In this document: piece by piece, positions 1-64,000 of the stretch | How positions within the stretch are numbered: position 1 is the first letter of the stretch | Layout of the letters: every line of letters starts with the position of its first letter | Assembly (NCBI GenBank): GCA_946554445.1 | Contig: CAMNSD010000002.1 | Coordinates: 124,001 to 188,000 of the forward strand | DNA length: 64,000 bases | DNA from: an uncultured Lachnospiraceae bacterium | GTDB lineage: Bacteria > Bacillota > Clostridia > Lachnospirales > Lachnospiraceae | Reading direction: 5' to 3' | Translations under genes and position numbers: made by a program | Notes under the pieces: generated by a model | What the model was told of the DNA's origin: nothing | Databases searched by the model: none | The model's input: the letters and a program-made list of their open reading frames with translations, nothing else

Positions 1-1
1 G

Positions 2-427
2 CTGGATGCTTTCTTTTTTTGTGTAAAGGTAGCTTTCTGCTGTCTTACCGGTGTTGCTGTTATTGTCTTTATCTTCGCGCCTCAACTGGTGACAATTTTT
101 AGAAAAAATGATATGGATGTTATCCGGGTGGGAGCGGCGGCTCTTAGATATTCTGTTGTGGCGCTGCCCTTAAGTTCCTGGATTGTCATGTGCAATATGA
201 TGCTGCAGTCTATTGGAAAAGGGTTGAAGGCTTCCATCGTAGCTTCTGCAAGACAGGGAATTTTTTTCCTGCCGCTTATTGCAATTTTGCCGTATTTCTG
301 GGGACTTACCGGTGTGGAAATCTGTCAGGCAGTATCGGATTTCTTTGCCTTGACAGTTTCCATACCGTTAGGTGTAAGTGTGATCAGAGAAATGAAGCGG
401 AATGATGTCGAAGTTCCGCCGGGCTAA
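2..427 (+). CDS. MATE family efflux transporter, C-terminal part (partial, starts before the window)
   Basis: The frame is open from the first bases of the window to a TAA at 425-427, so this is the last ~141 codons of a longer gene. The peptide is almost entirely hydrophobic, with three to four membrane spans. The tail has the pattern of the last helices of MATE multidrug/Na+ antiporters (ALRYSVVALPLSSWIVMCNMMLQSIGKG followed by LTGVEICQAVSDFF in separate stretches). The stop codon overlaps the stop of the convergent downstream gene by four bases. Substrate cannot be told from the fragment. Confidence 0.8.
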   Translation: MDAFFFCVKVAFCCLTGVAVIVFIFAPQLVTIFRKNDMDVIRVGAAALRYSVVALPLSSWIVMCNMMLQSIGKGLKASIVASARQGIFFLPLIAILPYFWGLTGVEICQAVSDFFALTVSIPLGVSVIREMKRNDVEVPPG

Positions 428-2070
428 TCAATTAGATAATTTTGGGCTGTACAGATAGAAAAATTAAAGTTTCTAAGGTGCATATCTTCTGAAATGTATT
501 TTATTTTGTCATAATAGTCATTTGTCCAGAATAAAATATAATTTTCCTTGTATTCTACATAATCAAAAGTGTCACTTAATAAATTATCGGTCCGCATATC
601 TTTGATGGATGTAATATCGGGATTGATATCAGGGTTTAAGATAGCTGGCGCCGCGTCGGTTGAGAGACTGATTAGGTATTTTCTTCCGCTTTCTGTGTAT
701 TCTTCATGGACTAGATTGTATCGCGCAATCCAATAATCCGGGTGGGAAAAGGATAAAGCAATATAAAACACAGTGACTACAGCCATACCATAGGCGAAAA
801 GCGGAAATTTTTTGTGGTAGATAAAAATTGTAACGCCAGTCATTAGAAGAAAGATGACGGCTAAGGTCCACAACACCTGTATTCTCCTAAAAGTCAGATG
901 ATATCTGTCAATGTACATGATCATTCGCAGAGCGCTTGAAAGGATCATGATATAGGTGCATCCACTGATGACGGTAAGAATGATTTTTAACGCCATATTA
1001 TCCCGGAATAAATATAGGCAGACCAATACCAGTAACAGGTTTAGTATGCATACGGCGAGCAGTTGGAAAAATCCCTCCCTTGCATAGCTTGCGTAGGTGT
1101 GTCCGTCTGGAAGCTGCATATTGCCAATAAAGAGATAGACAATCTGTATCACACTGAACATCAGATAAAGTATGGAGAGTGCCGCTGTCGCAACAATGGC
1201 AATGATGGGATCAAAAACCCTATTATCATTCACTTCTTCTTTGACGTTTTTCGTTCCAAGTGCCGCATAAACTGCATAGGAGCTAAAGAAAACAACAGTC
1301 ATAAGAACTAAAACACACATGATTTCCCATATATTGATGGCTTCAAAAAATTGTTCAAACATTTTTGCAAAAACAATATCGGCGCTGGAAAGCAGCAGTG
1401 TCATCAAAAATAAGAGCGGAATGGCAATGAGAATTCCAATGCTGATAGATAAAAAGTTACTTTTTTTCCCTGTTTTTTGATGTTTTTGGGCATCAAAATA
1501 AGAGATCATGTCACCAAAAGGGCGTAATAAACATACAAAACAAGTTCCCATAGTCTGCAAAATAGCCATACAATATTTTGGCAGATTCCATGTCTGGTCA
1601 CTGTATACTGTATGCAATATTAGGACAAAAGAAAGCAGGAAGATGCCAAACTTGTTGATGGAAAGTATCTGTGGGGAATTGGTCATACAATTGGAAATGC
1701 CCAACAGTACAATGCTAATCACATAAAAAATGCTGTCTTTTTTGTATGGAACCCCTAACCTTTTCATAGAGAAGAAGAAATAGCAAAGGGTTCCGACGAC
1801 GAAAAAAGGGTAGGTGATACCGGAAGCATTTTTATAAAGACAGAAAGCATAAAACATTGCATAGAGCAGACTGCCGATTCCAAAAAAGGGAAAGTGCTTT
1901 TTCATATTCTGGGTGTAGATGTTGTCAGGTTTTTCTTCGGCTGCAGATATTGTCCTGGCGGGACTGTCCTGATTGGAATAAGGCTGATTGGGATAAAGCT
2001 GTGCGGCAGCCTGAAGATTTGCCTGAGGTTGATTCATTGGTTGGTGGGGATAGGTTTGATTTTGATTCAT
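424..2070 (-). CDS. DUF4173/DUF4153-type multi-span membrane protein
   Basis: This 548-residue protein has a Gln/Asn/Pro-rich soluble N-terminus of about 65 residues, then roughly ten hydrophobic segments and a short soluble C-terminal tail. The central part (DAQKHQKTGKKSNFLSIS, then a long helix ending LLSSADIVFAKMF) is the signature of the DUF4173/DUF4153 family, whose function is unknown. An in-frame upstream ATG at 2115 exists, but AAAGGAG sits eight bases before the ATG at 2070, so I chose 2070. It is the third gene of a reverse-strand set with an XRE regulator and a DUF2975 protein, a common Firmicute trio. A sensory or envelope role is guesswork. Confidence 0.8.
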   Translation of the reverse strand: MNQNQTYPHQPMNQPQANLQAAAQLYPNQPYSNQDSPARTISAAEEKPDNIYTQNMKKHFPFFGIGSLLYAMFYAFCLYKNASGITYPFFVVGTLCYFFFSMKRLGVPYKKDSIFYVISIVLLGISNCMTNSPQILSINKFGIFLLSFVLILHTVYSDQTWNLPKYCMAILQTMGTCFVCLLRPFGDMISYFDAQKHQKTGKKSNFLSISIGILIAIPLLFLMTLLLSSADIVFAKMFEQFFEAINIWEIMCVLVLMTVVFFSSYAVYAALGTKNVKEEVNDNRVFDPIIAIVATAALSILYLMFSVIQIVYLFIGNMQLPDGHTYASYAREGFFQLLAVCILNLLLVLVCLYLFRDNMALKIILTVISGCTYIMILSSALRMIMYIDRYHLTFRRIQVLWTLAVIFLLMTGVTIFIYHKKFPLFAYGMAVVTVFYIALSFSHPDYWIARYNLVHEEYTESGRKYLISLSTDAAPAILNPDINPDITSIKDMRTDNLLSDTFDYVEYKENYILFWTNDYYDKIKYISEDMHLRNFNFSICTAQNYLID

Positions 2071-2134
2071 AATTTTGACTCCTTTCTCTTTCATAACCTG
2101 AAAAATTACTTGCATATTAAGTTCATGAAGTACA

Positions 2135-2383
2135 CTATTCTTTTGGTATATCAGTTGTTTCTTCTTTATTTTCTTCCGTATCTTCTACATATTCCAGAAT
2201 ATCGCCAGGCTGGCAGTTTAGCGCTTTACAGATTTCATTTAAAGTGGAAAGCCGGATTGCCTTGGCTTTGTTATTTTTGAGGATGGATAGATTCGCAAGA
2301 GTAATGTCGATATCTCCGGCCAATTCGGTCAGCCCCTTCTTGCGCATCGCCATCATGACGTCCAGGTTGATAATAATTGCCAT
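2135..2383 (-). CDS. Small XRE/Cro-type helix-turn-helix regulator (YozG-like)
   Basis: An 82-residue protein that is essentially one helix-turn-helix domain. The pattern MRKKGLTELAGDIDITLANLSILKNN, then LSTLNEICKALNCQPGDILEY, matches the compact Cro/C1 regulators of the YozG type that usually sit beside DUF2975 membrane proteins. The C-terminus is an acidic, Glu/Thr-rich tail. It lies between the DUF2975 and DUF4173 genes on the same strand and probably regulates this operon; a 12-bp palindrome in the operon promoter at 2976-2987 is a candidate operator. Its ribosome binding site (AAAGGAG) is twelve bases from the start, which is a little long. Confidence 0.85.
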   Translation of the reverse strand: MAIIINLDVMMAMRKKGLTELAGDIDITLANLSILKNNKAKAIRLSTLNEICKALNCQPGDILEYVEDTEENKEETTDIPKE

Positions 2384-2426
2384 ATGTGTATTTAACTCCT
2401 TTGCTCCAAGATATTTGTATCTATTC

Positions 2427-2873
2427 TTAGATAGTCAGATCGTTTTCCAGTTTGTAAGTGACAGCCTTATCAAAGACCTGAGCCAGCACCTTGCTGAAAA
2501 GTCCGGCAATCACAAAGACCAGGATAATGATCATTACTGCCGGGGTAAGGTAGATGAACAGGCGGCAGGCCGTGATCACAGCGATGAAGAAACTGTAAAT
2601 ACTCATCTTTTCAAGACTCACCACATTCTCTCGGATAAAGCAGTCGTCGTTTAAAACGGAGCGGAACATTTTCCGAAGCTGTTGCAAAATCAATACGGCA
2701 AAAATGCCAGATAAAAAGAGGATAACACAGAGAGAATAATAGTTTTCTGCAAAATATTTATTGTAACGGCCATAGAATTTAATGCTTAGCGGGAGCGTGG
2801 CGATTACAATGATTCCGGCGTAAAACATAAGATCCAGTAAGTATTTGGTGAAAATTGTCAGTTTGTCTTTCAT
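2427..2873 (-). CDS. DUF2975 domain membrane protein
   Basis: A 148-residue protein with four predicted membrane helices and short loops, the layout of the DUF2975 family. The start at 2873 (MKDKLTIFTKYLLDLMFY) is preferred over an upstream ATG at 2915 because it begins directly before the first helix and has AAAGGA ten bases upstream. It is the first gene of the trio with the XRE regulator and DUF4173 protein and follows the promoter at 2972-3000. The family has no established function; partnership with the small regulator is inferred from conserved neighbourhood. Confidence 0.82.
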   Translation of the reverse strand: MKDKLTIFTKYLLDLMFYAGIIVIATLPLSIKFYGRYNKYFAENYYSLCVILFLSGIFAVLILQQLRKMFRSVLNDDCFIRENVVSLEKMSIYSFFIAVITACRLFIYLTPAVMIIILVFVIAGLFSKVLAQVFDKAVTYKLENDLTI

Positions 2874-2971
2874 ATGACAGGTGTCCTTTCTGTGATTGCT
2901 GTTTCCATGACTCATTCATAATTTTTTAGATTTTGAATGGTTATCGTATGTTTTTTATTTTTTGTAATTTT

Positions 2972-3000
2972 AAAATAACACGTGTTAAAATGAATGTCAA
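2972..3000 (-). promoter_or_regulatory. Promoter of the DUF2975-XRE-DUF4173 operon with palindromic spacer
   Basis: On the reverse strand a perfect -35 TTGACA (2995-3000) is followed by a 17-base spacer and TATTTT (2972-2977). The spacer and -10 edge contain the perfect 12-bp palindrome TAACACGTGTTA (2976-2987), well placed for a repressor to block polymerase. The small XRE protein of the operon is the obvious candidate binder, which is inference. Confidence 0.6.
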
Positions 3001-3033
3001 CAAAAATTTATTGAGTTTCGATAAATTTTTGTT
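2999..3033. repeat. Perfect inverted repeat, 13-bp arms
   Basis: AACAAAAATTTAT at 2999-3011 is exactly complemented by ATAAATTTTTGTT at 3021-3033 with a nine-base loop. It overlaps the -35 of the reverse-strand promoter and lies before the ogt transcription unit. AT-rich arms make it a weak terminator at best; a protein-binding site is equally possible. The rest of the 2874-3155 gap shows nothing else I can name. Confidence 0.55.
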
Positions 3034-3155
3034 CTAGGACAATAATATGAAAAAATATTAGAGGAAAACACATCATGTCCGTGCGTAACATTGTGGTTCA
3101 ATCGAGGAGATGTTATACTTTTTTATAATAGGAAAGACAACCTTTTCATAGAAAT

Positions 3156-3287
3156 ATGGTAATAAAGGATTTTAGTGATGAAGGGATGACAGTTGTGGAA
3201 TACTACGAAGAGAGAGCGTATTATAGAGATAACTGGAATAAAGTGATGGATGGCACATATGTACCATTATGGAAACAGAAAGAATAG
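3156..3287 (+). CDS. Possible 43-residue protein coupled to ogt
   Basis: An ATG at 3156 opens a 43-codon frame ending with TAG at 3285-3287, nine bases before the ogt start. The peptide is charged and aromatic (VEYYEERAYYRDNWNKVMD, then GTYVPLWKQKE) and looks like real coding sequence rather than random AT-rich translation. The ribosome binding site is poor. It may be a short leader protein, or the end of a decayed longer gene, since an in-frame stop lies at 3129-3131. I do not recognise a family. Confidence 0.35.
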   Translation: MVIKDFSDEGMTVVEYYEERAYYRDNWNKVMDGTYVPLWKQKE

Positions 3288-3295
3288 GGAATCAG

Positions 3296-3820
3296 ATGCA
3301 ATACATATCTACTTATAAATCACCTATAGGAGAGATACTTCTCGCCGCTGATGAGATTGGCCTGACGGGACTTTGGTTTGATGGACAAAAGTATTTTGCC
3401 CATAACCTTGACTCCGCACATGAAGAAAAAGACCTGCTGGTATTTGAGGACGTAAGGAAATGGCTTACTATTTACTTTGCCGGACGGAAGCCGGATTTTA
3501 TACCGCCTTTACATTTAATCGGTACGCCGTTTCAAATCAGTATTTGGAAATTACTGCAGCAGATTACATATGGACAGACAACAACATATGGAGAATTGGC
3601 CAGAAAGATTGCTAGGGAAAAAGGTCTTGCCCATATGTCTGCCCAAGCTGTGGGAGGAGCGGTAGGACACAATCCAATTTCTATTATTGTGCCCTGCCAC
3701 CGGGTTGTAGGTTCCGATGGCAGTCTGACAGGATATGCGGGAGGTGTGGATAAAAAGAAGTACCTTCTTTCCTTGGAAGGCATAAGGTTGAAAAATCAAA
3801 CTGATGTGCTGATTTTTTAA
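3296..3820 (+). CDS. ogt: Methylated-DNA--protein-cysteine methyltransferase
   Basis: The 174-residue protein transfers the alkyl group from O6-alkylguanine (and O4-alkylthymine) in DNA to its own cysteine in a suicide repair reaction. The active-site motif VPCHRVVG is present with the acceptor at about Cys134, preceded by the DNA-binding helix region TTTYGELARKIA and the GGAVGHNP turn typical of the family. The track-type longest frame begins at 3269, but the sequence AGGGA six bases before the ATG at 3296 and the family start MQYISTYKSPIG favour 3296. It is followed by mutM on the same strand, so the two form a small DNA-repair pair. Confidence 0.93.
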   Translation: MQYISTYKSPIGEILLAADEIGLTGLWFDGQKYFAHNLDSAHEEKDLLVFEDVRKWLTIYFAGRKPDFIPPLHLIGTPFQISIWKLLQQITYGQTTTYGELARKIAREKGLAHMSAQAVGGAVGHNPISIIVPCHRVVGSDGSLTGYAGGVDKKKYLLSLEGIRLKNQTDVLIF

Positions 3821-3945
3821 CTGCGAGTTTGTGGCTCCGGCATGGAAGGAAATATGGAAAAAATATATTTGCCCTCTAAAAGGGACAGTACTATGATAAC
3901 GTATCAATTCATTTAAAAGAAAAATACAGGAAGAGGATGAAAATC

Positions 3946-4773
3946 ATGCCAGAGTTACCAGAAGTGGAAACGATTAAAAGAGTGCTGGAGCCACAGCTGA
4001 AAGGACTTACCATTACAAAAGTAACAGTAAACCGTCCGGAGGTGACAGCCTATCCTGCGGCGGACGAATTTTGCAGGTTACTGACCGGTCAGCGCGTATC
4101 GGGTATGATGCGCCGAGGGAAATTTCTGTATATTTTATTAGAAAATGGTGGTCGGGTTATCTTACATTTACGGATGACAGGTGGTCTGCTATTTACGCCG
4201 GCCGATTTTCCGCAAGAGAAGCATACACATATTATTTTTGAAATGGATGACGGCAGGCAGTTACGTTTTTCGGATATGCGTCGTTTCGGTCGTTTTTGGA
4301 TGCTTCAAAACGAGGAAGTGGATACATACAGTGGAATTGCAAAGTTGGGAATCGAACCTTTTGATGATGAATTGACGACGGAATATCTGATCCTTCATTT
4401 GGGAAAACGTAAGAAAGCGATTAAGGAATGTCTGTTAGACCAGAGTATAATTGCGGGTATCGGCAATATTTATTCGGATGAGATTTTATTTACTGCCGGA
4501 ATTTATCCGGCACGCCCGGCAGGCAGTCTGCGGCAGGAGGAGTGGGAGCGGCTTGCGAGGGTGATTCCGGAACGTTTGACATATTTTATTGAAAAGAATG
4601 AGATAACGCCGGAAGAGTATCTGGAAACAAAAGGACAGGATTACCGCAACACGCCATTTTTACAGATATATGGTCATGCTGGCAAAACCTGCCCGGTTTG
4701 TGGGAGTCTGCTTAGCCGTATGGTCATAGGCGGCAGAAGCAGCGTGTATTGCCCCGGATGTCAGAAAAATTAA
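3946..4773 (+). CDS. mutM: Formamidopyrimidine-DNA glycosylase
   Basis: A 275-residue bifunctional glycosylase/AP lyase that removes 8-oxoguanine and FapyG. The mature N-terminus must be proline (Pro2, the Schiff-base nucleophile), and the motif PELPEVETI starts right after the ATG at 3946, so that start is correct and the in-frame ATG at 3937 is not. Further family marks are the catalytic Lys in MRRGKFLYI, the RFGRFW loop, the IAGIGNIYSDE helix-two-turn-helix and a C-terminal zinc finger with two C-x2-C pairs (CPVC and CPGC). It lies 125 bases after ogt and converges on the lipoprotein gene. Confidence 0.96.
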   Translation: MPELPEVETIKRVLEPQLKGLTITKVTVNRPEVTAYPAADEFCRLLTGQRVSGMMRRGKFLYILLENGGRVILHLRMTGGLLFTPADFPQEKHTHIIFEMDDGRQLRFSDMRRFGRFWMLQNEEVDTYSGIAKLGIEPFDDELTTEYLILHLGKRKKAIKECLLDQSIIAGIGNIYSDEILFTAGIYPARPAGSLRQEEWERLARVIPERLTYFIEKNEITPEEYLETKGQDYRNTPFLQIYGHAGKTCPVCGSLLSRMVIGGRSSVYCPGCQKN

Positions 4774-4785
4774 ATCTGGAGTTTA

Positions 4786-5415
4786 TTAATGGTAAGAACA
4801 ATTTTCCAAAAATTCAGTCAGCATCTGCTGTAAGTCCTCGTCATAGCTTTCCACGCATGTCAACTCCATACAAACGGCCATATCTTCATAAACGCCGAAT
4901 GCAGATATGCCGTGGTCGTAAGGATTTGCAGCATTGGTAAACTGGTAAGTAATCAAGGAATATATTTGACCATTACAGTCAATTTCTTCTTCACTTATCA
5001 CTTCATAATTTGACTTTCCGGCGGCCAGCCAGTTGTTCATGTTTTCCTGGGCGGCTTCGGTGGACTTAAATTCTCCCGCTAGTAGATAAAGCTGTGCATC
5101 GTATAAAGAAACGGATTCTCCATCGCTGTTTTCATAAGGAGTGGAATTTCCAGCAACCCATGAAGCATAATAGAGTCCATCCGCCGAAAGAGCGTCCATC
5201 TGCTCGGACAATGTCAGTCTCTCATCCATATTTTGTATCGTCAAATGGGAACCAATCGTTACTTGGCCGGACTCTTCGTCTGCTGTGTGATTGGCAGTAT
5301 TGAAAAGGTCGGGTGTAAGCGCACAGCCGGATAATGCGACAGTGCATATTATGGTACATATCATGACAGCTATTTTTCGGGTTGCCAGATGAGTTTTTAT
5401 ATGTTTATATTTCAC
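4786..5415 (-). CDS. Lipoprotein of unknown function
   Basis: The 209-residue protein starts with a basic stretch and hydrophobic signal ending in a lipobox (VALSGC), so it should be lipidated at Cys31 and exposed on the outer face of the membrane. It begins with GTG at 5413-5415, with GAGGAG eight to nine bases upstream. The mature part has no motif I recognise; a repeated theme is short alternating strands (LYLLAGEF, YSLITYQFTNA, GVYEDMAVCMELTC), suggesting a small alpha/beta fold. It is convergent with mutM, with only twelve bases between stops. Confidence 0.7.
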   Translation of the reverse strand: MKYKHIKTHLATRKIAVMICTIICTVALSGCALTPDLFNTANHTADEESGQVTIGSHLTIQNMDERLTLSEQMDALSADGLYYASWVAGNSTPYENSDGESVSLYDAQLYLLAGEFKSTEAAQENMNNWLAAGKSNYEVISEEEIDCNGQIYSLITYQFTNAANPYDHGISAFGVYEDMAVCMELTCVESYDEDLQQMLTEFLENCSYH

Positions 5416-5486
5416 TTTTCCATCTCCTCGATTCTCATGTTTTTACGCTATTGAAACAATGTATATATTACATTGCGGCAGATTTG

Positions 5487-5936
5487 CTATAAAAGTTTGT
5501 CTAACTCTTCGTTCAATTTCGCCTTTAATTTTTCCAGTTCCTCCATGGTCGGATTATATTTTTTGTCTGTCAATTCCTTACCGAGCTGCCACACAGGGCC
5601 GGCAGCAGGTGTATCGCCATTTCTTCTCGGATGTATGTGCCAGTGCATATGCAGACCGCGTCCGACGCCTAGCAGGGAATAGTTCAATTTATCCGGCTGG
5701 AATGCATGATATACGGCTTCCGCCACAAGGGCCATTTCATGAAGAAATTCGTCCCGGTAACGAGGTTCCAGCTGATGTAGTTCATAAGCGTGTTGTTTGC
5801 ACAAAAATAGGGTGTATCCTTTTATCCTCTGTTGGTCGCCTATTACCACATATCCTGTGTTCAGTTCGCGGACGAAATAAGGATTTTTATTTTCTTTGAT
5901 CAATGCGATTCTTTCGCAGACTAAACAATCATTCAT
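5487..5936 (-). CDS. HIT family nucleotide-binding/hydrolase protein
   Basis: A 149-residue histidine-triad protein. It has the family's LHMHWHIHPRR motif (the His-x-His-x-His triad that binds and cleaves nucleoside-phosphoramidate or dinucleotide substrates), here as HMHWHIH, preceded by the GYTLFLCKQHAYEL strand-helix. An N-terminal CLVC pair may bind zinc, as in some HIT proteins. The longest frame runs to 6314 but would overlap the next gene; the ATG at 5936 with GGA nine bases upstream begins exactly at the conserved N-terminus (MNDCLVCERI). Physiological substrate unknown. Confidence 0.85.
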   Translation of the reverse strand: MNDCLVCERIALIKENKNPYFVRELNTGYVVIGDQQRIKGYTLFLCKQHAYELHQLEPRYRDEFLHEMALVAEAVYHAFQPDKLNYSLLGVGRGLHMHWHIHPRRNGDTPAAGPVWQLGKELTDKKYNPTMEELEKLKAKLNEELDKLL

Positions 5937-5967
5937 CTTTGCTTTTCCATTCATCGTTTTAAAATTT

Positions 5968-6627
5968 TTAATCCTTTTGACAACTTTGGTATAAAGTATC
6001 CCATAACTGGCTGCATTCCCTGACATGCTCTGTGACAGCATCGGTATAGAAACAACGTCTGCCAAGATAGAGTTCGGAAAGGATATCCTGGTTGCTGCCG
6101 GTAGTTGTCTGTCCAAAGGATGTATCGGTGTAGGCACCAAGTTCCATCTCTGTGAGAACAGGACAGTTTGACCATTGTAAAATCTTGTCTGCCGTTTCAT
6201 AATCCGACTGTTCCGGGCAGCTTCCATCTGCGGCTGCCAAAAGCTGATAGGTGCGTTGAAAGTCATTCGGATCTTCCAGAAGGAAGAAATAGCTGTCACA
6301 ATCTGAGATATCACCGATCAGGGTTATCTCAGAAGCATATTGATAATAGGCAGTATCCATATCTTTGTCATCATTGCCATTTATGTATTGATTGACCTGA
6401 ACGAGGGTTTCACCGTCATGATTATAATCCGTCGCCAGTGAAGTAAAGGCCTCCTGTATGGCAGCAACCGTGTCTGGCGGAAGTGGGGCTTTTCCTACGT
6501 ATGCGATCTGCAGGTCCGGAGATTTTTGAAAAAGTCCCAGGGCATTTCCAATCAGGTTGCAGGCAATCAGAAACAGTATGATGCCGATAATGACATACCA
6601 TTTATGATAGTACCACCAGTTTTTCAT
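5968..6627 (-). CDS. Single-span membrane-anchored protein, function unknown
   Basis: The 219-residue protein has an N-terminal MKNWWYYHKWYVI start followed by one hydrophobic helix (about residues 12-32), then a soluble domain presumably outside the cell. The N-terminal WWYYHKW..IIG pattern recurs in Lachnospiraceae membrane proteins, but no function is known to me. The ATG at 6627 is chosen over 6669 because GGAGG lies six bases upstream. The HIT gene follows 31 bases later on the same strand, and the LacI regulator ends 38 bases upstream. Confidence 0.65.
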   Translation of the reverse strand: MKNWWYYHKWYVIIGIILFLIACNLIGNALGLFQKSPDLQIAYVGKAPLPPDTVAAIQEAFTSLATDYNHDGETLVQVNQYINGNDDKDMDTAYYQYASEITLIGDISDCDSYFFLLEDPNDFQRTYQLLAAADGSCPEQSDYETADKILQWSNCPVLTEMELGAYTDTSFGQTTTGSNQDILSELYLGRRCFYTDAVTEHVRECSQLWDTLYQSCQKD

Positions 6628-6665
6628 ATGATTCCTCCGTGTTTTCCTATGTAAAAGCGGTCTGT

Positions 6666-7682
6666 TCAACTTATTCTAATGAACAAAGAGTCTGGTTCCC
6701 TGGTAGTGCCGCCATAAGCATAGGTAACAGGCAGGCATACAAGCGGCGGTTTGGAAGAAAGATTTTCCTGCAAAAGCAGGTTGACGCACATTTCCGCAAT
6801 TTCCGGCACTGGCTGTACAATCGTGGAGCATATATATTCTGTCCCTTGAAAAGGACGGATGCCATCGAAGCCGATCACTTGCACATCTTCCGGGACACGC
6901 AGGTTTAATTTGCGAAGCGTCTTGATGATCAGGTAAGCTAGCCGGTCAGTTACACAGAAAATACCGTCAAAGGAAAGTTTTCCATCCTGAATATGTTCAG
7001 AGAGAAAGGACTCAAACTCTTCATAAGCGTCCCCATCGTTGAGGATTTTCATTTCATATGACAGGCCCCGTGACAGACAACCGTTCTCAAAACCGGCTTT
7101 CCGCTTGTTGGGTTCATTGTCTAGTGAGGAGCCGATGCGGAGAAAGGCAACATTGGTACAGCCCAAATCCGCCAGTTTTTCTGCGGCTAATTGTCCGCCT
7201 GCAAAGTTATCGCTGGCTACACAGGGGATTTTGGTGCCCATGGAACGGTCAATGGCGACAAAAGGTGTATTTTCTTCAATCTGCAGATGCGGGTTGTAAG
7301 TCAGGCCGATAATGCCGTCTACCTTATTTTGCTGCGCCATGGTGACATATTCCTGTTCCTGATCGGAATCGAAATCGGTAGAGCATAACAGCATACGATA
7401 CTTACGTCTCAAAAGCGCAAGATTAATATGGTAGACAAGGGAAGCGAAGAAAGGTTCTTCTGTGTTGGGAATTAAAAGCGCGACGGTATAGGTTTTACTT
7501 GCTTTTAAGCCCTGTGCATAGCTGTTGACCTGATAATTCAGTTTCTTAATGGCCTCTTCCACACGGAGTCTGTAAGATTCCCCGACAGGGATACCGTTTA
7601 CCACCTTGGATACAGTGCCCAAGGCAACGCCGGCTTCTTTTGCCACATCTTTCATAGTAGGAACGGAGTGCTCTGATTTCAT
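6666..7682 (-). CDS. LacI family transcriptional regulator of the fructan/sucrose operon
   Basis: A 338-residue regulator with an N-terminal LacI helix-turn-helix (TMKDVAKEAGVALGTVSKVV, about residues 9-28), hinge helix (VNSYAQGLKASKT) and a periplasmic-binding-protein-like sensor (VALLIPNTEEPFFASLV onward). It reads away from the ABC permease, GH32 and fructokinase genes that start at 8088, so it very probably represses them and is relieved by a sugar or sugar phosphate such as fructose or sucrose. Dyads with TGAAA/TTTCA half-sites lie both near its own start (7710-7729) and around the operon promoter. Confidence 0.9.
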   Translation of the reverse strand: MKSEHSVPTMKDVAKEAGVALGTVSKVVNGIPVGESYRLRVEEAIKKLNYQVNSYAQGLKASKTYTVALLIPNTEEPFFASLVYHINLALLRRKYRMLLCSTDFDSDQEQEYVTMAQQNKVDGIIGLTYNPHLQIEENTPFVAIDRSMGTKIPCVASDNFAGGQLAAEKLADLGCTNVAFLRIGSSLDNEPNKRKAGFENGCLSRGLSYEMKILNDGDAYEEFESFLSEHIQDGKLSFDGIFCVTDRLAYLIIKTLRKLNLRVPEDVQVIGFDGIRPFQGTEYICSTIVQPVPEIAEMCVNLLLQENLSSKPPLVCLPVTYAYGGTTREPDSLFIRIS

Positions 7683-7709
7683 TTTAACCTCTTTTCTGTT
7701 TCATTTTTG

Positions 7710-7729
7710 TTTCATGAACAGATATGAAA
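7710..7729. promoter_or_regulatory. Candidate LacI-family operator near the regulator start
   Basis: TTTCAT (7710-7715) and ATGAAA (7724-7729) form a perfect six-base dyad with an eight-base centre, 28 bases upstream of the regulator ATG. The half-sites match those of the operon-side dyads, suggesting autoregulation. Confidence 0.5.
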
Positions 7730-7869
7730 CTTCATGAAATATACTTATTAAATATAGAAAACAGTATGTTATATCTAATTATTATTTTGATATTTAGAAA
7801 GAAATATCTTTGTTGAGATTATTATAAAAGATAAAAATCAGTTTGTAAAGACTAAAATGAAATAAATGA

Positions 7870-7881
7870 TGAAACGTTACA
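7870..7881. promoter_or_regulatory. Candidate upstream LacI-family operator
   Basis: TGAAACGTTACA differs by one base from the symmetric LacI-family consensus TGAAACGTTTCA, with the central CG and half-sites intact. It is about 150 bp upstream of the operator at 8018, a spacing that would allow looping between sites. Confidence 0.5.
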
Positions 7882-7977
7882 TGAAATAATGGTGGGTAAA
7901 ATAGACAAAAATGCATAATTAAAATAGTATAAAATGCCAAAATATATAAATAATCACAATAAAATAGCCCTAATGCA

Positions 7978-8006
7978 TTGACGAAGTTTAAATATAGTGC
8001 TAGCAT
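7978..8006 (+). promoter_or_regulatory. Promoter of the fructan/sucrose operon
   Basis: TTGACG (7978-7983), 17-base spacer, TAGCAT (8001-8006) fit a sigma-A promoter, with transcription expected to start near 8013. Two LacI-type dyads follow directly at 8018 and 8044, the standard arrangement for repression by blocking initiation. Confidence 0.6.
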
Positions 8007-8017
8007 ACAGATAAGAT

Positions 8018-8034
8018 GTGAAATAACGTTTCAC
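8018..8034. promoter_or_regulatory. Candidate LacI-family operator at the transcription start
   Basis: GTGAAATAACGTTTCAC has six-base inverted arms GTGAAA/TTTCAC around a five-base centre, immediately downstream of the predicted -10 at 8001-8006. Confidence 0.65.
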
Positions 8035-8043
8035 GAAAAGAGA

Positions 8044-8058
8044 TGTGAAAAGTTCACA
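8044..8058. promoter_or_regulatory. Second dyad downstream of the operon promoter
   Basis: TGTGAAAAGTTCACA is a perfect dyad with six-base arms and a three-base centre, 29 bases before the first permease ATG. Its centre differs from the 8018 site, so it may bind the same LacI protein more weakly or be a different regulator's site. The remainder of 7683-8087 is AT-rich with no coding potential seen. Confidence 0.5.
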
Positions 8059-8087
8059 AACCACATGCGGAGGGAAGGAGAAAGGAT

Positions 8088-9032
8088 ATGAGTGGAAGTA
8101 AGTCGGCAGTTACAAGTCCGGCAATGATGTCGGGAGGCAAACCGCTGGGAAAGCGCATCAAGGATAATTGGCAGTTATATCTGATGCTTTTGATTCCTGT
8201 GGTTTTGACCATTATTTATAAGTATATACCCATGTACGGCATACAGATTGCGTTTAGAGATTACAAGGCCAGCAGAGGTATGTGGGGCAGCGAATGGATT
8301 GGGCTGGAATGGTTTGAGCGGTTCTTTACCGCACCTACCTGTGCGCGAATGATCAAGAATACCCTGCTTCTCAGTTTTTACAGCCTGCTTTGGGGATTTC
8401 CGATTCCGGTCATTCTGGCGCTGATGCTGAATCAGTTGAGGTTCCAGCGGTTTAAGAGAGTGACGCAGACAGTCCTCTATGCGCCGCACTTTATTTCTAC
8501 CATGGTCATCTGTGGTATGATTCGTATCTTCTTGAGCCCTTCAGGCGGCCTGATTAATCTGATCGCCGGAACGAGTATAGATTTCCTCACAGAATCGGCG
8601 GCATTTCGGACTATTTACATAGCATCGGGAATCTGGCAGGATGCAGGCTGGGGCATCATCGTTTATATGGCGACTTTAGCAAGTGTGGATACTTCTCTTT
8701 ACGAGGCGGCAAAGGTAGATGGCGCTTCCATGTTCCAGAGGATTCTACACATTGATGTACCGCAATTGACATCCATCATGGTGCTGAACTTGATCATGAG
8801 CGCCGGCGGTCTGATGAATGTAGGATTTGAAAAAGTATGGCTGTTACAGACGGATCTTAACAAAGCGACCAGTGATGTGATTGCGGTATATGTATATCAA
8901 CAGGGTATTGAAAATGCCAAGTACAGCTATTCTACAGCAGTGGGACTTTTTAACACGGCAGTCAATATTATATTGCTGATCGTAGTAAACAAGGTAGCGG
9001 GCAGGATATCTGAAGATACCAGTTTTGTATAG
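8088..9032 (+). CDS. Sugar ABC transporter permease (LplB type), fructan/sucrose operon
   Basis: A 314-residue integral membrane permease with six predicted helices. The N-terminal signature (LMLLIPVVLTIIYKYIPMYGIQIAFRDYK) is characteristic of LplB-type permeases, and the EAA loop (LYEAAKVDGASMFQRILHIDVPQL, ~res 202-225) that docks the ATPase is intact. An AAGGAG ribosome binding site precedes the ATG. It heads a five-gene operon with a second permease, binding lipoprotein, GH32 enzyme and fructokinase, so its likely cargo is a fructooligosaccharide or sucrose. No ATPase gene is in the operon; a shared MsiK-like ATPase elsewhere is expected. Confidence 0.9.
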   Translation: MSGSKSAVTSPAMMSGGKPLGKRIKDNWQLYLMLLIPVVLTIIYKYIPMYGIQIAFRDYKASRGMWGSEWIGLEWFERFFTAPTCARMIKNTLLLSFYSLLWGFPIPVILALMLNQLRFQRFKRVTQTVLYAPHFISTMVICGMIRIFLSPSGGLINLIAGTSIDFLTESAAFRTIYIASGIWQDAGWGIIVYMATLASVDTSLYEAAKVDGASMFQRILHIDVPQLTSIMVLNLIMSAGGLMNVGFEKVWLLQTDLNKATSDVIAVYVYQQGIENAKYSYSTAVGLFNTAVNIILLIVVNKVAGRISEDTSFV

Positions 9033-9042
9033 GAGGTGTGGT

Positions 9043-9951
9043 ATGAATACAATAACAAAATCCAAAAGGAGAACCGGATTTTCCGAAAAAGTCAGTGACT
9101 ATATACTGGTTGCCATCTGCGTGGTCGTACTTTTTATTGTTGCGTATCCGCTGTATTATGTATTGATTGCTTCCGTGTCAAACCCTTATGATGTATATGC
9201 GGGCAAGACATTTTTACTGCCCAGTCAGTTCACCTGGGATGGTTATAAGGCTGTGTTTGCAGATCCTGGTATTCTGCTGGGTTATTGGAACAGCATTAAG
9301 TATACGGTAGTTGGGACCATATTTTCTGTTGTGGTTCTTTATCTGACAGCGTATCCGCTCAGTGTAAAGGAACTGCCGGGCAGAAAGGCGCTCAGTATCT
9401 TTTTTATCATCACCATGTATTTTGGCGGCGGCCTTGTTCCAACTTATTTGATCGTAAAGCAGACCGGACTGATCAATAACATGTGGGCTCTGTTCCTTCC
9501 GGGCGGTGTGGCAGTCGGCAATATGATCATTGTAAGAAACTTTTTTGAGAACAGTATCCCCAAGGAAATGATTGAGGCGGCCAATATAGACGGCGCTTCC
9601 AAGTGGACGACTTTTCTTAAAATCGTAGTGCCGTTAAGCCGTTCCATCATGGCAGTTATGGTGGTGTTCAGTATGGTAGCCTACTGGAATGACTGGTTTA
9701 CAGCGATGATCTACCTGCCGGGGACACAGAAGGCTCCGCTTCCGCTTGTATTGAGAAATATTCTGATCAAGAGTTCCGCCAGCGCCAGCCAGGCCAGTAT
9801 GATATCCGGCGGCTATGCGGAGTTAAATAAAATGACAGAAATGATCAAGTTTTCATCCATTATTGTGGCGGCGCTCCCGATGTTGATCATCTATCCTTTT
9901 GTACAGAAGTATTTTGAAAAAGGTTTTATGGCAGGCGCAGTCAAGGGTTAG
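9043..9951 (+). CDS. Sugar ABC transporter permease (YtcP/UgpE type), fructan/sucrose operon
   Basis: The 302-residue partner permease has six helices and the EAA loop (EMIEAANIDGASKWTTFLKIVVPL). LplB-like and YtcP-like permeases form obligate pairs. The start at 9043 has AGGAGG six bases upstream; the in-frame ATG at 9025 would overlap the preceding gene and has no site. The C-terminal KYFEKGFMAGAVKG ending is typical. The gap to the first permease is ten bases. Confidence 0.9.
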   Translation: MNTITKSKRRTGFSEKVSDYILVAICVVVLFIVAYPLYYVLIASVSNPYDVYAGKTFLLPSQFTWDGYKAVFADPGILLGYWNSIKYTVVGTIFSVVVLYLTAYPLSVKELPGRKALSIFFIITMYFGGGLVPTYLIVKQTGLINNMWALFLPGGVAVGNMIIVRNFFENSIPKEMIEAANIDGASKWTTFLKIVVPLSRSIMAVMVVFSMVAYWNDWFTAMIYLPGTQKAPLPLVLRNILIKSSASASQASMISGGYAELNKMTEMIKFSSIIVAALPMLIIYPFVQKYFEKGFMAGAVKG

Positions 9952-9979
9952 GATTCGGGGAAGAGAGGAAAGGTTGAAT

Positions 9980-11647
9980 ATGAGAAGAGATAAAAAAATC
10001 ATATCATGTATACTGGCAGCAGGGCTTGTGTTATCAGTTACAGCATGTGGAAATGATCAGTATGGCGCATCCCAGAAAGGTGTTGTCAATCCGGATATCT
10101 CCCAGACAGAGTTCTCTATCATGGGCGGTATGAGTGCGCTGAGTAAAGGATACGATGACAATGTAGTGTTAAACCAGTTGGAGGAAGAGACGGGTATTAA
10201 TGTTGACTGGACCGTCATGAGTGATTCCCTGGCGGAACAGGTAAATATCCGTATTGCAGGTGGAGAACTTCCGGATGCTTTCCTGGGAGTGGGATTTAAC
10301 AACTATGATATTTCCCGATATGGAGACGACGGCACTTTTATTGATCTGACACCGTATCTGACGGAAGAATATATGCCAAACTTAAGTAAAATACTAGAAG
10401 AGAACCCGGATATCCGCAGCGCGATCACCATGGATGACGGTTATATCTATGGTCTGCCGGCAGGTGAGAGAATGGGAACGGCAGGTATCGGATCGGAGGA
10501 GGATTACAGTATCTATACGATTCCGCAATTTTCCATGATTAATAAAGCGTGGCTTGATGATCTGGGTTTGGAAGTGCCGACTACATTGGATGAACTTCAC
10601 ACAGTGTTGAAGGCTTTTAAAGACAATGACATGAGTGCCAAATACTATGGCAATGCATCGGGCAGCACGATTCCCATGAGTACGGGGTTTGACGAATGGT
10701 GTTGGGGACAGAACATCTTCTATGCGGGATTCGGTTTTACCAACTGGCCCAACGACGTATGTAAGGATCTGGTGCTTAAAGATGACGGTACCGTTGAGTT
10801 TGTATGTGTTACGGATGCTTACCGCGATGCCATTACTTATTTTCATGACTGGTATGCGGAAGGGTTGATGGACCTTGAGATGTTTAGTCAGACAGATTCA
10901 GAATTGATTGCCAAATGCTCTCAGGGATATGTAGGCGTCACAACCTGGTGGTATATTGAGGAAGTGATGGGAGATTATGCGAAAGATTATGTATTTCTGC
11001 CCGTTCTTGACGGGCCCGATGGAACACATAATGTAACGGTGCGTACCGGTGGTGGAATCAACAGCGGCAACCTGAACATTACGAAGGCTTGCAAGAGTCC
11101 GGCAAATCTTTTAAAATATTTTGACAGATGGTATGATCCTGAGATCGTGATGCAGCTCCAATATGGTCCGATTGACGTATATTTTACTGATAAAGATGAA
11201 AATGGCGTATGGCTGAGTATTTCCAATGAGGAGTGTCAGGAAAAGTACGGCAAGAGTGCAGGAGAATTAAAGGGCGAACAGGAAGTATGGGGACCGAAAT
11301 TAATCCTCAGCGATTACTATAGCACTACCTTTAAGATGGAGGACCGTGCGATTGAGCGTCTGACGGATTTGCAGGATTTCTGGATGCCGTATGTGGACAG
11401 CACTGTGACCTATCCCGTGGACTGTGTCTTTACGGGAAGGGAATTAGACACCATCGACTGGTATAAGGCCAACTTCGAGAGTACGGTAGCGGAGAATGAG
11501 GGACTGTGGATAAAGAATGGTGGTCCCACAGATCAGGAGTGGCAGGACTACATTGAGTTATTGGAAAAGAAATGTGGCATGAATAAGCTGTTAGAAGTAT
11601 ATCAAGATGCGTATAACCGTTATGCAGGAATTGAAGTGGAAGAGTAA
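9980..11647 (+). CDS. Extracellular solute-binding lipoprotein, fructan/sucrose ABC transporter
   Basis: A 555-residue lipoprotein: basic start, hydrophobic signal and lipobox (LSVTAC, Cys at about residue 24), then a large type 1 sugar-binding protein of the LipO/YtcQ group used with LplB/YtcP permeases. Its size above 500 residues fits oligosaccharide rather than monosaccharide ligands. The start at 9980 follows AGGAAAGG; an in-frame ATG at 9899 lies inside the upstream permease and lacks a signal sequence. The following GH32 and fructokinase genes make beta-fructans or sucrose the likely ligand, which is inference from context. Confidence 0.88.
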   Translation: MRRDKKIISCILAAGLVLSVTACGNDQYGASQKGVVNPDISQTEFSIMGGMSALSKGYDDNVVLNQLEEETGINVDWTVMSDSLAEQVNIRIAGGELPDAFLGVGFNNYDISRYGDDGTFIDLTPYLTEEYMPNLSKILEENPDIRSAITMDDGYIYGLPAGERMGTAGIGSEEDYSIYTIPQFSMINKAWLDDLGLEVPTTLDELHTVLKAFKDNDMSAKYYGNASGSTIPMSTGFDEWCWGQNIFYAGFGFTNWPNDVCKDLVLKDDGTVEFVCVTDAYRDAITYFHDWYAEGLMDLEMFSQTDSELIAKCSQGYVGVTTWWYIEEVMGDYAKDYVFLPVLDGPDGTHNVTVRTGGGINSGNLNITKACKSPANLLKYFDRWYDPEIVMQLQYGPIDVYFTDKDENGVWLSISNEECQEKYGKSAGELKGEQEVWGPKLILSDYYSTTFKMEDRAIERLTDLQDFWMPYVDSTVTYPVDCVFTGRELDTIDWYKANFESTVAENEGLWIKNGGPTDQEWQDYIELLEKKCGMNKLLEVYQDAYNRYAGIEVEE

Positions 11648-11692
11648 TATTATAAGAATTTTTAACTGCTCACAGCATTATGGAGGATTGTT

Positions 11693-13177
11693 ATGATAAG
11701 TCAGATTTTACGTGACGCAAGAAAATATGAAGAGGCGATGGAGAAAAAGATTGACGAAAAAAATCGTCCGGGATTTCATCTGGCGGCCAGAGTGGGCTGG
11801 ATGAACGATCCCAATGGTTTCTCATATTACGAAGGCGCATATCATTTGTTTTATCAGTATCACCCTTATGATTCTCATTGGGGGCCGATGCACTGGGGAC
11901 ATGCGGTGAGCAAAGACCTGCTGCACTGGGAATATCTTCCCGCAGCCCTTGCGCCGGATGCGGAATTTGACAGGGACGGCTGCTTTTCCGGCAGTGCGGC
12001 AGTTCTGCCGGATGGACGCCATTTGCTGATTTATACAGGTGTCGTCAGGGAGACACAGCCGGACGGCAGTATGCGTGACGTGCAGACGCAGTGCCTGGCG
12101 GTGGGTGACGGGACGGATTATGAAAAATATGTGGGAAATCCTGTGCTTACGAAAGATGACTTGCCTGATAACGGCAGTAAGTTTGATTTTCGCGATCCTA
12201 AGATTTGGAAAAAGTCTGACGGTTCCTATTGTTGTGTTGTGGGAAATTGTACACCGGAGAGAGACGGTCAGATTCTCTTATTTAGCAGTCGGGACGGATT
12301 TAATTGGAAATATGATAAGATTTTAGCGGCTAATCACAAACGATATGGTATGATGTGGGAGTGTCCGGATTTCTTTGAACTGGACGGTAAGGCAGTGCTG
12401 CTTACCAGCCCCATGGATATGCTTCCGCAGGGATTTGAATATCATAACGGTAACGGGACTTTGTGTCTGATTGGTTCCTATGATGAAGAGACCGATACTT
12501 TCACGGAAGAACATGATCAGGCAGTGGATTACGGGATTGATTTTTATGCGACACAGACCATTCTGACGCCGGATGGCAGACGAGTTATGATTGCTTGGAT
12601 GCAGAATTGGGATACCTGCAATCTTCACTCTCCTGATCAGCCCTGGTTTGGCCAGATGAGCTTGCCAAGAGAACTGTCAATACAGAACGGCCGATTGTAT
12701 CAGAATCCCATACGCGAGTTGGAAAATCTGCGGGGAGAAGAAGTACGGCATGAAAATGTCATCTTTCAGGATGTGATCAAACTGGCCGGTGTGGAAGGCC
12801 GCAAAGTGGATATGGAGTTGACGCTGCGCCCTGCAGATCAGGAGAGCATCTATCGTAAGTTTGCCGTGAGATTTGCACAGAACGATACATACCATACTTC
12901 GATCAGTTTCAGGCCGTATGAATCTATTGTTAAGATAGACAGGAAATTTTCCGGTTCCAGAAGAGCGATCATTCATCAACGCCGTTGCCAGGTGCATAAT
13001 AAAGATGGTAATATAAAGATGCGGATCATACTCGACAGATTTAGCGTGGAAGTGTTTGTAAATGACGGTGAGTATGTGTTGAGCGCCACCATTTATACAG
13101 ACCTTGCGGCGGATGGCATATCATTTTATGCAGACGGAGAAGTGTCAATGGACGTTGTGAAGTATACGTTAGATTGA
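11693..13177 (+). CDS. GH32 beta-fructosidase / sucrose-6-phosphate hydrolase-like enzyme
   Basis: A 494-residue GH32 enzyme that hydrolyses terminal beta-fructosyl bonds in sucrose or fructooligosaccharides. All three catalytic motifs are visible: WMNDPNG with nucleophile Asp39, FRDPK (transition-state stabiliser) and MWECPDFF with the acid/base Glu. The N-terminal five-blade propeller is followed by the beta-sandwich module (VEVFVNDGEYVLSATIY near the end). There is no signal peptide, so it acts in the cytoplasm on imported sugar. GGAGG lies six bases before the ATG. Because uptake is by ABC rather than PTS, unphosphorylated substrates are more likely than sucrose-6-phosphate. Confidence 0.95.
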   Translation: MISQILRDARKYEEAMEKKIDEKNRPGFHLAARVGWMNDPNGFSYYEGAYHLFYQYHPYDSHWGPMHWGHAVSKDLLHWEYLPAALAPDAEFDRDGCFSGSAAVLPDGRHLLIYTGVVRETQPDGSMRDVQTQCLAVGDGTDYEKYVGNPVLTKDDLPDNGSKFDFRDPKIWKKSDGSYCCVVGNCTPERDGQILLFSSRDGFNWKYDKILAANHKRYGMMWECPDFFELDGKAVLLTSPMDMLPQGFEYHNGNGTLCLIGSYDEETDTFTEEHDQAVDYGIDFYATQTILTPDGRRVMIAWMQNWDTCNLHSPDQPWFGQMSLPRELSIQNGRLYQNPIRELENLRGEEVRHENVIFQDVIKLAGVEGRKVDMELTLRPADQESIYRKFAVRFAQNDTYHTSISFRPYESIVKIDRKFSGSRRAIIHQRRCQVHNKDGNIKMRIILDRFSVEVFVNDGEYVLSATIYTDLAADGISFYADGEVSMDVVKYTLD

Positions 13178-13199
13178 TGACAAGAAAGGGGATTCAAAA

Positions 13200-14162
13200 G
13201 TGAAAAAATATGACGTAATCGCACTTGGAGAACTGTTGATTGATTTTACGGAAAACGGAGTCAGCGAACAGGGAAATCCAATCTACGAAGCCAATCCCGG
13301 CGGCGCGCCCTGTAATGTGCTGGCCATGCTTGCAAAATTGGAAAGAAAGACAGCGTTTATCGGCAAAGTCGGGCGGGATATTTTCGGAAACCGTCTGAAA
13401 GAAATAGTGGCAGAGACAGGGATTGATATTTCCAACCTGGTAATGGATGAAGAGGTCAGGACGACACTGGCGTTTGTAGAAACTTTTCCGGATGGGGACA
13501 GAGACTTTTCTTTCTATAGGAATCCCGGTGCAGATATGATGCTCCGGGAGGAAGAAATACATGAGGATTTGCTGCAGGATACGAAAGTGTTTCATTTTGG
13601 GACATTGTCGATGACACATGAGGAAGTCAGACGCGCGACTAAAAAGGCGGTGGAGGCAGCGAAGGCAGCAGGAGCAGTCATTTCCTTTGATCCCAATTTG
13701 CGGGAGCCTTTGTGGAAATCGTTAGAAGATGCCAGGCAGCAGGTTGCCTATGGTCTGTCCAGATGTGATTTCCTGAAAATTTCTGATAATGAGATTCAGT
13801 GGTTTACCGGGGAAGAAGACTATGATGCCGGGATTCGTAAACTGAGAGAACAGTATGACATTCCGTTGATTGTGTTATCTATGGGAAAAGAAGGAAGTCG
13901 TGCTTATTATAAAGATTTACGTGTGGAGGCCAAGCCGTTTCTACAGGAGCATACGATAGAGACCACAGGGGCGGGAGATACCTTCGGAGCATGCTGTCTG
14001 CATTATATTTTGCAGTATGGTCTGGATGGTCTGGACGAGGATAAGCTGCGCGAGATGCTGATTTTTGCAAATGCGGCGGCATCTATTATCACGACTCGTA
14101 AGGGGGCGCTTCGTGTAATGCCTAATGTGAATGAGGTACGGGAACTTGTAGAGAAAATTTAA
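13200..14162 (+). CDS. PfkB family fructokinase
   Basis: A 320-residue ribokinase-fold carbohydrate kinase starting with GTG at 13200, eight bases after AAGGGG. It has both PfkB signatures: GGAPCNVLAMLAKL near residue 31 and TTGAGDTFGACCL near residue 258, where the Asp of GAGD is the catalytic base. The context (GH32 fructosidase 22 bases upstream) identifies fructose as the probable substrate, giving fructose-6-phosphate for glycolysis. It is the last gene of the operon and is followed by a strong hairpin at 14189. Confidence 0.92.
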   Translation: MKKYDVIALGELLIDFTENGVSEQGNPIYEANPGGAPCNVLAMLAKLERKTAFIGKVGRDIFGNRLKEIVAETGIDISNLVMDEEVRTTLAFVETFPDGDRDFSFYRNPGADMMLREEEIHEDLLQDTKVFHFGTLSMTHEEVRRATKKAVEAAKAAGAVISFDPNLREPLWKSLEDARQQVAYGLSRCDFLKISDNEIQWFTGEEDYDAGIRKLREQYDIPLIVLSMGKEGSRAYYKDLRVEAKPFLQEHTIETTGAGDTFGACCLHYILQYGLDGLDEDKLREMLIFANAAASIITTRKGALRVMPNVNEVRELVEKI

Positions 14163-14188
14163 TGGGTATTTGGAAAAAAGATATGGAT

Positions 14189-14210
14189 GGGCCGGCTGTA
14201 CAGCCGGCCC
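14189..14210. terminator. Perfect 10-bp hairpin between fructokinase and the Rpn-like gene
   Basis: GGGCCGGCTG and CAGCCGGCCC pair exactly around TA, followed by CTGTTCAAATTT rather than a long T run. It probably stops transcription of the operon and of the convergent Rpn-like gene. A near copy with the same trailing TTCAAATTT occurs at 26097-26118, so the hairpin seems to be the end of the Rpn element rather than a native operon terminator. Confidence 0.6.
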
Positions 14211-14240
14211 TGTTCAAATTTGGGACAGTCAAGATTTCAT

Positions 14241-15206
14241 TTAATCTTCTTCTTCCTCTTCCTGTCGTGCTTGCGCCTCCTTTTCCCACTGGGCAATTCG
14301 ACGTTTTGCTCTTTCGTACTCTTCCACGGAGGTTTCCAGTCCCCTGCAGGCTTCTGACAGATTTATATGGAAATTTTTCATATTTAACTCTACATATTTA
14401 ACTAGAGTTCTCAGACTGCCCTCTTCAATTCCCATGGTTTTTCCCAATTCTTTTCCACGCTCCACACCAGTCTCAAAAATGTTCATCTCCACAGCCTCCC
14501 ATTCTTCTGATTGTTTTACTTCCTGCACAAATCTGTCTAAATCCAGAATGCGTGCATCTTTCACTGTGATATCGCTATTTTCCAAAGTGGTATATTTCAT
14601 ATATTGCAGCAGACTGATCAATTCAGGCCGCCCGTTTTTGCTGGTCATGTTCAGAAAGATTTTTCTTGTGCCGTCTTCCAGAAATAAATCTGCTATTTCT
14701 TCACATCGTTCACTAAATGTATACATGGCCAAATCTTTTCCAAAAATATCATCCTGTGTAATAAAAATGATTGCCGTTGAGGGCAGGTTTTTATATCTGG
14801 TCTTTTTCCCGGATTTTAAGATTGGGGTATCAATCATGCTCTGATAAAATCTAGAGCGTCTGCGGACATCATCTTTGTTTGTATTATTCTGCATTTCCAT
14901 GTCGAATTGTCTGTCACGCACATCCAAAGACCAAGCATCTAAACGGATTGCTCGTTTTCCCGACTTATTCAAGATTACCTGTTCCACCTTAACTTCTTTT
15001 AGTCTCAGTTCTGGCTCATCCAATATGATACTAAGTACATTTTCGTATGCCTTCTTGTTCTTCATGACTGATAAAAACAGTGCAAAGTCACTTAGATTGA
15101 TTTGATGAATTGCAGAAACTCTTACCTCAGGAATTTCTAATGTTCGGTCTTCTGCTACTGCAAAGATATTCGTGGGTTCCAATCTTTCTTTTGTTTTGTG
15201 TTTCAT
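14241..15206 (-). CDS. Rpn family recombination-promoting nuclease / PD-(D/E)XK transposase-like protein
   Basis: The 321-residue protein belongs to the PD-(D/E)XK family annotated as putative transposase/Rpn nuclease. The nuclease core reads RLDAWSLDVRDRQFDMEMQ (Asp, then ExQ), followed by RRRSRFYQSMI. The C-terminal third is a long charged helix (WEKEAQARQEEEEED at the end). AGAGG six bases before the ATG at 15206 sets the start; the longer frame to 15314 has no site. Rpn proteins cut DNA and promote recA-independent recombination and are mobile-element-like. A decayed copy of this gene's end at 26096 supports past mobility in this genome. Confidence 0.85.
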   Translation of the reverse strand: MKHKTKERLEPTNIFAVAEDRTLEIPEVRVSAIHQINLSDFALFLSVMKNKKAYENVLSIILDEPELRLKEVKVEQVILNKSGKRAIRLDAWSLDVRDRQFDMEMQNNTNKDDVRRRSRFYQSMIDTPILKSGKKTRYKNLPSTAIIFITQDDIFGKDLAMYTFSERCEEIADLFLEDGTRKIFLNMTSKNGRPELISLLQYMKYTTLENSDITVKDARILDLDRFVQEVKQSEEWEAVEMNIFETGVERGKELGKTMGIEEGSLRTLVKYVELNMKNFHINLSEACRGLETSVEEYERAKRRIAQWEKEAQARQEEEEED

Positions 15207-15474
15207 TTTATTCCTCTCTTTCTTGTAATGCGCAGAGAGGATGTAGCATTGCGTCTCTTCCTCCCTGCAGTTATTTAGTTGTAAGCAAGGAGTTATGCAG
15301 AGAGTGCTCTGCAATGGACACGGATTTAGATGAAATCCGTCAAGATAATTAAAATCTCAGATTTGTTCTTTGCTTGTTATAATACTAGCACATTATTTCT
15401 TTGATGACAAGATACAAACGTATATTCGTATTTAAAAGCGTCTGTTTTTCAGAGTTGTATAAAATAGGGCAGCA

Positions 15475-15503
15475 TTGACAAAAAACTTTATGTATGATAA
15501 ATA
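15475..15503 (+). promoter_or_regulatory. Probable promoter of the response regulator gene
   Basis: A perfect TTGACA (15475-15480) is followed after 17 bases by the weak -10 TAAATA (15498-15503), 100 bp before the response regulator ATG. The remaining part of the 15207-15602 gap holds the Rpn gene's upstream region and AT-rich sequence in which I see no gene. Confidence 0.45.
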
Positions 15504-15602
15504 TTTTCTAGGTAGACGGAATATGATAAAACGAAGAACGTAAACGAATATTGGTACACAAAAATTAGAATTTAGTAGTAAACGGACAGGTAATTAAAAG
15601 AG

Positions 15603-17120
15603 ATGAAAGTACTAATTGTAGAAGATGAAATTAGAATTCGTGAAGGATTGGAAAGTTTACTGAGTAAATTTCAGGACGAATTTGAATTGGTCGGCAAGGC
15701 TGAAGATGGTGTCGAAGGTCTGGAGGCAATCAGGGAATTAAGGCCGGATATTGTAATTACAGATGTCAAAATGCCAAATATGGATGGCTTAGATATGTTA
15801 AGGCAGGTAGTGGCGGAGGGAATCAATACGAAAGCCATCGTGCTTAGCGCGTATTCAGAATTTGAATATGCAAGACAGGCGATTAAATTGGGAGTTACCG
15901 AATATCTTTTGAAACCAATTTCTTTCTATGAGTTTTCGAATGCTTTAGAAAATATTAAGAGAGAGGTTGAAAAGGAACATCAGAAGAACCCCGCACAGTT
16001 GGGAACACTTGAGCATATATTACAGGCAGCTTTAAATAACCAATTAGTGATCAATGAAGAGGTTCTGCTTTATTTATGGAATAATTATCAACTGGTGGAA
16101 GAGCAGCCTTTTGTTATTCTTTGCGCATATCTTGGCGTAGACTATGATGAAAAATTAGAAGTAGAAAAGAAATATTTTCAACAGATATTATCTTACTATG
16201 ATACTTCCTATTGCATCATGGAATCAGAGTATCATAAATCATTAATTATTGTAATGTATCAGTATCAAAATTCACATGATCTTGAGCGTTGGGTGCAGCG
16301 TCAGATCTTAGAATGTTCGGAACATAAATTAGCTGTGGGCTGGTTCGAGGTTATGGGGATAAAGAAACTGAAAGATGGTTTTGATATGCTTTATCCTTAT
16401 ATGGATTGGAATATTTCGCTGGATAACAAAATATTGATTTCGTATCCCAAGATAAAAAATATACAGACGTCTTCCTGTATTTATCCGATGGATACGGAGA
16501 CAAAAGTTAAATTACTGATATGTAATGACTATAATGCAGAAAAATTAGTACGATTGGTAGATAAATTCCATATGGCATTTCAGGATGGACAGATTTATCT
16601 GCCCAAAGAAATCAAAGAGTGTTATGTGAGATTTTTATGGTCAGTGATAGGCATATCAAAAGAGATGGGTTTTCTGAAAACTGAAGATATAGAGCAGCAG
16701 AAGATCTTAAATATGATCATGAACGCAAAAGTCAGAGAAGAACTTATCTCCGTGACAGATTTGATCCTTGCCGCCATCAGGAATGAGTCGGAAGAAAATA
16801 TATCGCATTTAACAGTAAAGAAAATGATAAGTCTCATTGAAGAGTATTATAAAGATATTACTCTGGAAGAGATAGGAAAGAAGCTAAATGTAACGCCGGA
16901 GTATTTAGGAACTTTATTTCATAAAGAAGTGGGTGTTTCGTTCAGCGCTTATATCAAAAAATGCAGGATGAATAAAGCAAAGGAGTTATTATGCGGAACG
17001 GATCTGAAATTGTATCAGATAGCTGAACAGGTAGGCTATATGGATTCAAAATATTTCAGCAAAGTTTTTAAGGAGATTACAGGACAGCTGCCGACTGAAT
17101 ATAGAAAAATACACAGATAA
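15603..17120 (+). CDS. YesN-type response regulator with AraC DNA-binding domain
   Basis: The 505-residue regulator has an N-terminal receiver domain (IVEDE acidic pocket, phosphoacceptor Asp54 in VITDVKMPNMDG, Lys in YLLKPI), a long middle region and a C-terminal AraC-type double helix-turn-helix (EEIGKKLNVTPEYLGTLFHKE, then LYQIAEQVGYMDSKYFSKVFKE). This is the YesN layout; its cognate YesM-type kinase is encoded at 20891. It sits directly upstream of the permease genes and very probably activates the arabino-oligosaccharide transport and hydrolase genes when the sugar is sensed outside. Confidence 0.93.
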   Translation: MKVLIVEDEIRIREGLESLLSKFQDEFELVGKAEDGVEGLEAIRELRPDIVITDVKMPNMDGLDMLRQVVAEGINTKAIVLSAYSEFEYARQAIKLGVTEYLLKPISFYEFSNALENIKREVEKEHQKNPAQLGTLEHILQAALNNQLVINEEVLLYLWNNYQLVEEQPFVILCAYLGVDYDEKLEVEKKYFQQILSYYDTSYCIMESEYHKSLIIVMYQYQNSHDLERWVQRQILECSEHKLAVGWFEVMGIKKLKDGFDMLYPYMDWNISLDNKILISYPKIKNIQTSSCIYPMDTETKVKLLICNDYNAEKLVRLVDKFHMAFQDGQIYLPKEIKECYVRFLWSVIGISKEMGFLKTEDIEQQKILNMIMNAKVREELISVTDLILAAIRNESEENISHLTVKKMISLIEEYYKDITLEEIGKKLNVTPEYLGTLFHKEVGVSFSAYIKKCRMNKAKELLCGTDLKLYQIAEQVGYMDSKYFSKVFKEITGQLPTEYRKIHR

Positions 17121-17169
17121 GGAAAATGACTTTTGAAAATTCCTCCTTTTTCAAGATTTCTCGTATGTT

Positions 17170-17199
17170 AAAAATATTTTAAACTTATAAAATATTTTT
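17170..17199. promoter_or_regulatory. AT-rich inverted repeat before the permease genes
   Basis: AAAAATATTTT (17170-17180) and AAAATATTTTT (17189-17199) form perfect 11-base arms with an eight-base loop, 27 bp upstream of the first permease ATG. It may be a binding site for the adjacent AraC-type regulator or a weak terminator for its gene. Confidence 0.45.
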
Positions 17200-17225
17200 A
17201 TGAGAGACTGAGAGGAGGATTTTTT

Positions 17226-18125
17226 ATGAAAAAAATGAGAAAGTTTTTTCGTTATGAAAATGTCGGGTTATTGTTTGCACTGCCTGCTTTTTTTTATATG
17301 TTGATATTTGTGGGCTACCCGATTGTGAGTAATATTATTTTAAGTTTACAAAATGTTACGGTGAAAAATTTGGCGCACGGAGAGCGCCTGTTTGTGTTTT
17401 TGGACAATTATAAACAATTGCTTTCGGACGATGTTTTCTTGAAAGCGCTGGGGAATACGATAAAGTTTACCGTTGTGTGTCTGGTATTTCAATTTTTAAT
17501 TGGCTTTGCTCTGGCTTTGTTTTTGAATAAAAAGTTTTCTTTTGCGAAACCGGTCAGAGGGTTGTTAATGATTCCGTGGATGATTCCAATGACCGTTACG
17601 GCGTTGGTTTTTAAGCTTTTGTTTGCAGGCGACATGGGAATTGTAAATTATTTGTTGAAAAGTCTGGGATTGATTCAGGAAAACATAGATTGGCTGACGA
17701 ATCCCGATACGGCCATGTCGGTGGTGATTACGGCAAATGTATGGATTGGGATACCATTTAACACGATTTTGATTTCAACTGGCTTGACAACTATCCCACA
17801 GGAATTGTATGAAAGTGCGGCGATAGATGGGGCAGGGAAAATGCAGCAATTCTTTAAGATTACCCTGCCGCTGATGCGCTCAACCATTGAGTCTGTGCTT
17901 GTGCTGGGATTTATTTATACCTTTAAGGTTTATGATCTGGTGTATGTGCTGACAGGCGGCGGTCCGGTAAATTCTACGCATTTGCTATCTACATATTCCT
18001 ATAAGCAGTCGTTCGAGTTGTTTAATTATAGTATGGGATCGGCCATAGCAAATGTTCTTTTGGTGATTTTGTTGGGTGTAGGTTCGTTTTATCTGAAAAT
18101 AACAATGGATGGGGAGGAAAAATAA
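17226..18125 (+). CDS. Sugar ABC transporter permease (MalF/UgpA type), arabinoside operon
   Basis: A 299-residue six-helix permease with the EAA loop ELYESAAIDGAGKMQQFFKITLPL and the MalF/UgpA ending ANVLLVILLGVGSFYLK. GAGAGGAGG precedes the ATG. Its stop overlaps the ATG of the next permease (TAATG), showing translational coupling. With the binding lipoprotein at 22764 and GH127 enzyme at 24141 it likely imports an L-arabinofuranose-containing oligosaccharide. As in the first module, no ATPase is encoded nearby. Confidence 0.92.
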   Translation: MKKMRKFFRYENVGLLFALPAFFYMLIFVGYPIVSNIILSLQNVTVKNLAHGERLFVFLDNYKQLLSDDVFLKALGNTIKFTVVCLVFQFLIGFALALFLNKKFSFAKPVRGLLMIPWMIPMTVTALVFKLLFAGDMGIVNYLLKSLGLIQENIDWLTNPDTAMSVVITANVWIGIPFNTILISTGLTTIPQELYESAAIDGAGKMQQFFKITLPLMRSTIESVLVLGFIYTFKVYDLVYVLTGGGPVNSTHLLSTYSYKQSFELFNYSMGSAIANVLLVILLGVGSFYLKITMDGEEK

Positions 18126-18967
18126 TGGGAGAGAATATAAAGAGACGCACGAATGTTATTTTGTGCATTATTTCAGTGTTTGTATTGGGGATTCTGTTAT
18201 TTCCTGTTTTTTGGACATTTATAACGTCATTGAAGACAGAGCAGGAAATTTTCCAGGTTCCACCCACTTTTTATCCCCATGTGCTGAATACGAAATCGTA
18301 TGCGGCGCAGATAGAAACCGGTGATTTCAACATGTTTCGGTCATTTTTTAACAGCCTTATGATCTCTCTTGGGGCGATGGTCATTGCAGTAGTACTCGCG
18401 GTGCCGGCTTCCTATGCGATAGCCCGGTATAGATTCAGGGGGAGGAATGGGATGCTGCTTTGCTTTTTGGTGACACAGATGCTGCCGGTATCCGTACTTT
18501 TAACACCGATGTTCATTATGTTTCGTAATCTGCACTTATACAATAAATGGGGAGCTTCTATTTTGGCTGACGCCACGATCGGCATACCGTTTTCAATCCT
18601 GATATTAAAAAATTATTTTGCCTCTATACCAAAAGATTTAGAAGAAGCGGCGTGGGTTGACGGCTGCAATAAGTTCACAACATTTATGAGGATTTTAGTG
18701 CCGATAGCCAAACCGGGAATTATTGTATGTGCTATTTTCTCGTTCCTTTACGCGTGGGGTGATCTGGCGTATGGAATGACTTTTATTCTGGACCAGCAGA
18801 AGAGACCGATCACTGCGGGAATCTTTAATTTTATGGGACAATACGGAACAAGATGGAGTTATTTGACTGCTTTTGCGATTGTAACAATTATTCCAGTTAC
18901 TCTTATCTTTATCTTTATGCAGAAATATATTATTGCCGGAATGACGAGCGGCGCCGTGAAGGGGTAA
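18125..18967 (+). CDS. Sugar ABC transporter permease (MalG/UgpE type), arabinoside operon
   Basis: The 280-residue partner permease has six helices and the EAA loop DLEEAAWVDGCNKFTTFMRILVPIAKPG. The C-terminus QKYIIAGMTSGAVKG is typical of MalG/UgpE-type proteins. Its ATG overlaps the upstream TAA by one base, so the two permeases are made in equal amounts. The chemoreceptor gene begins four bases after its stop. Confidence 0.93.
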   Translation: MGENIKRRTNVILCIISVFVLGILLFPVFWTFITSLKTEQEIFQVPPTFYPHVLNTKSYAAQIETGDFNMFRSFFNSLMISLGAMVIAVVLAVPASYAIARYRFRGRNGMLLCFLVTQMLPVSVLLTPMFIMFRNLHLYNKWGASILADATIGIPFSILILKNYFASIPKDLEEAAWVDGCNKFTTFMRILVPIAKPGIIVCAIFSFLYAWGDLAYGMTFILDQQKRPITAGIFNFMGQYGTRWSYLTAFAIVTIIPVTLIFIFMQKYIIAGMTSGAVKG

Positions 18968-18970
18968 CAG

Positions 18971-20737
18971 ATGAAAAAGGTTAAGAGTCAAAAGAAAGTG
19001 AAGAAGAAAAATAAGAGGATAAAAAGTGTCAAGTTTAAGATTCTAATTCCTTTATTATTTCTCTCGATCGTAGGCATGATAGGAATCATGACCAGTTTTC
19101 AAGAACTGCGCTTGATGCAGGAGAGCAGTAACCGAGTTACGGACATCTATTTGGATAAGATTGTTATCATAGACGGTCTAAGCGAAGATTTTTTGAATAT
19201 GCAGAAGCTGCTGCTCCAACATTGTATGTCGGGTGATGATACAAAGTCAGATATTGAAGCACAGATGGAGGCTTCCAAACAGAACATAGAGGCTTTGCGG
19301 GCAGATTATGAGAATCTGGTTGATGAGGGGGAAGAGCAGAAACTTTATAACTCACTATGCAGTAAGATTCCAACTTATATCAGTACATATGATATGGCAG
19401 TTAAGATGAGTTCTGAAGGAAATACCGAGGGCGCTGTCAGGATGTGTAATGCGGATCTGACCAAAAAGTCAGATAAGATTTTTGCCCAGTTAGATGAAAT
19501 GAGTGGTATGAGTAACACGCTGATTCAGGAAGCGATTGCATCACAAAAGCGGCAGTACGAGGCGGCGGGGATGATCATAAAGGTGGTGACAGCTGCGATT
19601 GTTGTGGTATTTATCATGACGGTGTTGATTTGTCAGAAATCGATTGTCAATCCCCTGACATATGCGGAGAGGCAGCTGACAAAGATTATAGATGCAATTA
19701 TGCAGGGACAAGGTGATCTGACGCTGCGATTGGAAGTAAAAGGTAAAGATGAGATTGGGAAGCTGACAGAAGGAATAAATTTGTTTCTGCAAACCTTACA
19801 GGATTTGATGGGAAAAATTATTGAAAATTCCCACAGAATGGATGGTGTTGTGGAGAATGTGGCAGGTAATGTGAGGAATGCGAACTGTAATGCGGAAGAT
19901 ATTTCGGATATGATGAATCGGATATCAGGAACCATGCAGGAAATCGCAGACGGTTCTGTGCATTTATCAGCCAATGTTGAGGAAGTAAAAGAAGAAGTCT
20001 CTGCGATCAATAAAAAGTCGTCAGAATTGAATCTCTATTCGGGCGACATGCAGAGACAAGCGGAATTGATGGAGAGAAATTCGGTTAAGAGTAAAAATGA
20101 TACAGATGAGATTGTCAGTTCCATTACCAAATCAATAGAGGAAGCAATAGAAAACAGCCAGAGTGTGAAACAAGTGGATGAGTTGACCAGTGAAATATTA
20201 AATATATCAAGTCAAACAAATCTATTGGCGTTAAATGCTTCCATAGAAGCTGCCAGGGCCGGAGGAGCCGGAAAAGGATTTGCAGTAGTGGCGGATGAGA
20301 TCAGAAAGCTGGCAGATTCAACGAGAGAGACAGCGAATAACATTCAGAAGATTAATGAGATGGTTATTCAGGCGGTAAAGGATCTTGTGGACAATTAGAG
20401 CGTAATGATTGATTTTATGAACGATACGGTATTGCCGGACTATGAATCCTTTGCGGAAAATGGCCAGAGATATCGGGCCGATGCATTACATGTCAGTGAA
20501 CAGATGGGGGATTTTGTTTTTAAGACGGAGAAGTTAAATGAATTGATGCTTCAGATGAGTTCTTATATGGAAGAAATATCTGGAGATATAGGGCAGAGTA
20601 GTGGAGGGGTTTTACATACGGCGGAAAGTGTAGATGCTCTTGTGGAGGAAATGAGAAGTATAAACAGTGAGATGGAAATAAACAGACAGATTGTAATAGG
20701 TCTAAAAGGAGAAGCAGATCGCTTCCAGAAATTGTGA
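18971..20737 (+). pseudogene. Methyl-accepting chemotaxis protein interrupted by an in-frame TAG
   Basis: The reading frame codes for a transmembrane chemoreceptor: TM1 (about residues 24-43), four-helix-bundle-like ligand domain, TM2 (about 197-221), HAMP domain and the cytoplasmic signalling helix with the conserved hairpin tip ([17 protein letters not shown]). After KDLVDN a TAG at 20396-20398 stops translation at residue 475. The same frame continues without shift for 112 more codons as the expected descending helix (SVMIDFMNDTVLPDYESF) to the TGA at 20735-20737. The truncated product lacks half of the signalling hairpin and should not form a stable kinase-control unit. A downstream ATG at 20405 opens the remainder as a 110-residue fragment. 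Sequencing error, recent nonsense mutation or strain polymorphism are the alternatives. Confidence 0.85.
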
Positions 20738-20742
20738 GCGAT

Positions 20743-20777
20743 GAAAAAGAGATTGCATGGCGACAATCTCTTTTTTC
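20743..20777 (+). terminator. Rho-independent terminator after the chemoreceptor
   Basis: GAAAAAGAGATTG (20743-20755) pairs with CAATCTCTTTTTTC (20764-20777) over an eight-base loop, and the 3' arm itself supplies the T run. It separates the permease-chemoreceptor transcript from the kinase gene. Confidence 0.75.
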
Positions 20778-20890
20778 ATATTCAAAATAATAGAATTTAT
20801 ATGAACTAAATATTGTTAAATCTATTATTTTGCGATATGATTGTCTATAACAAGGAAAACTTGTTAATAAAATGGGTAAATGGTGAAAAT

Positions 20891-22660
20891 ATGAAAAAAG
20901 ACAGTCTTAAAGTGAAGCTTTTCAGGATATTTGTAATTACATTGGCAATACCGATTATTTTATTTGGTGCCTTTATGTCTTATAACACTTTGACAATGCT
21001 CCGTGAGAATACAAGAGATTTGATGAAGATTAATATGAAGCAAAAGAAAGATAACATCAGATTGGTGTTAGAGTCCTATGAGGACTTATTATATCAGGCT
21101 TATACGGATGATGAGATGGTCGTATGGATGGATAAGCTTAATGCAGAAAAAGATATCCCTGTTACAACAGGACAGATTAGGAGATATTTTCAGGGATTGC
21201 TGAATGCAAAAGACTATATCAGGGCCATTACGGTTATCAGTAAAAGCGGCAAAGTAATCACATATGATCAGTTAACGCCGGCTACCTACGAAAGTTCGTG
21301 GATCGGTAACTTTAGCCGAACGGGAGAAGAAATATATGAGGAGGTAAAGACAAGTAACCAGATGCACTTTTTTGCTACGGAATATGCCAGAAAGTTTGCC
21401 GGGGAAGATTATTATTTGTTCCATCTGGCACATCGGATTATTGATTATAAAAATTTGGACGAGGAGAAGGGAGTTATTATTATCAGCTTGGATGAAAAAC
21501 TCCTGAACGATGTATTGCAGATGGAAGAGGATGAATTGAGTTATACATTTTTAGTGAATGAGGAATACCAAATCATATCTGCGCTGGAGAAAGAAATGAT
21601 TGGCCAAAGGCTGGTCAGTGAAACGGACGATCCAGAAAAGCGGACGGAGATTTATAAGGAATATCTGTCGGACTATGTTGGGTATCATCCATTTTATATG
21701 TCTTTTGAGCAATATCACGATGAAGGGTATGGATGGGATGTTGTGAGCGTGGTGGACCAGAGTTCTTTTATCAGGGAGATTGCAAAGAAGATCGGACTGA
21801 TTATTTTAGTTGCGGTTGTACTGTTTCTAATGGACAGTATTCTCATTGTGAAACTATCCAATGAGTTAGCGGTTTCTGTGCAGCATGTCATTAACAAAAT
21901 GCAGGAGACAGAAAAAGGAGACTTATCGGTCAGAATACCAATAGAGGAGAAAATGCCGTTAGAAATAGAAAAGATAGCGGGCCAGTTTAACGGAACGATA
22001 GAGAGACTGGGATTGGCAATAGAAAGGCAGAAAATAGCGGAAATTAGAGCAATGGAAGCGCAGATCAATCCACATTTTTTATATAATACGTTGGATACCA
22101 TTAACTGGATGGCAATAGAAAAAGAAGAGTACGATATTAATAACGCCATTAATTCCCTTGCCCACATTTTGAGATATGCCATTTCAGACTTCGGGGAAAC
22201 TGTTTTGATGCGGGATGAAATAAACTGGCTGAAACAATATGCCTTTTTACAACAATATCGTTTCAAAAATAAATTTGTATATAGAATAGATGCTGAGGAG
22301 GATGTTTTGGATTATAGGATACACAAACTGTTGTTTCAGCCTTTCGTGGAAAATGCTATTATTCATGGATTTGAAAAGAAACAGCAGCAGTATTTGCTGG
22401 AAGTAACGGTACGGGCGCAAGACAATGGCGTAAAAATAATCATTTGCGATAACGGAAAGGGGATGGAGCCGGAAATTGTGGAACAGATCAATAATGGTTC
22501 CCGTATAGGAAGCAGGGAAAAAGAGCATATTGGGATAGATAATGCGATTGGCAGGCTTCATATGTATTGTAAGGCACAGGAAAAAATTTATATAAGAAGT
22601 GAAATAGATAAAGGAACCAAAATTGAGATATGGTTTCCGATTCACCAGGAATCTGGCTGA
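20891..22660 (+). CDS. YesM-type sensor histidine kinase
   Basis: The 589-residue kinase has TM1 near the N-terminus, an extracellular sensing domain of roughly 270 residues, TM2 (KIGLIILVAVVLFLMDSILIV), HAMP (QHVINKMQETEKGDLSVRIPI) and a His_kinase/HATPase pair. The phosphoacceptor His395 lies in AQINPHFLYNTLDTINWMA, with the N box FQPFVENAIIHGFE and G box DNGKGM. It should phosphorylate the YesN-type regulator at 15603 in response to an extracellular sugar. The ATG at 20891 directly precedes the first basic/hydrophobic stretch; its ribosome binding site is weak (GGTGAAAAT), and an upstream ATG at 20813 is less plausible. Confidence 0.92.
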   Translation: MKKDSLKVKLFRIFVITLAIPIILFGAFMSYNTLTMLRENTRDLMKINMKQKKDNIRLVLESYEDLLYQAYTDDEMVVWMDKLNAEKDIPVTTGQIRRYFQGLLNAKDYIRAITVISKSGKVITYDQLTPATYESSWIGNFSRTGEEIYEEVKTSNQMHFFATEYARKFAGEDYYLFHLAHRIIDYKNLDEEKGVIIISLDEKLLNDVLQMEEDELSYTFLVNEEYQIISALEKEMIGQRLVSETDDPEKRTEIYKEYLSDYVGYHPFYMSFEQYHDEGYGWDVVSVVDQSSFIREIAKKIGLIILVAVVLFLMDSILIVKLSNELAVSVQHVINKMQETEKGDLSVRIPIEEKMPLEIEKIAGQFNGTIERLGLAIERQKIAEIRAMEAQINPHFLYNTLDTINWMAIEKEEYDINNAINSLAHILRYAISDFGETVLMRDEINWLKQYAFLQQYRFKNKFVYRIDAEEDVLDYRIHKLLFQPFVENAIIHGFEKKQQQYLLEVTVRAQDNGVKIIICDNGKGMEPEIVEQINNGSRIGSREKEHIGIDNAIGRLHMYCKAQEKIYIRSEIDKGTKIEIWFPIHQESG

Positions 22661-22763
22661 TGTCAGATTAGTTTATTCACCCTTTTTATAGATTTTTGGT
22701 GTTTTTCAAAATAGAGGGCGTTTATATAATAAATTTATCAAAACATAGAAGGAGGAATGTAAT

Positions 22764-24071
22764 ATGAAAAAGAAAAAAATACTTTCCCTGATTATGGCAG
22801 TGTGCATGACAGGTATGTTATTTGCAGGGTGTGGAGCAGGTTCTGAACAGGGAACGGCTGCAAGTACAGAGAAAAATGAGACGGCAGCAGCACCAACCCA
22901 GACAGATAACTCCGCAGCTGAGGAAGTGAAGGCGGATACATCCGAGACTTCCGCGGAAGGGACTGTAACAATCTGGTATTATTGGGAAACAGAAGGGCAC
23001 CAGGAAGCCTTAAACCATATTATTGAAGAGTTTAATGGTTCCCAGAGCGGTCTTACCGTGGAAGCAAAGTATGTGCCTTTTGCAGATTTCAAGAAACAGC
23101 TGTCGATTGGCGCATCCGCGTCTGAATTGCCGGATCTGGTTATTTTGGACAATCCCGATCATGCATCCTATGCGGCAATGGGAATTTTTGCAGATCTGAC
23201 AGGACGGTTTGACGTAAGCACATATTATGACGGTCCCGTTAACTCCTGTACCTTAGATGGGAAACTGTATGGCGTACCTTTCGGAAGTAATGATTTATTG
23301 CTGTTTTACAATAAGGACATGCTGGAGGCAGCAAATTGCGAAGTGCCCACTAACTGGGATGAACTCCTTGCAACCGCACAGGCATGTACAACGGATAGTG
23401 TATCCGGATTTGCTCATTGTGCTTTACAGAACGAAGAGGGAACCTTTAACTTCCTTCCTTGGGTTTGGTCAACTGGGGCAACTTCATATGAGATCAATTC
23501 CGAGGGTGGTATCAAGGCTTTAACCTTTGTACAGGATCTGGTAAATTCAGGTGCAATGACGAAAGAGGCTATCAACTGGACACAGGGAGATACCATGCAT
23601 CAGTTTATAGCAGGGAACCTTGCGATGATGATCAACGGTACATGGCAGATTCCTACCATGCGGGCGGATGCACCCGATGTTAATTGGGGCGTGGCACCGA
23701 TTCCGGCTGATGTGCAGCCAGTATCCGGTCTTGGCGGCGAAAACTATGCGGTTATCGCCGGTGGCAATGAGGAAGGTGCCATCAAGTTCCTTGAGTATGC
23801 CGTGAGCGGTGATACCTGCCTTTACATGATGCAGCAGATGGGCTATATTTCATCTGATTCTACCATTGCAGAAGGACAGTTCGAAGGCGATGAAGTTTAT
23901 CAGGTATTTGTAGACCAGATGAAGTATGCGCAGGCAAGAGGTCCGTTACCGGAGTGGCCGGAGATTTCAGATGCTATTTCCCTGGCGTTCAATAAAGTCA
24001 TAACCGGTGACAGTGATCCGGTACAGGCGGCGGAGGAAGCGCAGAAAACGATTGACAGTATTATTAAATAA
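22764..24071 (+). CDS. Extracellular sugar-binding lipoprotein, arabinoside ABC transporter
   Basis: A 435-residue family 1 solute-binding protein with a signal peptide and lipobox (LFAGC, Cys at about residue 23), then a Thr/Glu/Ala-rich linker of about 50 residues and the binding domain (VTIWYYWETEGHQEALNHIIEEFN). Size and pattern match UgpB/MalE-type proteins that work with MalF/MalG-type permeases, here at 17226 and 18125. AAGGAGG precedes the ATG. A TATAAT at 22725-22730 without a good -35 suggests an activator-dependent promoter, fitting control by the YesN regulator. The gene is followed by a hairpin and then GH127. Confidence 0.9.
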   Translation: MKKKKILSLIMAVCMTGMLFAGCGAGSEQGTAASTEKNETAAAPTQTDNSAAEEVKADTSETSAEGTVTIWYYWETEGHQEALNHIIEEFNGSQSGLTVEAKYVPFADFKKQLSIGASASELPDLVILDNPDHASYAAMGIFADLTGRFDVSTYYDGPVNSCTLDGKLYGVPFGSNDLLLFYNKDMLEAANCEVPTNWDELLATAQACTTDSVSGFAHCALQNEEGTFNFLPWVWSTGATSYEINSEGGIKALTFVQDLVNSGAMTKEAINWTQGDTMHQFIAGNLAMMINGTWQIPTMRADAPDVNWGVAPIPADVQPVSGLGGENYAVIAGGNEEGAIKFLEYAVSGDTCLYMMQQMGYISSDSTIAEGQFEGDEVYQVFVDQMKYAQARGPLPEWPEISDAISLAFNKVITGDSDPVQAAEEAQKTIDSIIK

Positions 24072-24081
24072 TTTGTAGGGT

Positions 24082-24120
24082 AAATCAGCACCGCCGGCCT
24101 AACCAGTGGTGCTGATTTTT
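24082..24120 (+). terminator. Hairpin between binding protein and GH127 gene
   Basis: AAATCAGCACC (24082-24092) pairs with GGTGCTGATTT (24108-24118), followed by TTT. Such an intra-operon terminator would let most transcripts end after the abundant binding protein and a fraction read into the hydrolase gene. Confidence 0.7.
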
Positions 24121-24140
24121 GTATAGAAGGAGCGGATAGA

Positions 24141-26093
24141 ATGACGACAAGAATAACGGATCAATTTTGGGGCAGATATCGTTCCATTGTAAAAAATGAT
24201 ATGTTACCGTACCAGTGGGACGTATTAAACGATAGGGCGGACATTAATATAGAAAGGGAACGAAACGACAATAGCATTCCCAATGAAAAGAGCCATGCCA
24301 TAGCAAATTTTAAAATTGCAGCGGGGCGAGAAACGGGACATCATTATGGATGGGTATTTCAAGACAGTGATGTCTATAAATGGCTGGAGGCCGTGGCATA
24401 TACGTTAAAAGATGATCCCGATAATAAGTTAAGGGAAATTGCGGATGGGGTTGTTGATCTGATAGGGGAGGCCCAGGAGGAAGATGGTTATTTAGGGACA
24501 TATTTCTCCATTGAGGCGCCGGAGAGAAAATTCATGCGGCTTTCGGAGAGCCATGAATTATATTGTGCAGGCCATTTTCTGGAAGCGGCCGTTGCCTATT
24601 ACGACGCCACCGGTAATCAAAAAGTGATAGAGATAGCGCGAAGACTGGCAGATTGTATAGACAGGCACTTTGGCAGGGAACAGGGAAAGATACAAGGCTG
24701 CGATGGACATGAAGAGATTGAAATTGGCTTGATGAGATTATATCATCTGACAAAAGAAGAACGATATTTAAATTTGAGCAGATTTTTCTTATATGTGAGA
24801 GGTGAAGACAGCAGCTTTTTTGAAAAACAGAAACAAAAAGATATCAATAAGAATCCTTTGATTCAAGGACTGGACAAGTTTCCTCTGTCATACTGTCAAA
24901 TTCATGAACCGCTGTTGGAGCAGAATACGGCGGAAGGCCATGCTGTCCGGTTGGTCTATCTGTGTACTGCAATGGCAGATGCAGCGCAGGCCTCCCATGA
25001 TGAGAAACTGTTGAATGCTTGCAAGAAAATATGGAGAAATATTGTTGACAAGAGAATGTATGTGACAGGCGGCATCGGCTCAACAGTCATAGGAGAGTCC
25101 TTTACATTTGATTATGATTTGCCCAATGATACTATGTATTGCGAGACTTGCGCATCAGTGGGATTAATTTTCTTCGCCTATCAGATGCTAAAGAATGAAA
25201 TATGCGGAGAGTATGGAGATGTCTTGGAAAGAGCATTATATAATTCCGCTTTGGCAGGAATGGCATTAGATGGAAAGCATTTTTTCTATGTCAATCCGTT
25301 GGAGGTAAAGCCTGAAAGTTCCCAAAAGGATCCGGGGAAGAGCCATGTCAAACCCGTTCGCCCAGAGTGGCTGGGGTGTGCATGCTGCCCGCCTAACCTG
25401 GCCAGATTATTGGCTTCCCTGCACAATTATATATATTTACAAAAGGAGAATATGGTCTGCTCCATTCTGTTTATGAATTGCGAGAGCGAATTTGATATGA
25501 CGAAGGGAAAGCTGCGAATCAGGCAGGAAACGGAATATCCCTATGGCGGTACTGTTAAATTTTATTTAGATCAAGATTGTAAAGAAGAATTGGGATTTGC
25601 CATTCGTATTCCGGGCTGGGCAGATCAGTTTACAGTAAAGTTAAATGGTCAGATTGTAGAACCAAAGAAAGAGAAGGGATATATTTATTTTTACAAGTGC
25701 TTTACCAATGATGTGATAGAGATGACTTTTGAGATGAAAGTTGAACTGTGGGCGGCACATCCGATGGTTCGTGCAGACGTTGGAAAAGCAGCGGTTTCCA
25801 GAGGACCGTTTATTTATTGCGTGGAGAGTGTTGACAATGGAGAGAATCTTCATCTGCTTAAAATGGATAAGCGGACAGAGTTTCAATATGACTACGAAGA
25901 GGAAACCTTGGGCGGAATAGGTGTCATAAGGGCCTCCGGATACAGACAGTGTCAAAAGGAAGAATCGGAATCCTTATATTATAAAATGAGAAAGGATATT
26001 GATTTGATAGAGACACAAATAAAACTTATTCCGTATTATGCCTGGGCAAACAGGGGTGTCAACGAAATGCAGGTGTGGGTAAGATATAATTGA
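24141..26093 (+). CDS. GH127 beta-L-arabinofuranosidase
   Basis: A 650-residue GH127 (formerly DUF1680) enzyme that removes terminal beta-L-arabinofuranose. The family's zinc/nucleophile set is visible: Glu335 and Cys337 in CETCASVG, and Cys415-Cys416 in CACCPPNLARLLAS. By analogy with the characterised Bifidobacterium enzyme HypBA1, the first Cys of the CC pair is the nucleophile. It has an (alpha/alpha)6 barrel followed by beta-sandwich regions. No signal peptide is present, so it acts on imported oligosaccharides. The start has AAGGAGC upstream. It is the only hydrolase of this module and therefore the best clue to the transporter's cargo (hydroxyproline-linked or pectic arabinofuranosides). 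Confidence 0.93.
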   Translation: MTTRITDQFWGRYRSIVKNDMLPYQWDVLNDRADINIERERNDNSIPNEKSHAIANFKIAAGRETGHHYGWVFQDSDVYKWLEAVAYTLKDDPDNKLREIADGVVDLIGEAQEEDGYLGTYFSIEAPERKFMRLSESHELYCAGHFLEAAVAYYDATGNQKVIEIARRLADCIDRHFGREQGKIQGCDGHEEIEIGLMRLYHLTKEERYLNLSRFFLYVRGEDSSFFEKQKQKDINKNPLIQGLDKFPLSYCQIHEPLLEQNTAEGHAVRLVYLCTAMADAAQASHDEKLLNACKKIWRNIVDKRMYVTGGIGSTVIGESFTFDYDLPNDTMYCETCASVGLIFFAYQMLKNEICGEYGDVLERALYNSALAGMALDGKHFFYVNPLEVKPESSQKDPGKSHVKPVRPEWLGCACCPPNLARLLASLHNYIYLQKENMVCSILFMNCESEFDMTKGKLRIRQETEYPYGGTVKFYLDQDCKEELGFAIRIPGWADQFTVKLNGQIVEPKKEKGYIYFYKCFTNDVIEMTFEMKVELWAAHPMVRADVGKAAVSRGPFIYCVESVDNGENLHLLKMDKRTEFQYDYEEETLGGIGVIRASGYRQCQKEESESLYYKMRKDIDLIETQIKLIPYYAWANRGVNEMQVWVRYN

Positions 26094-26095
26094 TG

Positions 26096-26153
26096 GGGGC
26101 CGGCTGTGAAGCCGGTCCTGTTCAAATTTTGCTTTTTCGTATTCTTCCACGGA
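26096..26153 (-). pseudogene. Relic of an Rpn/PD-(D/E)XK element end
   Basis: This stretch is a collapsed copy of the 3' end of the Rpn-like gene at 14241. The hairpin GGGCCGGCTGTGAAGCCGGTCC plus TGTTCAAATTT matches 14189-14222, then jumps directly to a match of 14303-14330, where the reverse strand reads the same SVEEYE(K/R)AK codons. About 80 bp between are deleted and the rest of the gene is absent. The hairpin now lies three bases after the GH127 stop and may serve as its terminator. Confidence 0.75.
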
Positions 26154-26292
26154 AATCTACACTCGTATTTAATAATATGTAGGCAGCTATTTTTATTGAC
26201 AGCTTTTGCATAGTTATCATGACAAATAGTTTTGTTCGTTGTATGATAGTAATATAGACAATAAAAATGAAAAGCGGAGTATGCATATAGAA

Positions 26293-26634
26293 ATGGAAGA
26301 GGGAAAAGTAATCTTAAAAAAGAAAGTCATCAGGGAAAGTGATGAATCGGAAAATATAAAAAACGATACGTCTTCGCAGTCTCAGATCCCGGAAGATGTC
26401 AATATGTTGGTAACAGGATTGCTTCATAAGAACGGCAAGTCCTTTGTGCGGGTTTCTTTTCTGCGCGGCAAGGACTGGGCAGAGGGCATTGTGCCGGATG
26501 CAAAGATTGAGAAATCAGAGGGTTTTACAGAAGAAGAAGTCAGCAAACTGGAAGCTTATCTTTTGGAGCAAAAAGTTATGATTATGGATCAGGCGAAGAG
26601 GGTTAATCCGCTCAGGAATATGTTTGGCATGTAG
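26293..26634 (+). CDS. Small hypothetical protein
   Basis: The 113-residue product is hydrophilic with a Lys/Glu-rich N-terminus (EEGKVILKKKVIRESDESE), a central GLLHKNGKSFVRVSFLRGKDWAEG stretch and a helical C-terminus. I recognise no domain. The start is uncertain: ATGs occur at 26239, 26281 and 26293, and CGGAG at 26275-26279 is one base before the second and 13 before the third. It lies 52 bases upstream of the MgtC-like gene on the same strand and may be cotranscribed with it. Confidence 0.55.
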   Translation: MEEGKVILKKKVIRESDESENIKNDTSSQSQIPEDVNMLVTGLLHKNGKSFVRVSFLRGKDWAEGIVPDAKIEKSEGFTEEEVSKLEAYLLEQKVMIMDQAKRVNPLRNMFGM

Positions 26635-26686
26635 TAAAGACAGCCGGAGCAAATAACAGCTGACGAGAAAGGACAGGGAGGACAAG

Positions 26687-27364
26687 ATGTTGATTGGGAA
26701 CTTTTCAGAATGGACAATGCAGAATCTTATTATACGGATTGTCGTATCCATGCTTCTTGGCGGTATCATCGGTCTGGACCGGGGGATGAAACATCGCGGT
26801 GCGGGCACCAAAACCATGACGGTGGTCTGTCTGGCAGCTACATTAGTCATGCTGACAGAGCAGTATATTCAGATTTATTTTCCGGGACTTGCCAATATGA
26901 ACCGGCTGGCGGCGCAGGTGATCAGCGGAGTTGGCTTTTTGGGTGTGGGAACGATCATCATTTCCAATCATCGTGTCAGGGGACTGACGACTGCGGCGAC
27001 TCTCTGGGCCAGCGCCGCGATTGGTCTGGCTGTAGGGATTGGTTTTGTTGAAGGCGGTGTGCTGATCACATTGGTCATGCTTATCTCCCTGCATGTCCTT
27101 CCTTATGTGGAGCGTTTCGCTACCAGAAATTCTCGGTATTGTAATGTTATTGTGGATTTGGAGGAGAGCAGGTATCTGCATGTGATTATTCAGGATCTGA
27201 AGGCTGCTGGTATTACGGTGGATTCTATGGAGATTAGCACTTCAAAGATTGGAGACAGTATTTCGGCATATCTGATTCTCCATACCGGCAAGGGCATGGA
27301 GAATACAGATATTTATGAAATTATTACTAGATCGGATAAAGTGGAATCGGTAGATTTTCTTTGA
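26687..27364 (+). CDS. MgtC/SapB family membrane protein
   Basis: A 225-residue protein with four to five N-terminal helices carrying the MgtC/SapB signature (LLGGIIGLDRGMKHRGAGTKTMTVV, then ISGVGFLGVGTIIIS, then GLTTAATLWASAAIGLAVG) and a C-terminal ACT-like soluble domain (residues ~150-225). The family is linked to magnesium or phosphate homeostasis and to F-ATPase regulation in pathogens; the function in commensal Clostridia is not settled. AGGGAGG precedes the ATG. Its stop is five bases from the stop of the convergent exonuclease gene. Confidence 0.9.
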   Translation: MLIGNFSEWTMQNLIIRIVVSMLLGGIIGLDRGMKHRGAGTKTMTVVCLAATLVMLTEQYIQIYFPGLANMNRLAAQVISGVGFLGVGTIIISNHRVRGLTTAATLWASAAIGLAVGIGFVEGGVLITLVMLISLHVLPYVERFATRNSRYCNVIVDLEESRYLHVIIQDLKAAGITVDSMEISTSKIGDSISAYLILHTGKGMENTDIYEIITRSDKVESVDFL

Positions 27365-27369
27365 TAATT

Positions 27370-28122
27370 TTAATGTAATAGTAATCCCACCGGACAATGG
27401 TCAGAGCCGAGGATATCTTTATAGATGACGGCGTCTTCCAACCGGTCTTTTAAAGAAGCCGATGTGATAAAATAATCAATACGCCACCCAGCATTCTTTG
27501 CACGGGCACTGAAGCGATAAGACCACCAGGAATAGATTCCTTCCAAATCCGGATAAAAGTAGCGGAAAGTGTCGATAAAGCCCGCTTCCATCAAAGCTGT
27601 GAATTTTCCCCGTTCCTCGTCCGTAAATCCGGCATTTTTATGGTTGGATTTGGGGTTCTTTAAGTCGATTTCTTTATGCGCCACATTTAGGTCTCCGCAG
27701 AAAATGACAGGTTTGGTCTCTTCCAATTTCTTTAGATAAGCCAGAAAATCCTCCTCCCATTTCATACGGTAGTCTAAGCGGGCCAATTCGTTTTGAGAAT
27801 TGGGTGTGTAGACTGTAATAAAATAAAAATCAGAGTACTCTAATGTAATCACGCGGCCTTCATGGTCATGTTCCTCAATACCAATTCCATAAGAAACATG
27901 TAAAGGTTCTTCTTTGGTAAATACGGCGGTGCCGGAATACCCCTTTTTTTCCGCATAATTCCAATATTGGTGATAACCCGGCAGATCTAAATCTATCTGT
28001 CCGGCTTGCAGTTTAGTCTCCTGCAGGCAGAAGATATCGGCGTCCGCTTCTTTAAAAAAGTCCAAAAATCCTTTGCCCACACAGGCTCTTAATCCATTCA
28101 CATTCCAAGAAATAAATTTCAT
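27370..28122 (-). CDS. xth: Exodeoxyribonuclease III
   Basis: A 250-residue AP endonuclease/3'-5' exonuclease of the Xth/ExoA family. Visible catalytic motifs are WNVNGLRA (Asn), CLQETKLQ (metal-binding Glu), GDLNVAH (Asp/Asn) and GSDHCPV (Asp-His), in the correct order and spacing. It cleaves DNA at abasic sites, complementing MutM in base-excision repair. It converges with the MgtC-like gene. Confidence 0.95.
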
Positions 28123-28187
28123 GGCAGTCTCCCTTCTTTTGTCTTTAAAATGCTATCGCTTATTTGAGTCCGCGAAGCAAATTTACT

Positions 28188-29237
28188 TTAGTTGTAATAC
28201 CTTAAAATCTCTGTCTGCACGATCTCTTCTGACAAAGCATGCATCCCGTCCAGCCGTTCTTCATAGTTTTCCAGGGTAAGTTTTCCTTCACCCCTTGCCA
28301 GTTTTTCATAAACCTGTTGATTAATATCTTTGGAAAAATGAATCATATCCATGTAATTGTCCAGATTGATAATGGTTTCTTTATCATCTTGATAGAAATA
28401 TACTTCCACATTATCATAGGCAAGTAATGCCTTGACAGCCTGTTTTTCATTATAGATTACGGCATCTCGTTCGCCGGTCCGGTAGGCGTTATCCCACCAG
28501 AGCATGGAATAGGGGGAGAAGAAAAATTTGAAGGTGGTTTCCGGGTGTGCCTCTACCTGTGAGGTAAGGAGTGCAATATTCCCCTGGAGGGCATCGGCGT
28601 TGGCGGTTTCGGGCTGCATTTCTTTAATAACCGGCAGGCGGCCGTAAAGTCCTGTTGCCAGATCGGCTCCAAAATATTTCCACTGTGCCCAGTTGTAGGA
28701 ATTGCCCTCATCGTAATCACCGGTAAAGGAGTAGGCCAGCATATAAGGAAGTTTTTCCATCAGGACATCTTTATTCAATACATAGTGATAATCGTTTAAC
28801 GGGTTTGTGTCATACAGATACATGGGACATCCGGTAGATTCATAGGTGGGGGTGGTATCTGCGGACAGGGAGGAAGGATCAATATTATAAAAAATATAAT
28901 CCAGATCGTGGTCTTCATATGCCACATCCAGCAGATAGCAGAGATCGGCCGTAGCGCCATAGGAGCGGATTGCCTTAATGGTGGTACAGTCGAAACCCTG
29001 ATCAAACCAGCCGTTATTATAATTTTCACAGACAGAGGATCCCACGATGAGCGCATTGTAATCAAAATTGCGCAGGGTGCCTACACATTGGTATTCTTTG
29101 TCGGTCAACACAGCTTTTAGACCAGGCAGCGGTTTGTGGTAGTGGTAGAAGGGATCAAAAATAACCACTGCCGCAATGATTACTGCCAGGAGGATTAGGG
29201 TTCTTATGAAAAAGGATTTGATGAATTTTTGTTCCAT
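28188..29237 (-). CDS. SGNH-like membrane-anchored protein, partner of the MBOAT acyltransferase
   Basis: The 349-residue protein has a single N-terminal membrane helix (residues ~10-28) followed by an extracytoplasmic domain. LIVGSSVCENY resembles the GxS block of the DltD/AlgX/PatB-like SGNH superfamily, and an Asp/His pair near the end (YMDMIHFS) fits the second catalytic block. These proteins transfer acyl groups delivered by MBOAT membrane proteins, and an MBOAT gene lies 233 bp upstream on the same strand. The start at 29237 has GAGG eight bases upstream; the longer frames start inside the repeat block. Exact acceptor unknown. Confidence 0.75.
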   Translation of the reverse strand: MEQKFIKSFFIRTLILLAVIIAAVVIFDPFYHYHKPLPGLKAVLTDKEYQCVGTLRNFDYNALIVGSSVCENYNNGWFDQGFDCTTIKAIRSYGATADLCYLLDVAYEDHDLDYIFYNIDPSSLSADTTPTYESTGCPMYLYDTNPLNDYHYVLNKDVLMEKLPYMLAYSFTGDYDEGNSYNWAQWKYFGADLATGLYGRLPVIKEMQPETANADALQGNIALLTSQVEAHPETTFKFFFSPYSMLWWDNAYRTGERDAVIYNEKQAVKALLAYDNVEVYFYQDDKETIINLDNYMDMIHFSKDINQQVYEKLARGEGKLTLENYEERLDGMHALSEEIVQTEILRYYN

Positions 29238-29242
29238 ATAAG

Positions 29243-29442
29243 TTTCCTCGCTTCCGGGCGTTCGCCCTATTAAAGCGTAATGCCGCAAAGCAGTCTGCAG
29301 CACAACAGTCTGCCGCAGTGCAGTCTGTAGCACAACAGTCTGCCGCAGTGCAAGCTCGAAAACCTGCGGTTTCCTCGCTTCCGGGCGTTCGCCCTATTAA
29401 AACTGTCATGGACAAAACCGTCTGCAAGCAGCCGTTTTGTCC
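29243..29442. repeat. Palindromic and tandem repeat block between SGNH-like and MBOAT genes
   Basis: A 32-base unit (TTTCCTCGCTTCCGGGCGTT and continuing to TTAAA) occurs identically at 29243-29274 and 29370-29401, each with an internal GGGCG-TT-CGCCC hairpin. Between them a 30-base unit is tandemly repeated twice with one mismatch (29292-29321, 29322-29351), preceded by a partial unit from 29281. A further inverted repeat GGACAAAAC/GTTTTGTCC spans 29410-29442. The whole gap between the two genes is thus repeat, and short frames through it are artefacts. Confidence 0.85.
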
Positions 29443-29470
29443 CCGCCAGTTTTAGCACTGCTCATCGCTA

Positions 29471-31015
29471 TCAAAAGTTGAAATACAAAAAGGTGCTTAC
29501 TTGTGATAGGGAGATGATGCACCATAGGAAGAGGATGCAGATTCCCCAGCACTTTGTGGAGGTCAGTTCGTTATTGGTTGCCCGGTCATAGGCGTTTCTT
29601 CGGAAGATCAGGAAGAAGGCCAGTGCAAATAATATAAACATAAAGATTAAATATATATAGGTTACAGCGCCTGGCGCAAGGATATCCAGGGCTTGTCTGA
29701 TTACATAAATTTCAGAAATGTCAAGCTGCGCGGCGACTTCGTATATTTTACCGGTATAGCTGCCTGAGAATAGGTTTTTAAACAGCTGTAATGCGCCCAA
29801 CATACTCTCACTTCGGAAGAAGAAAAGGGAGAGGTTAAAGAGCGTAAAGGTAAAGATCCAGCCAAGCCATGGAGGAATATGAAAACGGGAAGGGCGTTTT
29901 TCTTCCCGGCCCTGTATGCCGATGACGCCCAGATTATCCCAGACCACCAGAAGTCCCTGCATGGCGCCCCAGGCTACGTAAGTCCAGGCGGCCCCATGCC
30001 ATAGGCCGCTCAGCAGGAAAATGATAAACGTATTGATCAGCATACGGGTTTTACCCCTTCTGCTTCCTCCCAGAGGAATATAGACATAGGTGATGAAAAA
30101 GCGTGACAGGGTGATATGCCAGCGCTGCCAAAATTCCTTAATGCTGCAGGAACGGTAAGGCGAATTAAAATTGACGGGCAGTTCAATATGGAACATTCTG
30201 CCCAGTCCAATAGCCATATCGGAATATCCGCTGAAATCAAAATATAATTCAAAAGAATAAGCCAGGATTACAAATATGGTAGAGACGCTGTCCAGGGAAA
30301 AAGTCTGTGCAAATCCATAATTGGCCATCAGGCCGAAAGTATCTGCCAACAATACCTTTTTGGCAAGGCCTAATACAAAAAGATAAATACCCCTGGCAAA
30401 GAAGGAAGCATCGAACCGGCGTCTGGATGTATCCTCAAACTGGGGGATCATTTCCTTATAGAGTACGATAGGGCCGGCAATCAGCTGTGGGAAAAAGGTG
30501 ACAAAGGTCAGGTAATTGAGAAAGCTGTAATGTTCGCACCTGCCCAGAGCCCGGTCTATGATAAAGGATAGTTGTTGAAAAGTAAAGAAACTAATACCTA
30601 AAGGCAGTAGGATATGCTTTAGGTTAAAGTCCGTATGGAAAGCCAGATTTATGTTTTCAATAAAAAAGTCATAGTATTTAAAATAGAATAAAATGCCTAG
30701 ATTTAAAACAATGCCGATCACAAGGCCAAGGCGATTTAAAGGGGAAAGACCTGTCTTGCCGTCTGTCAAAGTCTCCCTTTGTTGGCGTTTGGCGGCTGGG
30801 ATTTTAGTCAGCAGATAACTCAATGCATAGTTCATGCCAATACTGCACAGGATGATGGCCAGATAACTGACATTAAAATAGCCGTAAAACCATAAAGACA
30901 TACCGGCCAGAAAGAGGCTGGCCAGCTTATAATGTCCATATCGGTTAAGTCCGTACCATCCGATCAGCGCGATGGGCAGAAAGATGAAGATAAAAATATA
31001 AGAATTAAATAACAT
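29471..31015 (-). CDS. MBOAT family membrane-bound O-acyltransferase (AlgI/DltB/PatA-like)
   Basis: A 514-residue protein with about eleven membrane helices. It contains the MBOAT core: the PIALIGWYGLNR start, PLGISFFTFQQLSFI, YFDFSGYSDMAIGLGRMF, WHITLSRFF..YVYIPLGGSR and the invariant catalytic His in LLSGLWHGAAWTYVAWG. Such proteins move acetyl or other acyl groups across the membrane to modify surface polysaccharides or teichoic acids. The SGNH-like gene downstream is the expected transferase partner. A promoter with -35 TTGTAA and -10 TATACT is at 31098-31126. Confidence 0.94.
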   Translation of the reverse strand: MLFNSYIFIFIFLPIALIGWYGLNRYGHYKLASLFLAGMSLWFYGYFNVSYLAIILCSIGMNYALSYLLTKIPAAKRQQRETLTDGKTGLSPLNRLGLVIGIVLNLGILFYFKYYDFFIENINLAFHTDFNLKHILLPLGISFFTFQQLSFIIDRALGRCEHYSFLNYLTFVTFFPQLIAGPIVLYKEMIPQFEDTSRRRFDASFFARGIYLFVLGLAKKVLLADTFGLMANYGFAQTFSLDSVSTIFVILAYSFELYFDFSGYSDMAIGLGRMFHIELPVNFNSPYRSCSIKEFWQRWHITLSRFFITYVYIPLGGSRRGKTRMLINTFIIFLLSGLWHGAAWTYVAWGAMQGLLVVWDNLGVIGIQGREEKRPSRFHIPPWLGWIFTFTLFNLSLFFFRSESMLGALQLFKNLFSGSYTGKIYEVAAQLDISEIYVIRQALDILAPGAVTYIYLIFMFILFALAFFLIFRRNAYDRATNNELTSTKCWGICILFLWCIISLSQVSTFLYFNF

Positions 31016-31089
31016 AAAATACCGGAATTCCTTCCTGCATACATATTTTTCTAATATAGGTAAAAAATAATAGTGACTGATAATTATGG

Positions 31090-31126
31090 TTTGCTATAGT
31101 ATAGCAAATCCGGTCACAGCTTACAA
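31090..31126. promoter_or_regulatory. Palindromic extended -10 region between divergent MBOAT and lipoprotein genes
   Basis: TTTGCTATA-G-TATAGCAAA (31090-31108) is a perfect 19-base dyad. On the reverse strand it supplies TGC plus -10 TATACT (31098-31103), with -35 TTGTAA at 31121-31126 and a 17-base spacer. On the forward strand the same dyad supplies TGC plus TATAGT with a weaker -35. It can therefore fire both ways and is symmetric enough to bind a regulator. The rest of the 31016-31249 gap shows nothing else clear. Confidence 0.6.
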
Positions 31127-31249
31127 GTCAAATACCCTTTGCGGGATAAAAGTGCCGAGGGTACGACGGGATAAGATTAATAATGTATATTGCCCCGTTT
31201 TCCGGATTAAGATACGGATTTGACCAAAAAGGGCAGAAACGGAGAAGAT

Positions 31250-31885
31250 ATGAGAAAAAAAGCGATGTGGATAGGAATGGTAATTATGTTTTTGCTGACA
31301 GGGTGTGGCGACTCGATGTCGGAGGATGAATTGGTTCGTAACAGTCGCGCTTTTGAGACAGAAAAGGGTGGCGATGATCTACAGGCCAGCAGTTTTCCTT
31401 TTTTGTCTTTGGAAAAATATCAAGGAGAAAAGGATTTTTATACGCTGCCGGAATTAAAGGATGAGGTAAAAGAATTATTGGGGGATCATTATTGGCCGGA
31501 GGACGATTTGTCAAAAGAGGAATTAAAGAAGCTGACGGGTATATCGGAAGATATGTATGTGGATTTTTTGGCGCAGAAGCAGTCGATGGATGCCCATATC
31601 GATACTATGATCATCATTCATGCAAAGGAGGGTTATGTGGGGGCGGTGGAACAGGCGCTTGAAGAGTACCGCAGTAAAATCATCGAGGAAAATCGCAATT
31701 ATCCGCAAAATTTTGGCAAAGCCAAGGCGTCTCGGATGGAGACGATTGATGATTATGTCTGTTTTGTACAGTTGGGCGCAGACACCACGATAGTAGCTGA
31801 CAAGGGATCCGATGCGGTGACGGCTTATTGTCTGGAAGAAAATGAGAGAGCTCTTTATGTGTTGGAAAAGGCGATTCTTGACTGA
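31250..31885 (+). CDS. DUF4358 family lipoprotein
   Basis: The 211-residue protein has a short signal and lipobox (FLLTGC, Cys at about residue 19), an acidic linker, and a C-terminal DUF4358 domain recognised by AHIDTMIIIHAKEGYVGAVE, then the basic YRSKIIEENRNYPQNF segment and DYVCFVQLG. Function of the family is unknown. The ATG at 31250 follows GGAG by five bases; the in-frame ATG at 31220 lacks a signal structure. It stands alone between the divergent MBOAT gene and the aldolase cluster. Confidence 0.82.
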   Translation: MRKKAMWIGMVIMFLLTGCGDSMSEDELVRNSRAFETEKGGDDLQASSFPFLSLEKYQGEKDFYTLPELKDEVKELLGDHYWPEDDLSKEELKKLTGISEDMYVDFLAQKQSMDAHIDTMIIIHAKEGYVGAVEQALEEYRSKIIEENRNYPQNFGKAKASRMETIDDYVCFVQLGADTTIVADKGSDAVTAYCLEENERALYVLEKAILD

Positions 31886-32015
31886 TAAAAGAGAATGTAT
31901 ATTATTTAACGTAGTAATAAGTCCAAAGTTATGATAGAATGATATGGGTGATATATCAATTTACATGAATTTACGATACGTTAACTAAGCAGGAAGCAAG
32001 AGTAGGAGAATAGTA

Positions 32016-33074
32016 ATGAATGGACTTATTCAGATTTCGAAGTATGCAGGTATGAGAAACGATCTGGCGCAGGCAGGAGGCGGTAATACCTCTGTCAAGT
32101 TGGACGACCACGTTATGCTGGTTAAAAGTTCAGGCTGCCAGTTGGCTGATGTAAGCAGGGAAAGCGGCTGCACGAAGGTAAATTACCGTATCATCTTAGA
32201 CTATTTTGAAAATAATACAGCAGATGTGCTGACGGAAGAAGAAGGAAAAAATCTTCTTGTACAGGCACAGATGGAGGAAGGACATGCGTCCATTGAGACC
32301 TTTTTACATGCGATAACGGGGAAGTATACGTTACATTCTCACCCCATGCTTGTAAATGTACTGACGTCCAGGAAAGACGGCAGGAAGGAACTCCAAAAAC
32401 TTTTTCCGGAATCTGTATGGGTATCTTACCAGAAACCGGGCGCGGCATTGGCAGAGGCCTGTTACAGAGCGTGTAAGGAACAGGGGACGCCGGGAAATGA
32501 GCAAGAGATAATTTTCTTGGAAAATCACGGTCTTGTGGTCAGCGCGAATACGCCGGAACGGGTGATAGATAAGACGGAAGAAGTTCTGAAAAAGATTGCA
32601 AATCATCTACATATTTCTTATCGGATTTATTCCTCTGCGACCAGAATATGGGATATGTTTCTGCGGATTCCAGAGTTGCAGGATATGATTGTATATACCT
32701 CGCAGAGCCGGTATCTTTCGTGGGAGTACATAGGAGAATCCCTGGTGGGAGCGAAGCGGTGGAATCATGCTTTCTGTCCGGACTGCGTAGTTTATGGCGC
32801 CAAGAAGATGTTGTGTCTATGCGATGATTTCAGCCGTCGGGATATCGTGGATTTTATGGATAAATATGGCGCACCGGTAATCATCTGTTACCGCAGACAT
32901 ATTTATATTGCAGCGGAAAGTGTAAAAAAGGCGCAGGAGATAGAGAATGTGATGAGTTTCGGCGCGCAGGTCCAGGTAGAGAATCTTGGGAAAAAGATGA
33001 ATTACCTGAGTGACAGTCAGCAGGAGGAACTGCTAAACTGGGATAGTGAGAAATACCGCAGAATGATGAAATAG
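32016..33074 (+). CDS. Class II aldolase/adducin family protein (RhaD-type module)
   Basis: A 352-residue protein with the class II aldolase fold: GGGNTSVKL phosphate-binding loop, SIETFLHA (catalytic Glu), LHSHP (two zinc His) and ENHGLVV (third zinc His). It is longer than single-domain fuculose-1-phosphate aldolases and resembles the aldolase half of bifunctional rhamnulose-phosphate aldolase/dehydrogenase proteins without the dehydrogenase. A strong AGGAGAA site precedes the ATG. The following gene starts eleven bases after its stop. In this cluster it more likely builds or trims a sugar-phosphate precursor of a surface headgroup than serves sugar catabolism; that is inference. Confidence 0.85.
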   Translation: MNGLIQISKYAGMRNDLAQAGGGNTSVKLDDHVMLVKSSGCQLADVSRESGCTKVNYRIILDYFENNTADVLTEEEGKNLLVQAQMEEGHASIETFLHAITGKYTLHSHPMLVNVLTSRKDGRKELQKLFPESVWVSYQKPGAALAEACYRACKEQGTPGNEQEIIFLENHGLVVSANTPERVIDKTEEVLKKIANHLHISYRIYSSATRIWDMFLRIPELQDMIVYTSQSRYLSWEYIGESLVGAKRWNHAFCPDCVVYGAKKMLCLCDDFSRRDIVDFMDKYGAPVIICYRRHIYIAAESVKKAQEIENVMSFGAQVQVENLGKKMNYLSDSQQEELLNWDSEKYRRMMK

Positions 33075-33085
33075 GAGAGATGAGT

Positions 33086-34732
33086 ATGTATGTTATCATT
33101 CCGATGACGGGTTATGGTTCCCGTTTTGTGGCGGCCGGTTATAAAGAGTTAAAACCATTTATACCGATTATGGAAACGCCGATTATAGAGTGGATTGTAA
33201 AGAGGATGTATCCGGCAGATACAGATTTTATCTTTGTGTGTCGGGGAGAACACCTGTCGGAGGATCCCGCTATGCGGGAGCGGCTTATGGCGCTTGCACC
33301 TGCGGCAAAGATCGTGGCGATTGAGAATTGGGTTAAGAAAGGGCCGGTCTATGATGTGCTCCGGGCATATCGGGAATTGAAAGATTCAGACCAGATTGAC
33401 GTTAATGCATCCTGTATCATCAATTACTGCGATTTTTATATGACTTGGGATTTTCAGGGGTTTGCAGATATGGCTAAGGAGAGGAACTGTGACGGCAGCG
33501 TGCCCTGCTATACAGGCTTTCATCCCAATCTGTTACCGCAGAAAAATTATTATGCGTCCTGTCTGACAGATGAAGAGGATAATCTGATTGAAATCCGGGA
33601 GAAGTATTCTTTTGAAGAGGATAAAACAAAAGCCAAACATTCTCCGGGTGTGTATTATTTTAAAAATGGCGGTATCATGGAGAAATACTGTCAGATTCTG
33701 ACAGAACATGAGGAATGTGCCATAAACGGCGAGTTTTACGCTAGTCTGCCCTATAACTTTATGGTACGGGATGGCCTGAAAGTGTGGGTGCCGACTAACG
33801 TGGAGTATTTTTGCCAGTGGGGGACACCGGAGGATATGGGGGAATTTGTGTATTGGACGGATTTGATCCGCCAAACTGCAGGCGGCAGTCTGGTACAGGA
33901 CCAGGCGGAACAAGAGACGGTATCCGCTGGCAAAGTGCTGATACCGATGGCGGGCGCCGGACAGCGGTTTGCGCAGGCAGGGTATACAGTACATAAACCG
34001 GCCATTATGACCATAGACCGGAAAGATGGAATAGAAAAACCTATGGTGGTCTGTGCAACGAAGGATTTACCAGGCGTCTGGCAGGACGGCGGTAATGTGA
34101 TCTATGTGGATCGGACGTTTCATAGGGAAGACGGCGTGGAGGATGCTGTCAGACAGTATTATCCGAAGGCGCAGTTTATCACCATCGACCATCTGACACA
34201 AGGGCAGGCCTGTACCTGTATGCTGGCGGAAGCGTATCTTGATCCGGAAGAACCGCTTCTGATTGCAGGCTGCGATAATGGGATGGATATTGACACGGAA
34301 GCGTTTCAGAGTCTGACACAAGAGTGCGACTGTATCGTATTTACCTATCGGCACAATGAAGCAGTTCTGGCTAATCCCAATGCCTATGGCTGGATGATTG
34401 CTGACAATCAGGGAAATATTACGGGGACCTCCATCAAAAAGGCAATCTCTGATACGCCGATGGAAGATCCGGCGGTGGTTGCCACTTTCTGGTTCAAGAA
34501 ATCCAGGATTTTTCTGGAAGCTACGGCCAAAATGATTGAAGAAGATGACAGGATCAACGGCGAATTTTATGTGGATCAGACAGTAAAACATGTGTTGGAT
34601 CTAGGATATCGGGCGAAAATTTTTGATATTGACCGTTATGTAGGCTGGGGCACTCCGGCGGATTACGAGGGTTATCAACAGACATATACATATTTTGAGG
34701 ATTTCCTTAAGAGAGAAAGTCTGGTAAGATAG
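33086..34732 (+). CDS. Tandem two-domain sugar/polyol nucleotidyltransferase
   Basis: The 548-residue protein consists of two GT-A-fold NTP transferase domains in one chain. The first opens with IIPMTGYGSRFVAAGYKELKP, the second at about residue 284 with LIPMAGAGQRFAQAGYTVHKP; both keep the GxGxRF nucleotide loop and the Lys-Pro after it. The second domain also retains a metal-binding ..GCDNGMD.. motif. The ATG at 33086 has AGGAG eight bases upstream, better than the ATG at 33080, which is only two bases away. It probably activates a phosphorylated sugar or polyol made by its neighbours to an NDP derivative. Whether both halves are catalytic is unclear. Confidence 0.85.
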   Translation: MYVIIPMTGYGSRFVAAGYKELKPFIPIMETPIIEWIVKRMYPADTDFIFVCRGEHLSEDPAMRERLMALAPAAKIVAIENWVKKGPVYDVLRAYRELKDSDQIDVNASCIINYCDFYMTWDFQGFADMAKERNCDGSVPCYTGFHPNLLPQKNYYASCLTDEEDNLIEIREKYSFEEDKTKAKHSPGVYYFKNGGIMEKYCQILTEHEECAINGEFYASLPYNFMVRDGLKVWVPTNVEYFCQWGTPEDMGEFVYWTDLIRQTAGGSLVQDQAEQETVSAGKVLIPMAGAGQRFAQAGYTVHKPAIMTIDRKDGIEKPMVVCATKDLPGVWQDGGNVIYVDRTFHREDGVEDAVRQYYPKAQFITIDHLTQGQACTCMLAEAYLDPEEPLLIAGCDNGMDIDTEAFQSLTQECDCIVFTYRHNEAVLANPNAYGWMIADNQGNITGTSIKKAISDTPMEDPAVVATFWFKKSRIFLEATAKMIEEDDRINGEFYVDQTVKHVLDLGYRAKIFDIDRYVGWGTPADYEGYQQTYTYFEDFLKRESLVR

Positions 34733-34767
34733 AAGATAGACACAAAAGAAAGGCGCTGGTCTGTCTG

Positions 34768-36873
34768 ATGTTACAAAAATTACATGCGCTTGATATGGAG
34801 AAGAACTATCAAAAATATTTGAAGGCTGCCATTATCGTGGGAGTCTTATTCAAGTTATGCCTGATGGGATTATTTTCTTCTGATTATCAGAATCTGATGT
34901 TCATTCCTTTTGTGAAGTGCTTCTTAAGCGGGGAAAACCCTTATCAGTTTTATTATGACCATCAATTGTTATCTTCCTTTCCCTATCCGCCGGTCATGTT
35001 GTTTGTGGAGTGTATCGGTGGCGTTTTTATCACACTTTTTGCAGGAATGCCTGTCTTTTGGCAGAATCTGGTCTTTAAACTGCCGATTCTATTGATGGAT
35101 CTGCTGGGATTGTATTATTTGATGCAGATTTTTAAAGATAAAAGAAAATATATTCTGGTACTGTATTTCCTCTCACCGATCATCCTATATGCTTCTTATA
35201 TGCATGGACAGCTGGATATTATTCCGACGATATTTTTAGTAGGAGCGGTCTATTATCTGGCGGAGACGAATATTATGGCGGAGAGGGGTTTTTCCGGCGA
35301 GTGGAAATTTATGGTGTTTCTCGCGCTTGCGCTTGCATCTAAGTTTCACATTGCAGCGGTGCTTCCCTTGTTTTTCCTGTACATATATAAAAGAAAAGGA
35401 TACCGAAAAGCCGTCGTTATGACGGGACTGCCTGTCCTGGCTACGGTGGCCGTTGTACTGCCGTTTTGGGGGAGCGGTTTTGTCAATATGGTGCTGCTTA
35501 ACAAAGAACAGCAGGCCATCGACAGTGTTTATCTTGATTATGGCAACGCGCATCTGCTGCTTTCTGTATTGGTGCTGCTGTTTATTTACTTTCAAGCCTT
35601 TCAGGTCAACCAGATGAACCGGGATTTATTGATCAGTATGACGGGACTGCTCTTCTCAGTCTTTCTTGCGTTTGTGCCTGCTATGCCGGCATGGTTTGTC
35701 TGGATCGTACCGTTTGTCATGATGTATCTGGCGGGGCTTTCTGAGAACCGGGGCAAGATGGTGCTGGTTTACGGTGTGTTTAACCTGTTGTATCTGTTGT
35801 ATTATGTATGTTTTCATAAGACGCAATTTGTGGATTTATATTTTCTTGATAAAGATTTAAACTGCCTGAAACTATCGGATACTGCATTAAAGAATATTGT
35901 ATTTACGCTGATGGTCGGAGTTTTCCTGATTTTGGTAGTCGGCATGTATCTGTATGGTGTCAATAGCAATTCCTATTACCGTAGGCGAAACCGTCCCTTT
36001 ACCATCGGTATTGCGGGGGACAGTGGTGCGGGCAAGAGCAGACTGCTTATCATGTTGAAAGAACTTTTATCTGAGGATCATATCTTGTGTGTGGAAGGGG
36101 ACGGTGACCATAAGTGGGAGCGCGGTAGCGATAATTGGAAAGAGATGACGCATTTGAATCCTCAGGCGAATCATCTCTATCGGCAGGCGGAGGATCTACA
36201 GGTATTGCGCGGGAATAATGCGGTCAGAAGGGCGGATTACGATCATGAAACTGGGACTTTTACCAATAAGAGACGAGTAGCGCCCAAGCCATATATTGTT
36301 ATGTGCGGTCTTCACTCCCTGTATCTGCCACAGATGCGGCAGGCTTTGGATATGAAGATTTTTCTGGATACAGATGAAAATCTCAGATGTTATTGGAAAC
36401 TGGAAAGAGATCGGGGCAGCAGAGGACATGACAGAGCAGCCGTTATGGAGCAGATCGAGGCCCGCCGGGAGGATGCCAAACGCTACATTTATCCGCAGAG
36501 ACAATACGCTGATTTGGTAATCCGTTATTTTGATCCGCTGTTGCCGAAGGAAAATCCACCAGAAGGGTATCAAGCCTCTTTTGGGGTGGAATTTCTGATA
36601 GATATAGAAATTAATGTGGAACCGATGCTGGCAATTTTGCGGGACCAAGGTGTGCCTGGCACACTGACTTATGACGATCTTCTGCACCAGAAGATACTAT
36701 TTAGGAACGAAGACCTGAATGTAAATAGGGAGTTTTGGGAGACTGCAGCTTGCAGCGCAATTCCGCAGATTGAGGATCTGACGGGCGGACATATGGTTTG
36801 GGAAGACGGTGTAAACGGCGTGGTGCAGCTGATGCTCTTGATGGTGATAGGCGAGATCATGAAAAAGGACTAA
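34768..36873 (+). CDS. Fusion of GT87-like membrane glycosyltransferase and uridine-kinase-like P-loop kinase
   Basis: The 701-residue protein has two parts. Residues 1-400 carry about ten to twelve membrane helices, with the NPYQFYY..SSFPYPPVM pattern seen in DUF2029/GT87 polyprenol-dependent glycosyltransferases. Residues 408-701 are a soluble kinase of the uridine kinase/phosphoribulokinase class: Walker A GIAGDSGAGKS with Lys423, then a DGDHKWERGS segment and an RDRGSRGHD lid-like stretch. The fusion links phosphorylation of a small molecule to a membrane transferase. The ribosome binding site is weak (AAAGG, 14 bases away). Neither acceptor nor substrate is recognisable from sequence. 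Confidence 0.78.
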   Translation: MLQKLHALDMEKNYQKYLKAAIIVGVLFKLCLMGLFSSDYQNLMFIPFVKCFLSGENPYQFYYDHQLLSSFPYPPVMLFVECIGGVFITLFAGMPVFWQNLVFKLPILLMDLLGLYYLMQIFKDKRKYILVLYFLSPIILYASYMHGQLDIIPTIFLVGAVYYLAETNIMAERGFSGEWKFMVFLALALASKFHIAAVLPLFFLYIYKRKGYRKAVVMTGLPVLATVAVVLPFWGSGFVNMVLLNKEQQAIDSVYLDYGNAHLLLSVLVLLFIYFQAFQVNQMNRDLLISMTGLLFSVFLAFVPAMPAWFVWIVPFVMMYLAGLSENRGKMVLVYGVFNLLYLLYYVCFHKTQFVDLYFLDKDLNCLKLSDTALKNIVFTLMVGVFLILVVGMYLYGVNSNSYYRRRNRPFTIGIAGDSGAGKSRLLIMLKELLSEDHILCVEGDGDHKWERGSDNWKEMTHLNPQANHLYRQAEDLQVLRGNNAVRRADYDHETGTFTNKRRVAPKPYIVMCGLHSLYLPQMRQALDMKIFLDTDENLRCYWKLERDRGSRGHDRAAVMEQIEARREDAKRYIYPQRQYADLVIRYFDPLLPKENPPEGYQASFGVEFLIDIEINVEPMLAILRDQGVPGTLTYDDLLHQKILFRNEDLNVNREFWETAACSAIPQIEDLTGGHMVWEDGVNGVVQLMLLMVIGEIMKKD

Positions 36874-36882
36874 AGAAGGGAG

Positions 36883-36901
36883 ATACAACAAATTGTTGTA
36901 T
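36883..36901. promoter_or_regulatory. Perfect palindrome between the ribosome binding site and the HAD gene start
   Basis: ATACAACAAATTGTTGTAT has nine-base arms around one base. It separates GAAGGGAG (36875-36882) from the ATG at 36909, which is otherwise too far (26 bases). If the arms pair in mRNA, the Shine-Dalgarno would be brought to a normal distance. Confidence 0.5.
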
Positions 36902-36908
36902 ATCAAAT

Positions 36909-37616
36909 ATGATAAAAGCAGTAATCTTTGATTTGGATGATACTTTATATGATTATAAAACCTTGGACAAAGAAGCCGGGAGCAGAGTGAGAAGTCTTGT
37001 TTGTAAGCGTTTGGAAGTCAGTGAAGAAAGATATGAAAAGGCTTTTATACGTGGACGGCAGGTGACCAAGGAGCGCCTGGATGATACGGGCGCATCGCAC
37101 AACAGAATGTTGTATTTTCAAAAGACGCTGGAATATTTGGATTGTAAACCCCTGCCTTTATGTTTGCAGATGTATGAGACTTACTGGGGCACTTTTCTGA
37201 CAAAGATGAAACTGTATCCGGGAGTCCGAGGGCTTTTGGATAAATTGCATGCGAAGGGCATTAAAGTCGCAATCTGCACGGATCTGACGGCGCATATCCA
37301 GCACCGCAAGTTAGAAACATTGGGACTCGTGGATGATGTTGACTGTCTGGTGACCAGTGAGGAAGCCGGACATGATAAACCGTCGCCGGAGGTTTTTGCG
37401 TTATGTCTGGAGAAACTGGGGATGAAACCGGATGAAGTCTGCTTTGTGGGGGACGATTACAGGCGGGACGTGATGGGGGCAGTGGCGGCAGGGATACCCG
37501 CAGTCTGGTTTCGTCCGGCGAATGAGCCAGGAGATGAGGATAGCAGCGTAGATTATAAGGTGGTAAGGGATTATAGACAGCTGGAAGAACTGTTGATTAC
37601 AGGAGAGAGATTATGA
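36909..37616 (+). CDS. HAD family hydrolase (phosphatase)
   Basis: A 235-residue HAD phosphatase with motif I FDLDDTLYDY (nucleophile Asp8, acid Asp10), motif II near VAICTDLTA, the Lys region around GHDKPSPEVFALCLEKLG, and motif IV VGDDYRRDVMGAVAAG. It likely dephosphorylates an intermediate of the surface-glycan cluster it sits in. Longer in-frame starts lie inside the fused kinase gene, whereas 36909 begins at the domain. Its stop overlaps the next gene by four bases (ATGA). Confidence 0.9.
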   Translation: MIKAVIFDLDDTLYDYKTLDKEAGSRVRSLVCKRLEVSEERYEKAFIRGRQVTKERLDDTGASHNRMLYFQKTLEYLDCKPLPLCLQMYETYWGTFLTKMKLYPGVRGLLDKLHAKGIKVAICTDLTAHIQHRKLETLGLVDDVDCLVTSEEAGHDKPSPEVFALCLEKLGMKPDEVCFVGDDYRRDVMGAVAAGIPAVWFRPANEPGDEDSSVDYKVVRDYRQLEELLITGERL

Positions 37617-38329
37617 GAAGTGGAAAAAGTTTGAAACTTTCAATTGTTGTGCCATGTTATAATGAGGAGGAAAACATTCCGCTTATTTTAGGGCGGTTTC
37701 AGGAAGTAATAGGTCGGGAGGACATAGAAGTCATCCTGGTCAACAACGGTTCCACGGATAACAGCGCGCAGGTGCTGGAAGAATTATTGCCCCAATATCC
37801 GTTTGCAAAGACTACACTGGTGGAGGTAAACCAGGGATATGGTTACGGTATCTTACAGGGACTGCATATGTGTCAGGGTGAGTATATCGGCTGGACACAT
37901 GCGGATATGCAGACGGATCCGGCGGATATTATAAAGGCGCTGGATATTATCGAGGGGGAGAAGGGACTAGTATTTGTCAAAGGCAATCGGAAAGGCCGCC
38001 CATTATTTGACGTGTTTTTCACGGTGGGGATGAGTCTGTTTGAGACTTGTTATCTGCATAAGAAATTATATGATATCAACGCGCAGCCCAATATTTTTCC
38101 AAAAGTATTTTTTGACGGCTGGGAGGAGCCGCCCCATGATTTTTCTCTGGATTTATATGCCTTGTACATGGCGCGCAAAAAGGGACTTAAGGTAGTCCGA
38201 TTCCCGGTGCTTTTTCCGGAAAGGATTCACGGGGAATCCAAGTGGAATACGGGGCTTAAGGCCAAGTGGAAGTTTATTAAACGGACCATTGATTTCAGCG
38301 TAAAGTTAAAGAAGAGCGGAAAGTTATAA
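37613..38329 (+). CDS. Family 2 glycosyltransferase
   Basis: A 238-residue GT2 enzyme without membrane helices: LSIVVPCYNEEENIPLIL (nucleotide-binding start), VNNGSTDNS, QGYGYGILQGL and the HADMQTDP metal-binding block place it near dolichol/polyprenyl-phosphate sugar transferases. It could load a polyprenyl phosphate with sugar for the GT-C-like membrane proteins of this cluster. The ATG overlaps the preceding stop, indicating coupling with the HAD gene. Confidence 0.9.
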   Translation: MRSGKSLKLSIVVPCYNEEENIPLILGRFQEVIGREDIEVILVNNGSTDNSAQVLEELLPQYPFAKTTLVEVNQGYGYGILQGLHMCQGEYIGWTHADMQTDPADIIKALDIIEGEKGLVFVKGNRKGRPLFDVFFTVGMSLFETCYLHKKLYDINAQPNIFPKVFFDGWEEPPHDFSLDLYALYMARKKGLKVVRFPVLFPERIHGESKWNTGLKAKWKFIKRTIDFSVKLKKSGKL

Positions 38330-38411
38330 GGATGGATTTATCTGTCAACAAATTTGGCGAGTAGTAGAGATATCGAAACAGGGAAAGATGCCTGTATAAA
38401 TGGAGGAAGAG

Positions 38412-39005
38412 ATGGAATACATAGCGCACAGGGTAAACACGGTAGAAGAACTTCGCAAACTGCCAGCAGAGTATGGCGTGGAATTGGATTTAAGAGATGA
38501 TTTAAATGGCAGGATCTATATTTCCCATAATCCTTTTGAAGCGGGTGAGGACTTTGAGGATTACTGTAAAGAGTATCATCATGGGACCATGATCTTAAAT
38601 ATCAAGAGTGAGCGGATTGAGCATAAAGTACTTGCGTATATGGAGCAGTATCATATCGAGAAATACTTTTTCCTGGACTCTTCTTTTCCGATGATCAAGC
38701 TGTTGACAGATATGGGAGTAAAGCAAGTGGCGCTCCGCTTCAGCGAATTGGAAGGTCTCGACACCATCCGTAATATGGCGGGCAAAGCCGAATGGGTATG
38801 GGTGGACTGTTTTACGAAAGTGCCCATCGACCAGGAGAGTTTCCAGGAGTTAAAATCACTTGGCTATAAGTTATGTTTTGTATCCCCGGAGTTAGAAGCG
38901 CAGGAGGAAAAGCTGCCTTTATATAAACAGTATCTGAAAGAGCAAGGCATTGTGTTTGATGCAGTTTGTACCAAAAGTTATCATATTAAGGATTGGATGG
39001 AATGA
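38412..39005 (+). CDS. GDPD/PI-PLC-fold phosphodiesterase-like protein
   Basis: A 197-residue protein with the TIM-barrel start of glycerophosphodiester phosphodiesterases: IAHRVNT (first His/Arg pair), YGVELDLRDD (metal-binding Glu/Asp) and ISHNPFE (second His), followed by strand-helix repeats. It is shorter than classical GDPDs and has no signal peptide. GGAGG five bases before the ATG at 38412 decides this start over 38400. In the cluster it might cleave a glycerophosphodiester precursor or bind it; activity is not assured. Confidence 0.72.
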   Translation: MEYIAHRVNTVEELRKLPAEYGVELDLRDDLNGRIYISHNPFEAGEDFEDYCKEYHHGTMILNIKSERIEHKVLAYMEQYHIEKYFFLDSSFPMIKLLTDMGVKQVALRFSELEGLDTIRNMAGKAEWVWVDCFTKVPIDQESFQELKSLGYKLCFVSPELEAQEEKLPLYKQYLKEQGIVFDAVCTKSYHIKDWME

Positions 39006-40618
39006 TGAGAACGAAAATACGGGAAAGAGCCGGTATGGCGGCAGCGATAGCGGGCACGCTTCTTGTGGGCATACTTTTATTTTACAGGCATTGGCAGTTT
39101 GAATTGCCATTATATCCGAATGTGGATGAAATGTTATCACTGCAGAATATTTATGACCTGTTAGGCCAGCATCTTTATACAGGAGATATTTATGTGCTGG
39201 ACTTTTTCCGTTACCCGCATTTGACGTTCTATTATGCGGCGGTGGGAGCCAGGATTTTAGGCAAATTCTTATCTGGGGTGGACACGGTGGTGCTTCTGCG
39301 CTACGTTGTCTGCGGCACGGCGCTTTTGTCGAATATCTGTATTTATTTCACCGTTAAGATTATGACGGGAGACCGCAGGTGGGGTTACATGGGATTCCTG
39401 CTGTCTGTTTTTTCTCTGTACGGTTATGCTTATCTGTATTATACGGGACCAGATACGCTTTTGTATGCAGTGGCAAATGTGCTGCTGTTACTCGGTTGCG
39501 TTATTTATCAGGATCAGAATGAGGAGCGGGTGGTATATCTGTGGTATCCGCTGATGGCAATCTGTATTGGGTTGGCGATGGCGGCCAAGTACCATGGGAT
39601 CGTGTTTGGCATTTTTTGGCTGGCATTACATATTCGGAAAAAGTATTGGAAGAGCCATCGTAATAATTATTTGTTCTTTATGGACTGTATTGTGCTGGCG
39701 TTGGTGTTCTGCCTGTGCAATTATTCTCTGTTCTTTCATTTCAAAACATTCATCGGGGACAACCTCTATAATCTAAACCACTATGCCTGGGGACATCCGG
39801 GAATTGAACATAATCTGCCGTTTCTGGGGTATCTGGAAGCCTTTGGATTTACAAATTATGGCGTGGTGGGCGGAATACTGTTGTTTATTGGAATCGCATA
39901 TCTGATTCGCCAAAAAGACTGGGGGCAGCTAGTGGTATTTTTATTGATGCCGGTCTGTATCCTGTTCCTTTTATCAAAGTATCAGATTGTGCTGGGCAGG
40001 AATATGTCTTTGGTACTTCCGTTTGCCTTTCTTTTTATGACTTATGGGTTGATGGAAGTGGAGAGAGTTTTAGACGCGCGTCTTTTCCAAGGGAAAAGGA
40101 TGAAGAACAAATTTACGGCAGCAGGTATTGTAATGAGTGCAGTGGCGCTGATGGTTCTATGCAATGCGGCAGTCGTGTGCAACAATTACCGTTATGATTT
40201 AACTTATACCCAGGCAGCGGCAGGTATTGCAGACCTGATCCCGGAAGGAGCCAAGGTCTACTGTACTTCTTATATGCCAGTGATGGATGCAGACAAATAT
40301 GAGATAATTGATATCGGGGAGGATATCTCATTGCTCCCGGATCGGCTTGCACCGGGGGAGTATTATATTGATGTGCAATATGCCACAGGCTATTTTGCCC
40401 AACGGAAAGATTATCTTGTCTGTCGGGGAAAGGCTATGTATCCGGACAAAAAAGCGTCATATGAAGAAAAAATAAGCGGATATGCGGTAGCAAAAAACTA
40501 TCCGGGCATTTCCTACGGCGGAGAGTGGAAATATCGGATTGGGTATTTGGATATGTTTCGGTACTCGCCGGGAAAATATTATGTAGGGCCCAGTATTATT
40601 GTTTATGCGGGAGAGTAG
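39002..40618 (+). CDS. GT-C-fold membrane glycosyltransferase (ArnT/PMT-like)
   Basis: The 538-residue protein has about twelve helices, an early extracytoplasmic loop with acidic residues (LYPNVDEMLSLQNI, matching the catalytic Asp/Glu loop of GT-C enzymes) and a periplasm-like C-terminal domain from ~residue 400. This is the layout of RgtA/ArnT/PMT-type polyprenyl-phosphate-sugar transferases. The ATG at 39002 overlaps the stop of the previous gene (ATGA) and has AAGGA nine bases upstream. It is the last gene of the cluster and could attach the finished headgroup outside the cell. Confidence 0.8.
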   Translation: MMRTKIRERAGMAAAIAGTLLVGILLFYRHWQFELPLYPNVDEMLSLQNIYDLLGQHLYTGDIYVLDFFRYPHLTFYYAAVGARILGKFLSGVDTVVLLRYVVCGTALLSNICIYFTVKIMTGDRRWGYMGFLLSVFSLYGYAYLYYTGPDTLLYAVANVLLLLGCVIYQDQNEERVVYLWYPLMAICIGLAMAAKYHGIVFGIFWLALHIRKKYWKSHRNNYLFFMDCIVLALVFCLCNYSLFFHFKTFIGDNLYNLNHYAWGHPGIEHNLPFLGYLEAFGFTNYGVVGGILLFIGIAYLIRQKDWGQLVVFLLMPVCILFLLSKYQIVLGRNMSLVLPFAFLFMTYGLMEVERVLDARLFQGKRMKNKFTAAGIVMSAVALMVLCNAAVVCNNYRYDLTYTQAAAGIADLIPEGAKVYCTSYMPVMDADKYEIIDIGEDISLLPDRLAPGEYYIDVQYATGYFAQRKDYLVCRGKAMYPDKKASYEEKISGYAVAKNYPGISYGGEWKYRIGYLDMFRYSPGKYYVGPSIIVYAGE

Positions 40619-40799
40619 CTTGAGAACAGTAGGGATAGTAGATAGATTGTGAAAGCTTTTGGATTAAGGAAAGTGTAAAAGTATAGAAAGCGGTATATGC
40701 CATTTTAGAGATTGTATAAAAATTCCACTTACTTAAATTTTGAGACAATGATAGAATGATAAGGGAAAAGGGATTGTTTGGAGTGGGTGGAAGATCGCT

Positions 40800-41015
40800 A
40801 TGCGTTGGATACCTTTGCAGGATATAAATACCAGAGAATGGAAATTGTGTATTCTTTATGACGACTGTATGTCGTATGACGTAACAAATATTGAATCAGA
40901 ACATGTGGAGAGAATCCTTTCTTATGCGGCGTATATGAATGATGGAATCACAGAGGGTATTGATTCTGTTACGCTTGCACGGTTGACAGAATTAAAAAAT
41001 AAATATGAACAATAG
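40800..41015 (+). CDS. Small hypothetical protein
   Basis: A 71-residue acidic protein (REWKLCILYDDCMSYDVTNI, then ERILSYAAYMNDGIT) without known domain. A GGAAG site lies before the ATG. It stands between the surface-glycan cluster and a convergent membrane protein gene. The 40619-40799 gap before it contains AT-rich promoter-like sequence but no clear element. Confidence 0.5.
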   Translation: MRWIPLQDINTREWKLCILYDDCMSYDVTNIESEHVERILSYAAYMNDGITEGIDSVTLARLTELKNKYEQ

Positions 41016-41031
41016 ACATGATATAAAAATG

Positions 41032-41733
41032 TCATGTCAGAAATTCTTTTAATAAAAGTTCCAGTTCCTCGGCTTCCGATGGGGTAAAAGCCGGGGAATT
41101 TTGCGTTTGTTTTTCCTTGTTTTCTGAGAGAATCGCATCGGGCAGTTTCATAGATTCTTTTTCCCCCATAGATTTTTCAGAAGTGTCAGGCTGAATCATA
41201 CGCATATCCAATTGTGTCTGTTCTAGGCGGCTTGCCAGATGATTTTCCAGATAATCGATTAAGTTTGTCCGCAGGATCTTTATTTTCCCGGGAATATCCA
41301 CCAGAGAAGATATCGCAAAGTAACAATATAATCCCAGGAAGCTGATCAGGTAAAAAGGCGCAATCTGAAAAAAGTCCTCGTCATGAATAATACCCTGGCA
41401 GGCGCCGATACCCGCCACGAGTACGGCCAGAAGCGTGAGCTGCCCGGATACATGTTTTAAGAAAGATAAAGGCAGCCGGCCCACGCTGATCTGGTTAATA
41501 AACTTGTCCACAAAAACGGATACGTTTGGAACGGTCTCATGAAGCTGGCGGCAGCTTGTAAATTTCAATTTAAGTTTTTGCAAAGATCTGTTTGTCGTGG
41601 CTGACATATTTTCCGTCTCCCAGATCAGCTTATGGTATATCACTCCCATCACAATCTGGCATATGATACTAAGTAAGAGCAGGATTAGGATTGTGACCAT
41701 GTAATTTTTGTGTCGGAAAAAGAGTGCAAACAT
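41032..41733 (-). CDS. Membrane protein of unknown function
   Basis: The 233-residue protein has an N-terminal helix (residues ~11-35), a cytoplasmic-like segment, two closely spaced helices (LTLLAVLVAGIGACQG and FYLISFLGLYCYFAIS), and a hydrophilic Glu/Ser/Gln-rich C-terminal tail ending in EAEELELLLKEFLT. The ATG at 41733 is chosen over a TTG at 41742, which lies only two bases from AGAGG. I recognise no family; the helix arrangement faintly resembles MotA/ExbB-type proteins, but no signature supports that. Confidence 0.6.
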   Translation of the reverse strand: MFALFFRHKNYMVTILILLLLSIICQIVMGVIYHKLIWETENMSATTNRSLQKLKLKFTSCRQLHETVPNVSVFVDKFINQISVGRLPLSFLKHVSGQLTLLAVLVAGIGACQGIIHDEDFFQIAPFYLISFLGLYCYFAISSLVDIPGKIKILRTNLIDYLENHLASRLEQTQLDMRMIQPDTSEKSMGEKESMKLPDAILSENKEKQTQNSPAFTPSEAEELELLLKEFLT

Positions 41734-41979
41734 ATCGGACAATACCTCTCATCATCATAAAAATATAGTGCATACTTATATTATATTGGAATATACGCAG
41801 GGAAAAAGACATAAGGCATCGACAGATTTCATGCTGTTTTGACGTTTGTGGGAATAAGTTTTGAAAAAGGCATAGACAAGAGTACTGGAAAGTCATAAAA
41901 AACTGTGGTATAGTAAAAACGTTAGGGAAACAGGAATTTATCCAGAAAATTTGGAGAGCATGAATAGGAGGGAGCAGAT

Positions 41980-42222
41980 ATGATTTATCGACCAAAGGGA
42001 GTCTGTTCTAACGCGATAGATATACAGGTAGAAGACGGCGTGATCAAGTCTGTCGAATTTACGGGAGGATGTAACGGAAACACGCAGGGTATTTCACGTT
42101 TGGTTGCCGGGATGAAGGTGGAAGACGCAATTGGCAGACTGAAAGGTATCAAGTGTGGATTTAAGAGTACTTCCTGCCCGGATCAGCTGGCCTGCGCGTT
42201 ACAGGAAATCATAGGTGACTAG
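41980..42222 (+). CDS. TIGR03905 family TSCPD domain protein
   Basis: An 80-residue protein whose ending STSCPDQLACAL is the TSCPD motif, preceded by the FTGGCNGNTQGISRLVAGM block typical of TIGR03905. The same domain occurs at the C-terminus of B12-dependent ribonucleotide reductases; the free-standing form is common in Clostridia, with metal or nucleotide binding suspected but unproven. AGGAGGG precedes the ATG. It lies 14 bases before murG. Confidence 0.92.
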   Translation: MIYRPKGVCSNAIDIQVEDGVIKSVEFTGGCNGNTQGISRLVAGMKVEDAIGRLKGIKCGFKSTSCPDQLACALQEIIGD

Positions 42223-42236
42223 GAGGGTTCTTTCTT

Positions 42237-43313
42237 ATGGGCAGTAAGAAGATTGTACTTACCGGCGGCGGTACTGCCGGACATGTAACCCCGAATATGG
42301 CGTTGATACCCAGACTCAAGGAATTGGATTACGAGATAGTATATATAGGATCGTACGATGGGATTGAGAAAAAACTGATCGAGGATTTTGATATCCCTTA
42401 TTATGGAATTGCAACCGGCAAGTTCAGAAGATATTTTGATCCTAAGAATTTTTCAGATCCCTTTCGGGTGATCAAGGGAATGGGTGAAGCAAGAAAATAT
42501 TTAAAAGAGATCAAACCGGATGTGCTTTTTTCCAAGGGCGGTTTTGTCAGTGTACCTGTGGTACGGGCGGCAAATACTCTGGGGATTCCCTGTATTATTC
42601 ATGAGTCGGATATGACGCCGGGGCTGGCCAATAAGCTGTGTATCCCGGTAGCCAAGAAGGTGTGTTGTAACTTCCCGGAGACATTTAAACTCCTGCCGGC
42701 GACTAAGGCAGTGCTGACAGGTTCCCCGATTCGAAAGGAACTGACCACAGGAAGTAAAGAAGCCGCATATGAACTGTGTGGATTTGATGCATCAAAACCG
42801 GTTATTATGGTGGTGGGCGGAAGCCTCGGTTCCGCCGCGATCAATCAGGCGGTCCGGGATGTGCTGCCGGAACTGTTGAAGGATTTTCAGGTAGTGCATC
42901 TATGTGGGAAAGAAAAGGTAGATAATCTGCTTCTCACTACGCCGGGGTATAAACAGTTTGAATATGTGAAGTCAGAGATGAAGGACATTTTCGCCATGGC
43001 GGATATAGTGATTTCCCGTGCCGGAGCTAATGCGATTAGTGAGATCTTGGCGCTCAAGAAACCAAATATCCTGATTCCACTTTCGGCGGGCAGCAGCAGG
43101 GGTGATCAGATCCAAAATGCCAATTCCTTTGAGTCCCAGGGATTCAGTATCGTGATTGATGAGGACGACCTGACAAACAAACTATTTCTTGAGAAGATAC
43201 AGGAATTGTACTTTAACAGGTTTACCTATATTGACGCCATGAGTAAGAGCAGTCAGAGGGATGCTATCGGAACGATCATCGGGCTGATTGAAGATGAAGT
43301 AAACGCAAAATAA
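42237..43313 (+). CDS. murG: UDP-GlcNAc:lipid I N-acetylglucosaminyltransferase
   Basis: A 358-residue GT28 enzyme that converts lipid I to lipid II on the inner face of the membrane in peptidoglycan synthesis. It shows the N-terminal glycine-rich loop LTGGGTAGHVTPNMAL, the HESDMTPGLANKL segment, the VVGGSLGSAAIN loop of the second Rossmann domain, and SRAGANAISEIL for UDP-GlcNAc binding. AGGAGGG is eight bases before the ATG. It is outside a dcw cluster, as in many Lachnospiraceae where a second MurG-like copy exists elsewhere. Confidence 0.94.
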   Translation: MGSKKIVLTGGGTAGHVTPNMALIPRLKELDYEIVYIGSYDGIEKKLIEDFDIPYYGIATGKFRRYFDPKNFSDPFRVIKGMGEARKYLKEIKPDVLFSKGGFVSVPVVRAANTLGIPCIIHESDMTPGLANKLCIPVAKKVCCNFPETFKLLPATKAVLTGSPIRKELTTGSKEAAYELCGFDASKPVIMVVGGSLGSAAINQAVRDVLPELLKDFQVVHLCGKEKVDNLLLTTPGYKQFEYVKSEMKDIFAMADIVISRAGANAISEILALKKPNILIPLSAGSSRGDQIQNANSFESQGFSIVIDEDDLTNKLFLEKIQELYFNRFTYIDAMSKSSQRDAIGTIIGLIEDEVNAK

Positions 43314-43320
43314 AGTTTGA

Positions 43321-43344
43321 AAGCCAGGCTGCGGCCTGGCTTTT
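43321..43344 (+). terminator. Terminator after murG
   Basis: AAGCCAGGC (43321-43329) pairs with GCCTGGCTT (43334-43342) over a four-base loop, followed by TT, five bases after the murG stop. Confidence 0.75.
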
Positions 43345-43420
43345 GACATAAGACAAAATACGGGATTAATATGTATGTTAAGGCCTGTCAAGTTCAGACA
43401 TAAATATATGGAAGGGGGAT

Positions 43421-43984
43421 ATGGTTATAAAATTGAGACCATATAGAATTGTAATAACATTTGTTGTAATTTGTATGATAGTACTATTGGATTGCAGAAT
43501 GGCAAAAGCGATGGAAGAGACAGCCTATGGGTATTCAGAAGTATCTCTGTCCGATCTTAGGTGGGAATTTCTGGAAATATACAGACAGAAGAAGGAAGTT
43601 ATAAAATATCGGGATATTGGGGAAGCGGATTGGCCATTGGTGGATTCCGTACAATTGATTTATAACAAACACTATCAGGATAATCCCAACAGCCTGCCTG
43701 TGCCTTACTGCACCTATAATGCGAAGGGTAATTTTTATGCGGAAGTGTTGGACAAGGATCATTCCTGTCTTTTACTGGTGTATGACGGCATGTCGGAGAA
43801 CGGGAAGTGTTATCTGTTTGTGGCGGAAGAAGAACACTATGACGTGGATGGAACGAAGCTGGATAATACCAGCCTGCGGGAATTTTACGCGGTAAATTTG
43901 GAAGAGGGCAAAGTTTACGAGGCGCATAAGACTACTTGGGGCGGCGCGGAGGCAGAGGAATACCGGAAGGCGACCAGGGAGTAG
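43421..43984 (+). CDS. Secreted hypothetical protein
   Basis: The 187-residue protein has an N-terminal signal (hydrophobic IVITFVVICMIVLL, then AKA before the mature ME) that fits type I cleavage. The mature part is rich in acidic and aromatic residues (LRWEFLEIYRQKKEVIKYRD, then NKHYQDNPNSLPVPYC) with no recognised domain. GGGGG is very close to the ATG, so an in-frame TTG at 43433 is an alternative start. It is an isolated gene after the murG terminator. Confidence 0.6.
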   Translation: MVIKLRPYRIVITFVVICMIVLLDCRMAKAMEETAYGYSEVSLSDLRWEFLEIYRQKKEVIKYRDIGEADWPLVDSVQLIYNKHYQDNPNSLPVPYCTYNAKGNFYAEVLDKDHSCLLLVYDGMSENGKCYLFVAEEEHYDVDGTKLDNTSLREFYAVNLEEGKVYEAHKTTWGGAEAEEYRKATRE

Positions 43985-44012
43985 GGCGACGGTCCTTTTT
44001 AATAAAATCTAA

Positions 44013-44042
44013 TTGTGTGGATGGTATATCGTGGCTTATAAT
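44013..44042 (+). promoter_or_regulatory. Promoter of the AAA-ATPase-like gene
   Basis: TTGTGT (44013-44018), 18-base spacer and a perfect TATAAT (44037-44042) lie about 50 bp before the ATG at 44093. Confidence 0.55.
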
Positions 44043-44092
44043 AGAGACAAAGCATCTCCGATAACGGGGATGGATATCGAGAGAGGGCAGCT

Positions 44093-45778
44093 ATGGCAAG
44101 AGTAGTCGGTATTGGGAACCAGAATTTTGAAAAGATCAGGACCAATAATATTTTTTATATTGATAAAACTAATTTTATAAGGGAATGGTGGGAATCCGGT
44201 GATGAGGTAACGCTGATCGCACGGCCAAGGCGTTTTGGAAAGACTTTGAATATGAGTATGCTGGAGCAGTTTTTTTCTGTCAAATATGCTGGCAGGGGTG
44301 ATCTGTTTGCGGGGCTTTCCATCTGGGAAGAGGAAAAGTATCGGGAACTACAGGGTACTTATCCGGTTATCAGTCTGTCCTTTGCGAACGTAAAGGAATC
44401 AAATTACAGAGGGACGAGGCTATCCCTGAATCGGATTATAGAGGATATTTATAATAAAAATATATTCCTACTTGAGGGCGATCTTTTGACGAATAATGAG
44501 AAAGAGTATTTTCGCAGTGTGACCTGTAACATGGAAGATGCAACGGCGACATGGGCCCTTCACAGGATGTCAGATTTTCTTTCCCGGTATTATGGGAAAA
44601 AGGTGATCATCCTTCTGGACGAATACGATACTCCCATGCAAGAAGCGTATGTAAACGGGTATTGGAAGGAGTTGGTAGATTTTACCAGAAGTCTGTTTAA
44701 TTCAACTTTTAAGACAAATCCTTATTTGGAACGTGCCATAATGACAGGGATTACAAGAGTCAGTAAAGAATCTATTTTTTCTGATTTGAATAATTTGGAA
44801 GTAGTGACAACAACCGTCCAAAAGTATGAGGATTGTTTTGGATTTACAGAAGAGGAAGTATTTGCGGCGCTGGAAGGATATGGGATGTCTGATCAGAAGC
44901 AGCTGATAAAAGATTGGTATGATGGCTTTTCTTTTGGAGAAAAAGGAGAAATCTATAATCCGTGGTCTGTGATCAATTTTCTTGATAAAGGAAGAGTTGG
45001 AATATATTGGGCAAATACAAGTTCCAACAGCCTTGTGAATAAGTTGATACGGGAAGGCAGCTTAGAGGTGAAAAGAACCTTTGAGCAGTTGATTCAGGGC
45101 GAGACCATACAGATGGAAATAGATGAACAGATTGTATATGATCAATTGTCTGTCAAAAAGAATGCCGTTTGGAGTTTACTGCTTGCCAGCGGGTATCTGA
45201 AAGTAGAAAAGACTATTTTCGTGGAAAGAACAGGACGCACGTACTATGATATGGCGTTGACTAATAAGGAAGTCCGGATTATGTTTGAAAATATGATTCA
45301 GGACTGGTTTTCCGGAAATGACGATTATAATGACTTTATCCGCGCGTTGTTGTTGGATGATGTAAAGGCAATGAATATTTATATGAATAAAGTGGCGTCG
45401 GAGATGTTTAGTAGCTTTGATACAGGGAACAAACCGTCCGAGACACAGCCGGAGAGATTTTACCATGGATTTGTATTGGGACTTATGGTGGAGTTCTCTG
45501 ACAAATATACGATTACATCCAATCGGGAGAGCGGATTTGGAAGATATGATATTATGCTGGAACCGAAACAGCAGGAATATGATGCGATGATATTGGAGTT
45601 TAAGGTGCAGAGCCAGGAGGAGAAAGACCTTTCGGAAACAGTACAGGAAGCCCTGCGACAGATAGAGCAAAAAGAGTATCAGGCGAATCTGATCGGGAAG
45701 GGAGTTCCCAGTGAGCGGATTCGAAAGTATGGGTTTGCTTTTTGTGGGAAAAAGGTGATGATCGGCAGGGCTGGTTAG
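44093..45778 (+). CDS. AAA-ATPase-like protein with C-terminal PD-(D/E)XK nuclease domain
   Basis: A 561-residue member of the AAA-ATPase_like (PF09820) plus PD-(D/E)XK nuclease (PF08011) family, abundant in gut bacteria. The N-terminal ATPase has the family-typical altered Walker A (ARPRRFGKT, Lys50) and Walker B (VIILLDEYDTPM). The C-terminal nuclease motif reads GFGRYDIML, then AMILEFKVQ (Asp and ExK). FYIDKTNFI near the N-terminus is another signature. The function is unproven; proposals include mobile-element or defence roles. It is followed 14 bases later by a HipA-like kinase gene. Confidence 0.9.
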   Translation: MARVVGIGNQNFEKIRTNNIFYIDKTNFIREWWESGDEVTLIARPRRFGKTLNMSMLEQFFSVKYAGRGDLFAGLSIWEEEKYRELQGTYPVISLSFANVKESNYRGTRLSLNRIIEDIYNKNIFLLEGDLLTNNEKEYFRSVTCNMEDATATWALHRMSDFLSRYYGKKVIILLDEYDTPMQEAYVNGYWKELVDFTRSLFNSTFKTNPYLERAIMTGITRVSKESIFSDLNNLEVVTTTVQKYEDCFGFTEEEVFAALEGYGMSDQKQLIKDWYDGFSFGEKGEIYNPWSVINFLDKGRVGIYWANTSSNSLVNKLIREGSLEVKRTFEQLIQGETIQMEIDEQIVYDQLSVKKNAVWSLLLASGYLKVEKTIFVERTGRTYYDMALTNKEVRIMFENMIQDWFSGNDDYNDFIRALLLDDVKAMNIYMNKVASEMFSSFDTGNKPSETQPERFYHGFVLGLMVEFSDKYTITSNRESGFGRYDIMLEPKQQEYDAMILEFKVQSQEEKDLSETVQEALRQIEQKEYQANLIGKGVPSERIRKYGFAFCGKKVMIGRAG

Positions 45779-45792
45779 TCGAGGTAAAGTAA

Positions 45793-46620
45793 ATGTATAA
45801 TTTTACAGTCATGTGTGAAGATATGCCTGTTGCGAATGTCTGGGTATCAGATGATCATAAAAAGATAGCTCATAGGTTGTCACCGGAAGCTATGGTTATG
45901 GTTACAGGGAGCAGTATTGGGACACAGAAAAAATATTATGAAAAAGGTTTCTGGTATAAACAAGATAATATTGGATATGAGGGTGTTTCAGAATATCTGT
46001 CTTCAAAGGTACTTGCCTGTTCTAATATACAGGAATATGTAGAATATGAACAGTGTACGATCAATGGAAAGGCAGGGTGCCGTTGCCCCTGCTTTTTGTC
46101 AGACAAAGAATCTTTTATCAGCCTGCAGAGATTATATGATACCTTCCATGGCGGTCAATTGTCAGAGAGGGTAAGAATGATAGATTCGGTCAAAGATAGG
46201 ATTAATTTTGTGGTTGATTATGTGCTTGATATTACTGGACTGGATATGAGAGAGCAGTTAGGCAAAATAGCGACTTTTGATATGTTGATATTAAACACAG
46301 ACAGGCATTTCAATAATATTGGTATAGTGGCAGATATTTCACAAAACCAGTATAAGAATGCACCTGTATTTGATAATGGGAATTCATTATTAAGCAATCT
46401 ACAAGAGTTTCCTTATGATGAAGATATTGTAAAAAATATAGAACAGGTAATTGGACAGCCGTTTTCAGCCAGTTTGGAAAGTCAGGCCATGGAATTGGGA
46501 TTTGGTTTGAAAGTGAATTATGCTAAACTTAATGAAATGTTAAAAAATGAGCAGGAGTCCAGGGCGCTTGAGACATTATGGATACAATTAGAAAAATATG
46601 AATCTATCATCAAACTATAA
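45793..46620 (+). CDS. HipA-like serine/threonine kinase, stand-alone
   Basis: The 275-residue protein has the HipA-type kinase core: catalytic NTDRHFNN (Asp170) and metal-binding FDNGNSLL (Asp194), preceded by GYEGVSEYLSSKVL, a conserved helix of short HipA-like proteins. The usual HipA N-subdomain is absent, and no HipB-type antitoxin gene is next to it. GAGG lies eight bases before the ATG. It could phosphorylate a cellular or phage protein; coupling with the upstream nuclease-ATPase is suggested by the short gap but both are common as solo genes. Confidence 0.78.
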   Translation: MYNFTVMCEDMPVANVWVSDDHKKIAHRLSPEAMVMVTGSSIGTQKKYYEKGFWYKQDNIGYEGVSEYLSSKVLACSNIQEYVEYEQCTINGKAGCRCPCFLSDKESFISLQRLYDTFHGGQLSERVRMIDSVKDRINFVVDYVLDITGLDMREQLGKIATFDMLILNTDRHFNNIGIVADISQNQYKNAPVFDNGNSLLSNLQEFPYDEDIVKNIEQVIGQPFSASLESQAMELGFGLKVNYAKLNEMLKNEQESRALETLWIQLEKYESIIKL

Positions 46621-46677
46621 AAAACACTCTTAGAAGCATATAGTTTATTGAGAAAGAAATGATGAGGAAACCAAAAC

Positions 46678-47385
46678 ATGTTTTTAACTTCTTTTATACC
46701 ACAGCGCATCAGCAATAAAACCGTCATCAGGGTTTATCGGATCTTGGCATGGGTGAAAGTGCCGCGGCCCGCCAGGGAAAAGAATTATGAGCACAATCTG
46801 CAATGTTTGAAAAAAATGAACCCGAAACTTTGGCAGGATTCCTCAGCCTGTATCGAGAATCAGGCGCAATGGAACAATATTTGGTTTGGTGCGGGAAAAC
46901 ATCATAATATGGGGTATTCTGGCTGTGAGATCATAGCGGCTTTTAATGCGCAGAAGGCTTTGAAAGGCATAGGAACTGCAGAAAAAATGGCGGAGATGAT
47001 TCGTCATTTTGAAGCGGGTGGGGCAGCGTTATGGGGAGAGTTCGGGACGTCTCCCTGGGCAGTAGCACAATATTTTAAAAAACAAGGTTATGATGTTTTG
47101 TTATCGTATGGAGAGGATGATACCATAAACGAGATTGAGCAAAAGAGTAAGGTCATGATCGCTACGGTATATAATGACAGATTCGATATCACCAAAGAGA
47201 TACATACTGTGTGTATCACACGTGAGCAGTGTCGCGGTTTCATAGTGCACAATGCCTATTTCAAGGATAGGGATGGAACCTATGTGGCGAGTCCTTTGTA
47301 TGGGACGCTTCGGGAGGCAGTTGCACATATATCAAATCATCAGACGAAACTGATCTGTCTGACGGGGATTTTAGGGAAAGCTTGA
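46678..47385 (+). CDS. C39-like papain-fold cysteine peptidase
   Basis: A 235-residue protein with a probable catalytic triad: Cys83 in MGYSGCEIIAAFNA, His176 in EIHTVCITRE and Asn192 in FIVHNAYFKD, in C39-like order. There is no membrane helix or signal peptide, so it acts in the cytoplasm, unlike bacteriocin-exporter C39 domains. GAGG precedes the ATG by about ten bases. It follows the HipA-like gene by 57 bases. Target unknown. Confidence 0.72.
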   Translation: MFLTSFIPQRISNKTVIRVYRILAWVKVPRPAREKNYEHNLQCLKKMNPKLWQDSSACIENQAQWNNIWFGAGKHHNMGYSGCEIIAAFNAQKALKGIGTAEKMAEMIRHFEAGGAALWGEFGTSPWAVAQYFKKQGYDVLLSYGEDDTINEIEQKSKVMIATVYNDRFDITKEIHTVCITREQCRGFIVHNAYFKDRDGTYVASPLYGTLREAVAHISNHQTKLICLTGILGKA

Positions 47386-47515
47386 CTGGAATCCTCTTGA
47401 AAAACCAAGGTTTCAATGCTACACTTAGAAAAGAAAGAGCGACTCTTGTGCGGGAATGTCCACGGCGCGTTGTGGGCGGACGGCACAGTCAGAAATGAAA
47501 AAGGAGAAGGCGAAG

Positions 47516-48862
47516 ATGAACAAAGTTACATTTGATTATTCTAAAGCAGCACCGTTTATTGGGGACAATGAAGTGGAATCCATGAAGAAACTTGCGTTGG
47601 ATGCCAAAGATCTGTTGGTAAGTAAGACAGGTGCGGGCAATGATTTCTTGGGATGGATCGATCTGCCGGTGGATTATGATAAGGAAGAGTTTGACCGGAT
47701 TAAGAAGGCGGCGGCTAAGATTCAGGGCGATTCCGAGGTCCTTCTGGTGATCGGTATCGGCGGTTCTTATTTGGGGGCGAGAGCGGCGATCGAGTTTCTG
47801 CGTCACAGCTTCTACAATGTAGTGGACAAGTCGGTGAGAAAAACGCCGGAGATTTATTTTGTGGGTAATTCCATTAGTTCTACTTATATCAAGCATTTGA
47901 TTGATGTAGTGGGCGACAGGGATTTCTCTATCAATATGATCTCCAAATCTGGTACGACCACGGAGCCGGCAATTGCCTTCCGTGTGTTTAAGGAGATGGC
48001 GGAGAAAAAATATGGTAAAGAAGGCGCGGCAAAGAGAATTTATGCGACCACGGATAAAGCGAGGGGATCTTTAAAGAATCTCGCTACGGAGGAGGGATAT
48101 GAATCCTTTGTCGTTCCGGATGATGTGGGTGGACGTTTCTCTGTCCTTACGGCTGTAGGCTTATTGCCGATCGCAGTATCCGGTGCGGATATTGATAAGT
48201 TGATGGAAGGCGCGGCGGAAGGCAGAAGGATGGCGTTGGAGGCTCCTTTTGAGGAGAACGATGCGGTGAAATATGCGGCTTTGCGCAATATCTTACTCAG
48301 AAAAGGTAAGGCAATCGAAATTCTGGCAAACTATGAACCCAGTGTGCATTATGTGTCCGAGTGGTGGAAGCAGCTTTACGGCGAGTCCGAAGGAAAAGAC
48401 CAGAAGGGTATCTTCCCGGCAAGTGTAGATTTGACTACAGATTTGCACTCTATGGGACAGTTTATCCAGGATGGTGCCAGAACTATGTTTGAGACGGTCA
48501 TCAATATTGAGACCAGCAGGGAAGAGATTTTGATCGGTGAGGAGCCGGTGGATTTGGATGGGCTTAATTATCTGGCTGGCAAGAGTGTGGATTTCGTCAA
48601 CAAGAGCGCCATGAATGGTACGATTCTTGCACATACCGATGGCCAGGTGCCAAATTTCATGGTTACGATTCCTGAAGTGAATGAGTTTTATTTGGGCGAA
48701 TTGTTCTATTTCTTTGAATTTGCCTGCGGTGTCAGCGGTTATCTGTTGGGCGTGAATCCGTTCAACCAGCCGGGCGTGGAAAGCTACAAGAAGAATATGT
48801 TCGCGCTGCTTGGTAAGCCGGGATACGAGGCGCAGAGGGAAGAACTTTTAAAGAGGCTGTAA
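47516..48862 (+). CDS. pgi: Glucose-6-phosphate isomerase
   Basis: A 448-residue enzyme interconverting glucose-6-phosphate and fructose-6-phosphate. It shows the SIS-domain blocks [25 protein letters not shown] (phosphate-binding), the PGI signature [17 protein letters not shown] and a C-terminal [14 protein letters not shown] with catalytic Lys. The ATG at 47516 follows AAGGAG/GAAGG; the in-frame ATG at 47456 adds an unrelated 20-residue leader. It would channel fructose-6-phosphate from the fructan module into central metabolism. Confidence 0.97.
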
Positions 48863-48879
48863 TTGTTGAGGTATCATCC

Positions 48880-49014
48880 ATGGGAACCATTATTGTATTG
48901 GCGGTTGTAGGCGTCGCGGCGGCTTTTGCGATCAGAAGCATAATCAGGGATAAAAAGGCGGGCAAGTCGCTTCAGTGTGGAGGAGACTGCAGCCGTTGCG
49001 GCGGATGCCATTAA
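48880..49014 (+). CDS. FeoB-associated Cys-rich membrane protein-like peptide (44 aa)
   Basis: An ATG at 48880, eight bases after GAGG, opens a 44-codon gene. It encodes one membrane helix (GTIIVLAVVGVAAAFAIRSII), a basic stop-transfer segment and a Cys-rich tail (LQCGGDCSRCGGCH). This is the layout of the FeoB-associated Cys-rich membrane proteins that accompany ferrous iron transporters in Clostridia and Bacteroides. No feoA or feoB is in the window, so this copy is an orphan next to pgi. It is too short for most gene callers. Confidence 0.75.
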   Translation: MGTIIVLAVVGVAAAFAIRSIIRDKKAGKSLQCGGDCSRCGGCH

Positions 49015-49033
49015 AATTGTATTACATTGTGAA

Positions 49034-49096
49034 AAACTGCCGGTCTGTCAGGAAATATAGGATTGTAAAATCTATTTTCCGACAGGCCGGCAGTTT
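49034..49096 (+). terminator. Long hairpin after pgi and the Cys-rich peptide
   Basis: A 16-base arm starting AAACTGCCGG (from 49034) pairs with the complementary arm ending at 49096, with one bulge, and inner bases add a further stem. GCTATTTT follows. It ends the pgi transcript. Confidence 0.7.
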
Positions 49097-49172
49097 GCTA
49101 TTTTGAGAGTGGAATAAAAAAACAACTTGTGCATTATTTGTATCTTATTTGTATCAAGTTATGTGAAAAATC

Positions 49173-49201
49173 TTGTAAAAGTGTCTACTTTAGTGTATCA
49201 T
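49173..49201 (+). promoter_or_regulatory. Promoter of the intact chemoreceptor gene
   Basis: TTGTAA (49173-49178), 17-base spacer and TATCAT (49196-49201) give a plausible promoter about 190 bp before the ATG at 49394. Confidence 0.5.
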
Positions 49202-49290
49202 TAACGTAAATCTTGATAAAAAGGAAAAAATTAAAGAAAAAACAATTAAATATTTGACAAAATGTGTATTTGCATAACGGTGAAAGGTCC

Positions 49291-49328
49291 GCTATTCATG
49301 AAGAAAGTATTTGTGAATAGTGTTTTTT
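49291..49328 (+). promoter_or_regulatory. Hairpin with T run in the chemoreceptor leader
   Basis: CTATTCA at ~49292 and TGAATAG at ~49315 pair over a 15-base loop and are followed by TGTTTTTTAT. This looks like an attenuator or a weak terminator in the leader. I do not recognise a known riboswitch in the leader; the rest of 49015-49393 shows no gene. Confidence 0.4.
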
Positions 49329-49393
49329 ATCAGTAAGGGGAAAACAATTCAAAATTGTGTCACAAAAATGATAAAGACGGAGGAAATCTTACA

Positions 49394-51454
49394 ATGAAGA
49401 ACAAGCAGAAGAAGACAAAAATTTCACTAGGCCAGAAGATTACTGCCAGCATGTTAGCCATGCAGATCGTTGTTATGACAATCCTGTCAGTTTTAGTCAC
49501 TTATTCTATTACGACAGATACCCGGAACAGTACGATCAACAGTATGAAAACGATTGTTGAGGAGCGAAGTCAGATTATTAAGAATTATGTGGACGAGGCG
49601 GAAGGAACCCTTACCGCTTACAGCCGGGCCGGAGAAATCCTGGATATTATGTTACACCCCGAGGATCCGGATATCGTAGCAGCTGCACAGGCATATACAG
49701 AGAAATTTTCAAGTGATGTTGCGAATCTGGAAGGTCTGTATGCCAGTGAATGGAATACACATGTGTTGGCGCATACCAATGCCCAGGTAGTAGGCATTAC
49801 CACAAGAGAGGGAGATCCGCTGAAGGCTTTACAGGATTCCATGCTTGCGGCAAACGGTGTATATAATACCGGTATCATTATCTCACCTGCCAGCGGTCAA
49901 CAGATCGTGTCCATGTATATGGCGGTTTTTGATGAGCAGGGGAACCCGGCGGGTCTTGTGGGCGGCGGTATTTTCAGTACAGGCTTGATTCAGATTCTTG
50001 ACAGCCTGACCATGGACGGTATGGAAAACGCTACCTATTGCATGGTAAATGTGGAAAACGGGCAGTATATTTTTAATGAGGATACGGAAAAAGTTGCCAC
50101 ACCTGCGGAGGAAGATTATATTGTTAAACTTTGCGAGCAGTTAAAGGGTGCTGCAGAGGATACAAGCGGATATACGGAATATTCGCAGAACGGTGAGAAA
50201 TATATTTCTACATATTATTATATGGCAGATCACGGCTGGTTGTTTATGCTGTCGGATGGTCAAGAAGAGATTTTTGCATCTGCGGAACAGATGAAAATGA
50301 CATTGATCGTCTTCTGTGTTGCCGCCATGTTGATCTTGATTGTTATTTCCCTTATCATTGTGGGACAGATTTTGAAACCCATGAGATCCATTGAAGGCGG
50401 TCTTATCTCTTTACAGAATTTTGATATCTCGGATAATAAAGAGGTGCAAAAGTACTGTAGCAGACGTGATGAGTTGGGTAATATTGCAAGCGCGACGGAA
50501 GTTCTAATCCATTCCTTGCAGGAGATTACGGGTACATTGAAAGATTGCTGTAATACATTGGAAGAGAATGCAGATCGTCTGCATCAATCGTCTTTCGAAC
50601 TGGTAGGGGACGTTACGGATAACGTGGCGACAACGGAAGAACTCTCTGCTGCATTGGAAAGTACAAATGATGTTGTATCTAATGTGAATACAGAAATACA
50701 GAGTATTAATTCGGTAGTTAGTTCCATTCTGGATAATATTTCTGATTCTATCCGGACAAGTAATGACATCATTGGAAGCGCACAGGATATGCAGGTGAAA
50801 GCGGATTATGCTTACAAGAATGGACAGGAAACTTTGGTTCAGACAAAGAGTTCTGTAGAAGAAGCCATCAGCAGTCTCAGCAGCCTTACGAAGGTCAATG
50901 AACTGGCGTCAGAGATTCTCAACATTGCAGGGCAGACAAATCTGTTATCTTTGAATGCTTCTATCGAGGCGGCAAGAGCAGGCGAGGCAGGAAAGGGCTT
51001 TGCGGTGGTTGCTGGGGAGATTGGGACCTTGGCGGATACCTCCAGGAATACGGCATCCAGTATCCAGGCAATCTGCAATGAAACAAATGATAGTATTAAG
51101 GTCGTGAATCAGTGTTTCGATACGATCATTGAGTTTATTGAAAAGGAAGTTGTAGATCAGTTTAAAGATTTTGCGGAAAAGTCCACCGGTTACAGTGTTT
51201 CTGTAAACGAGATCAAGGAACAGCTTGACAGAGTGGACCAGGCGGTTCAGCAGCTGGAGACTTCCGTCAGACAAATTTCTAATAATGTTACGGATGTGAA
51301 TAATATTGCAAATGAGAACATGAGCGCTATCAGCGTAATCGTTGAGAAGAATGAGAGCACGGCCCTGATCGCCGATCAGATTCAGCAGCAGTCCGGACAG
51401 AATAAGAAGCTGGCAGAAGAATTAGATAACTTAATTGATAAATTTAATTATTGA
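49394..51454 (+). CDS. Methyl-accepting chemotaxis protein with dCACHE-type sensor
   Basis: A 686-residue chemoreceptor: TM1 (~residues 14-40), a large extracellular double-CACHE-like ligand domain ([40 protein letters not shown]), TM2 ([21 protein letters not shown]), HAMP, and a full signalling helical hairpin with tip ([31 protein letters not shown] in separate motifs). GGAGG ten bases before the ATG at 49394 sets the start. Unlike the broken chemoreceptor at 18971 it keeps the entire descending helix. dCACHE domains bind amino acids or small organic acids; the ligand here is unknown. Confidence 0.93.
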
Positions 51455-51523
51455 TGTTAGGATTTACGATTTCATAAAGTTAAGTATTTAGTATTATCTT
51501 TTTCATATTATTCTTCTTCTGAA

Positions 51524-51559
51524 GGGAAGTGAAATTCTGTATTTAGGATTTTACTTCCC
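51524..51559 (+). terminator. Terminator after the chemoreceptor
   Basis: GGGAAGTGAAAT (51524-51535) pairs with ATTTTACTTCCC (51548-51559) with one mismatch over a 12-base loop. The remaining gap to 51760 has an inverted repeat GCAACTG/CAGTTGC (51621-51656) that also can fold locally onto CAGTTG at 51629; no gene is seen there. Confidence 0.65.
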
Positions 51560-51760
51560 TCCTTTATGCGATGGGAAAGTTGATTTGAGAAAAGTTAATT
51601 CCGAAGGAATTTACTTTTGTGCAACTGCCAGTTGACAGATTTCCAAGTACAGTTGCTGGTTAGATAGCGATTATTTTCATACAATAAATAACAGCAGGAA
51701 CCTGTTGACGGAATTATTCATGCGTCATGACAGGAAAACATTTATAAAAGGAGAAATTCT

Positions 51761-52570
51761 ATGACACTGGGAGAAAAAATTTACATGCTTCGGACTGAGA
51801 ACGGGTTATCACAGGAGGGTTTTGGGATTAGTCTCGGTGTATCGAGGCAGTCGGTATCCAAATGGGAAACCGGGCAGTCTGTGCCGGAGTTGGAAAAGAT
51901 TGTGGCGATCAGTAATTTATTTGGGGTGACTACGGATTATCTGTTGAGAGATGAATTTGAGGGGAATTGCTGGAAAGATCCGCAGGCGGCGCCGAAAGAG
52001 ACGGCATATGGTGCTGGTCATAATATGGTCTATGTTTCCAGACGAATTCATTTTGAGTATAAGAGTAAAAAGACGATAGGAAATCTTCCCCTTGTGCACA
52101 TACATACGGGGGCAGGTCTCTATCGTGCAAAAGGCGTGATTGCCATCGGGAATATTGCGGAAGGTGTTCTGGCCATTGGATTTGTGGCAATGGGTGGATT
52201 TGCGCTTGGATTGGTTTCCATAGGTCTGGTCGCTTTGGCAACTCTGGCAGCGGGTATTTTGGCTTTTGGAAGTTTGGCCTTCGGCGTTATCACAGCGGGC
52301 GCGGTTTCCGTAGGAATATTTTCCATGGGAGCGCTGACTTTCGGGCAGTTTGCCTTTGGGGCTTCCGCCCATGGGGCGCAGGTGGCAGTGGGAGATGTGG
52401 CGCGAGGGAATATTGCGCTTGGATATTCGCAGGCTATCGGTAATTATACACAGGTCACCAACAGGCAGCCTTTTGATTATGAGAGCGCCTGCCGGATGAT
52501 CGATGAGCATGTATCGCCTTATTGGTCCTTCTTTAAGACATGGGCAAAAAGTATGGTGAAATTTTTTTAG
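51761..52570 (+). CDS. XRE regulator fused to a Gly/Ala-rich repeat (solenoid-like) domain
   Basis: The 269-residue protein starts with a classical Cro/C1 helix-turn-helix (LSQEGFGISLGVSRQSVSKWETGQSVPELEKIVAIS) over residues 1-65. After a linker, residues ~117-225 form a continuous Gly/Ala repeat with period about six (AIGNIAEGVLAIGFVAMGGFALG and on), without charged residues. The repeat could be a left-handed solenoid or a set of short membrane hairpins. The C-terminus (YWSFFKTWAKSMVKFF) is amphipathic. AAAGGAG precedes the ATG. Proteins of this layout occur in Clostridia, with no assigned role known to me. Confidence 0.8.
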   Translation: MTLGEKIYMLRTENGLSQEGFGISLGVSRQSVSKWETGQSVPELEKIVAISNLFGVTTDYLLRDEFEGNCWKDPQAAPKETAYGAGHNMVYVSRRIHFEYKSKKTIGNLPLVHIHTGAGLYRAKGVIAIGNIAEGVLAIGFVAMGGFALGLVSIGLVALATLAAGILAFGSLAFGVITAGAVSVGIFSMGALTFGQFAFGASAHGAQVAVGDVARGNIALGYSQAIGNYTQVTNRQPFDYESACRMIDEHVSPYWSFFKTWAKSMVKFF

Positions 52571-52585
52571 GCCCGTTTTTTCAAA

Positions 52586-52614
52586 TTGAATCCCGACTTA
52601 CACTGTGTTATAGT
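52586..52614 (+). promoter_or_regulatory. Promoter of the 2-hydroxyacid dehydrogenase gene
   Basis: TTGAAT (52586-52591), 17-base spacer and TATAGT (52609-52614) lie 29 bp before the ATG at 52644. Confidence 0.55.
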
Positions 52615-52643
52615 TAAAACAGTAAAAGTCCGGGAGGTAGGTT

Positions 52644-53603
52644 ATGAAGATAGCTGTATTGGAACGGGACAGCGTTGGCACAGATGTGGACGTGAGCTGC
52701 TTTGAGAAATTTGGTGAAGTGACATATTATGGAAATACGGTGGCGGATACAGTGGCCGAACGAGTGAAGGATGCGGAAGTCATTATTTCCAATAAAGCGC
52801 CGATGAATGAAAATACACTAAAAGAAGCGGCACATGTGAAACTAATCTGCTTGTTCGCCACAGGGTACGATAATGTGGATCTGGCCTATTGTAAGAGCCG
52901 GGGAATCAAGGTTGCAAACGTGGTCAACTATTGTTCAACGGCGGTGGCGCAGCACACGCTTCTTCTGGCGTTAGCGCTCTCAGAGAAGCTGGCGTTTTAT
53001 GACGATTATGTGAAGTCTGGAGCTTATGGGGCACAGGATCGCTTTTCTAATTTTGACAGGCCCTTTACCGAACTTGCCGGGAAGACTTGGGGTATTATCG
53101 GTATGGGCAGCATTGGCCATAAAGTGGCGTCTTTGGCGGAAGCTTTTGGCTGTAAAGTAATCTTTTATTCTGCTTCGGGCAAGAGCAGCTGTACGGAGTA
53201 TCAACGGGTAGAGTTTGATATGCTTTTGCAGGAGGCGGATATCTTATCACTTCATTGTCCGCTCAGTGACAGGACCAGGGGACTGATTAACAAAGAAGCT
53301 TTTTCCAGGATGAAAGAGACGGCGATACTCATCAATGTAGCCCGCGGACCGGTGGTGAATACACAGGATCTACATGATGCGTTGATGGAAGGACAGATTG
53401 CGGCGGCAGGACTGGATGTGCTGGAAAAAGAACCCATGGCGAAAGATAATCCATTGCATGAGATTAAGGATAGTACGAAACTGATCATCACACCTCATAT
53501 GTCATGGGCGAGCAGGGAAGCCCGGACGCGATTGGTGGGTGAAGTTATGAAGAACATTCAGGCCTTTTTGGATGGAGAAGACAGGAATATTGTAAATACT
53601 TAA
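52644..53603 (+). CDS. D-isomer-specific 2-hydroxyacid dehydrogenase
   Basis: A 319-residue NAD-dependent dehydrogenase. It has the Rossmann loop GIIGMGSIGHKVASLAEAFG (GxGxxG), the catalytic Arg in INVARGPVVNT, the Glu in GLDVLEKEP and the His in LIITPHMSWASREA. The N-terminal LICLFATGYDNVDL block is closest to glycerate/hydroxypyruvate-type enzymes. Substrate cannot be fixed from sequence; hydroxypyruvate/glycerate or a branched 2-oxoacid are options. AGGTAGG-type site before the ATG; monocistronic by its own promoter. Confidence 0.9.
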   Translation: MKIAVLERDSVGTDVDVSCFEKFGEVTYYGNTVADTVAERVKDAEVIISNKAPMNENTLKEAAHVKLICLFATGYDNVDLAYCKSRGIKVANVVNYCSTAVAQHTLLLALALSEKLAFYDDYVKSGAYGAQDRFSNFDRPFTELAGKTWGIIGMGSIGHKVASLAEAFGCKVIFYSASGKSSCTEYQRVEFDMLLQEADILSLHCPLSDRTRGLINKEAFSRMKETAILINVARGPVVNTQDLHDALMEGQIAAAGLDVLEKEPMAKDNPLHEIKDSTKLIITPHMSWASREARTRLVGEVMKNIQAFLDGEDRNIVNT

Positions 53604-53723
53604 TATAAAGTGTAAACATGTGACAGACAAAAGGGATGTAGTCAAACTGGCAGGATAAAGACAGGGATAAAATAGAGATCAATTATACAAAAGAAAGATA
53701 ACGATAACAGGAGGAGATTTCAG

Positions 53724-55025
53724 ATGGGAATTGCGATTAAAAATGTGCTGGCAGTGCTCCCTCAGGGGGGAGAAGATGTAATCCGGGAAACAAGTCTCTA
53801 TATAGAGGGAGATCGGATTACAGCAATCGGGGATAAACCGGCGGGATTTGTTGAAGACAAGGTGATTGACGGGAAAGATAAACTGGTGATTCCGGGACTG
53901 ATTAACTGTCATACCCATTCTTACATGTCATTTATGAGAAATGTGGCGGATGATTTGTCTTTCATGGACTGGCTCTTTGGCACGATTGATCCTATTGAGC
54001 AGCAGATGACAGATGAAGATACATATTGGGGAGCCATGCTCGCTATTATTGAGATGATGAAGAGCGGGACCACCTGCTTTAACGATATGCAGATGAATAT
54101 TCATCAGACCACGCGTGCGGTGAAAGAATCCGGTATGCGTGCGGTAATCTGTCGGGGGCTTGTAGGAAGCGGCAACGACGAGGCGGGACAGTCGCGTTTG
54201 CGCCAGGCCTATGAGGAGCGGGATGCGGCGAAGGACTGTGATAGAATGACTTTCCGGTTAGGTCCCCATGCGCCGTATACTTGTGACGATGAGTTCTTAA
54301 AGATTGTGGCGGCAGAAGCGAAGCGGGAGAACATGGGAATCCATACACATCTGTCTGAGAGTGAGAGTGAGATCAGTCAGATTCAAGAAAAATATGGCTG
54401 TACGCCGATTGCACTCGCGGAGAGATGCGGTATCTTTGATGTACCGGCTATTGTTGCGCATTGTGTACAGGTGACGGACGAGGATATTGATATCTTAAAG
54501 AGAAAGAATGTCAGTGTTGTGACTAATCCGGCCAGCAACATGAAGCTGGGCAACGGTTTTGCGCCTGTGGGGAAGATGCTTGATAAAGGCGTGAATGTAT
54601 GTCTGGGTACAGATGGCGCTGCCAGTAATAACTGCCTGAATATGTTTCATGAATTGAGTCTGTTGACTTTGATCCACAAAGGAACAGGCAGGACACCCCA
54701 GTGCGTCAGCGCCAAGGAAGGATTTCGGATTGCTACCATTAACGGGGCACGGGCCCTTGGGATGGAAAAAGAGATTGGCTCTATTGAAGTTGGCAAAAAA
54801 GCCGATCTTGCTATTCTTGATCTGAATACGCCCTCCCTCACACCCAGAAATAATTTGATTGCAGGACTGTCTTATTCTGCAAACGGTTCGGAGGTGGATA
54901 CGGTCATTATCAATGGGCGGATCACGATGGAAGGGCGCCGAATCCTTACCATAGACGAGCAGATGGTCTATGATAAGATACAGGATATTATCGTGCGCAT
55001 GGGACTTGATAAAAAGACATATTGA
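53724..55025 (+). CDS. mtaD: S-adenosylhomocysteine/5'-methylthioadenosine deaminase
   Basis: A 433-residue amidohydrolase of the MTA/SAH deaminase family. Metal ligands are visible: HTHS (NCHTHSYMSF), HTHLSESESE (His and Glu), AHCVQVTDEDI (His) and GTDGAASNN (Asp). It converts SAH to S-inosylhomocysteine and MTA to methylthioinosine. The AhcY-type gene two positions downstream could then act on S-inosylhomocysteine. AGGAGG lies before the ATG. Confidence 0.9.
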   Translation: MGIAIKNVLAVLPQGGEDVIRETSLYIEGDRITAIGDKPAGFVEDKVIDGKDKLVIPGLINCHTHSYMSFMRNVADDLSFMDWLFGTIDPIEQQMTDEDTYWGAMLAIIEMMKSGTTCFNDMQMNIHQTTRAVKESGMRAVICRGLVGSGNDEAGQSRLRQAYEERDAAKDCDRMTFRLGPHAPYTCDDEFLKIVAAEAKRENMGIHTHLSESESEISQIQEKYGCTPIALAERCGIFDVPAIVAHCVQVTDEDIDILKRKNVSVVTNPASNMKLGNGFAPVGKMLDKGVNVCLGTDGAASNNCLNMFHELSLLTLIHKGTGRTPQCVSAKEGFRIATINGARALGMEKEIGSIEVGKKADLAILDLNTPSLTPRNNLIAGLSYSANGSEVDTVIINGRITMEGRRILTIDEQMVYDKIQDIIVRMGLDKKTY

Positions 55026-55087
55026 TAGAATGGGACTTATGTATTATGATTCCATTTGATTTTTTGATAGCGCAATGCGTTATAGTT

Positions 55088-55096
55088 TGCTATAAT
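55088..55096 (+). promoter_or_regulatory. Extended -10 promoter of the HDOD gene
   Basis: TGC directly followed by TATAAT (55091-55096) forms an extended -10 element 39 bp before the ATG at 55135, with only a poorly placed -35 (TTGATA, 21 bases away). Confidence 0.45.
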
Positions 55097-55134
55097 AGAC
55101 GCAGGAAGAATATATGTATTAGGGGGAATGTAAT

Positions 55135-56361
55135 ATGCTGGCTACTTTGATACCGTTTTTTGACAAAGATATGAAGGTTCGCGCATACTCCTTGTTTTCA
55201 CAAAAAGAGAACAGCCTTCTGAATCCGCCGATTTTTGGAACAAGCAGCGCTACGGGGTTGGCCGAGATCGAAGGCTTGGATATTGTGCGTAATATTGGAA
55301 TCGATACTTTGTCGCCGGGTACGGATGTACTCATACCGGTGAATCATATCGCAATCTTTTCCGATCTTGAATCGCAATGTGAGGATCTGACGGGCAGACT
55401 GGTACTGTTGTTTGATAAGTCGATTGAAAATACGGAAGCTTATCGGAAGCGTCTCACGGACTTGAAACAAAAAGGCTTTAAGCTGGCTATCATGAAACTT
55501 CCAGTGAATGAACTGGAACAGAACAAGGAACTTTTGGCCTTGATGGATTACATCATACTGGATTATAAGAAGGTAGATGTCTCCAAAGCGAAGATATATT
55601 TTGGTCATTTATATCCGAATCTTACCATATGTGTGGGTAACATCGATAGTCAGGAAATCTTTGATAAATTGAAAGATGATGACAGCTTCCGGTTTTTTGA
55701 GGGTAATTTTTATCGTATTCCTATCAACAAGGGAGAGACGGAAGTATCCCCGCTTAAGATTAACTATCTGGAATTGATGAATATTGTCAATGATGTGGAC
55801 TTTGAACTGACTGAGGCTGCCGATGTTATCGGGCGTGATACGGCGCTGGTAGTAGAACTTCTTAAAATGGTCAATCACATTGCGATCAATTCTGAGGTTA
55901 CTTCCATTCGTCATGCGGCTGCCATCTTAGGGCAGAGGGAATTGAAAAAGTGGATCAATACCGTTATCACCAAAGAATTATGTGCGGACAGGCCTAGTGA
56001 GGTTGCAAGGACCTCCATGCTGCGCGCTAAGTTCATGGAATGCCTGGCACCGGTTTTCGGGCTGGGGACAAAGGCATCGGAAGTGTTCTTAATGGGATTG
56101 TTCTCCATTCTGGATATTATCCTGGATATGCCGATGGAGGAGGCGTTGAAAAAGGTCAATGTGACCAAAGAGATTTCAGATGCGCTAGTATATCACAAAG
56201 GTGATCTGGCCAATATTTATTCTTTTGTGATCAGTTATGAGGCTGCTGACTGGCAGGAGATCAGTAGACAGCTTATTGTTTTAAATGTGGATACCAATAC
56301 TATTTACCAGGCTTATACAGAGACAATGTGCTGGTATAAATCCATGTTTTTTGAAAGCTAA
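55135..56361 (+). CDS. EAL-like/HDOD domain signalling protein (YuxH type)
   Basis: The 408-residue protein follows the YuxH/CdgJ architecture. Residues 1-200 are an EAL-like TIM barrel that lacks the ExLxR active-site motif and so should not hydrolyse c-di-GMP. Residues ~200-408 are an HDOD domain (INYLELMNIVNDVDFELTEAADVIGRDTALVVELLKMVN). Such proteins are thought to be regulatory scaffolds. It lies between the deaminase and AhcY-type genes but has its own promoter-like element, so a link to the methyl cycle is only positional. Confidence 0.85.
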   Translation: MLATLIPFFDKDMKVRAYSLFSQKENSLLNPPIFGTSSATGLAEIEGLDIVRNIGIDTLSPGTDVLIPVNHIAIFSDLESQCEDLTGRLVLLFDKSIENTEAYRKRLTDLKQKGFKLAIMKLPVNELEQNKELLALMDYIILDYKKVDVSKAKIYFGHLYPNLTICVGNIDSQEIFDKLKDDDSFRFFEGNFYRIPINKGETEVSPLKINYLELMNIVNDVDFELTEAADVIGRDTALVVELLKMVNHIAINSEVTSIRHAAAILGQRELKKWINTVITKELCADRPSEVARTSMLRAKFMECLAPVFGLGTKASEVFLMGLFSILDIILDMPMEEALKKVNVTKEISDALVYHKGDLANIYSFVISYEAADWQEISRQLIVLNVDTNTIYQAYTETMCWYKSMFFES

Positions 56362-56475
56362 TACGGCCGGGAAATAGGAAGGCGGTTGTTAGTCATAAAA
56401 CAGTGATGATAGGACAGACGACCATCACTATAATAAAAATTCGGCTGATTAAGAATCTTTAGGAGGAAACTATCA

Positions 56476-57723
56476 ATGAGTAGCGAAATCAGAGACATTA
56501 ATCTTGCCGAGTCCGGTGAGAGAAAGATCGAGTGGGTGAAGAGAAACTGTGATTTACTCCGCACTCTGGAAAAGGAATTTAGCGAATCAAAACCTTTTGC
56601 GGGCAAGAAGGTAACGCTTTCCGTGCATTTGGAGGCTAAGACAGCTTATCTGTGCCTGGTGTTGGCGGCAGGCGGTGCCCAGATGTATGTGACGGGTTCC
56701 AATCCTTTGTCCACACAGGATGATGTGGCGGCGGCCCTTGTGAAAGCAGGACTTGAGGTTCATGCTTGGTATGATGCCACAGATGAGGAATATAATAATC
56801 ATATTCGTGCGGTATTGGAGGTTGGTCCTAATATCATTATTGATGACGGCGGCGATCTCGTGAATATGGTGCATAAGGAGATGAAGCACCTGATTCCCAA
56901 CATCATCGGCGGTTGTGAGGAGACTACCACAGGTATTATCCGTTTGGAAGCCATGAATAAGGCGGGCGAGTTGAAATTCCCCATGGTCCGCGTCAACAAT
57001 GCGGCATGCAAACATTTCTTTGATAACAGATACGGGACAGGTCAGTCCGTATGGGATGGTATCAATAGGACTACCAACCTGATCGTGGCAGGTAAGATTG
57101 TCGTTGTGGCAGGTTACGGTTGGTGCGGTAAGGGTACTGCGATGCGTGCCAAAGGACTTGGCGCAAGGGTAATCGTCACAGAGATTGATCCGATCAAGGC
57201 GATCGAGGCAGTGATGGACGGATTTGACGTGATGCCGATGAAGGAAGCTGCCAAGGTGGGTGATTTCTTCGTGACAGTGACAGGCTGTGACGGTGTCATT
57301 GATAAAGAAGATTTTGCAGAGATGAAAGAGGGCGCTATCCTGTGTAATGCGGGACACTTCGACTGCGAGATCGACATGGCGTGGCTGAAGGCCAATGCAG
57401 TGGAGACCAGGGAACAGCGCAAGAATATCATGGGTTATAAATTACCTACCGGTCAGTGGATCTTCGTGTTGGCGGAAGGCCGTCTGGTGAATCTGGCGGC
57501 GGGCGATGGACATCCGGCGGAGATCATGGATATGAGTTTTGCGATTCAGGCATTATCTGCAAAGTACTTAGTGGAACATGCCAGCGAATTGACCGAGAAG
57601 CTGATTGATGTGCCTGAGGAAGTGGATAAGGATGTGGCGAAGAGAAAGCTGGCGTTCCTCGGTAAGGAGATTGACGTGCTCACACCGGAGCAGGAGAGGT
57701 ATCTGAATAGTTACGCGCTGTAA
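56476..57723 (+). CDS. ahcY: Adenosylhomocysteinase family hydrolase, possibly S-inosylhomocysteine hydrolase
   Basis: A 415-residue NAD-dependent hydrolase with substrate domain (SNPLSTQDDVAAALVK, IDDGGDLVN, EETTTGIIRL), NAD loop (VVAGYGWCGKGTAMRAKGLGA) and the NAGHFDCEID block. It lacks the ~40-residue insertion of long bacterial AhcY proteins. The adenine-contact segment reads SVHLEAKTAYL (His51), the variant I recall from Thermotoga and methanogen enzymes, rather than the HMT-type of classical SAH hydrolases. A TAGGAGG site precedes the ATG, and a hairpin GTGATG/CATCAC is at 56403-56428. Next to an SAH deaminase gene, S-inosylhomocysteine may be the true substrate. Confidence 0.9.
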   Translation: MSSEIRDINLAESGERKIEWVKRNCDLLRTLEKEFSESKPFAGKKVTLSVHLEAKTAYLCLVLAAGGAQMYVTGSNPLSTQDDVAAALVKAGLEVHAWYDATDEEYNNHIRAVLEVGPNIIIDDGGDLVNMVHKEMKHLIPNIIGGCEETTTGIIRLEAMNKAGELKFPMVRVNNAACKHFFDNRYGTGQSVWDGINRTTNLIVAGKIVVVAGYGWCGKGTAMRAKGLGARVIVTEIDPIKAIEAVMDGFDVMPMKEAAKVGDFFVTVTGCDGVIDKEDFAEMKEGAILCNAGHFDCEIDMAWLKANAVETREQRKNIMGYKLPTGQWIFVLAEGRLVNLAAGDGHPAEIMDMSFAIQALSAKYLVEHASELTEKLIDVPEEVDKDVAKRKLAFLGKEIDVLTPEQERYLNSYAL

Positions 57724-57774
57724 CAAACGAATGGCTGTGTAGAGCATCATCAAAGGTGATAATGATTATGAGTT

Positions 57775-57810
57775 AAATCCGCACCCTAAAAACGGGGGTG
57801 CGGATTTTTA
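57775..57810 (+). terminator. Strong terminator after ahcY
   Basis: AAATCCGCACCC (57775-57786) pairs with GGGTGCGGATTT (57796-57807), then TT. In the following stretch to 58092 I see no gene or RNA; it is AT-rich intergenic sequence. Confidence 0.85.
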
Positions 57811-58092
57811 GCAGGTGAGGCTGTGCACAGATAAAGAACGGATTGGGTTCTGTGTCGGTGTAAATGCAATAGATAGTTTAGGGATTAAATATTTACTGGT
57901 AACAGACTATTGATAATTATATAAAAATGGGTAAGATAATAAGCAAGATAGAGCGATGGGAATGGCAGGATGGCAATTTTGAAAGCGCTTGGTCTAAAGT
58001 CGAAAGAAACACTTCGCAAAAATATATAAAACAATGATAAATGTACGGTGAGGTATTTCAAAAAGGAGTGATGATAAAATAGAATAAAAGCC

Positions 58093-58123
58093 TTGCTCGT
58101 GACGTAACGTAATAAGTTATACT
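58093..58123 (+). promoter_or_regulatory. MerR-type promoter with 19-bp spacer
   Basis: TTGCTC (58093-58098) and TATACT (58118-58123) are separated by 19 bases, the long spacer typical of promoters activated by MerR-family proteins through DNA twisting. A dyad TAAC-N7-GTTA (58105-58119) lies in the spacer. The MerR-type gene starts 22 bases later, so autoregulation is likely. Confidence 0.6.
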
Positions 58124-58144
58124 ATATCCGGAGGTGTTTAAGAC

Positions 58145-58945
58145 ATGGAAAATAACAAAGCTATCCCTCAAGGATATATGACAGTGGGTGAAGTTGCCCA
58201 GAAGATGGAAGTGACGGCCCGAACTTTACAGTATTACGATAAAATGGGGTTATTATCACCATCAGCCATGAGTGACGGCGGTCGCAGACTTTATACGGAT
58301 AAGGATATTGTCAGGCTCCATCAGATAGTATCTTTGAAACATCTGGGCTTTTCCCTGGATGACATCCGGGACAGACTGATTCCACTGGACACGCCGGCTG
58401 ATGTGGCAGAGATTCTTACGGAGCAGGCAGATATCATTCGGCAAAAGATTGCAAGCCTGACAGAATCACTCTCGAAGATTACAGCGCTGAAGACCGAAGT
58501 GCTGGAAATACAATCGGTAGATTTTAAAAAATATGCGGACATCATTGTCAATCTGGAAATGAACAACGATTTCTATTGGCTGATTAAACATTTTGACAGT
58601 GAAACGCTGGATGATATTCGCACCCGCTTTGATAAGGAAAGCAGCGCTATTTTTCTGCAGAAATTTCAGCAGTTACAGGATGATGCGATTCGGCTTCAGG
58701 AAGAGAATGTACCGGCAGAAAGCCAGAAGGGACAGCAGTTTGCAAGGGATTACTGGGATTTGATCATGGAGTTTACCGGCGGGGATGCCACCTTGCTTTC
58801 TAAACTCATGCAGATGGGACAGCGCGATGCGTTTAGTCAGGAATGGACGCAGAAGCAGGCAAAAGCAAATGCCTTTATTGAACCGGCATTGGGCGCGTAT
58901 TTTCTGCACTCGGGTATTGATCCAGTTCAGGAGGGCGCCGAATGA
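58145..58945 (+). CDS. MerR family transcriptional regulator (TipAS-like)
   Basis: The 266-residue protein has the MerR winged helix (YMTVGEVAQKMEVTARTLQYYDKMGLLSPS, then GGRRLYTDKDIVRLHQI), a long coiled coil (residues ~85-135) and a C-terminal helical region (FDKESSAIFLQKFQQLQDDAI onward) of the TipAS antibiotic-binding type. It likely activates its own operon when it binds an amphipathic or antibiotic ligand. The stop overlaps the next ATG by four bases, so the downstream membrane protein is the probable effector. GGAGG precedes the ATG. Confidence 0.88.
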   Translation: MENNKAIPQGYMTVGEVAQKMEVTARTLQYYDKMGLLSPSAMSDGGRRLYTDKDIVRLHQIVSLKHLGFSLDDIRDRLIPLDTPADVAEILTEQADIIRQKIASLTESLSKITALKTEVLEIQSVDFKKYADIIVNLEMNNDFYWLIKHFDSETLDDIRTRFDKESSAIFLQKFQQLQDDAIRLQEENVPAESQKGQQFARDYWDLIMEFTGGDATLLSKLMQMGQRDAFSQEWTQKQAKANAFIEPALGAYFLHSGIDPVQEGAE

Positions 58946-59760
58946 AAAAGAATATGAAATTCATCATGAAAGTCATGGTGGCACATTTTGTCACGTATTT
59001 TATATGCGGCATGGTTTTTTCCACATTGTTCCACTACGAAGTTTTGTTTGCGTTAGGTAACACGAAATATTATATGAAAGATGTCCATGGCACTTCCAGC
59101 CTGATTGGGCCATTTGTGCAGATTATAAGAGGAATGTTGCTTGGCGCTATCCTGCTTCTACTGAAAGATAATGTATTGTGTGAGAAAAGAGCTTGGCTGC
59201 GTCTTTGGATTATTTTTGCTGGATTAGGTATTATATGTACTCCTAGCGCTGCGCCCGTATCAATGGAAGGCATTATCTATTCACAATTACCTCTAGAATT
59301 TCATATAAAAACAGCGCCGGAAATCTTGGTGCAGACATTGTTGTTTTCATTTTGGGTGACAGGTGATTTTAAGTGGAAGATTCCTGAAAGAATCAGGAGT
59401 TCCATGATTGTCACTGGAATTTCATGTGTAGGGTTTTCCTTGGGCGGCGTTTTATTAACGCTTGTATTAAAGACTGATATTATGGAAGGCGCCAGTGATC
59501 CATTTGCATATCTGATTATGGTTATTGCCATTCTCATTGTGTTTTTGTCAACTGCATGGTATTTACAGAGTAAAAGGAGTATATCACTTAAGGTCATATA
59601 TTACTTGGTGTGCTATTTCGCAGTAGCGGTACTGCCAACGATTTATAATTATTTGACGGATTCGATACTGAAATCGCCTTTATCACTTGTATTTAGCGGT
59701 TTGCCTGTAATTGTTATAGGATTATATATCAAGGGATTATATTTCAAGGACACAATATGA
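58942..59760 (+). CDS. Multi-span membrane protein cotranscribed with the MerR regulator
   Basis: A 272-residue protein with about seven membrane helices and short loops; no ATP-binding or transporter motif is visible. Its ATG overlaps the regulator's stop (ATGA). It may confer resistance to, or export, the ligand sensed by the regulator. No family recognised. Confidence 0.7.
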   Translation: MKKNMKFIMKVMVAHFVTYFICGMVFSTLFHYEVLFALGNTKYYMKDVHGTSSLIGPFVQIIRGMLLGAILLLLKDNVLCEKRAWLRLWIIFAGLGIICTPSAAPVSMEGIIYSQLPLEFHIKTAPEILVQTLLFSFWVTGDFKWKIPERIRSSMIVTGISCVGFSLGGVLLTLVLKTDIMEGASDPFAYLIMVIAILIVFLSTAWYLQSKRSISLKVIYYLVCYFAVAVLPTIYNYLTDSILKSPLSLVFSGLPVIVIGLYIKGLYFKDTI

Positions 59761-59800
59761 TAGAATGTAATATAAATGGGATTGGAAAGAAGATATTGAT

Positions 59801-60595
59801 ATGGTAGGGATATATGATTGCTTTGGATATGGTCCGGGATATGATGTGTCCTTTGAGGAGAGGTATAGACTGATCAAAAGCGCCGGATTTGATTGTACAA
59901 TGCTTTGGTGGAGCGATAAATTTGGCAGGGGAGTGGGCTATCAAAAGAGTGTACGACTTGCCAGGAATGCCGGATTATTGATAGAAAATATTCATGCACC
60001 GGTTCACGAGCAAAACTTTTTATCATTAGATAATTTGGATGGAGAAAGTGTACTCCGAAATTATCTGCAGTGTGTAAATGACTGCTCTGCATTTGATATT
60101 CCCACAATGGTCATCCATTTACCGGATGATGCATATCCTATCAATCATTTAGGGCTGGAAAGACTGGACATGATGATTGAAAATGCAGAAAAGTATGATA
60201 TTCAGATTGCTTTTGAGAATTTATCCAATATTCAAAATCTGCATCTGGTTTTAGATTCCTTTCCTGCAAAAAATGTCGGCTATTGCTATGATAGTTGTCA
60301 TCATATTAATTATGCGCCAAAGGACGATCTGCTGGGATTATATGGAAATCGTCTGATGGCGCTGCATTTACATGATAATAACGGAAAACATAATCAGCAC
60401 CAGCTGCCGTTTGATGGAGACATAGACTGGCCGGCAGTCATGGGCAAAATATCTTTGACTGGATATAAAGGTGCTTCAACCTTGGAGCCAATGAATTGGG
60501 ATTATGACAAGTTGTCTATGCAGCAGTTCTTAGAGTTGGCATATCAAAGAGCCAGGGCGATTGATGATATGCGGATATCATGTAATATGTTTTAA
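59801..60595 (+). CDS. Sugar phosphate isomerase/epimerase (xylose isomerase-like TIM barrel)
   Basis: A 264-residue TIM-barrel protein of the AP-endonuclease-2/xylose-isomerase-like family. Metal ligands appear at the expected strand ends: Glu in IAFENLSN, Asp/His in CYDSCHH, His-x-His-Asp in ALHLHDNNG and Glu in STLEPMN. Such proteins isomerise or epimerise sugars or polyols; the substrate is not predictable here. It lies 40 bp after the membrane protein gene on the same strand. Confidence 0.85.
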   Translation: MVGIYDCFGYGPGYDVSFEERYRLIKSAGFDCTMLWWSDKFGRGVGYQKSVRLARNAGLLIENIHAPVHEQNFLSLDNLDGESVLRNYLQCVNDCSAFDIPTMVIHLPDDAYPINHLGLERLDMMIENAEKYDIQIAFENLSNIQNLHLVLDSFPAKNVGYCYDSCHHINYAPKDDLLGLYGNRLMALHLHDNNGKHNQHQLPFDGDIDWPAVMGKISLTGYKGASTLEPMNWDYDKLSMQQFLELAYQRARAIDDMRISCNMF

Positions 60596-60655
60596 TTTAC
60601 TGCGGCTTTATTTACTCATAAAATAATTAGAAAACTTTAGCGGGAGAATGATTGT

Positions 60656-61129
60656 ATGTTTGGAAATTTGGGATTTTCCTATATAGGACTGCTGTTTTTG
60701 TTGATGCTGTTTATTCCCAATATGATGTGGACGGGAAAAAAGCCGCAGGGATATAACCCTGAAAATGAAAATAAGATTCTGCTGGTTTTTGAAAGAATAG
60801 GGGAAATGCTGACCTGTTGTTGTGCATTGGTATTTTCTGATTTTAATATACACAAATGGACGCCATGGTCTTTGTGGCTGGCTGCGGCTTTTCTTCTCAT
60901 GCTGATGTATGAGGCATGGTGGGTACGCTATTTTCGGAGCGAAAGGGCATTGGCGGATTTTTACAGTGATCTTCTCGGCATACCCCTTGCCGGAGCAACG
61001 CTTCCGGTCATTGCATTTTTTATGTTGGGGATATATGGAAAGGTTATATGGATGTTAATAGCGACGGTTATTCTGGGGATTGGGCATATAGGGATACACA
61101 TGCAGCACAGAAAAGAACTTGAGGTTTAG
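60656..61129 (+). CDS. Small membrane protein of unknown function
   Basis: A 157-residue protein with four to five helices, including a Cys-rich segment (LTCCCALVFSDF) and WTPWSLWLAAAFLLMLMYEAWWVRYF. GGGAGA precedes the ATG. No family recognised. Confidence 0.65.
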   Translation: MFGNLGFSYIGLLFLLMLFIPNMMWTGKKPQGYNPENENKILLVFERIGEMLTCCCALVFSDFNIHKWTPWSLWLAAAFLLMLMYEAWWVRYFRSERALADFYSDLLGIPLAGATLPVIAFFMLGIYGKVIWMLIATVILGIGHIGIHMQHRKELEV

Positions 61130-61171
61130 GGGCAGCAGAGAGCAGAAAGATTATTTATATCTAAATGGGTA

Positions 61172-61225
61172 TTGACATTTGTTGTCTACAAGCGTAAACT
61201 ACATTTAAAGTCTACACGCGTAGAC
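61172..61225 (+). promoter_or_regulatory. Promoter of the blaI-blaR-like operon with two BlaI-type operators
   Basis: A consensus -35 TTGACA (61172-61177), 17-base spacer and TAAACT (61195-61200) form the promoter. Two related dyads overlap and follow it: GTCTACAAGCGTAAAC (61184-61199, between -35 and -10) and GTCTACACGCGTAGAC (61210-61225, around the start site). Both share GTCTAC-N4-GTAGAC symmetry with TACA cores, 26 bp apart, as in BlaI/MecI operators. Confidence 0.8.
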
Positions 61226-61253
61226 AATATAGGAAAGGAATAGTTGTTTCAAA

Positions 61254-61625
61254 ATGGCGGACAGGAAAATATCGGATGCGGAGTTGGAAATATTAGAAGT
61301 ACTTTGGGCAGCAGGAGAGGCATTAAATGCCAATGACATCCGCGCAAGACTGAGTCAAAATAAGGACTGGGAGCGGACCACGGTGCTGACATTGATCAGA
61401 CGGCTTTTGGATAAGGGTGTGATTTCTCAGGAAAAGAGAGAGGTGTATTATTATATGCCCTGTATAGAGCGCAGTGCTTATGTAAAAGAGGAGACGAAGA
61501 ATTTTGTTAACAAATTTTTCAAGGGCAGTGCCAAGAATCTGACGGCAGCTTTGATCGCGGATGAGGAGATGTCAGGAGAGGAAATTGAAGAATTGAGAGC
61601 ATATTTCCGAGACAATTTTCGGTAA
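61254..61625 (+). CDS. BlaI/MecI/CopY family repressor
   Basis: A 123-residue winged-helix repressor (ISDAELEILEVLWAAGEALNANDIRARL, then TTVLTLIRRLLDKGVISQEKREVYYYMP) with a C-terminal dimerisation helix (FVNKFFKGSAKNLTAALI) that includes the region cleaved in BlaI/MecI. It should bind the two GTCTAC dyads upstream and repress itself and the membrane protease that follows. The next gene starts 23 bases after its stop. Confidence 0.93.
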   Translation: MADRKISDAELEILEVLWAAGEALNANDIRARLSQNKDWERTTVLTLIRRLLDKGVISQEKREVYYYMPCIERSAYVKEETKNFVNKFFKGSAKNLTAALIADEEMSGEEIEELRAYFRDNFR

Positions 61626-61648
61626 TTTGGAGTAAAGGGGTGTGGATT

Positions 61649-64000
61649 ATGGTACAGATGTTTCAGATGATTTTGTCTTTATCAATATCCGGCGGGATGG
61701 TCGGACTTTTCATATTGCTGCTTCGTCCTGTTACCAAGAAGTGTTTTGCCAGGAAATGGACCTATTATCTCTGGCTGTTGGTACTTGTGCGGCTGATGGT
61801 GCCGGTACATGTGGATGTAAACATGATGGAGTACTTGTCTGGAAGGCTTGCGGTGATGATAAGTCAGCAGGGGGAGGCAGACAGTGCAGATGTGATGTCG
61901 GGTGGAATTGCCGTGAATGAGGCAGAGGATTTGAACCTGAAGGAAGCTGTCGTGAGCGGTACAGATAGACTGAATCAGAGTGAGGCCGTTGCGACAGATG
62001 GTTTGAACCGGAGTGAAGCTGTCGGGAATGAGACAGATAGACTGAATCTGGGTGAAATGGCAGAGCATAAGATAGATAAGTTAGAGGAGTCTGACGGCAG
62101 CACTGGAGAGACATTCAATGCAGCCAATATTTTCCCCATCGCAAGTCTGATATGGATTCTTGGACTGTTTCTGTCAGCCGCTTGGAGAATGTATGGTTAC
62201 CGGAATTTTACCAAAGGAGTCTGCGCGGGCTGTGTGCCGGTCATGGATGAAATTGTACTGGCGAAAAGTACGGAGATTCAAGTCAGGTTGAGAATCGGCC
62301 GCAGGATGCCACTTTACGAGAGCACGGATGTCAACAGTCCCATGTTGATTGGATTGATAAAACCTTATATCATATTACCATCGGCGCTTCTTACGGAATT
62401 GAAAGACCGGGAGAATGATATTTGTCTGATCCTGCACCATGAGCTAGTGCATTATAAAAGGTGGGACATCTGGTATAAATGGTTGTTTCAGGCGGTGCTT
62501 TGTATTCACTGGTTTAACCCGCTTGTTTATTTGTTCAATCGCAGGTTCAACGTGGACTGTGAACTTGCCTGTGATGAGTTGGTGATGACACTTCTTTCAG
62601 AAGAAGGGCGTGCGGCCTATGGCAATGTGCTTTTGGATGTGGCGGAAAAGAATTTTCAGGAAAAGTTATCATCGGTTCATCGGAGTATCCCGGCGATGAC
62701 GCTTTTGGAGGAAAAACGTACATTGAAAGAAAGGCTGCGGAGTATCGCACAGTATCATAAGAAGGGACTCATGGTAGGCATCGCCTCCGTGATGGTACTG
62801 GTGATGTTGATTACGGCGGCGATAATCTGCGGTGTGTCCGGGGTACAATCGCATACAGGAGAAATGCTTGTCCTGCAGAACAGAGGACTCACAAGTGATT
62901 TTTGGAGCAGTATGATGCTTGAGTCAACGGGTATCCAAAAGAATGGGAACGCCTATCAGATGTATGACGATGATACCCTGATAGCCGGAAAGTGTGAGAG
63001 CGATTGTTGGCGGGCGAGGAATTATTGTGGCGGCGGGACGAGTGTGACCTGCGGGAAATTCGTTCTCAATGGCTCTGATATATTGTGGACCATGTATGCT
63101 GATAAAGGTACAACGCTGGAAATAAGTTCATCTTTTGTATTGAAGGGAGGTCGGTTTAAGATTGTGCAGGTGACGCCGGATGGCACGGTCCACACACTCA
63201 ATGACACCGGAGAGAAAAAGACGGAAGAGATTGCGTTAGCGGAAGGCCGTAATTGTTTTAAGATAGTAGGCCAAGAGGCCAAGCTGGAAGATCTCAGCGT
63301 GTCGTATGGCGGCATGGAGCTGGAAGATATTTCCAGTATTTATTGGAGTGAGGAAGAAGAGTATGTATACCGGATGAAGGACAAAGAGGAACCGCTTGAC
63401 ATATCCAGATTGGAGAATGTAGGTGTGTATCTGGAGGAAAAGGATGTAAGCGAAATTTACCGCGCCATCTGGGAGGACAATAAGAGTTTATCAGATGCAG
63501 ATTGGCAGGATGCTTTTCTTTATTCCGACGCAAAACTGACGGCTGGATACTTGATAGAGGAATTGGAAAAAGGCGGTGTCAAGGAGTTTGACAGTCGGAT
63601 TCTGTGTATGATTGCCTGCTATATGGAGCCAAAAGATGTCAGCGAGTGCTTCCGCTGTCTGTTGGAACGGGGAAAGATGGCGGAATCTGACTGGGAAGAT
63701 ATTTTTACTTATTCCGATGCGTCTTTGTCAGCAGAATATCTTGTAACGGCGTTGCGGAATGGGAAAGGAAGTGGCTTTGGGGATAAGGCTTTGAGTCAGA
63801 TTTGTTATCGGGTATCCACGGAAACTTTGACGGATATTGTAACGGCGCTTGACAGGGAGGAATTGACATTTACCGGTTTATTGGAACATGTATTACCCTT
63901 CGTACAAAAGCAGGACGAGGCAGTGATTTGCATCTGTTATTATATTGATCTGGGAAATGTTCTTACAGACGCCCAGCTTCGGGAGATTGAAGGGTATGTT
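61649..64000 (+). CDS. BlaR1/MecR1-like M56 membrane metalloprotease (partial, runs off the window)
   Basis: An ATG at 61649, after AAAGGGG, opens a frame that stays open to the window edge (784 codons so far). It has TM1-TM2 (residues ~4-52), a long hydrophilic Asp/Asn-rich linker with DRLNxSEAV-type repeats (~93-136), TM3 (~160-178), a zinc protease core with HHELVHYKRWD (HELVH 264-268) and the second part NVDCELACDEL, TM4 (~372-395), then a ~390-residue extracellular region. The C-terminal region is not a penicillin-binding domain: no SxxK/KTG motifs, but two helical repeats with DWxDxFxYSDAxLxAxYL at ~618 and ~681. It likely senses an extracellular signal and cleaves the BlaI-type repressor. 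Confidence 0.88.
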   Translation, partial: MVQMFQMILSLSISGGMVGLFILLLRPVTKKCFARKWTYYLWLLVLVRLMVPVHVDVNMMEYLSGRLAVMISQQGEADSADVMSGGIAVNEAEDLNLKEAVVSGTDRLNQSEAVATDGLNRSEAVGNETDRLNLGEMAEHKIDKLEESDGSTGETFNAANIFPIASLIWILGLFLSAAWRMYGYRNFTKGVCAGCVPVMDEIVLAKSTEIQVRLRIGRRMPLYESTDVNSPMLIGLIKPYIILPSALLTELKDRENDICLILHHELVHYKRWDIWYKWLFQAVLCIHWFNPLVYLFNRRFNVDCELACDELVMTLLSEEGRAAYGNVLLDVAEKNFQEKLSSVHRSIPAMTLLEEKRTLKERLRSIAQYHKKGLMVGIASVMVLVMLITAAIICGVSGVQSHTGEMLVLQNRGLTSDFWSSMMLESTGIQKNGNAYQMYDDDTLIAGKCESDCWRARNYCGGGTSVTCGKFVLNGSDILWTMYADKGTTLEISSSFVLKGGRFKIVQVTPDGTVHTLNDTGEKKTEEIALAEGRNCFKIVGQEAKLEDLSVSYGGMELEDISSIYWSEEEEYVYRMKDKEEPLDISRLENVGVYLEEKDVSEIYRAIWEDNKSLSDADWQDAFLYSDAKLTAGYLIEELEKGGVKEFDSRILCMIACYMEPKDVSECFRCLLERGKMAESDWEDIFTYSDASLSAEYLVTALRNGKGSGFGDKALSQICYRVSTETLTDIVTALDREELTFTGLLEHVLPFVQKQDEAVICICYYIDLGNVLTDAQLREIEGYV

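Follow-up and report, generated by a model that had tools for sequence, protein, structure and literature searches.

Does the run of open reading frames (ORFs) at positions 32016-40618 of a 64,000-nucleotide stretch from an uncultured Lachnospiraceae bacterium (the whole stretch is called the window here) encode a single pathway and, if so, what does that pathway make? The original prediction was a surface glycan or headgroup route in which a sugar- or polyol-phosphate is made, activated to an NDP derivative, loaded onto a lipid carrier and transferred outside. A conserved route of that kind, with NDP activation, lipid loading and outside transfer, remained the simplest reading, but the kinase family, the last gene of the run and a proposed acylation step did not hold.

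All seven same-strand ORFs were present. Six formed the core: a class II (zinc) aldolase-family protein (ALD); two nucleotidyltransferase-fold domains in a single protein (NTA-NTB); a fusion of a GT-C membrane transferase and a phosphoribulokinase-type kinase (GTC-PRK); a haloacid-dehalogenase phosphatase (HAD); a short GT2 of the polyprenyl-phosphate-sugar synthase type; and a small TIM barrel of GDPD fold. The seventh was a second GT-C-like membrane protein (GTC2). Two of three claimed ATGA overlaps were found, between HAD and GT2 (37613-37616) and between GDPD and GTC2 (39002-39005). The HAD ORF called mechanically from TTG 36798 overlaps the preceding gene, but homologues favor an ATG start at 36909; the third overlap was not supported. 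Most homologues of the GDPD protein start at the position of an inner ATG (38412). A promoter scan found 27 sites against 25.4 expected and 15 terminator-like sites against 8.2 expected; none of these were relied on.

Related loci were located with NTA-NTB alone (NTP2, treated as a single tblastn query), a biased start, giving 66 loci (44 from close relatives and 22 distant), 19 of which were shorter than 18 kb, so that genes may sit off the contig. Each other core part was present in 60-63 of the 66 loci by tblastn, and 51 loci contained all core parts. A profile count on called ORFs gave 41 of 66, an undercount since the ORF caller drops overlapping ORFs, and the tblastn count was used. Homologues occurring mainly in unrelated contexts, named beforehand as a possible refutation, were thus not what was seen. 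In searches confined to the loci, L058 had no HAD and L049 no GTC-PRK; at E 1e-20, HAD was not found in G562 and G567, both of which encode GTC-PRK.

Unrelated sugar genes that happen to be adjacent in one Lachnospiraceae lineage could account for the close loci, 38 of 44 of which had all core parts, in a single gene order except in L034 and L043. This explanation is very improbable, as the modules of L066, L067, L068, L085, L086, L109 and L110 were reshuffled yet clustered, and within one phylum all six genomes with a full-length GTC-PRK also carried the GDPD protein. The conserved co-occurrence proposed as a check of the cluster was found for the core genes: they remain neighbors across distant genomes even where their order varies, and so the gene set goes beyond chance. 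Chance or clade-inherited adjacency is refuted for the six core genes and stands for GTC2 and for the MBOAT and SGNH neighbors. A search from the GDPD profile recovered the same module. In four sets, strong matches (E 1e-40 or better) came to 2 of 398 (one of them the window's own genome), 7 of 74, 5 of 296 and 1 of 50; the same sets gave 1, 2, 3 and 1 weaker matches, seven in all, of which the six inspected were in other contexts. Exceptions were L111, with GDPD and GT2 only, L112, with HAD and GDPD only, in pieces, and L116/L063, without NTB and GTC-PRK.

GTC2 (39002-40618, plus strand, 538 aa from ATG 39002) matched PMT_2 at 29.5 bits against a cut-off of 26.1, in line with its predicted GT-C family. 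Its homologue occurred in 38 of 44 close loci and in 0 of 22 distant loci, which ruled it out as part of the module and left the seventh gene lineage-specific. The MBOAT acyltransferase (29471-31015, minus strand; PF03062, 120.3 bits) occurred in 27 of 66 loci, and among the 22 distant loci in just one, at 34% identity. The adjoining gene (28188-29333, minus strand), called SGNH-like in the original prediction, had no Pfam match at E 0.01 and occurred in 24 of 66 loci and no distant locus. By occurrence both were ruled out as module parts, and the suggestion that the pair acylates the same polymer was unsupported.

GTC-PRK (34768-36873, plus strand, 701 aa) contained a GT-C half at approximately residues 9-399 and a kinase half at approximately residues 406-700. 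A membrane glycosyltransferase fused to a kinase was as predicted, but the kinase, taken for uridine-kinase-like, was of the PRK type; uridine kinase was ruled out, since both fold and sequence favor PRK. Pfam placed the PRK domain PF00485 at residues 413-586, and the predicted fold was the entire PRK fold including its C-terminal part. Aligned to Synechococcus PRK, an Asp, a His, an Arg and the motif Lys-x-x-Arg-Asp-x-x-x-Arg, which we take to be catalytic, were invariant in 18 of 18 members. The fold, with its C-terminal part, and these conserved letters are shared with Calvin-cycle PRK, Methanospirillum PRK and the "cyanobacteria specific PRK" (PDB 6kev, 5b3f, 9qkp). Unlike those enzymes, the module kinase is fused to a membrane GT-C, lies within a glycan cluster and scored below the curated NCBIfam cut-off of PRK07429 (184.2 vs 236 bits). 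Unlike the Calvin-cycle setting, there was no RuBisCO large-chain match in 16 of 16 module genomes (a set with a completeness figure for G000 only, 96.1%, and in which G549 had no GTC-PRK on its module contig), and a role in carbon fixation was ruled out. PRK is otherwise known from photosynthetic carbon fixation and is commonly read as its marker; with such a domain in a glycan module and no RuBisCO match, PRK matches alone would mislead metabolic annotation.

HAD (36909-37616, plus strand, 235 aa, ATG start by homology) was a phosphatase of the predicted family (PF00702, 103.2 bits). Its best NCBIfam match among the families listed was RuBP 5-phosphatase (NF053830), at 190.0 bits against a curated cut-off of 330. 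All 16 members of the HAD set (A6) matched NF053830 at E 1e-10 or better, and D8, D10, T12, K157, D182 and D187 were invariant in 16 of 16. With HAD and PRK both below their curated cut-offs, their substrates may have drifted.

GT2 (37613-38329, plus strand, 238 aa) was of the polyprenyl-phosphate type as predicted (PF00535, 80.2 bits), and positions 1-224 of its profile matched dolichol-phosphate mannose synthase 5mlz (E 1.8e-17); ArnC was matched as well. Of the 22 distant loci, 13 carried a GtrA-type protein inside the module, as counted with a profile built from the same cluster; in the window's own genome such a protein lies elsewhere. The membrane half of GTC-PRK was predicted to have the GT-C fold of known lipid-phosphate-sugar transferases; no Pfam GT-C family was among the best 25 of 40 families (18 members, E 0.5). 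Gtr-type three-component glucosylation and ArnC/ArnT combine a GT2, a GtrA flippase and a GT-C. The module likewise has GT2, GtrA and GT-C, and would use lipid-phosphate-sugar donors; unlike those systems it brings its own sugar-supply and activation genes, and its GT2 is without the usual membrane tail.

ALD (32016-33074, plus strand, 352 aa) was a class II aldolase as called (PF00596, 45.6 bits vs cut-off 22.2). It most resembled the aldolase half of the bifunctional RhaD/YuxG proteins, with the dehydrogenase half lacking. The best score against the NCBIfam PRK08324/RhaD_aldol-ADH models was 76.6 bits, far under the cut-offs, and TIGR02632 (rhamnulose-1-phosphate aldolase/dehydrogenase) gave 59.7 vs 567.75 bits, the best stretch covering residues 4-198. 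In 17 of 17 members E94, H107, H109 and H171 were invariant, presumably the aldolase Glu and the zinc His triad. These retained residues and the best family of HAD are consistent with a cleavage route, in which PRK, HAD and ALD would run from ribulose 5-phosphate through ribulose 1,5-bisphosphate and ribulose 1-phosphate to dihydroxyacetone phosphate and glycolaldehyde, a two- or three-carbon product being the headgroup precursor. This would be a bacterial counterpart of the non-carboxylating pentose bisphosphate pathway of haloarchaea, for which a HAD RuBP phosphatase and a FucA-annotated aldolase are reported in one operon in 17 halophilic archaea (PMC9700705), a precedent for the HAD of RuBP 5-phosphatase kind beside an aldolase. 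Unlike that pathway, the module has an aldolase of another branch (17 of 17 ALD members matched RhaD/YuxG models, and few of them FucA models), glycan genes alongside and no further recurring pathway gene. Genome-wide searches of L029 and L047 at E 0.001 also found no ALD, although both retain the other core parts, and no constant reductase or further enzyme accompanied it: apart from GtrA and the core genes, every gene family was limited to at most 4 of 22 distant loci. Cleavage is thus considered distinctly unlikely.

NTA-NTB (33080-34732, plus strand, 550 aa) gave weak Pfam matches (PF00483, 21.9 bits vs cut-off 21.2; PF12804 also weak). The signatures G-x-G-x-R-F and K-P and one Asp were conserved in both halves. 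The predicted double nucleotidyltransferase was right for the window, where both domains lie in one protein, but 17 of 22 distant loci encoded them in separate ORFs. A profile count placed NTA in 63 of the 66 loci and NTB in 62; in L116/L063 NTA was present and NTB absent, the second half being other sequence, on a contig without GTC-PRK. Activation of this kind recalls the NDP-heptose pathway, comprised of GmhA, HldE or HddA, GmhB, and HldE or HddC, with a GHMP or PfkB kinase. The module would follow the same scheme, in which a kinase acts at C1 before a terminal HAD phosphatase and a nucleotidyltransferase, but with other enzymes. Unlike in that pathway, the kinase is PRK-family and fused to GT-C, and its substrate would have five carbons; neither a GHMP/PfkB kinase nor a GmhA isomerase was among the matches of the window proteins.

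The GDPD-fold protein (38400-39005, plus strand, 201 aa) had the predicted barrel, as its predicted fold was the GDPD TIM barrel. It had no Pfam match at E 0.01, and its sequence profile retrieved no GDPD from PDB sequences (one chance match, E 0.12); only its fold pointed to GDPD. H10, E28, D30 and H43 were invariant in 17 of 17 members; H10 and H43 are taken to be the catalytic His pair, and E28 and D30 the first two acidic metal ligands. The third ligand position, assumed to be normally Glu in GDPD and placed by sequence rather than superposition, was Asn (N67) in 17 of 17 members and in 18 of 18 of a second set (two sequences shared).

A GDPD fold is natural for polyol phosphodiesters, and an open-chain headgroup would use it in this way: starting from a terminal phosphate, the nucleotidyltransferases would form the CDP derivative of a ketose or polyol, much as TarI forms CDP-ribitol; the GDPD-fold enzyme would act on the polyol phosphodiester, and GT2 and GT-C would use an ordinary sugar. 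The substrate would be ribulose 1-phosphate in the main module, which PRK and the RuBP-5-phosphatase-like HAD would yield directly, and a pentitol phosphate in L087, where an epimerase and zinc dehydrogenases resemble polyol dehydrogenases, below cut-off. A second module that likewise groups GDPD, HAD and nucleotidyltransferases (L074, L093, L113, L115) fits as well. CDP-ribitol supply for teichoic acid (TarI, TarJ) would share the ribulose 5-phosphate start and a nucleotidyltransferase. However, no TarI/TarJ-type protein was matched by the nine window proteins, nor was a LicD or CDP-glycerol-transferase family among their matches, and the conserved GT2, GtrA and GT-C would be unrelated to the activated product. 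An open-chain headgroup is accordingly judged unlikely. No capsule-sugar equivalog above cut-off was among the matches of the nine proteins either (for HAD, the best 25 of 46), so that among the matches listed the set did not map onto a known teichoic acid or capsule pathway. An open-licence literature search found no description of this gene set.

The probable product of the module is an unusual five-carbon sugar unit, carried on a lipid and added to the cell surface; that the six core genes are by themselves a self-contained module building the activated unit and delivering it to a surface glycan is about evenly balanced. From the computed co-occurrence, families, predicted folds, conserved catalytic residues and missing RuBisCO match we infer substrates and direction of flow. 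The PRK half would phosphorylate C1 of a pentulose- or pentose-5-phosphate, HAD would strip the 5-phosphate from the resulting 1,5-bisphosphate, and NTA or NTB would convert the remaining sugar phosphate to an NDP-sugar. GT2 would transfer the sugar onto undecaprenyl phosphate, the GtrA-type protein would flip it, and the GT-C half, often with a second variable membrane protein, would transfer it outside. The weakest part of the proposal concerns the remaining proteins: ALD would adjust the pool of ketose phosphates, and a second intermediate, with a phosphodiester link, would fall to the GDPD-fold protein and the second nucleotidyltransferase. Against the five-carbon reading stand the below-cut-off PRK and HAD, the ALD, HAD, NTB or GTC-PRK missing in some genomes or loci, and the changed third GDPD ligand. 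Further, ribulose 1,5-bisphosphate, the product expected of a true PRK, would lead to ribulose 1-phosphate with its phosphate off the anomeric carbon, and NDP-ribulose would therefore not be a normal GT2 donor.

A more specific form is offered tentatively, as somewhat unlikely: in RuBisCO-less bacteria of several phyla, a membrane-tethered PRK-type kinase, fused to the transferase that consumes its product outside, would produce, via a 1,5- (or 2,5-) bisphosphate, a pentofuranose or pentulofuranose linked to NDP and undecaprenyl phosphate that was not known before. If true, this would fill a gap, as a donor route for the pentose or ketose residues of surface glycans. The proposed route, if right, would also explain, in a form open to testing, the activation of five-carbon sugars for lipid-linked transfer in some bacteria. 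The compact gene set recurs in gut Lachnospiraceae and several distant groups, and one biochemical reconstitution would annotate many genomes.

The cluster at 32016–40618 of the window comprised seven ORFs, all on one strand, joined by two ATGA overlaps (37613–37616 and 39002–39005); the original prediction had counted three, and the third was not found. The genome carrying the window (as contig C2, 124001–188000) is 4.39 Mb, and the cluster's nearest named relatives were for the most part Lachnospiraceae bins.

A scan of the genome collection with the nucleotidyltransferase protein as sole query yielded 66 loci. By tblastn, these contained the class II aldolase (ALD, 60 loci), the GT-C half (63) and phosphoribulokinase-type half (PRK, 63) of the fused GTC-PRK protein, HAD (60), GT2 (61), and GDPD (60). 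The core parts were all present together in 51 of the 66 loci, and in 42 of the 47 that span 18 kb or more. One common gene order was shared by 47 of the 51 complete loci, two were split and partly inverted, and two, including L068 (bin SI072_bin107), had other orders. At the split loci L034 and L043, ALD and the double nucleotidyltransferase (NTP2) were on one strand, and the remaining core genes lay upstream of them in the reverse orientation.

Five loci of at least 18 kb were incomplete: L029 and L047 were without ALD, L049 without GTC-PRK, L058 without HAD, and L059 without the GT-C half and GT2. ALD was absent from the genomes of L029 and L047 at an E-value of 0.001. At L023 (682–9931), ALD and NTP2 were separated by ~8 kb of unrelated, apparently transport- and hydrolase-like genes, so ALD can drift from the rest of the module. 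Downstream of the window's cluster, within 41032–43313, a MurG-type transferase (GT28) was found in 32 of the 44 close loci and none of the 22 distant loci, and an opposite-strand membrane ORF in 37 of the 44 close loci; both are probably plain synteny.

The gene set is rare. Of 150 genomes in the family, three had ALD, counting that of the window, and in one of the three the gene lay within what reads like a rhamnose operon; of 398 phylum genomes, three matched the GDPD protein, again counting the window's own, one of them weakly. No description of the set was found in the open-licence literature searched. In halophilic archaea, a single operon is described that joins a RuBP phosphatase of the HAD family to a FucA-annotated aldolase (PMC9700705).

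Searches started from the GDPD protein gave matches in nine of 74 genomes in the phylum of L068's genome, seven of them strong. GTC-PRK matched in eight of the 74, six full-length and two partial. All six full-length genomes fell among the seven strong GDPD genomes (odds computed by hand at ~4 in 100 million, assuming independent genomes, which they are not); the seventh was the variant locus L087. HAD matched in five of the 74 at an E-value of 1e-20, four inside the module. All core parts were found at L068, L085, and L086, all except the nucleotidyltransferases at L089 (a 5.4-kb contig), and all except HAD at L088 and L090. The genome of L085 (G588) also contained a second PRK-like domain outside the module (contig C53, 72382–73002; 115 bits, kinase part alone matched).

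In the phylum of the Spirochaetia bin's genome, GDPD matched in eight of 296 genomes (five strong). Complete modules in further gene orders were found at L109 and L110, and incomplete ones at L111, L112, and L116/L063. In the NTP2-like ORF of L063, the second half (3158–4051) differed from the NTB domain and had no Pfam or NCBIfam match; it reads like a transposase-associated nuclease-type protein, so the module may be interrupted there. At L066, from a Mucispirillum bin, the module extended past the contig end and the GDPD gene was at the edge of another contig.

RuBP 5-phosphatase was the top family for the window's HAD; its 190.0 bits fell short of the cut-off of 330, and the next family reached 136.8. 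GT2 resembled dolichol-phosphate mannose synthase and ArnC. The flippase-type GtrA profile was found in 13 of the 22 distant loci and in no close locus (0 of 44); GtrA was fused to ALD at L068, and the window's genome contained three GtrA genes, none inside the module. The GDPD protein is predicted to adopt a GDPD fold (pLDDT 95.1, confident). Every aligned member had an Asn at the position assigned by sequence to the third metal ligand.

In the proposed pathway, the kinase would phosphorylate at C1, the HAD phosphatase would act at the far end, and a nucleotidyltransferase would activate the product, which would then be loaded onto lipid, flipped, and transferred outside. This order, proposed from the families and the gene company, is the simplest to give GTC-PRK, HAD, one nucleotidyltransferase, and GT2 a role. 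Its weak points are that a true ribulose product would raise an anomeric problem, that two genomes have lost ALD, and that it accounts for neither the GDPD protein nor the second nucleotidyltransferase. The anomeric problem would disappear if the activated product were an open-chain CDP-ketose or CDP-polyol, but GT2, GtrA, and GT-C would then remain unconnected, and we consider this product less likely.

The variant module at L087 (4078–14807) retained NTA, NTB, GDPD, and a GT2-GtrA fusion. In place of ALD, HAD, and PRK it carried a ribulose-phosphate 3-epimerase that exceeded its curated cut-off, a xylose-isomerase-like barrel, and, to both sides of the set, zinc dehydrogenases scoring under all cut-offs. 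As read from sequence, the genes flanking the module resemble those for pseudaminic acid synthesis. A second module kind combined a related GDPD protein with HAD and one or two nucleotidyltransferases (L074, L093, L113, and L115); a cupin-like protein lay between them at L074, L093, and L115. Families were assigned by model scores at L074, where the nearest models for HAD were beta-phosphoglucomutase and the cupin scored 20.3 bits (below the 27.2 cut-off), and by reading the sequence at the other loci. The second-kind GDPD proteins had the same Asn as the core GDPD in six of six aligned (L093 was outside the alignment). The L087 variant and the second module kind therefore indicate that GDPD with a nucleotidyltransferase is the wider unit, and that modules of the first kind probably share pentulose phosphates as their feed. 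GDPD accompanied HAD at L114 and one nucleotidyltransferase at L091 and L092.

Both module kinds occurred in one genome, in very similar surroundings (L059, 4818–8833 and 15807–16928; L093, 4426–8405 and 12935–14056), as if one kind could replace the other. On sequence alone, these surroundings look like phosphonate genes (PEP mutase-like and phosphonopyruvate decarboxylase-like).
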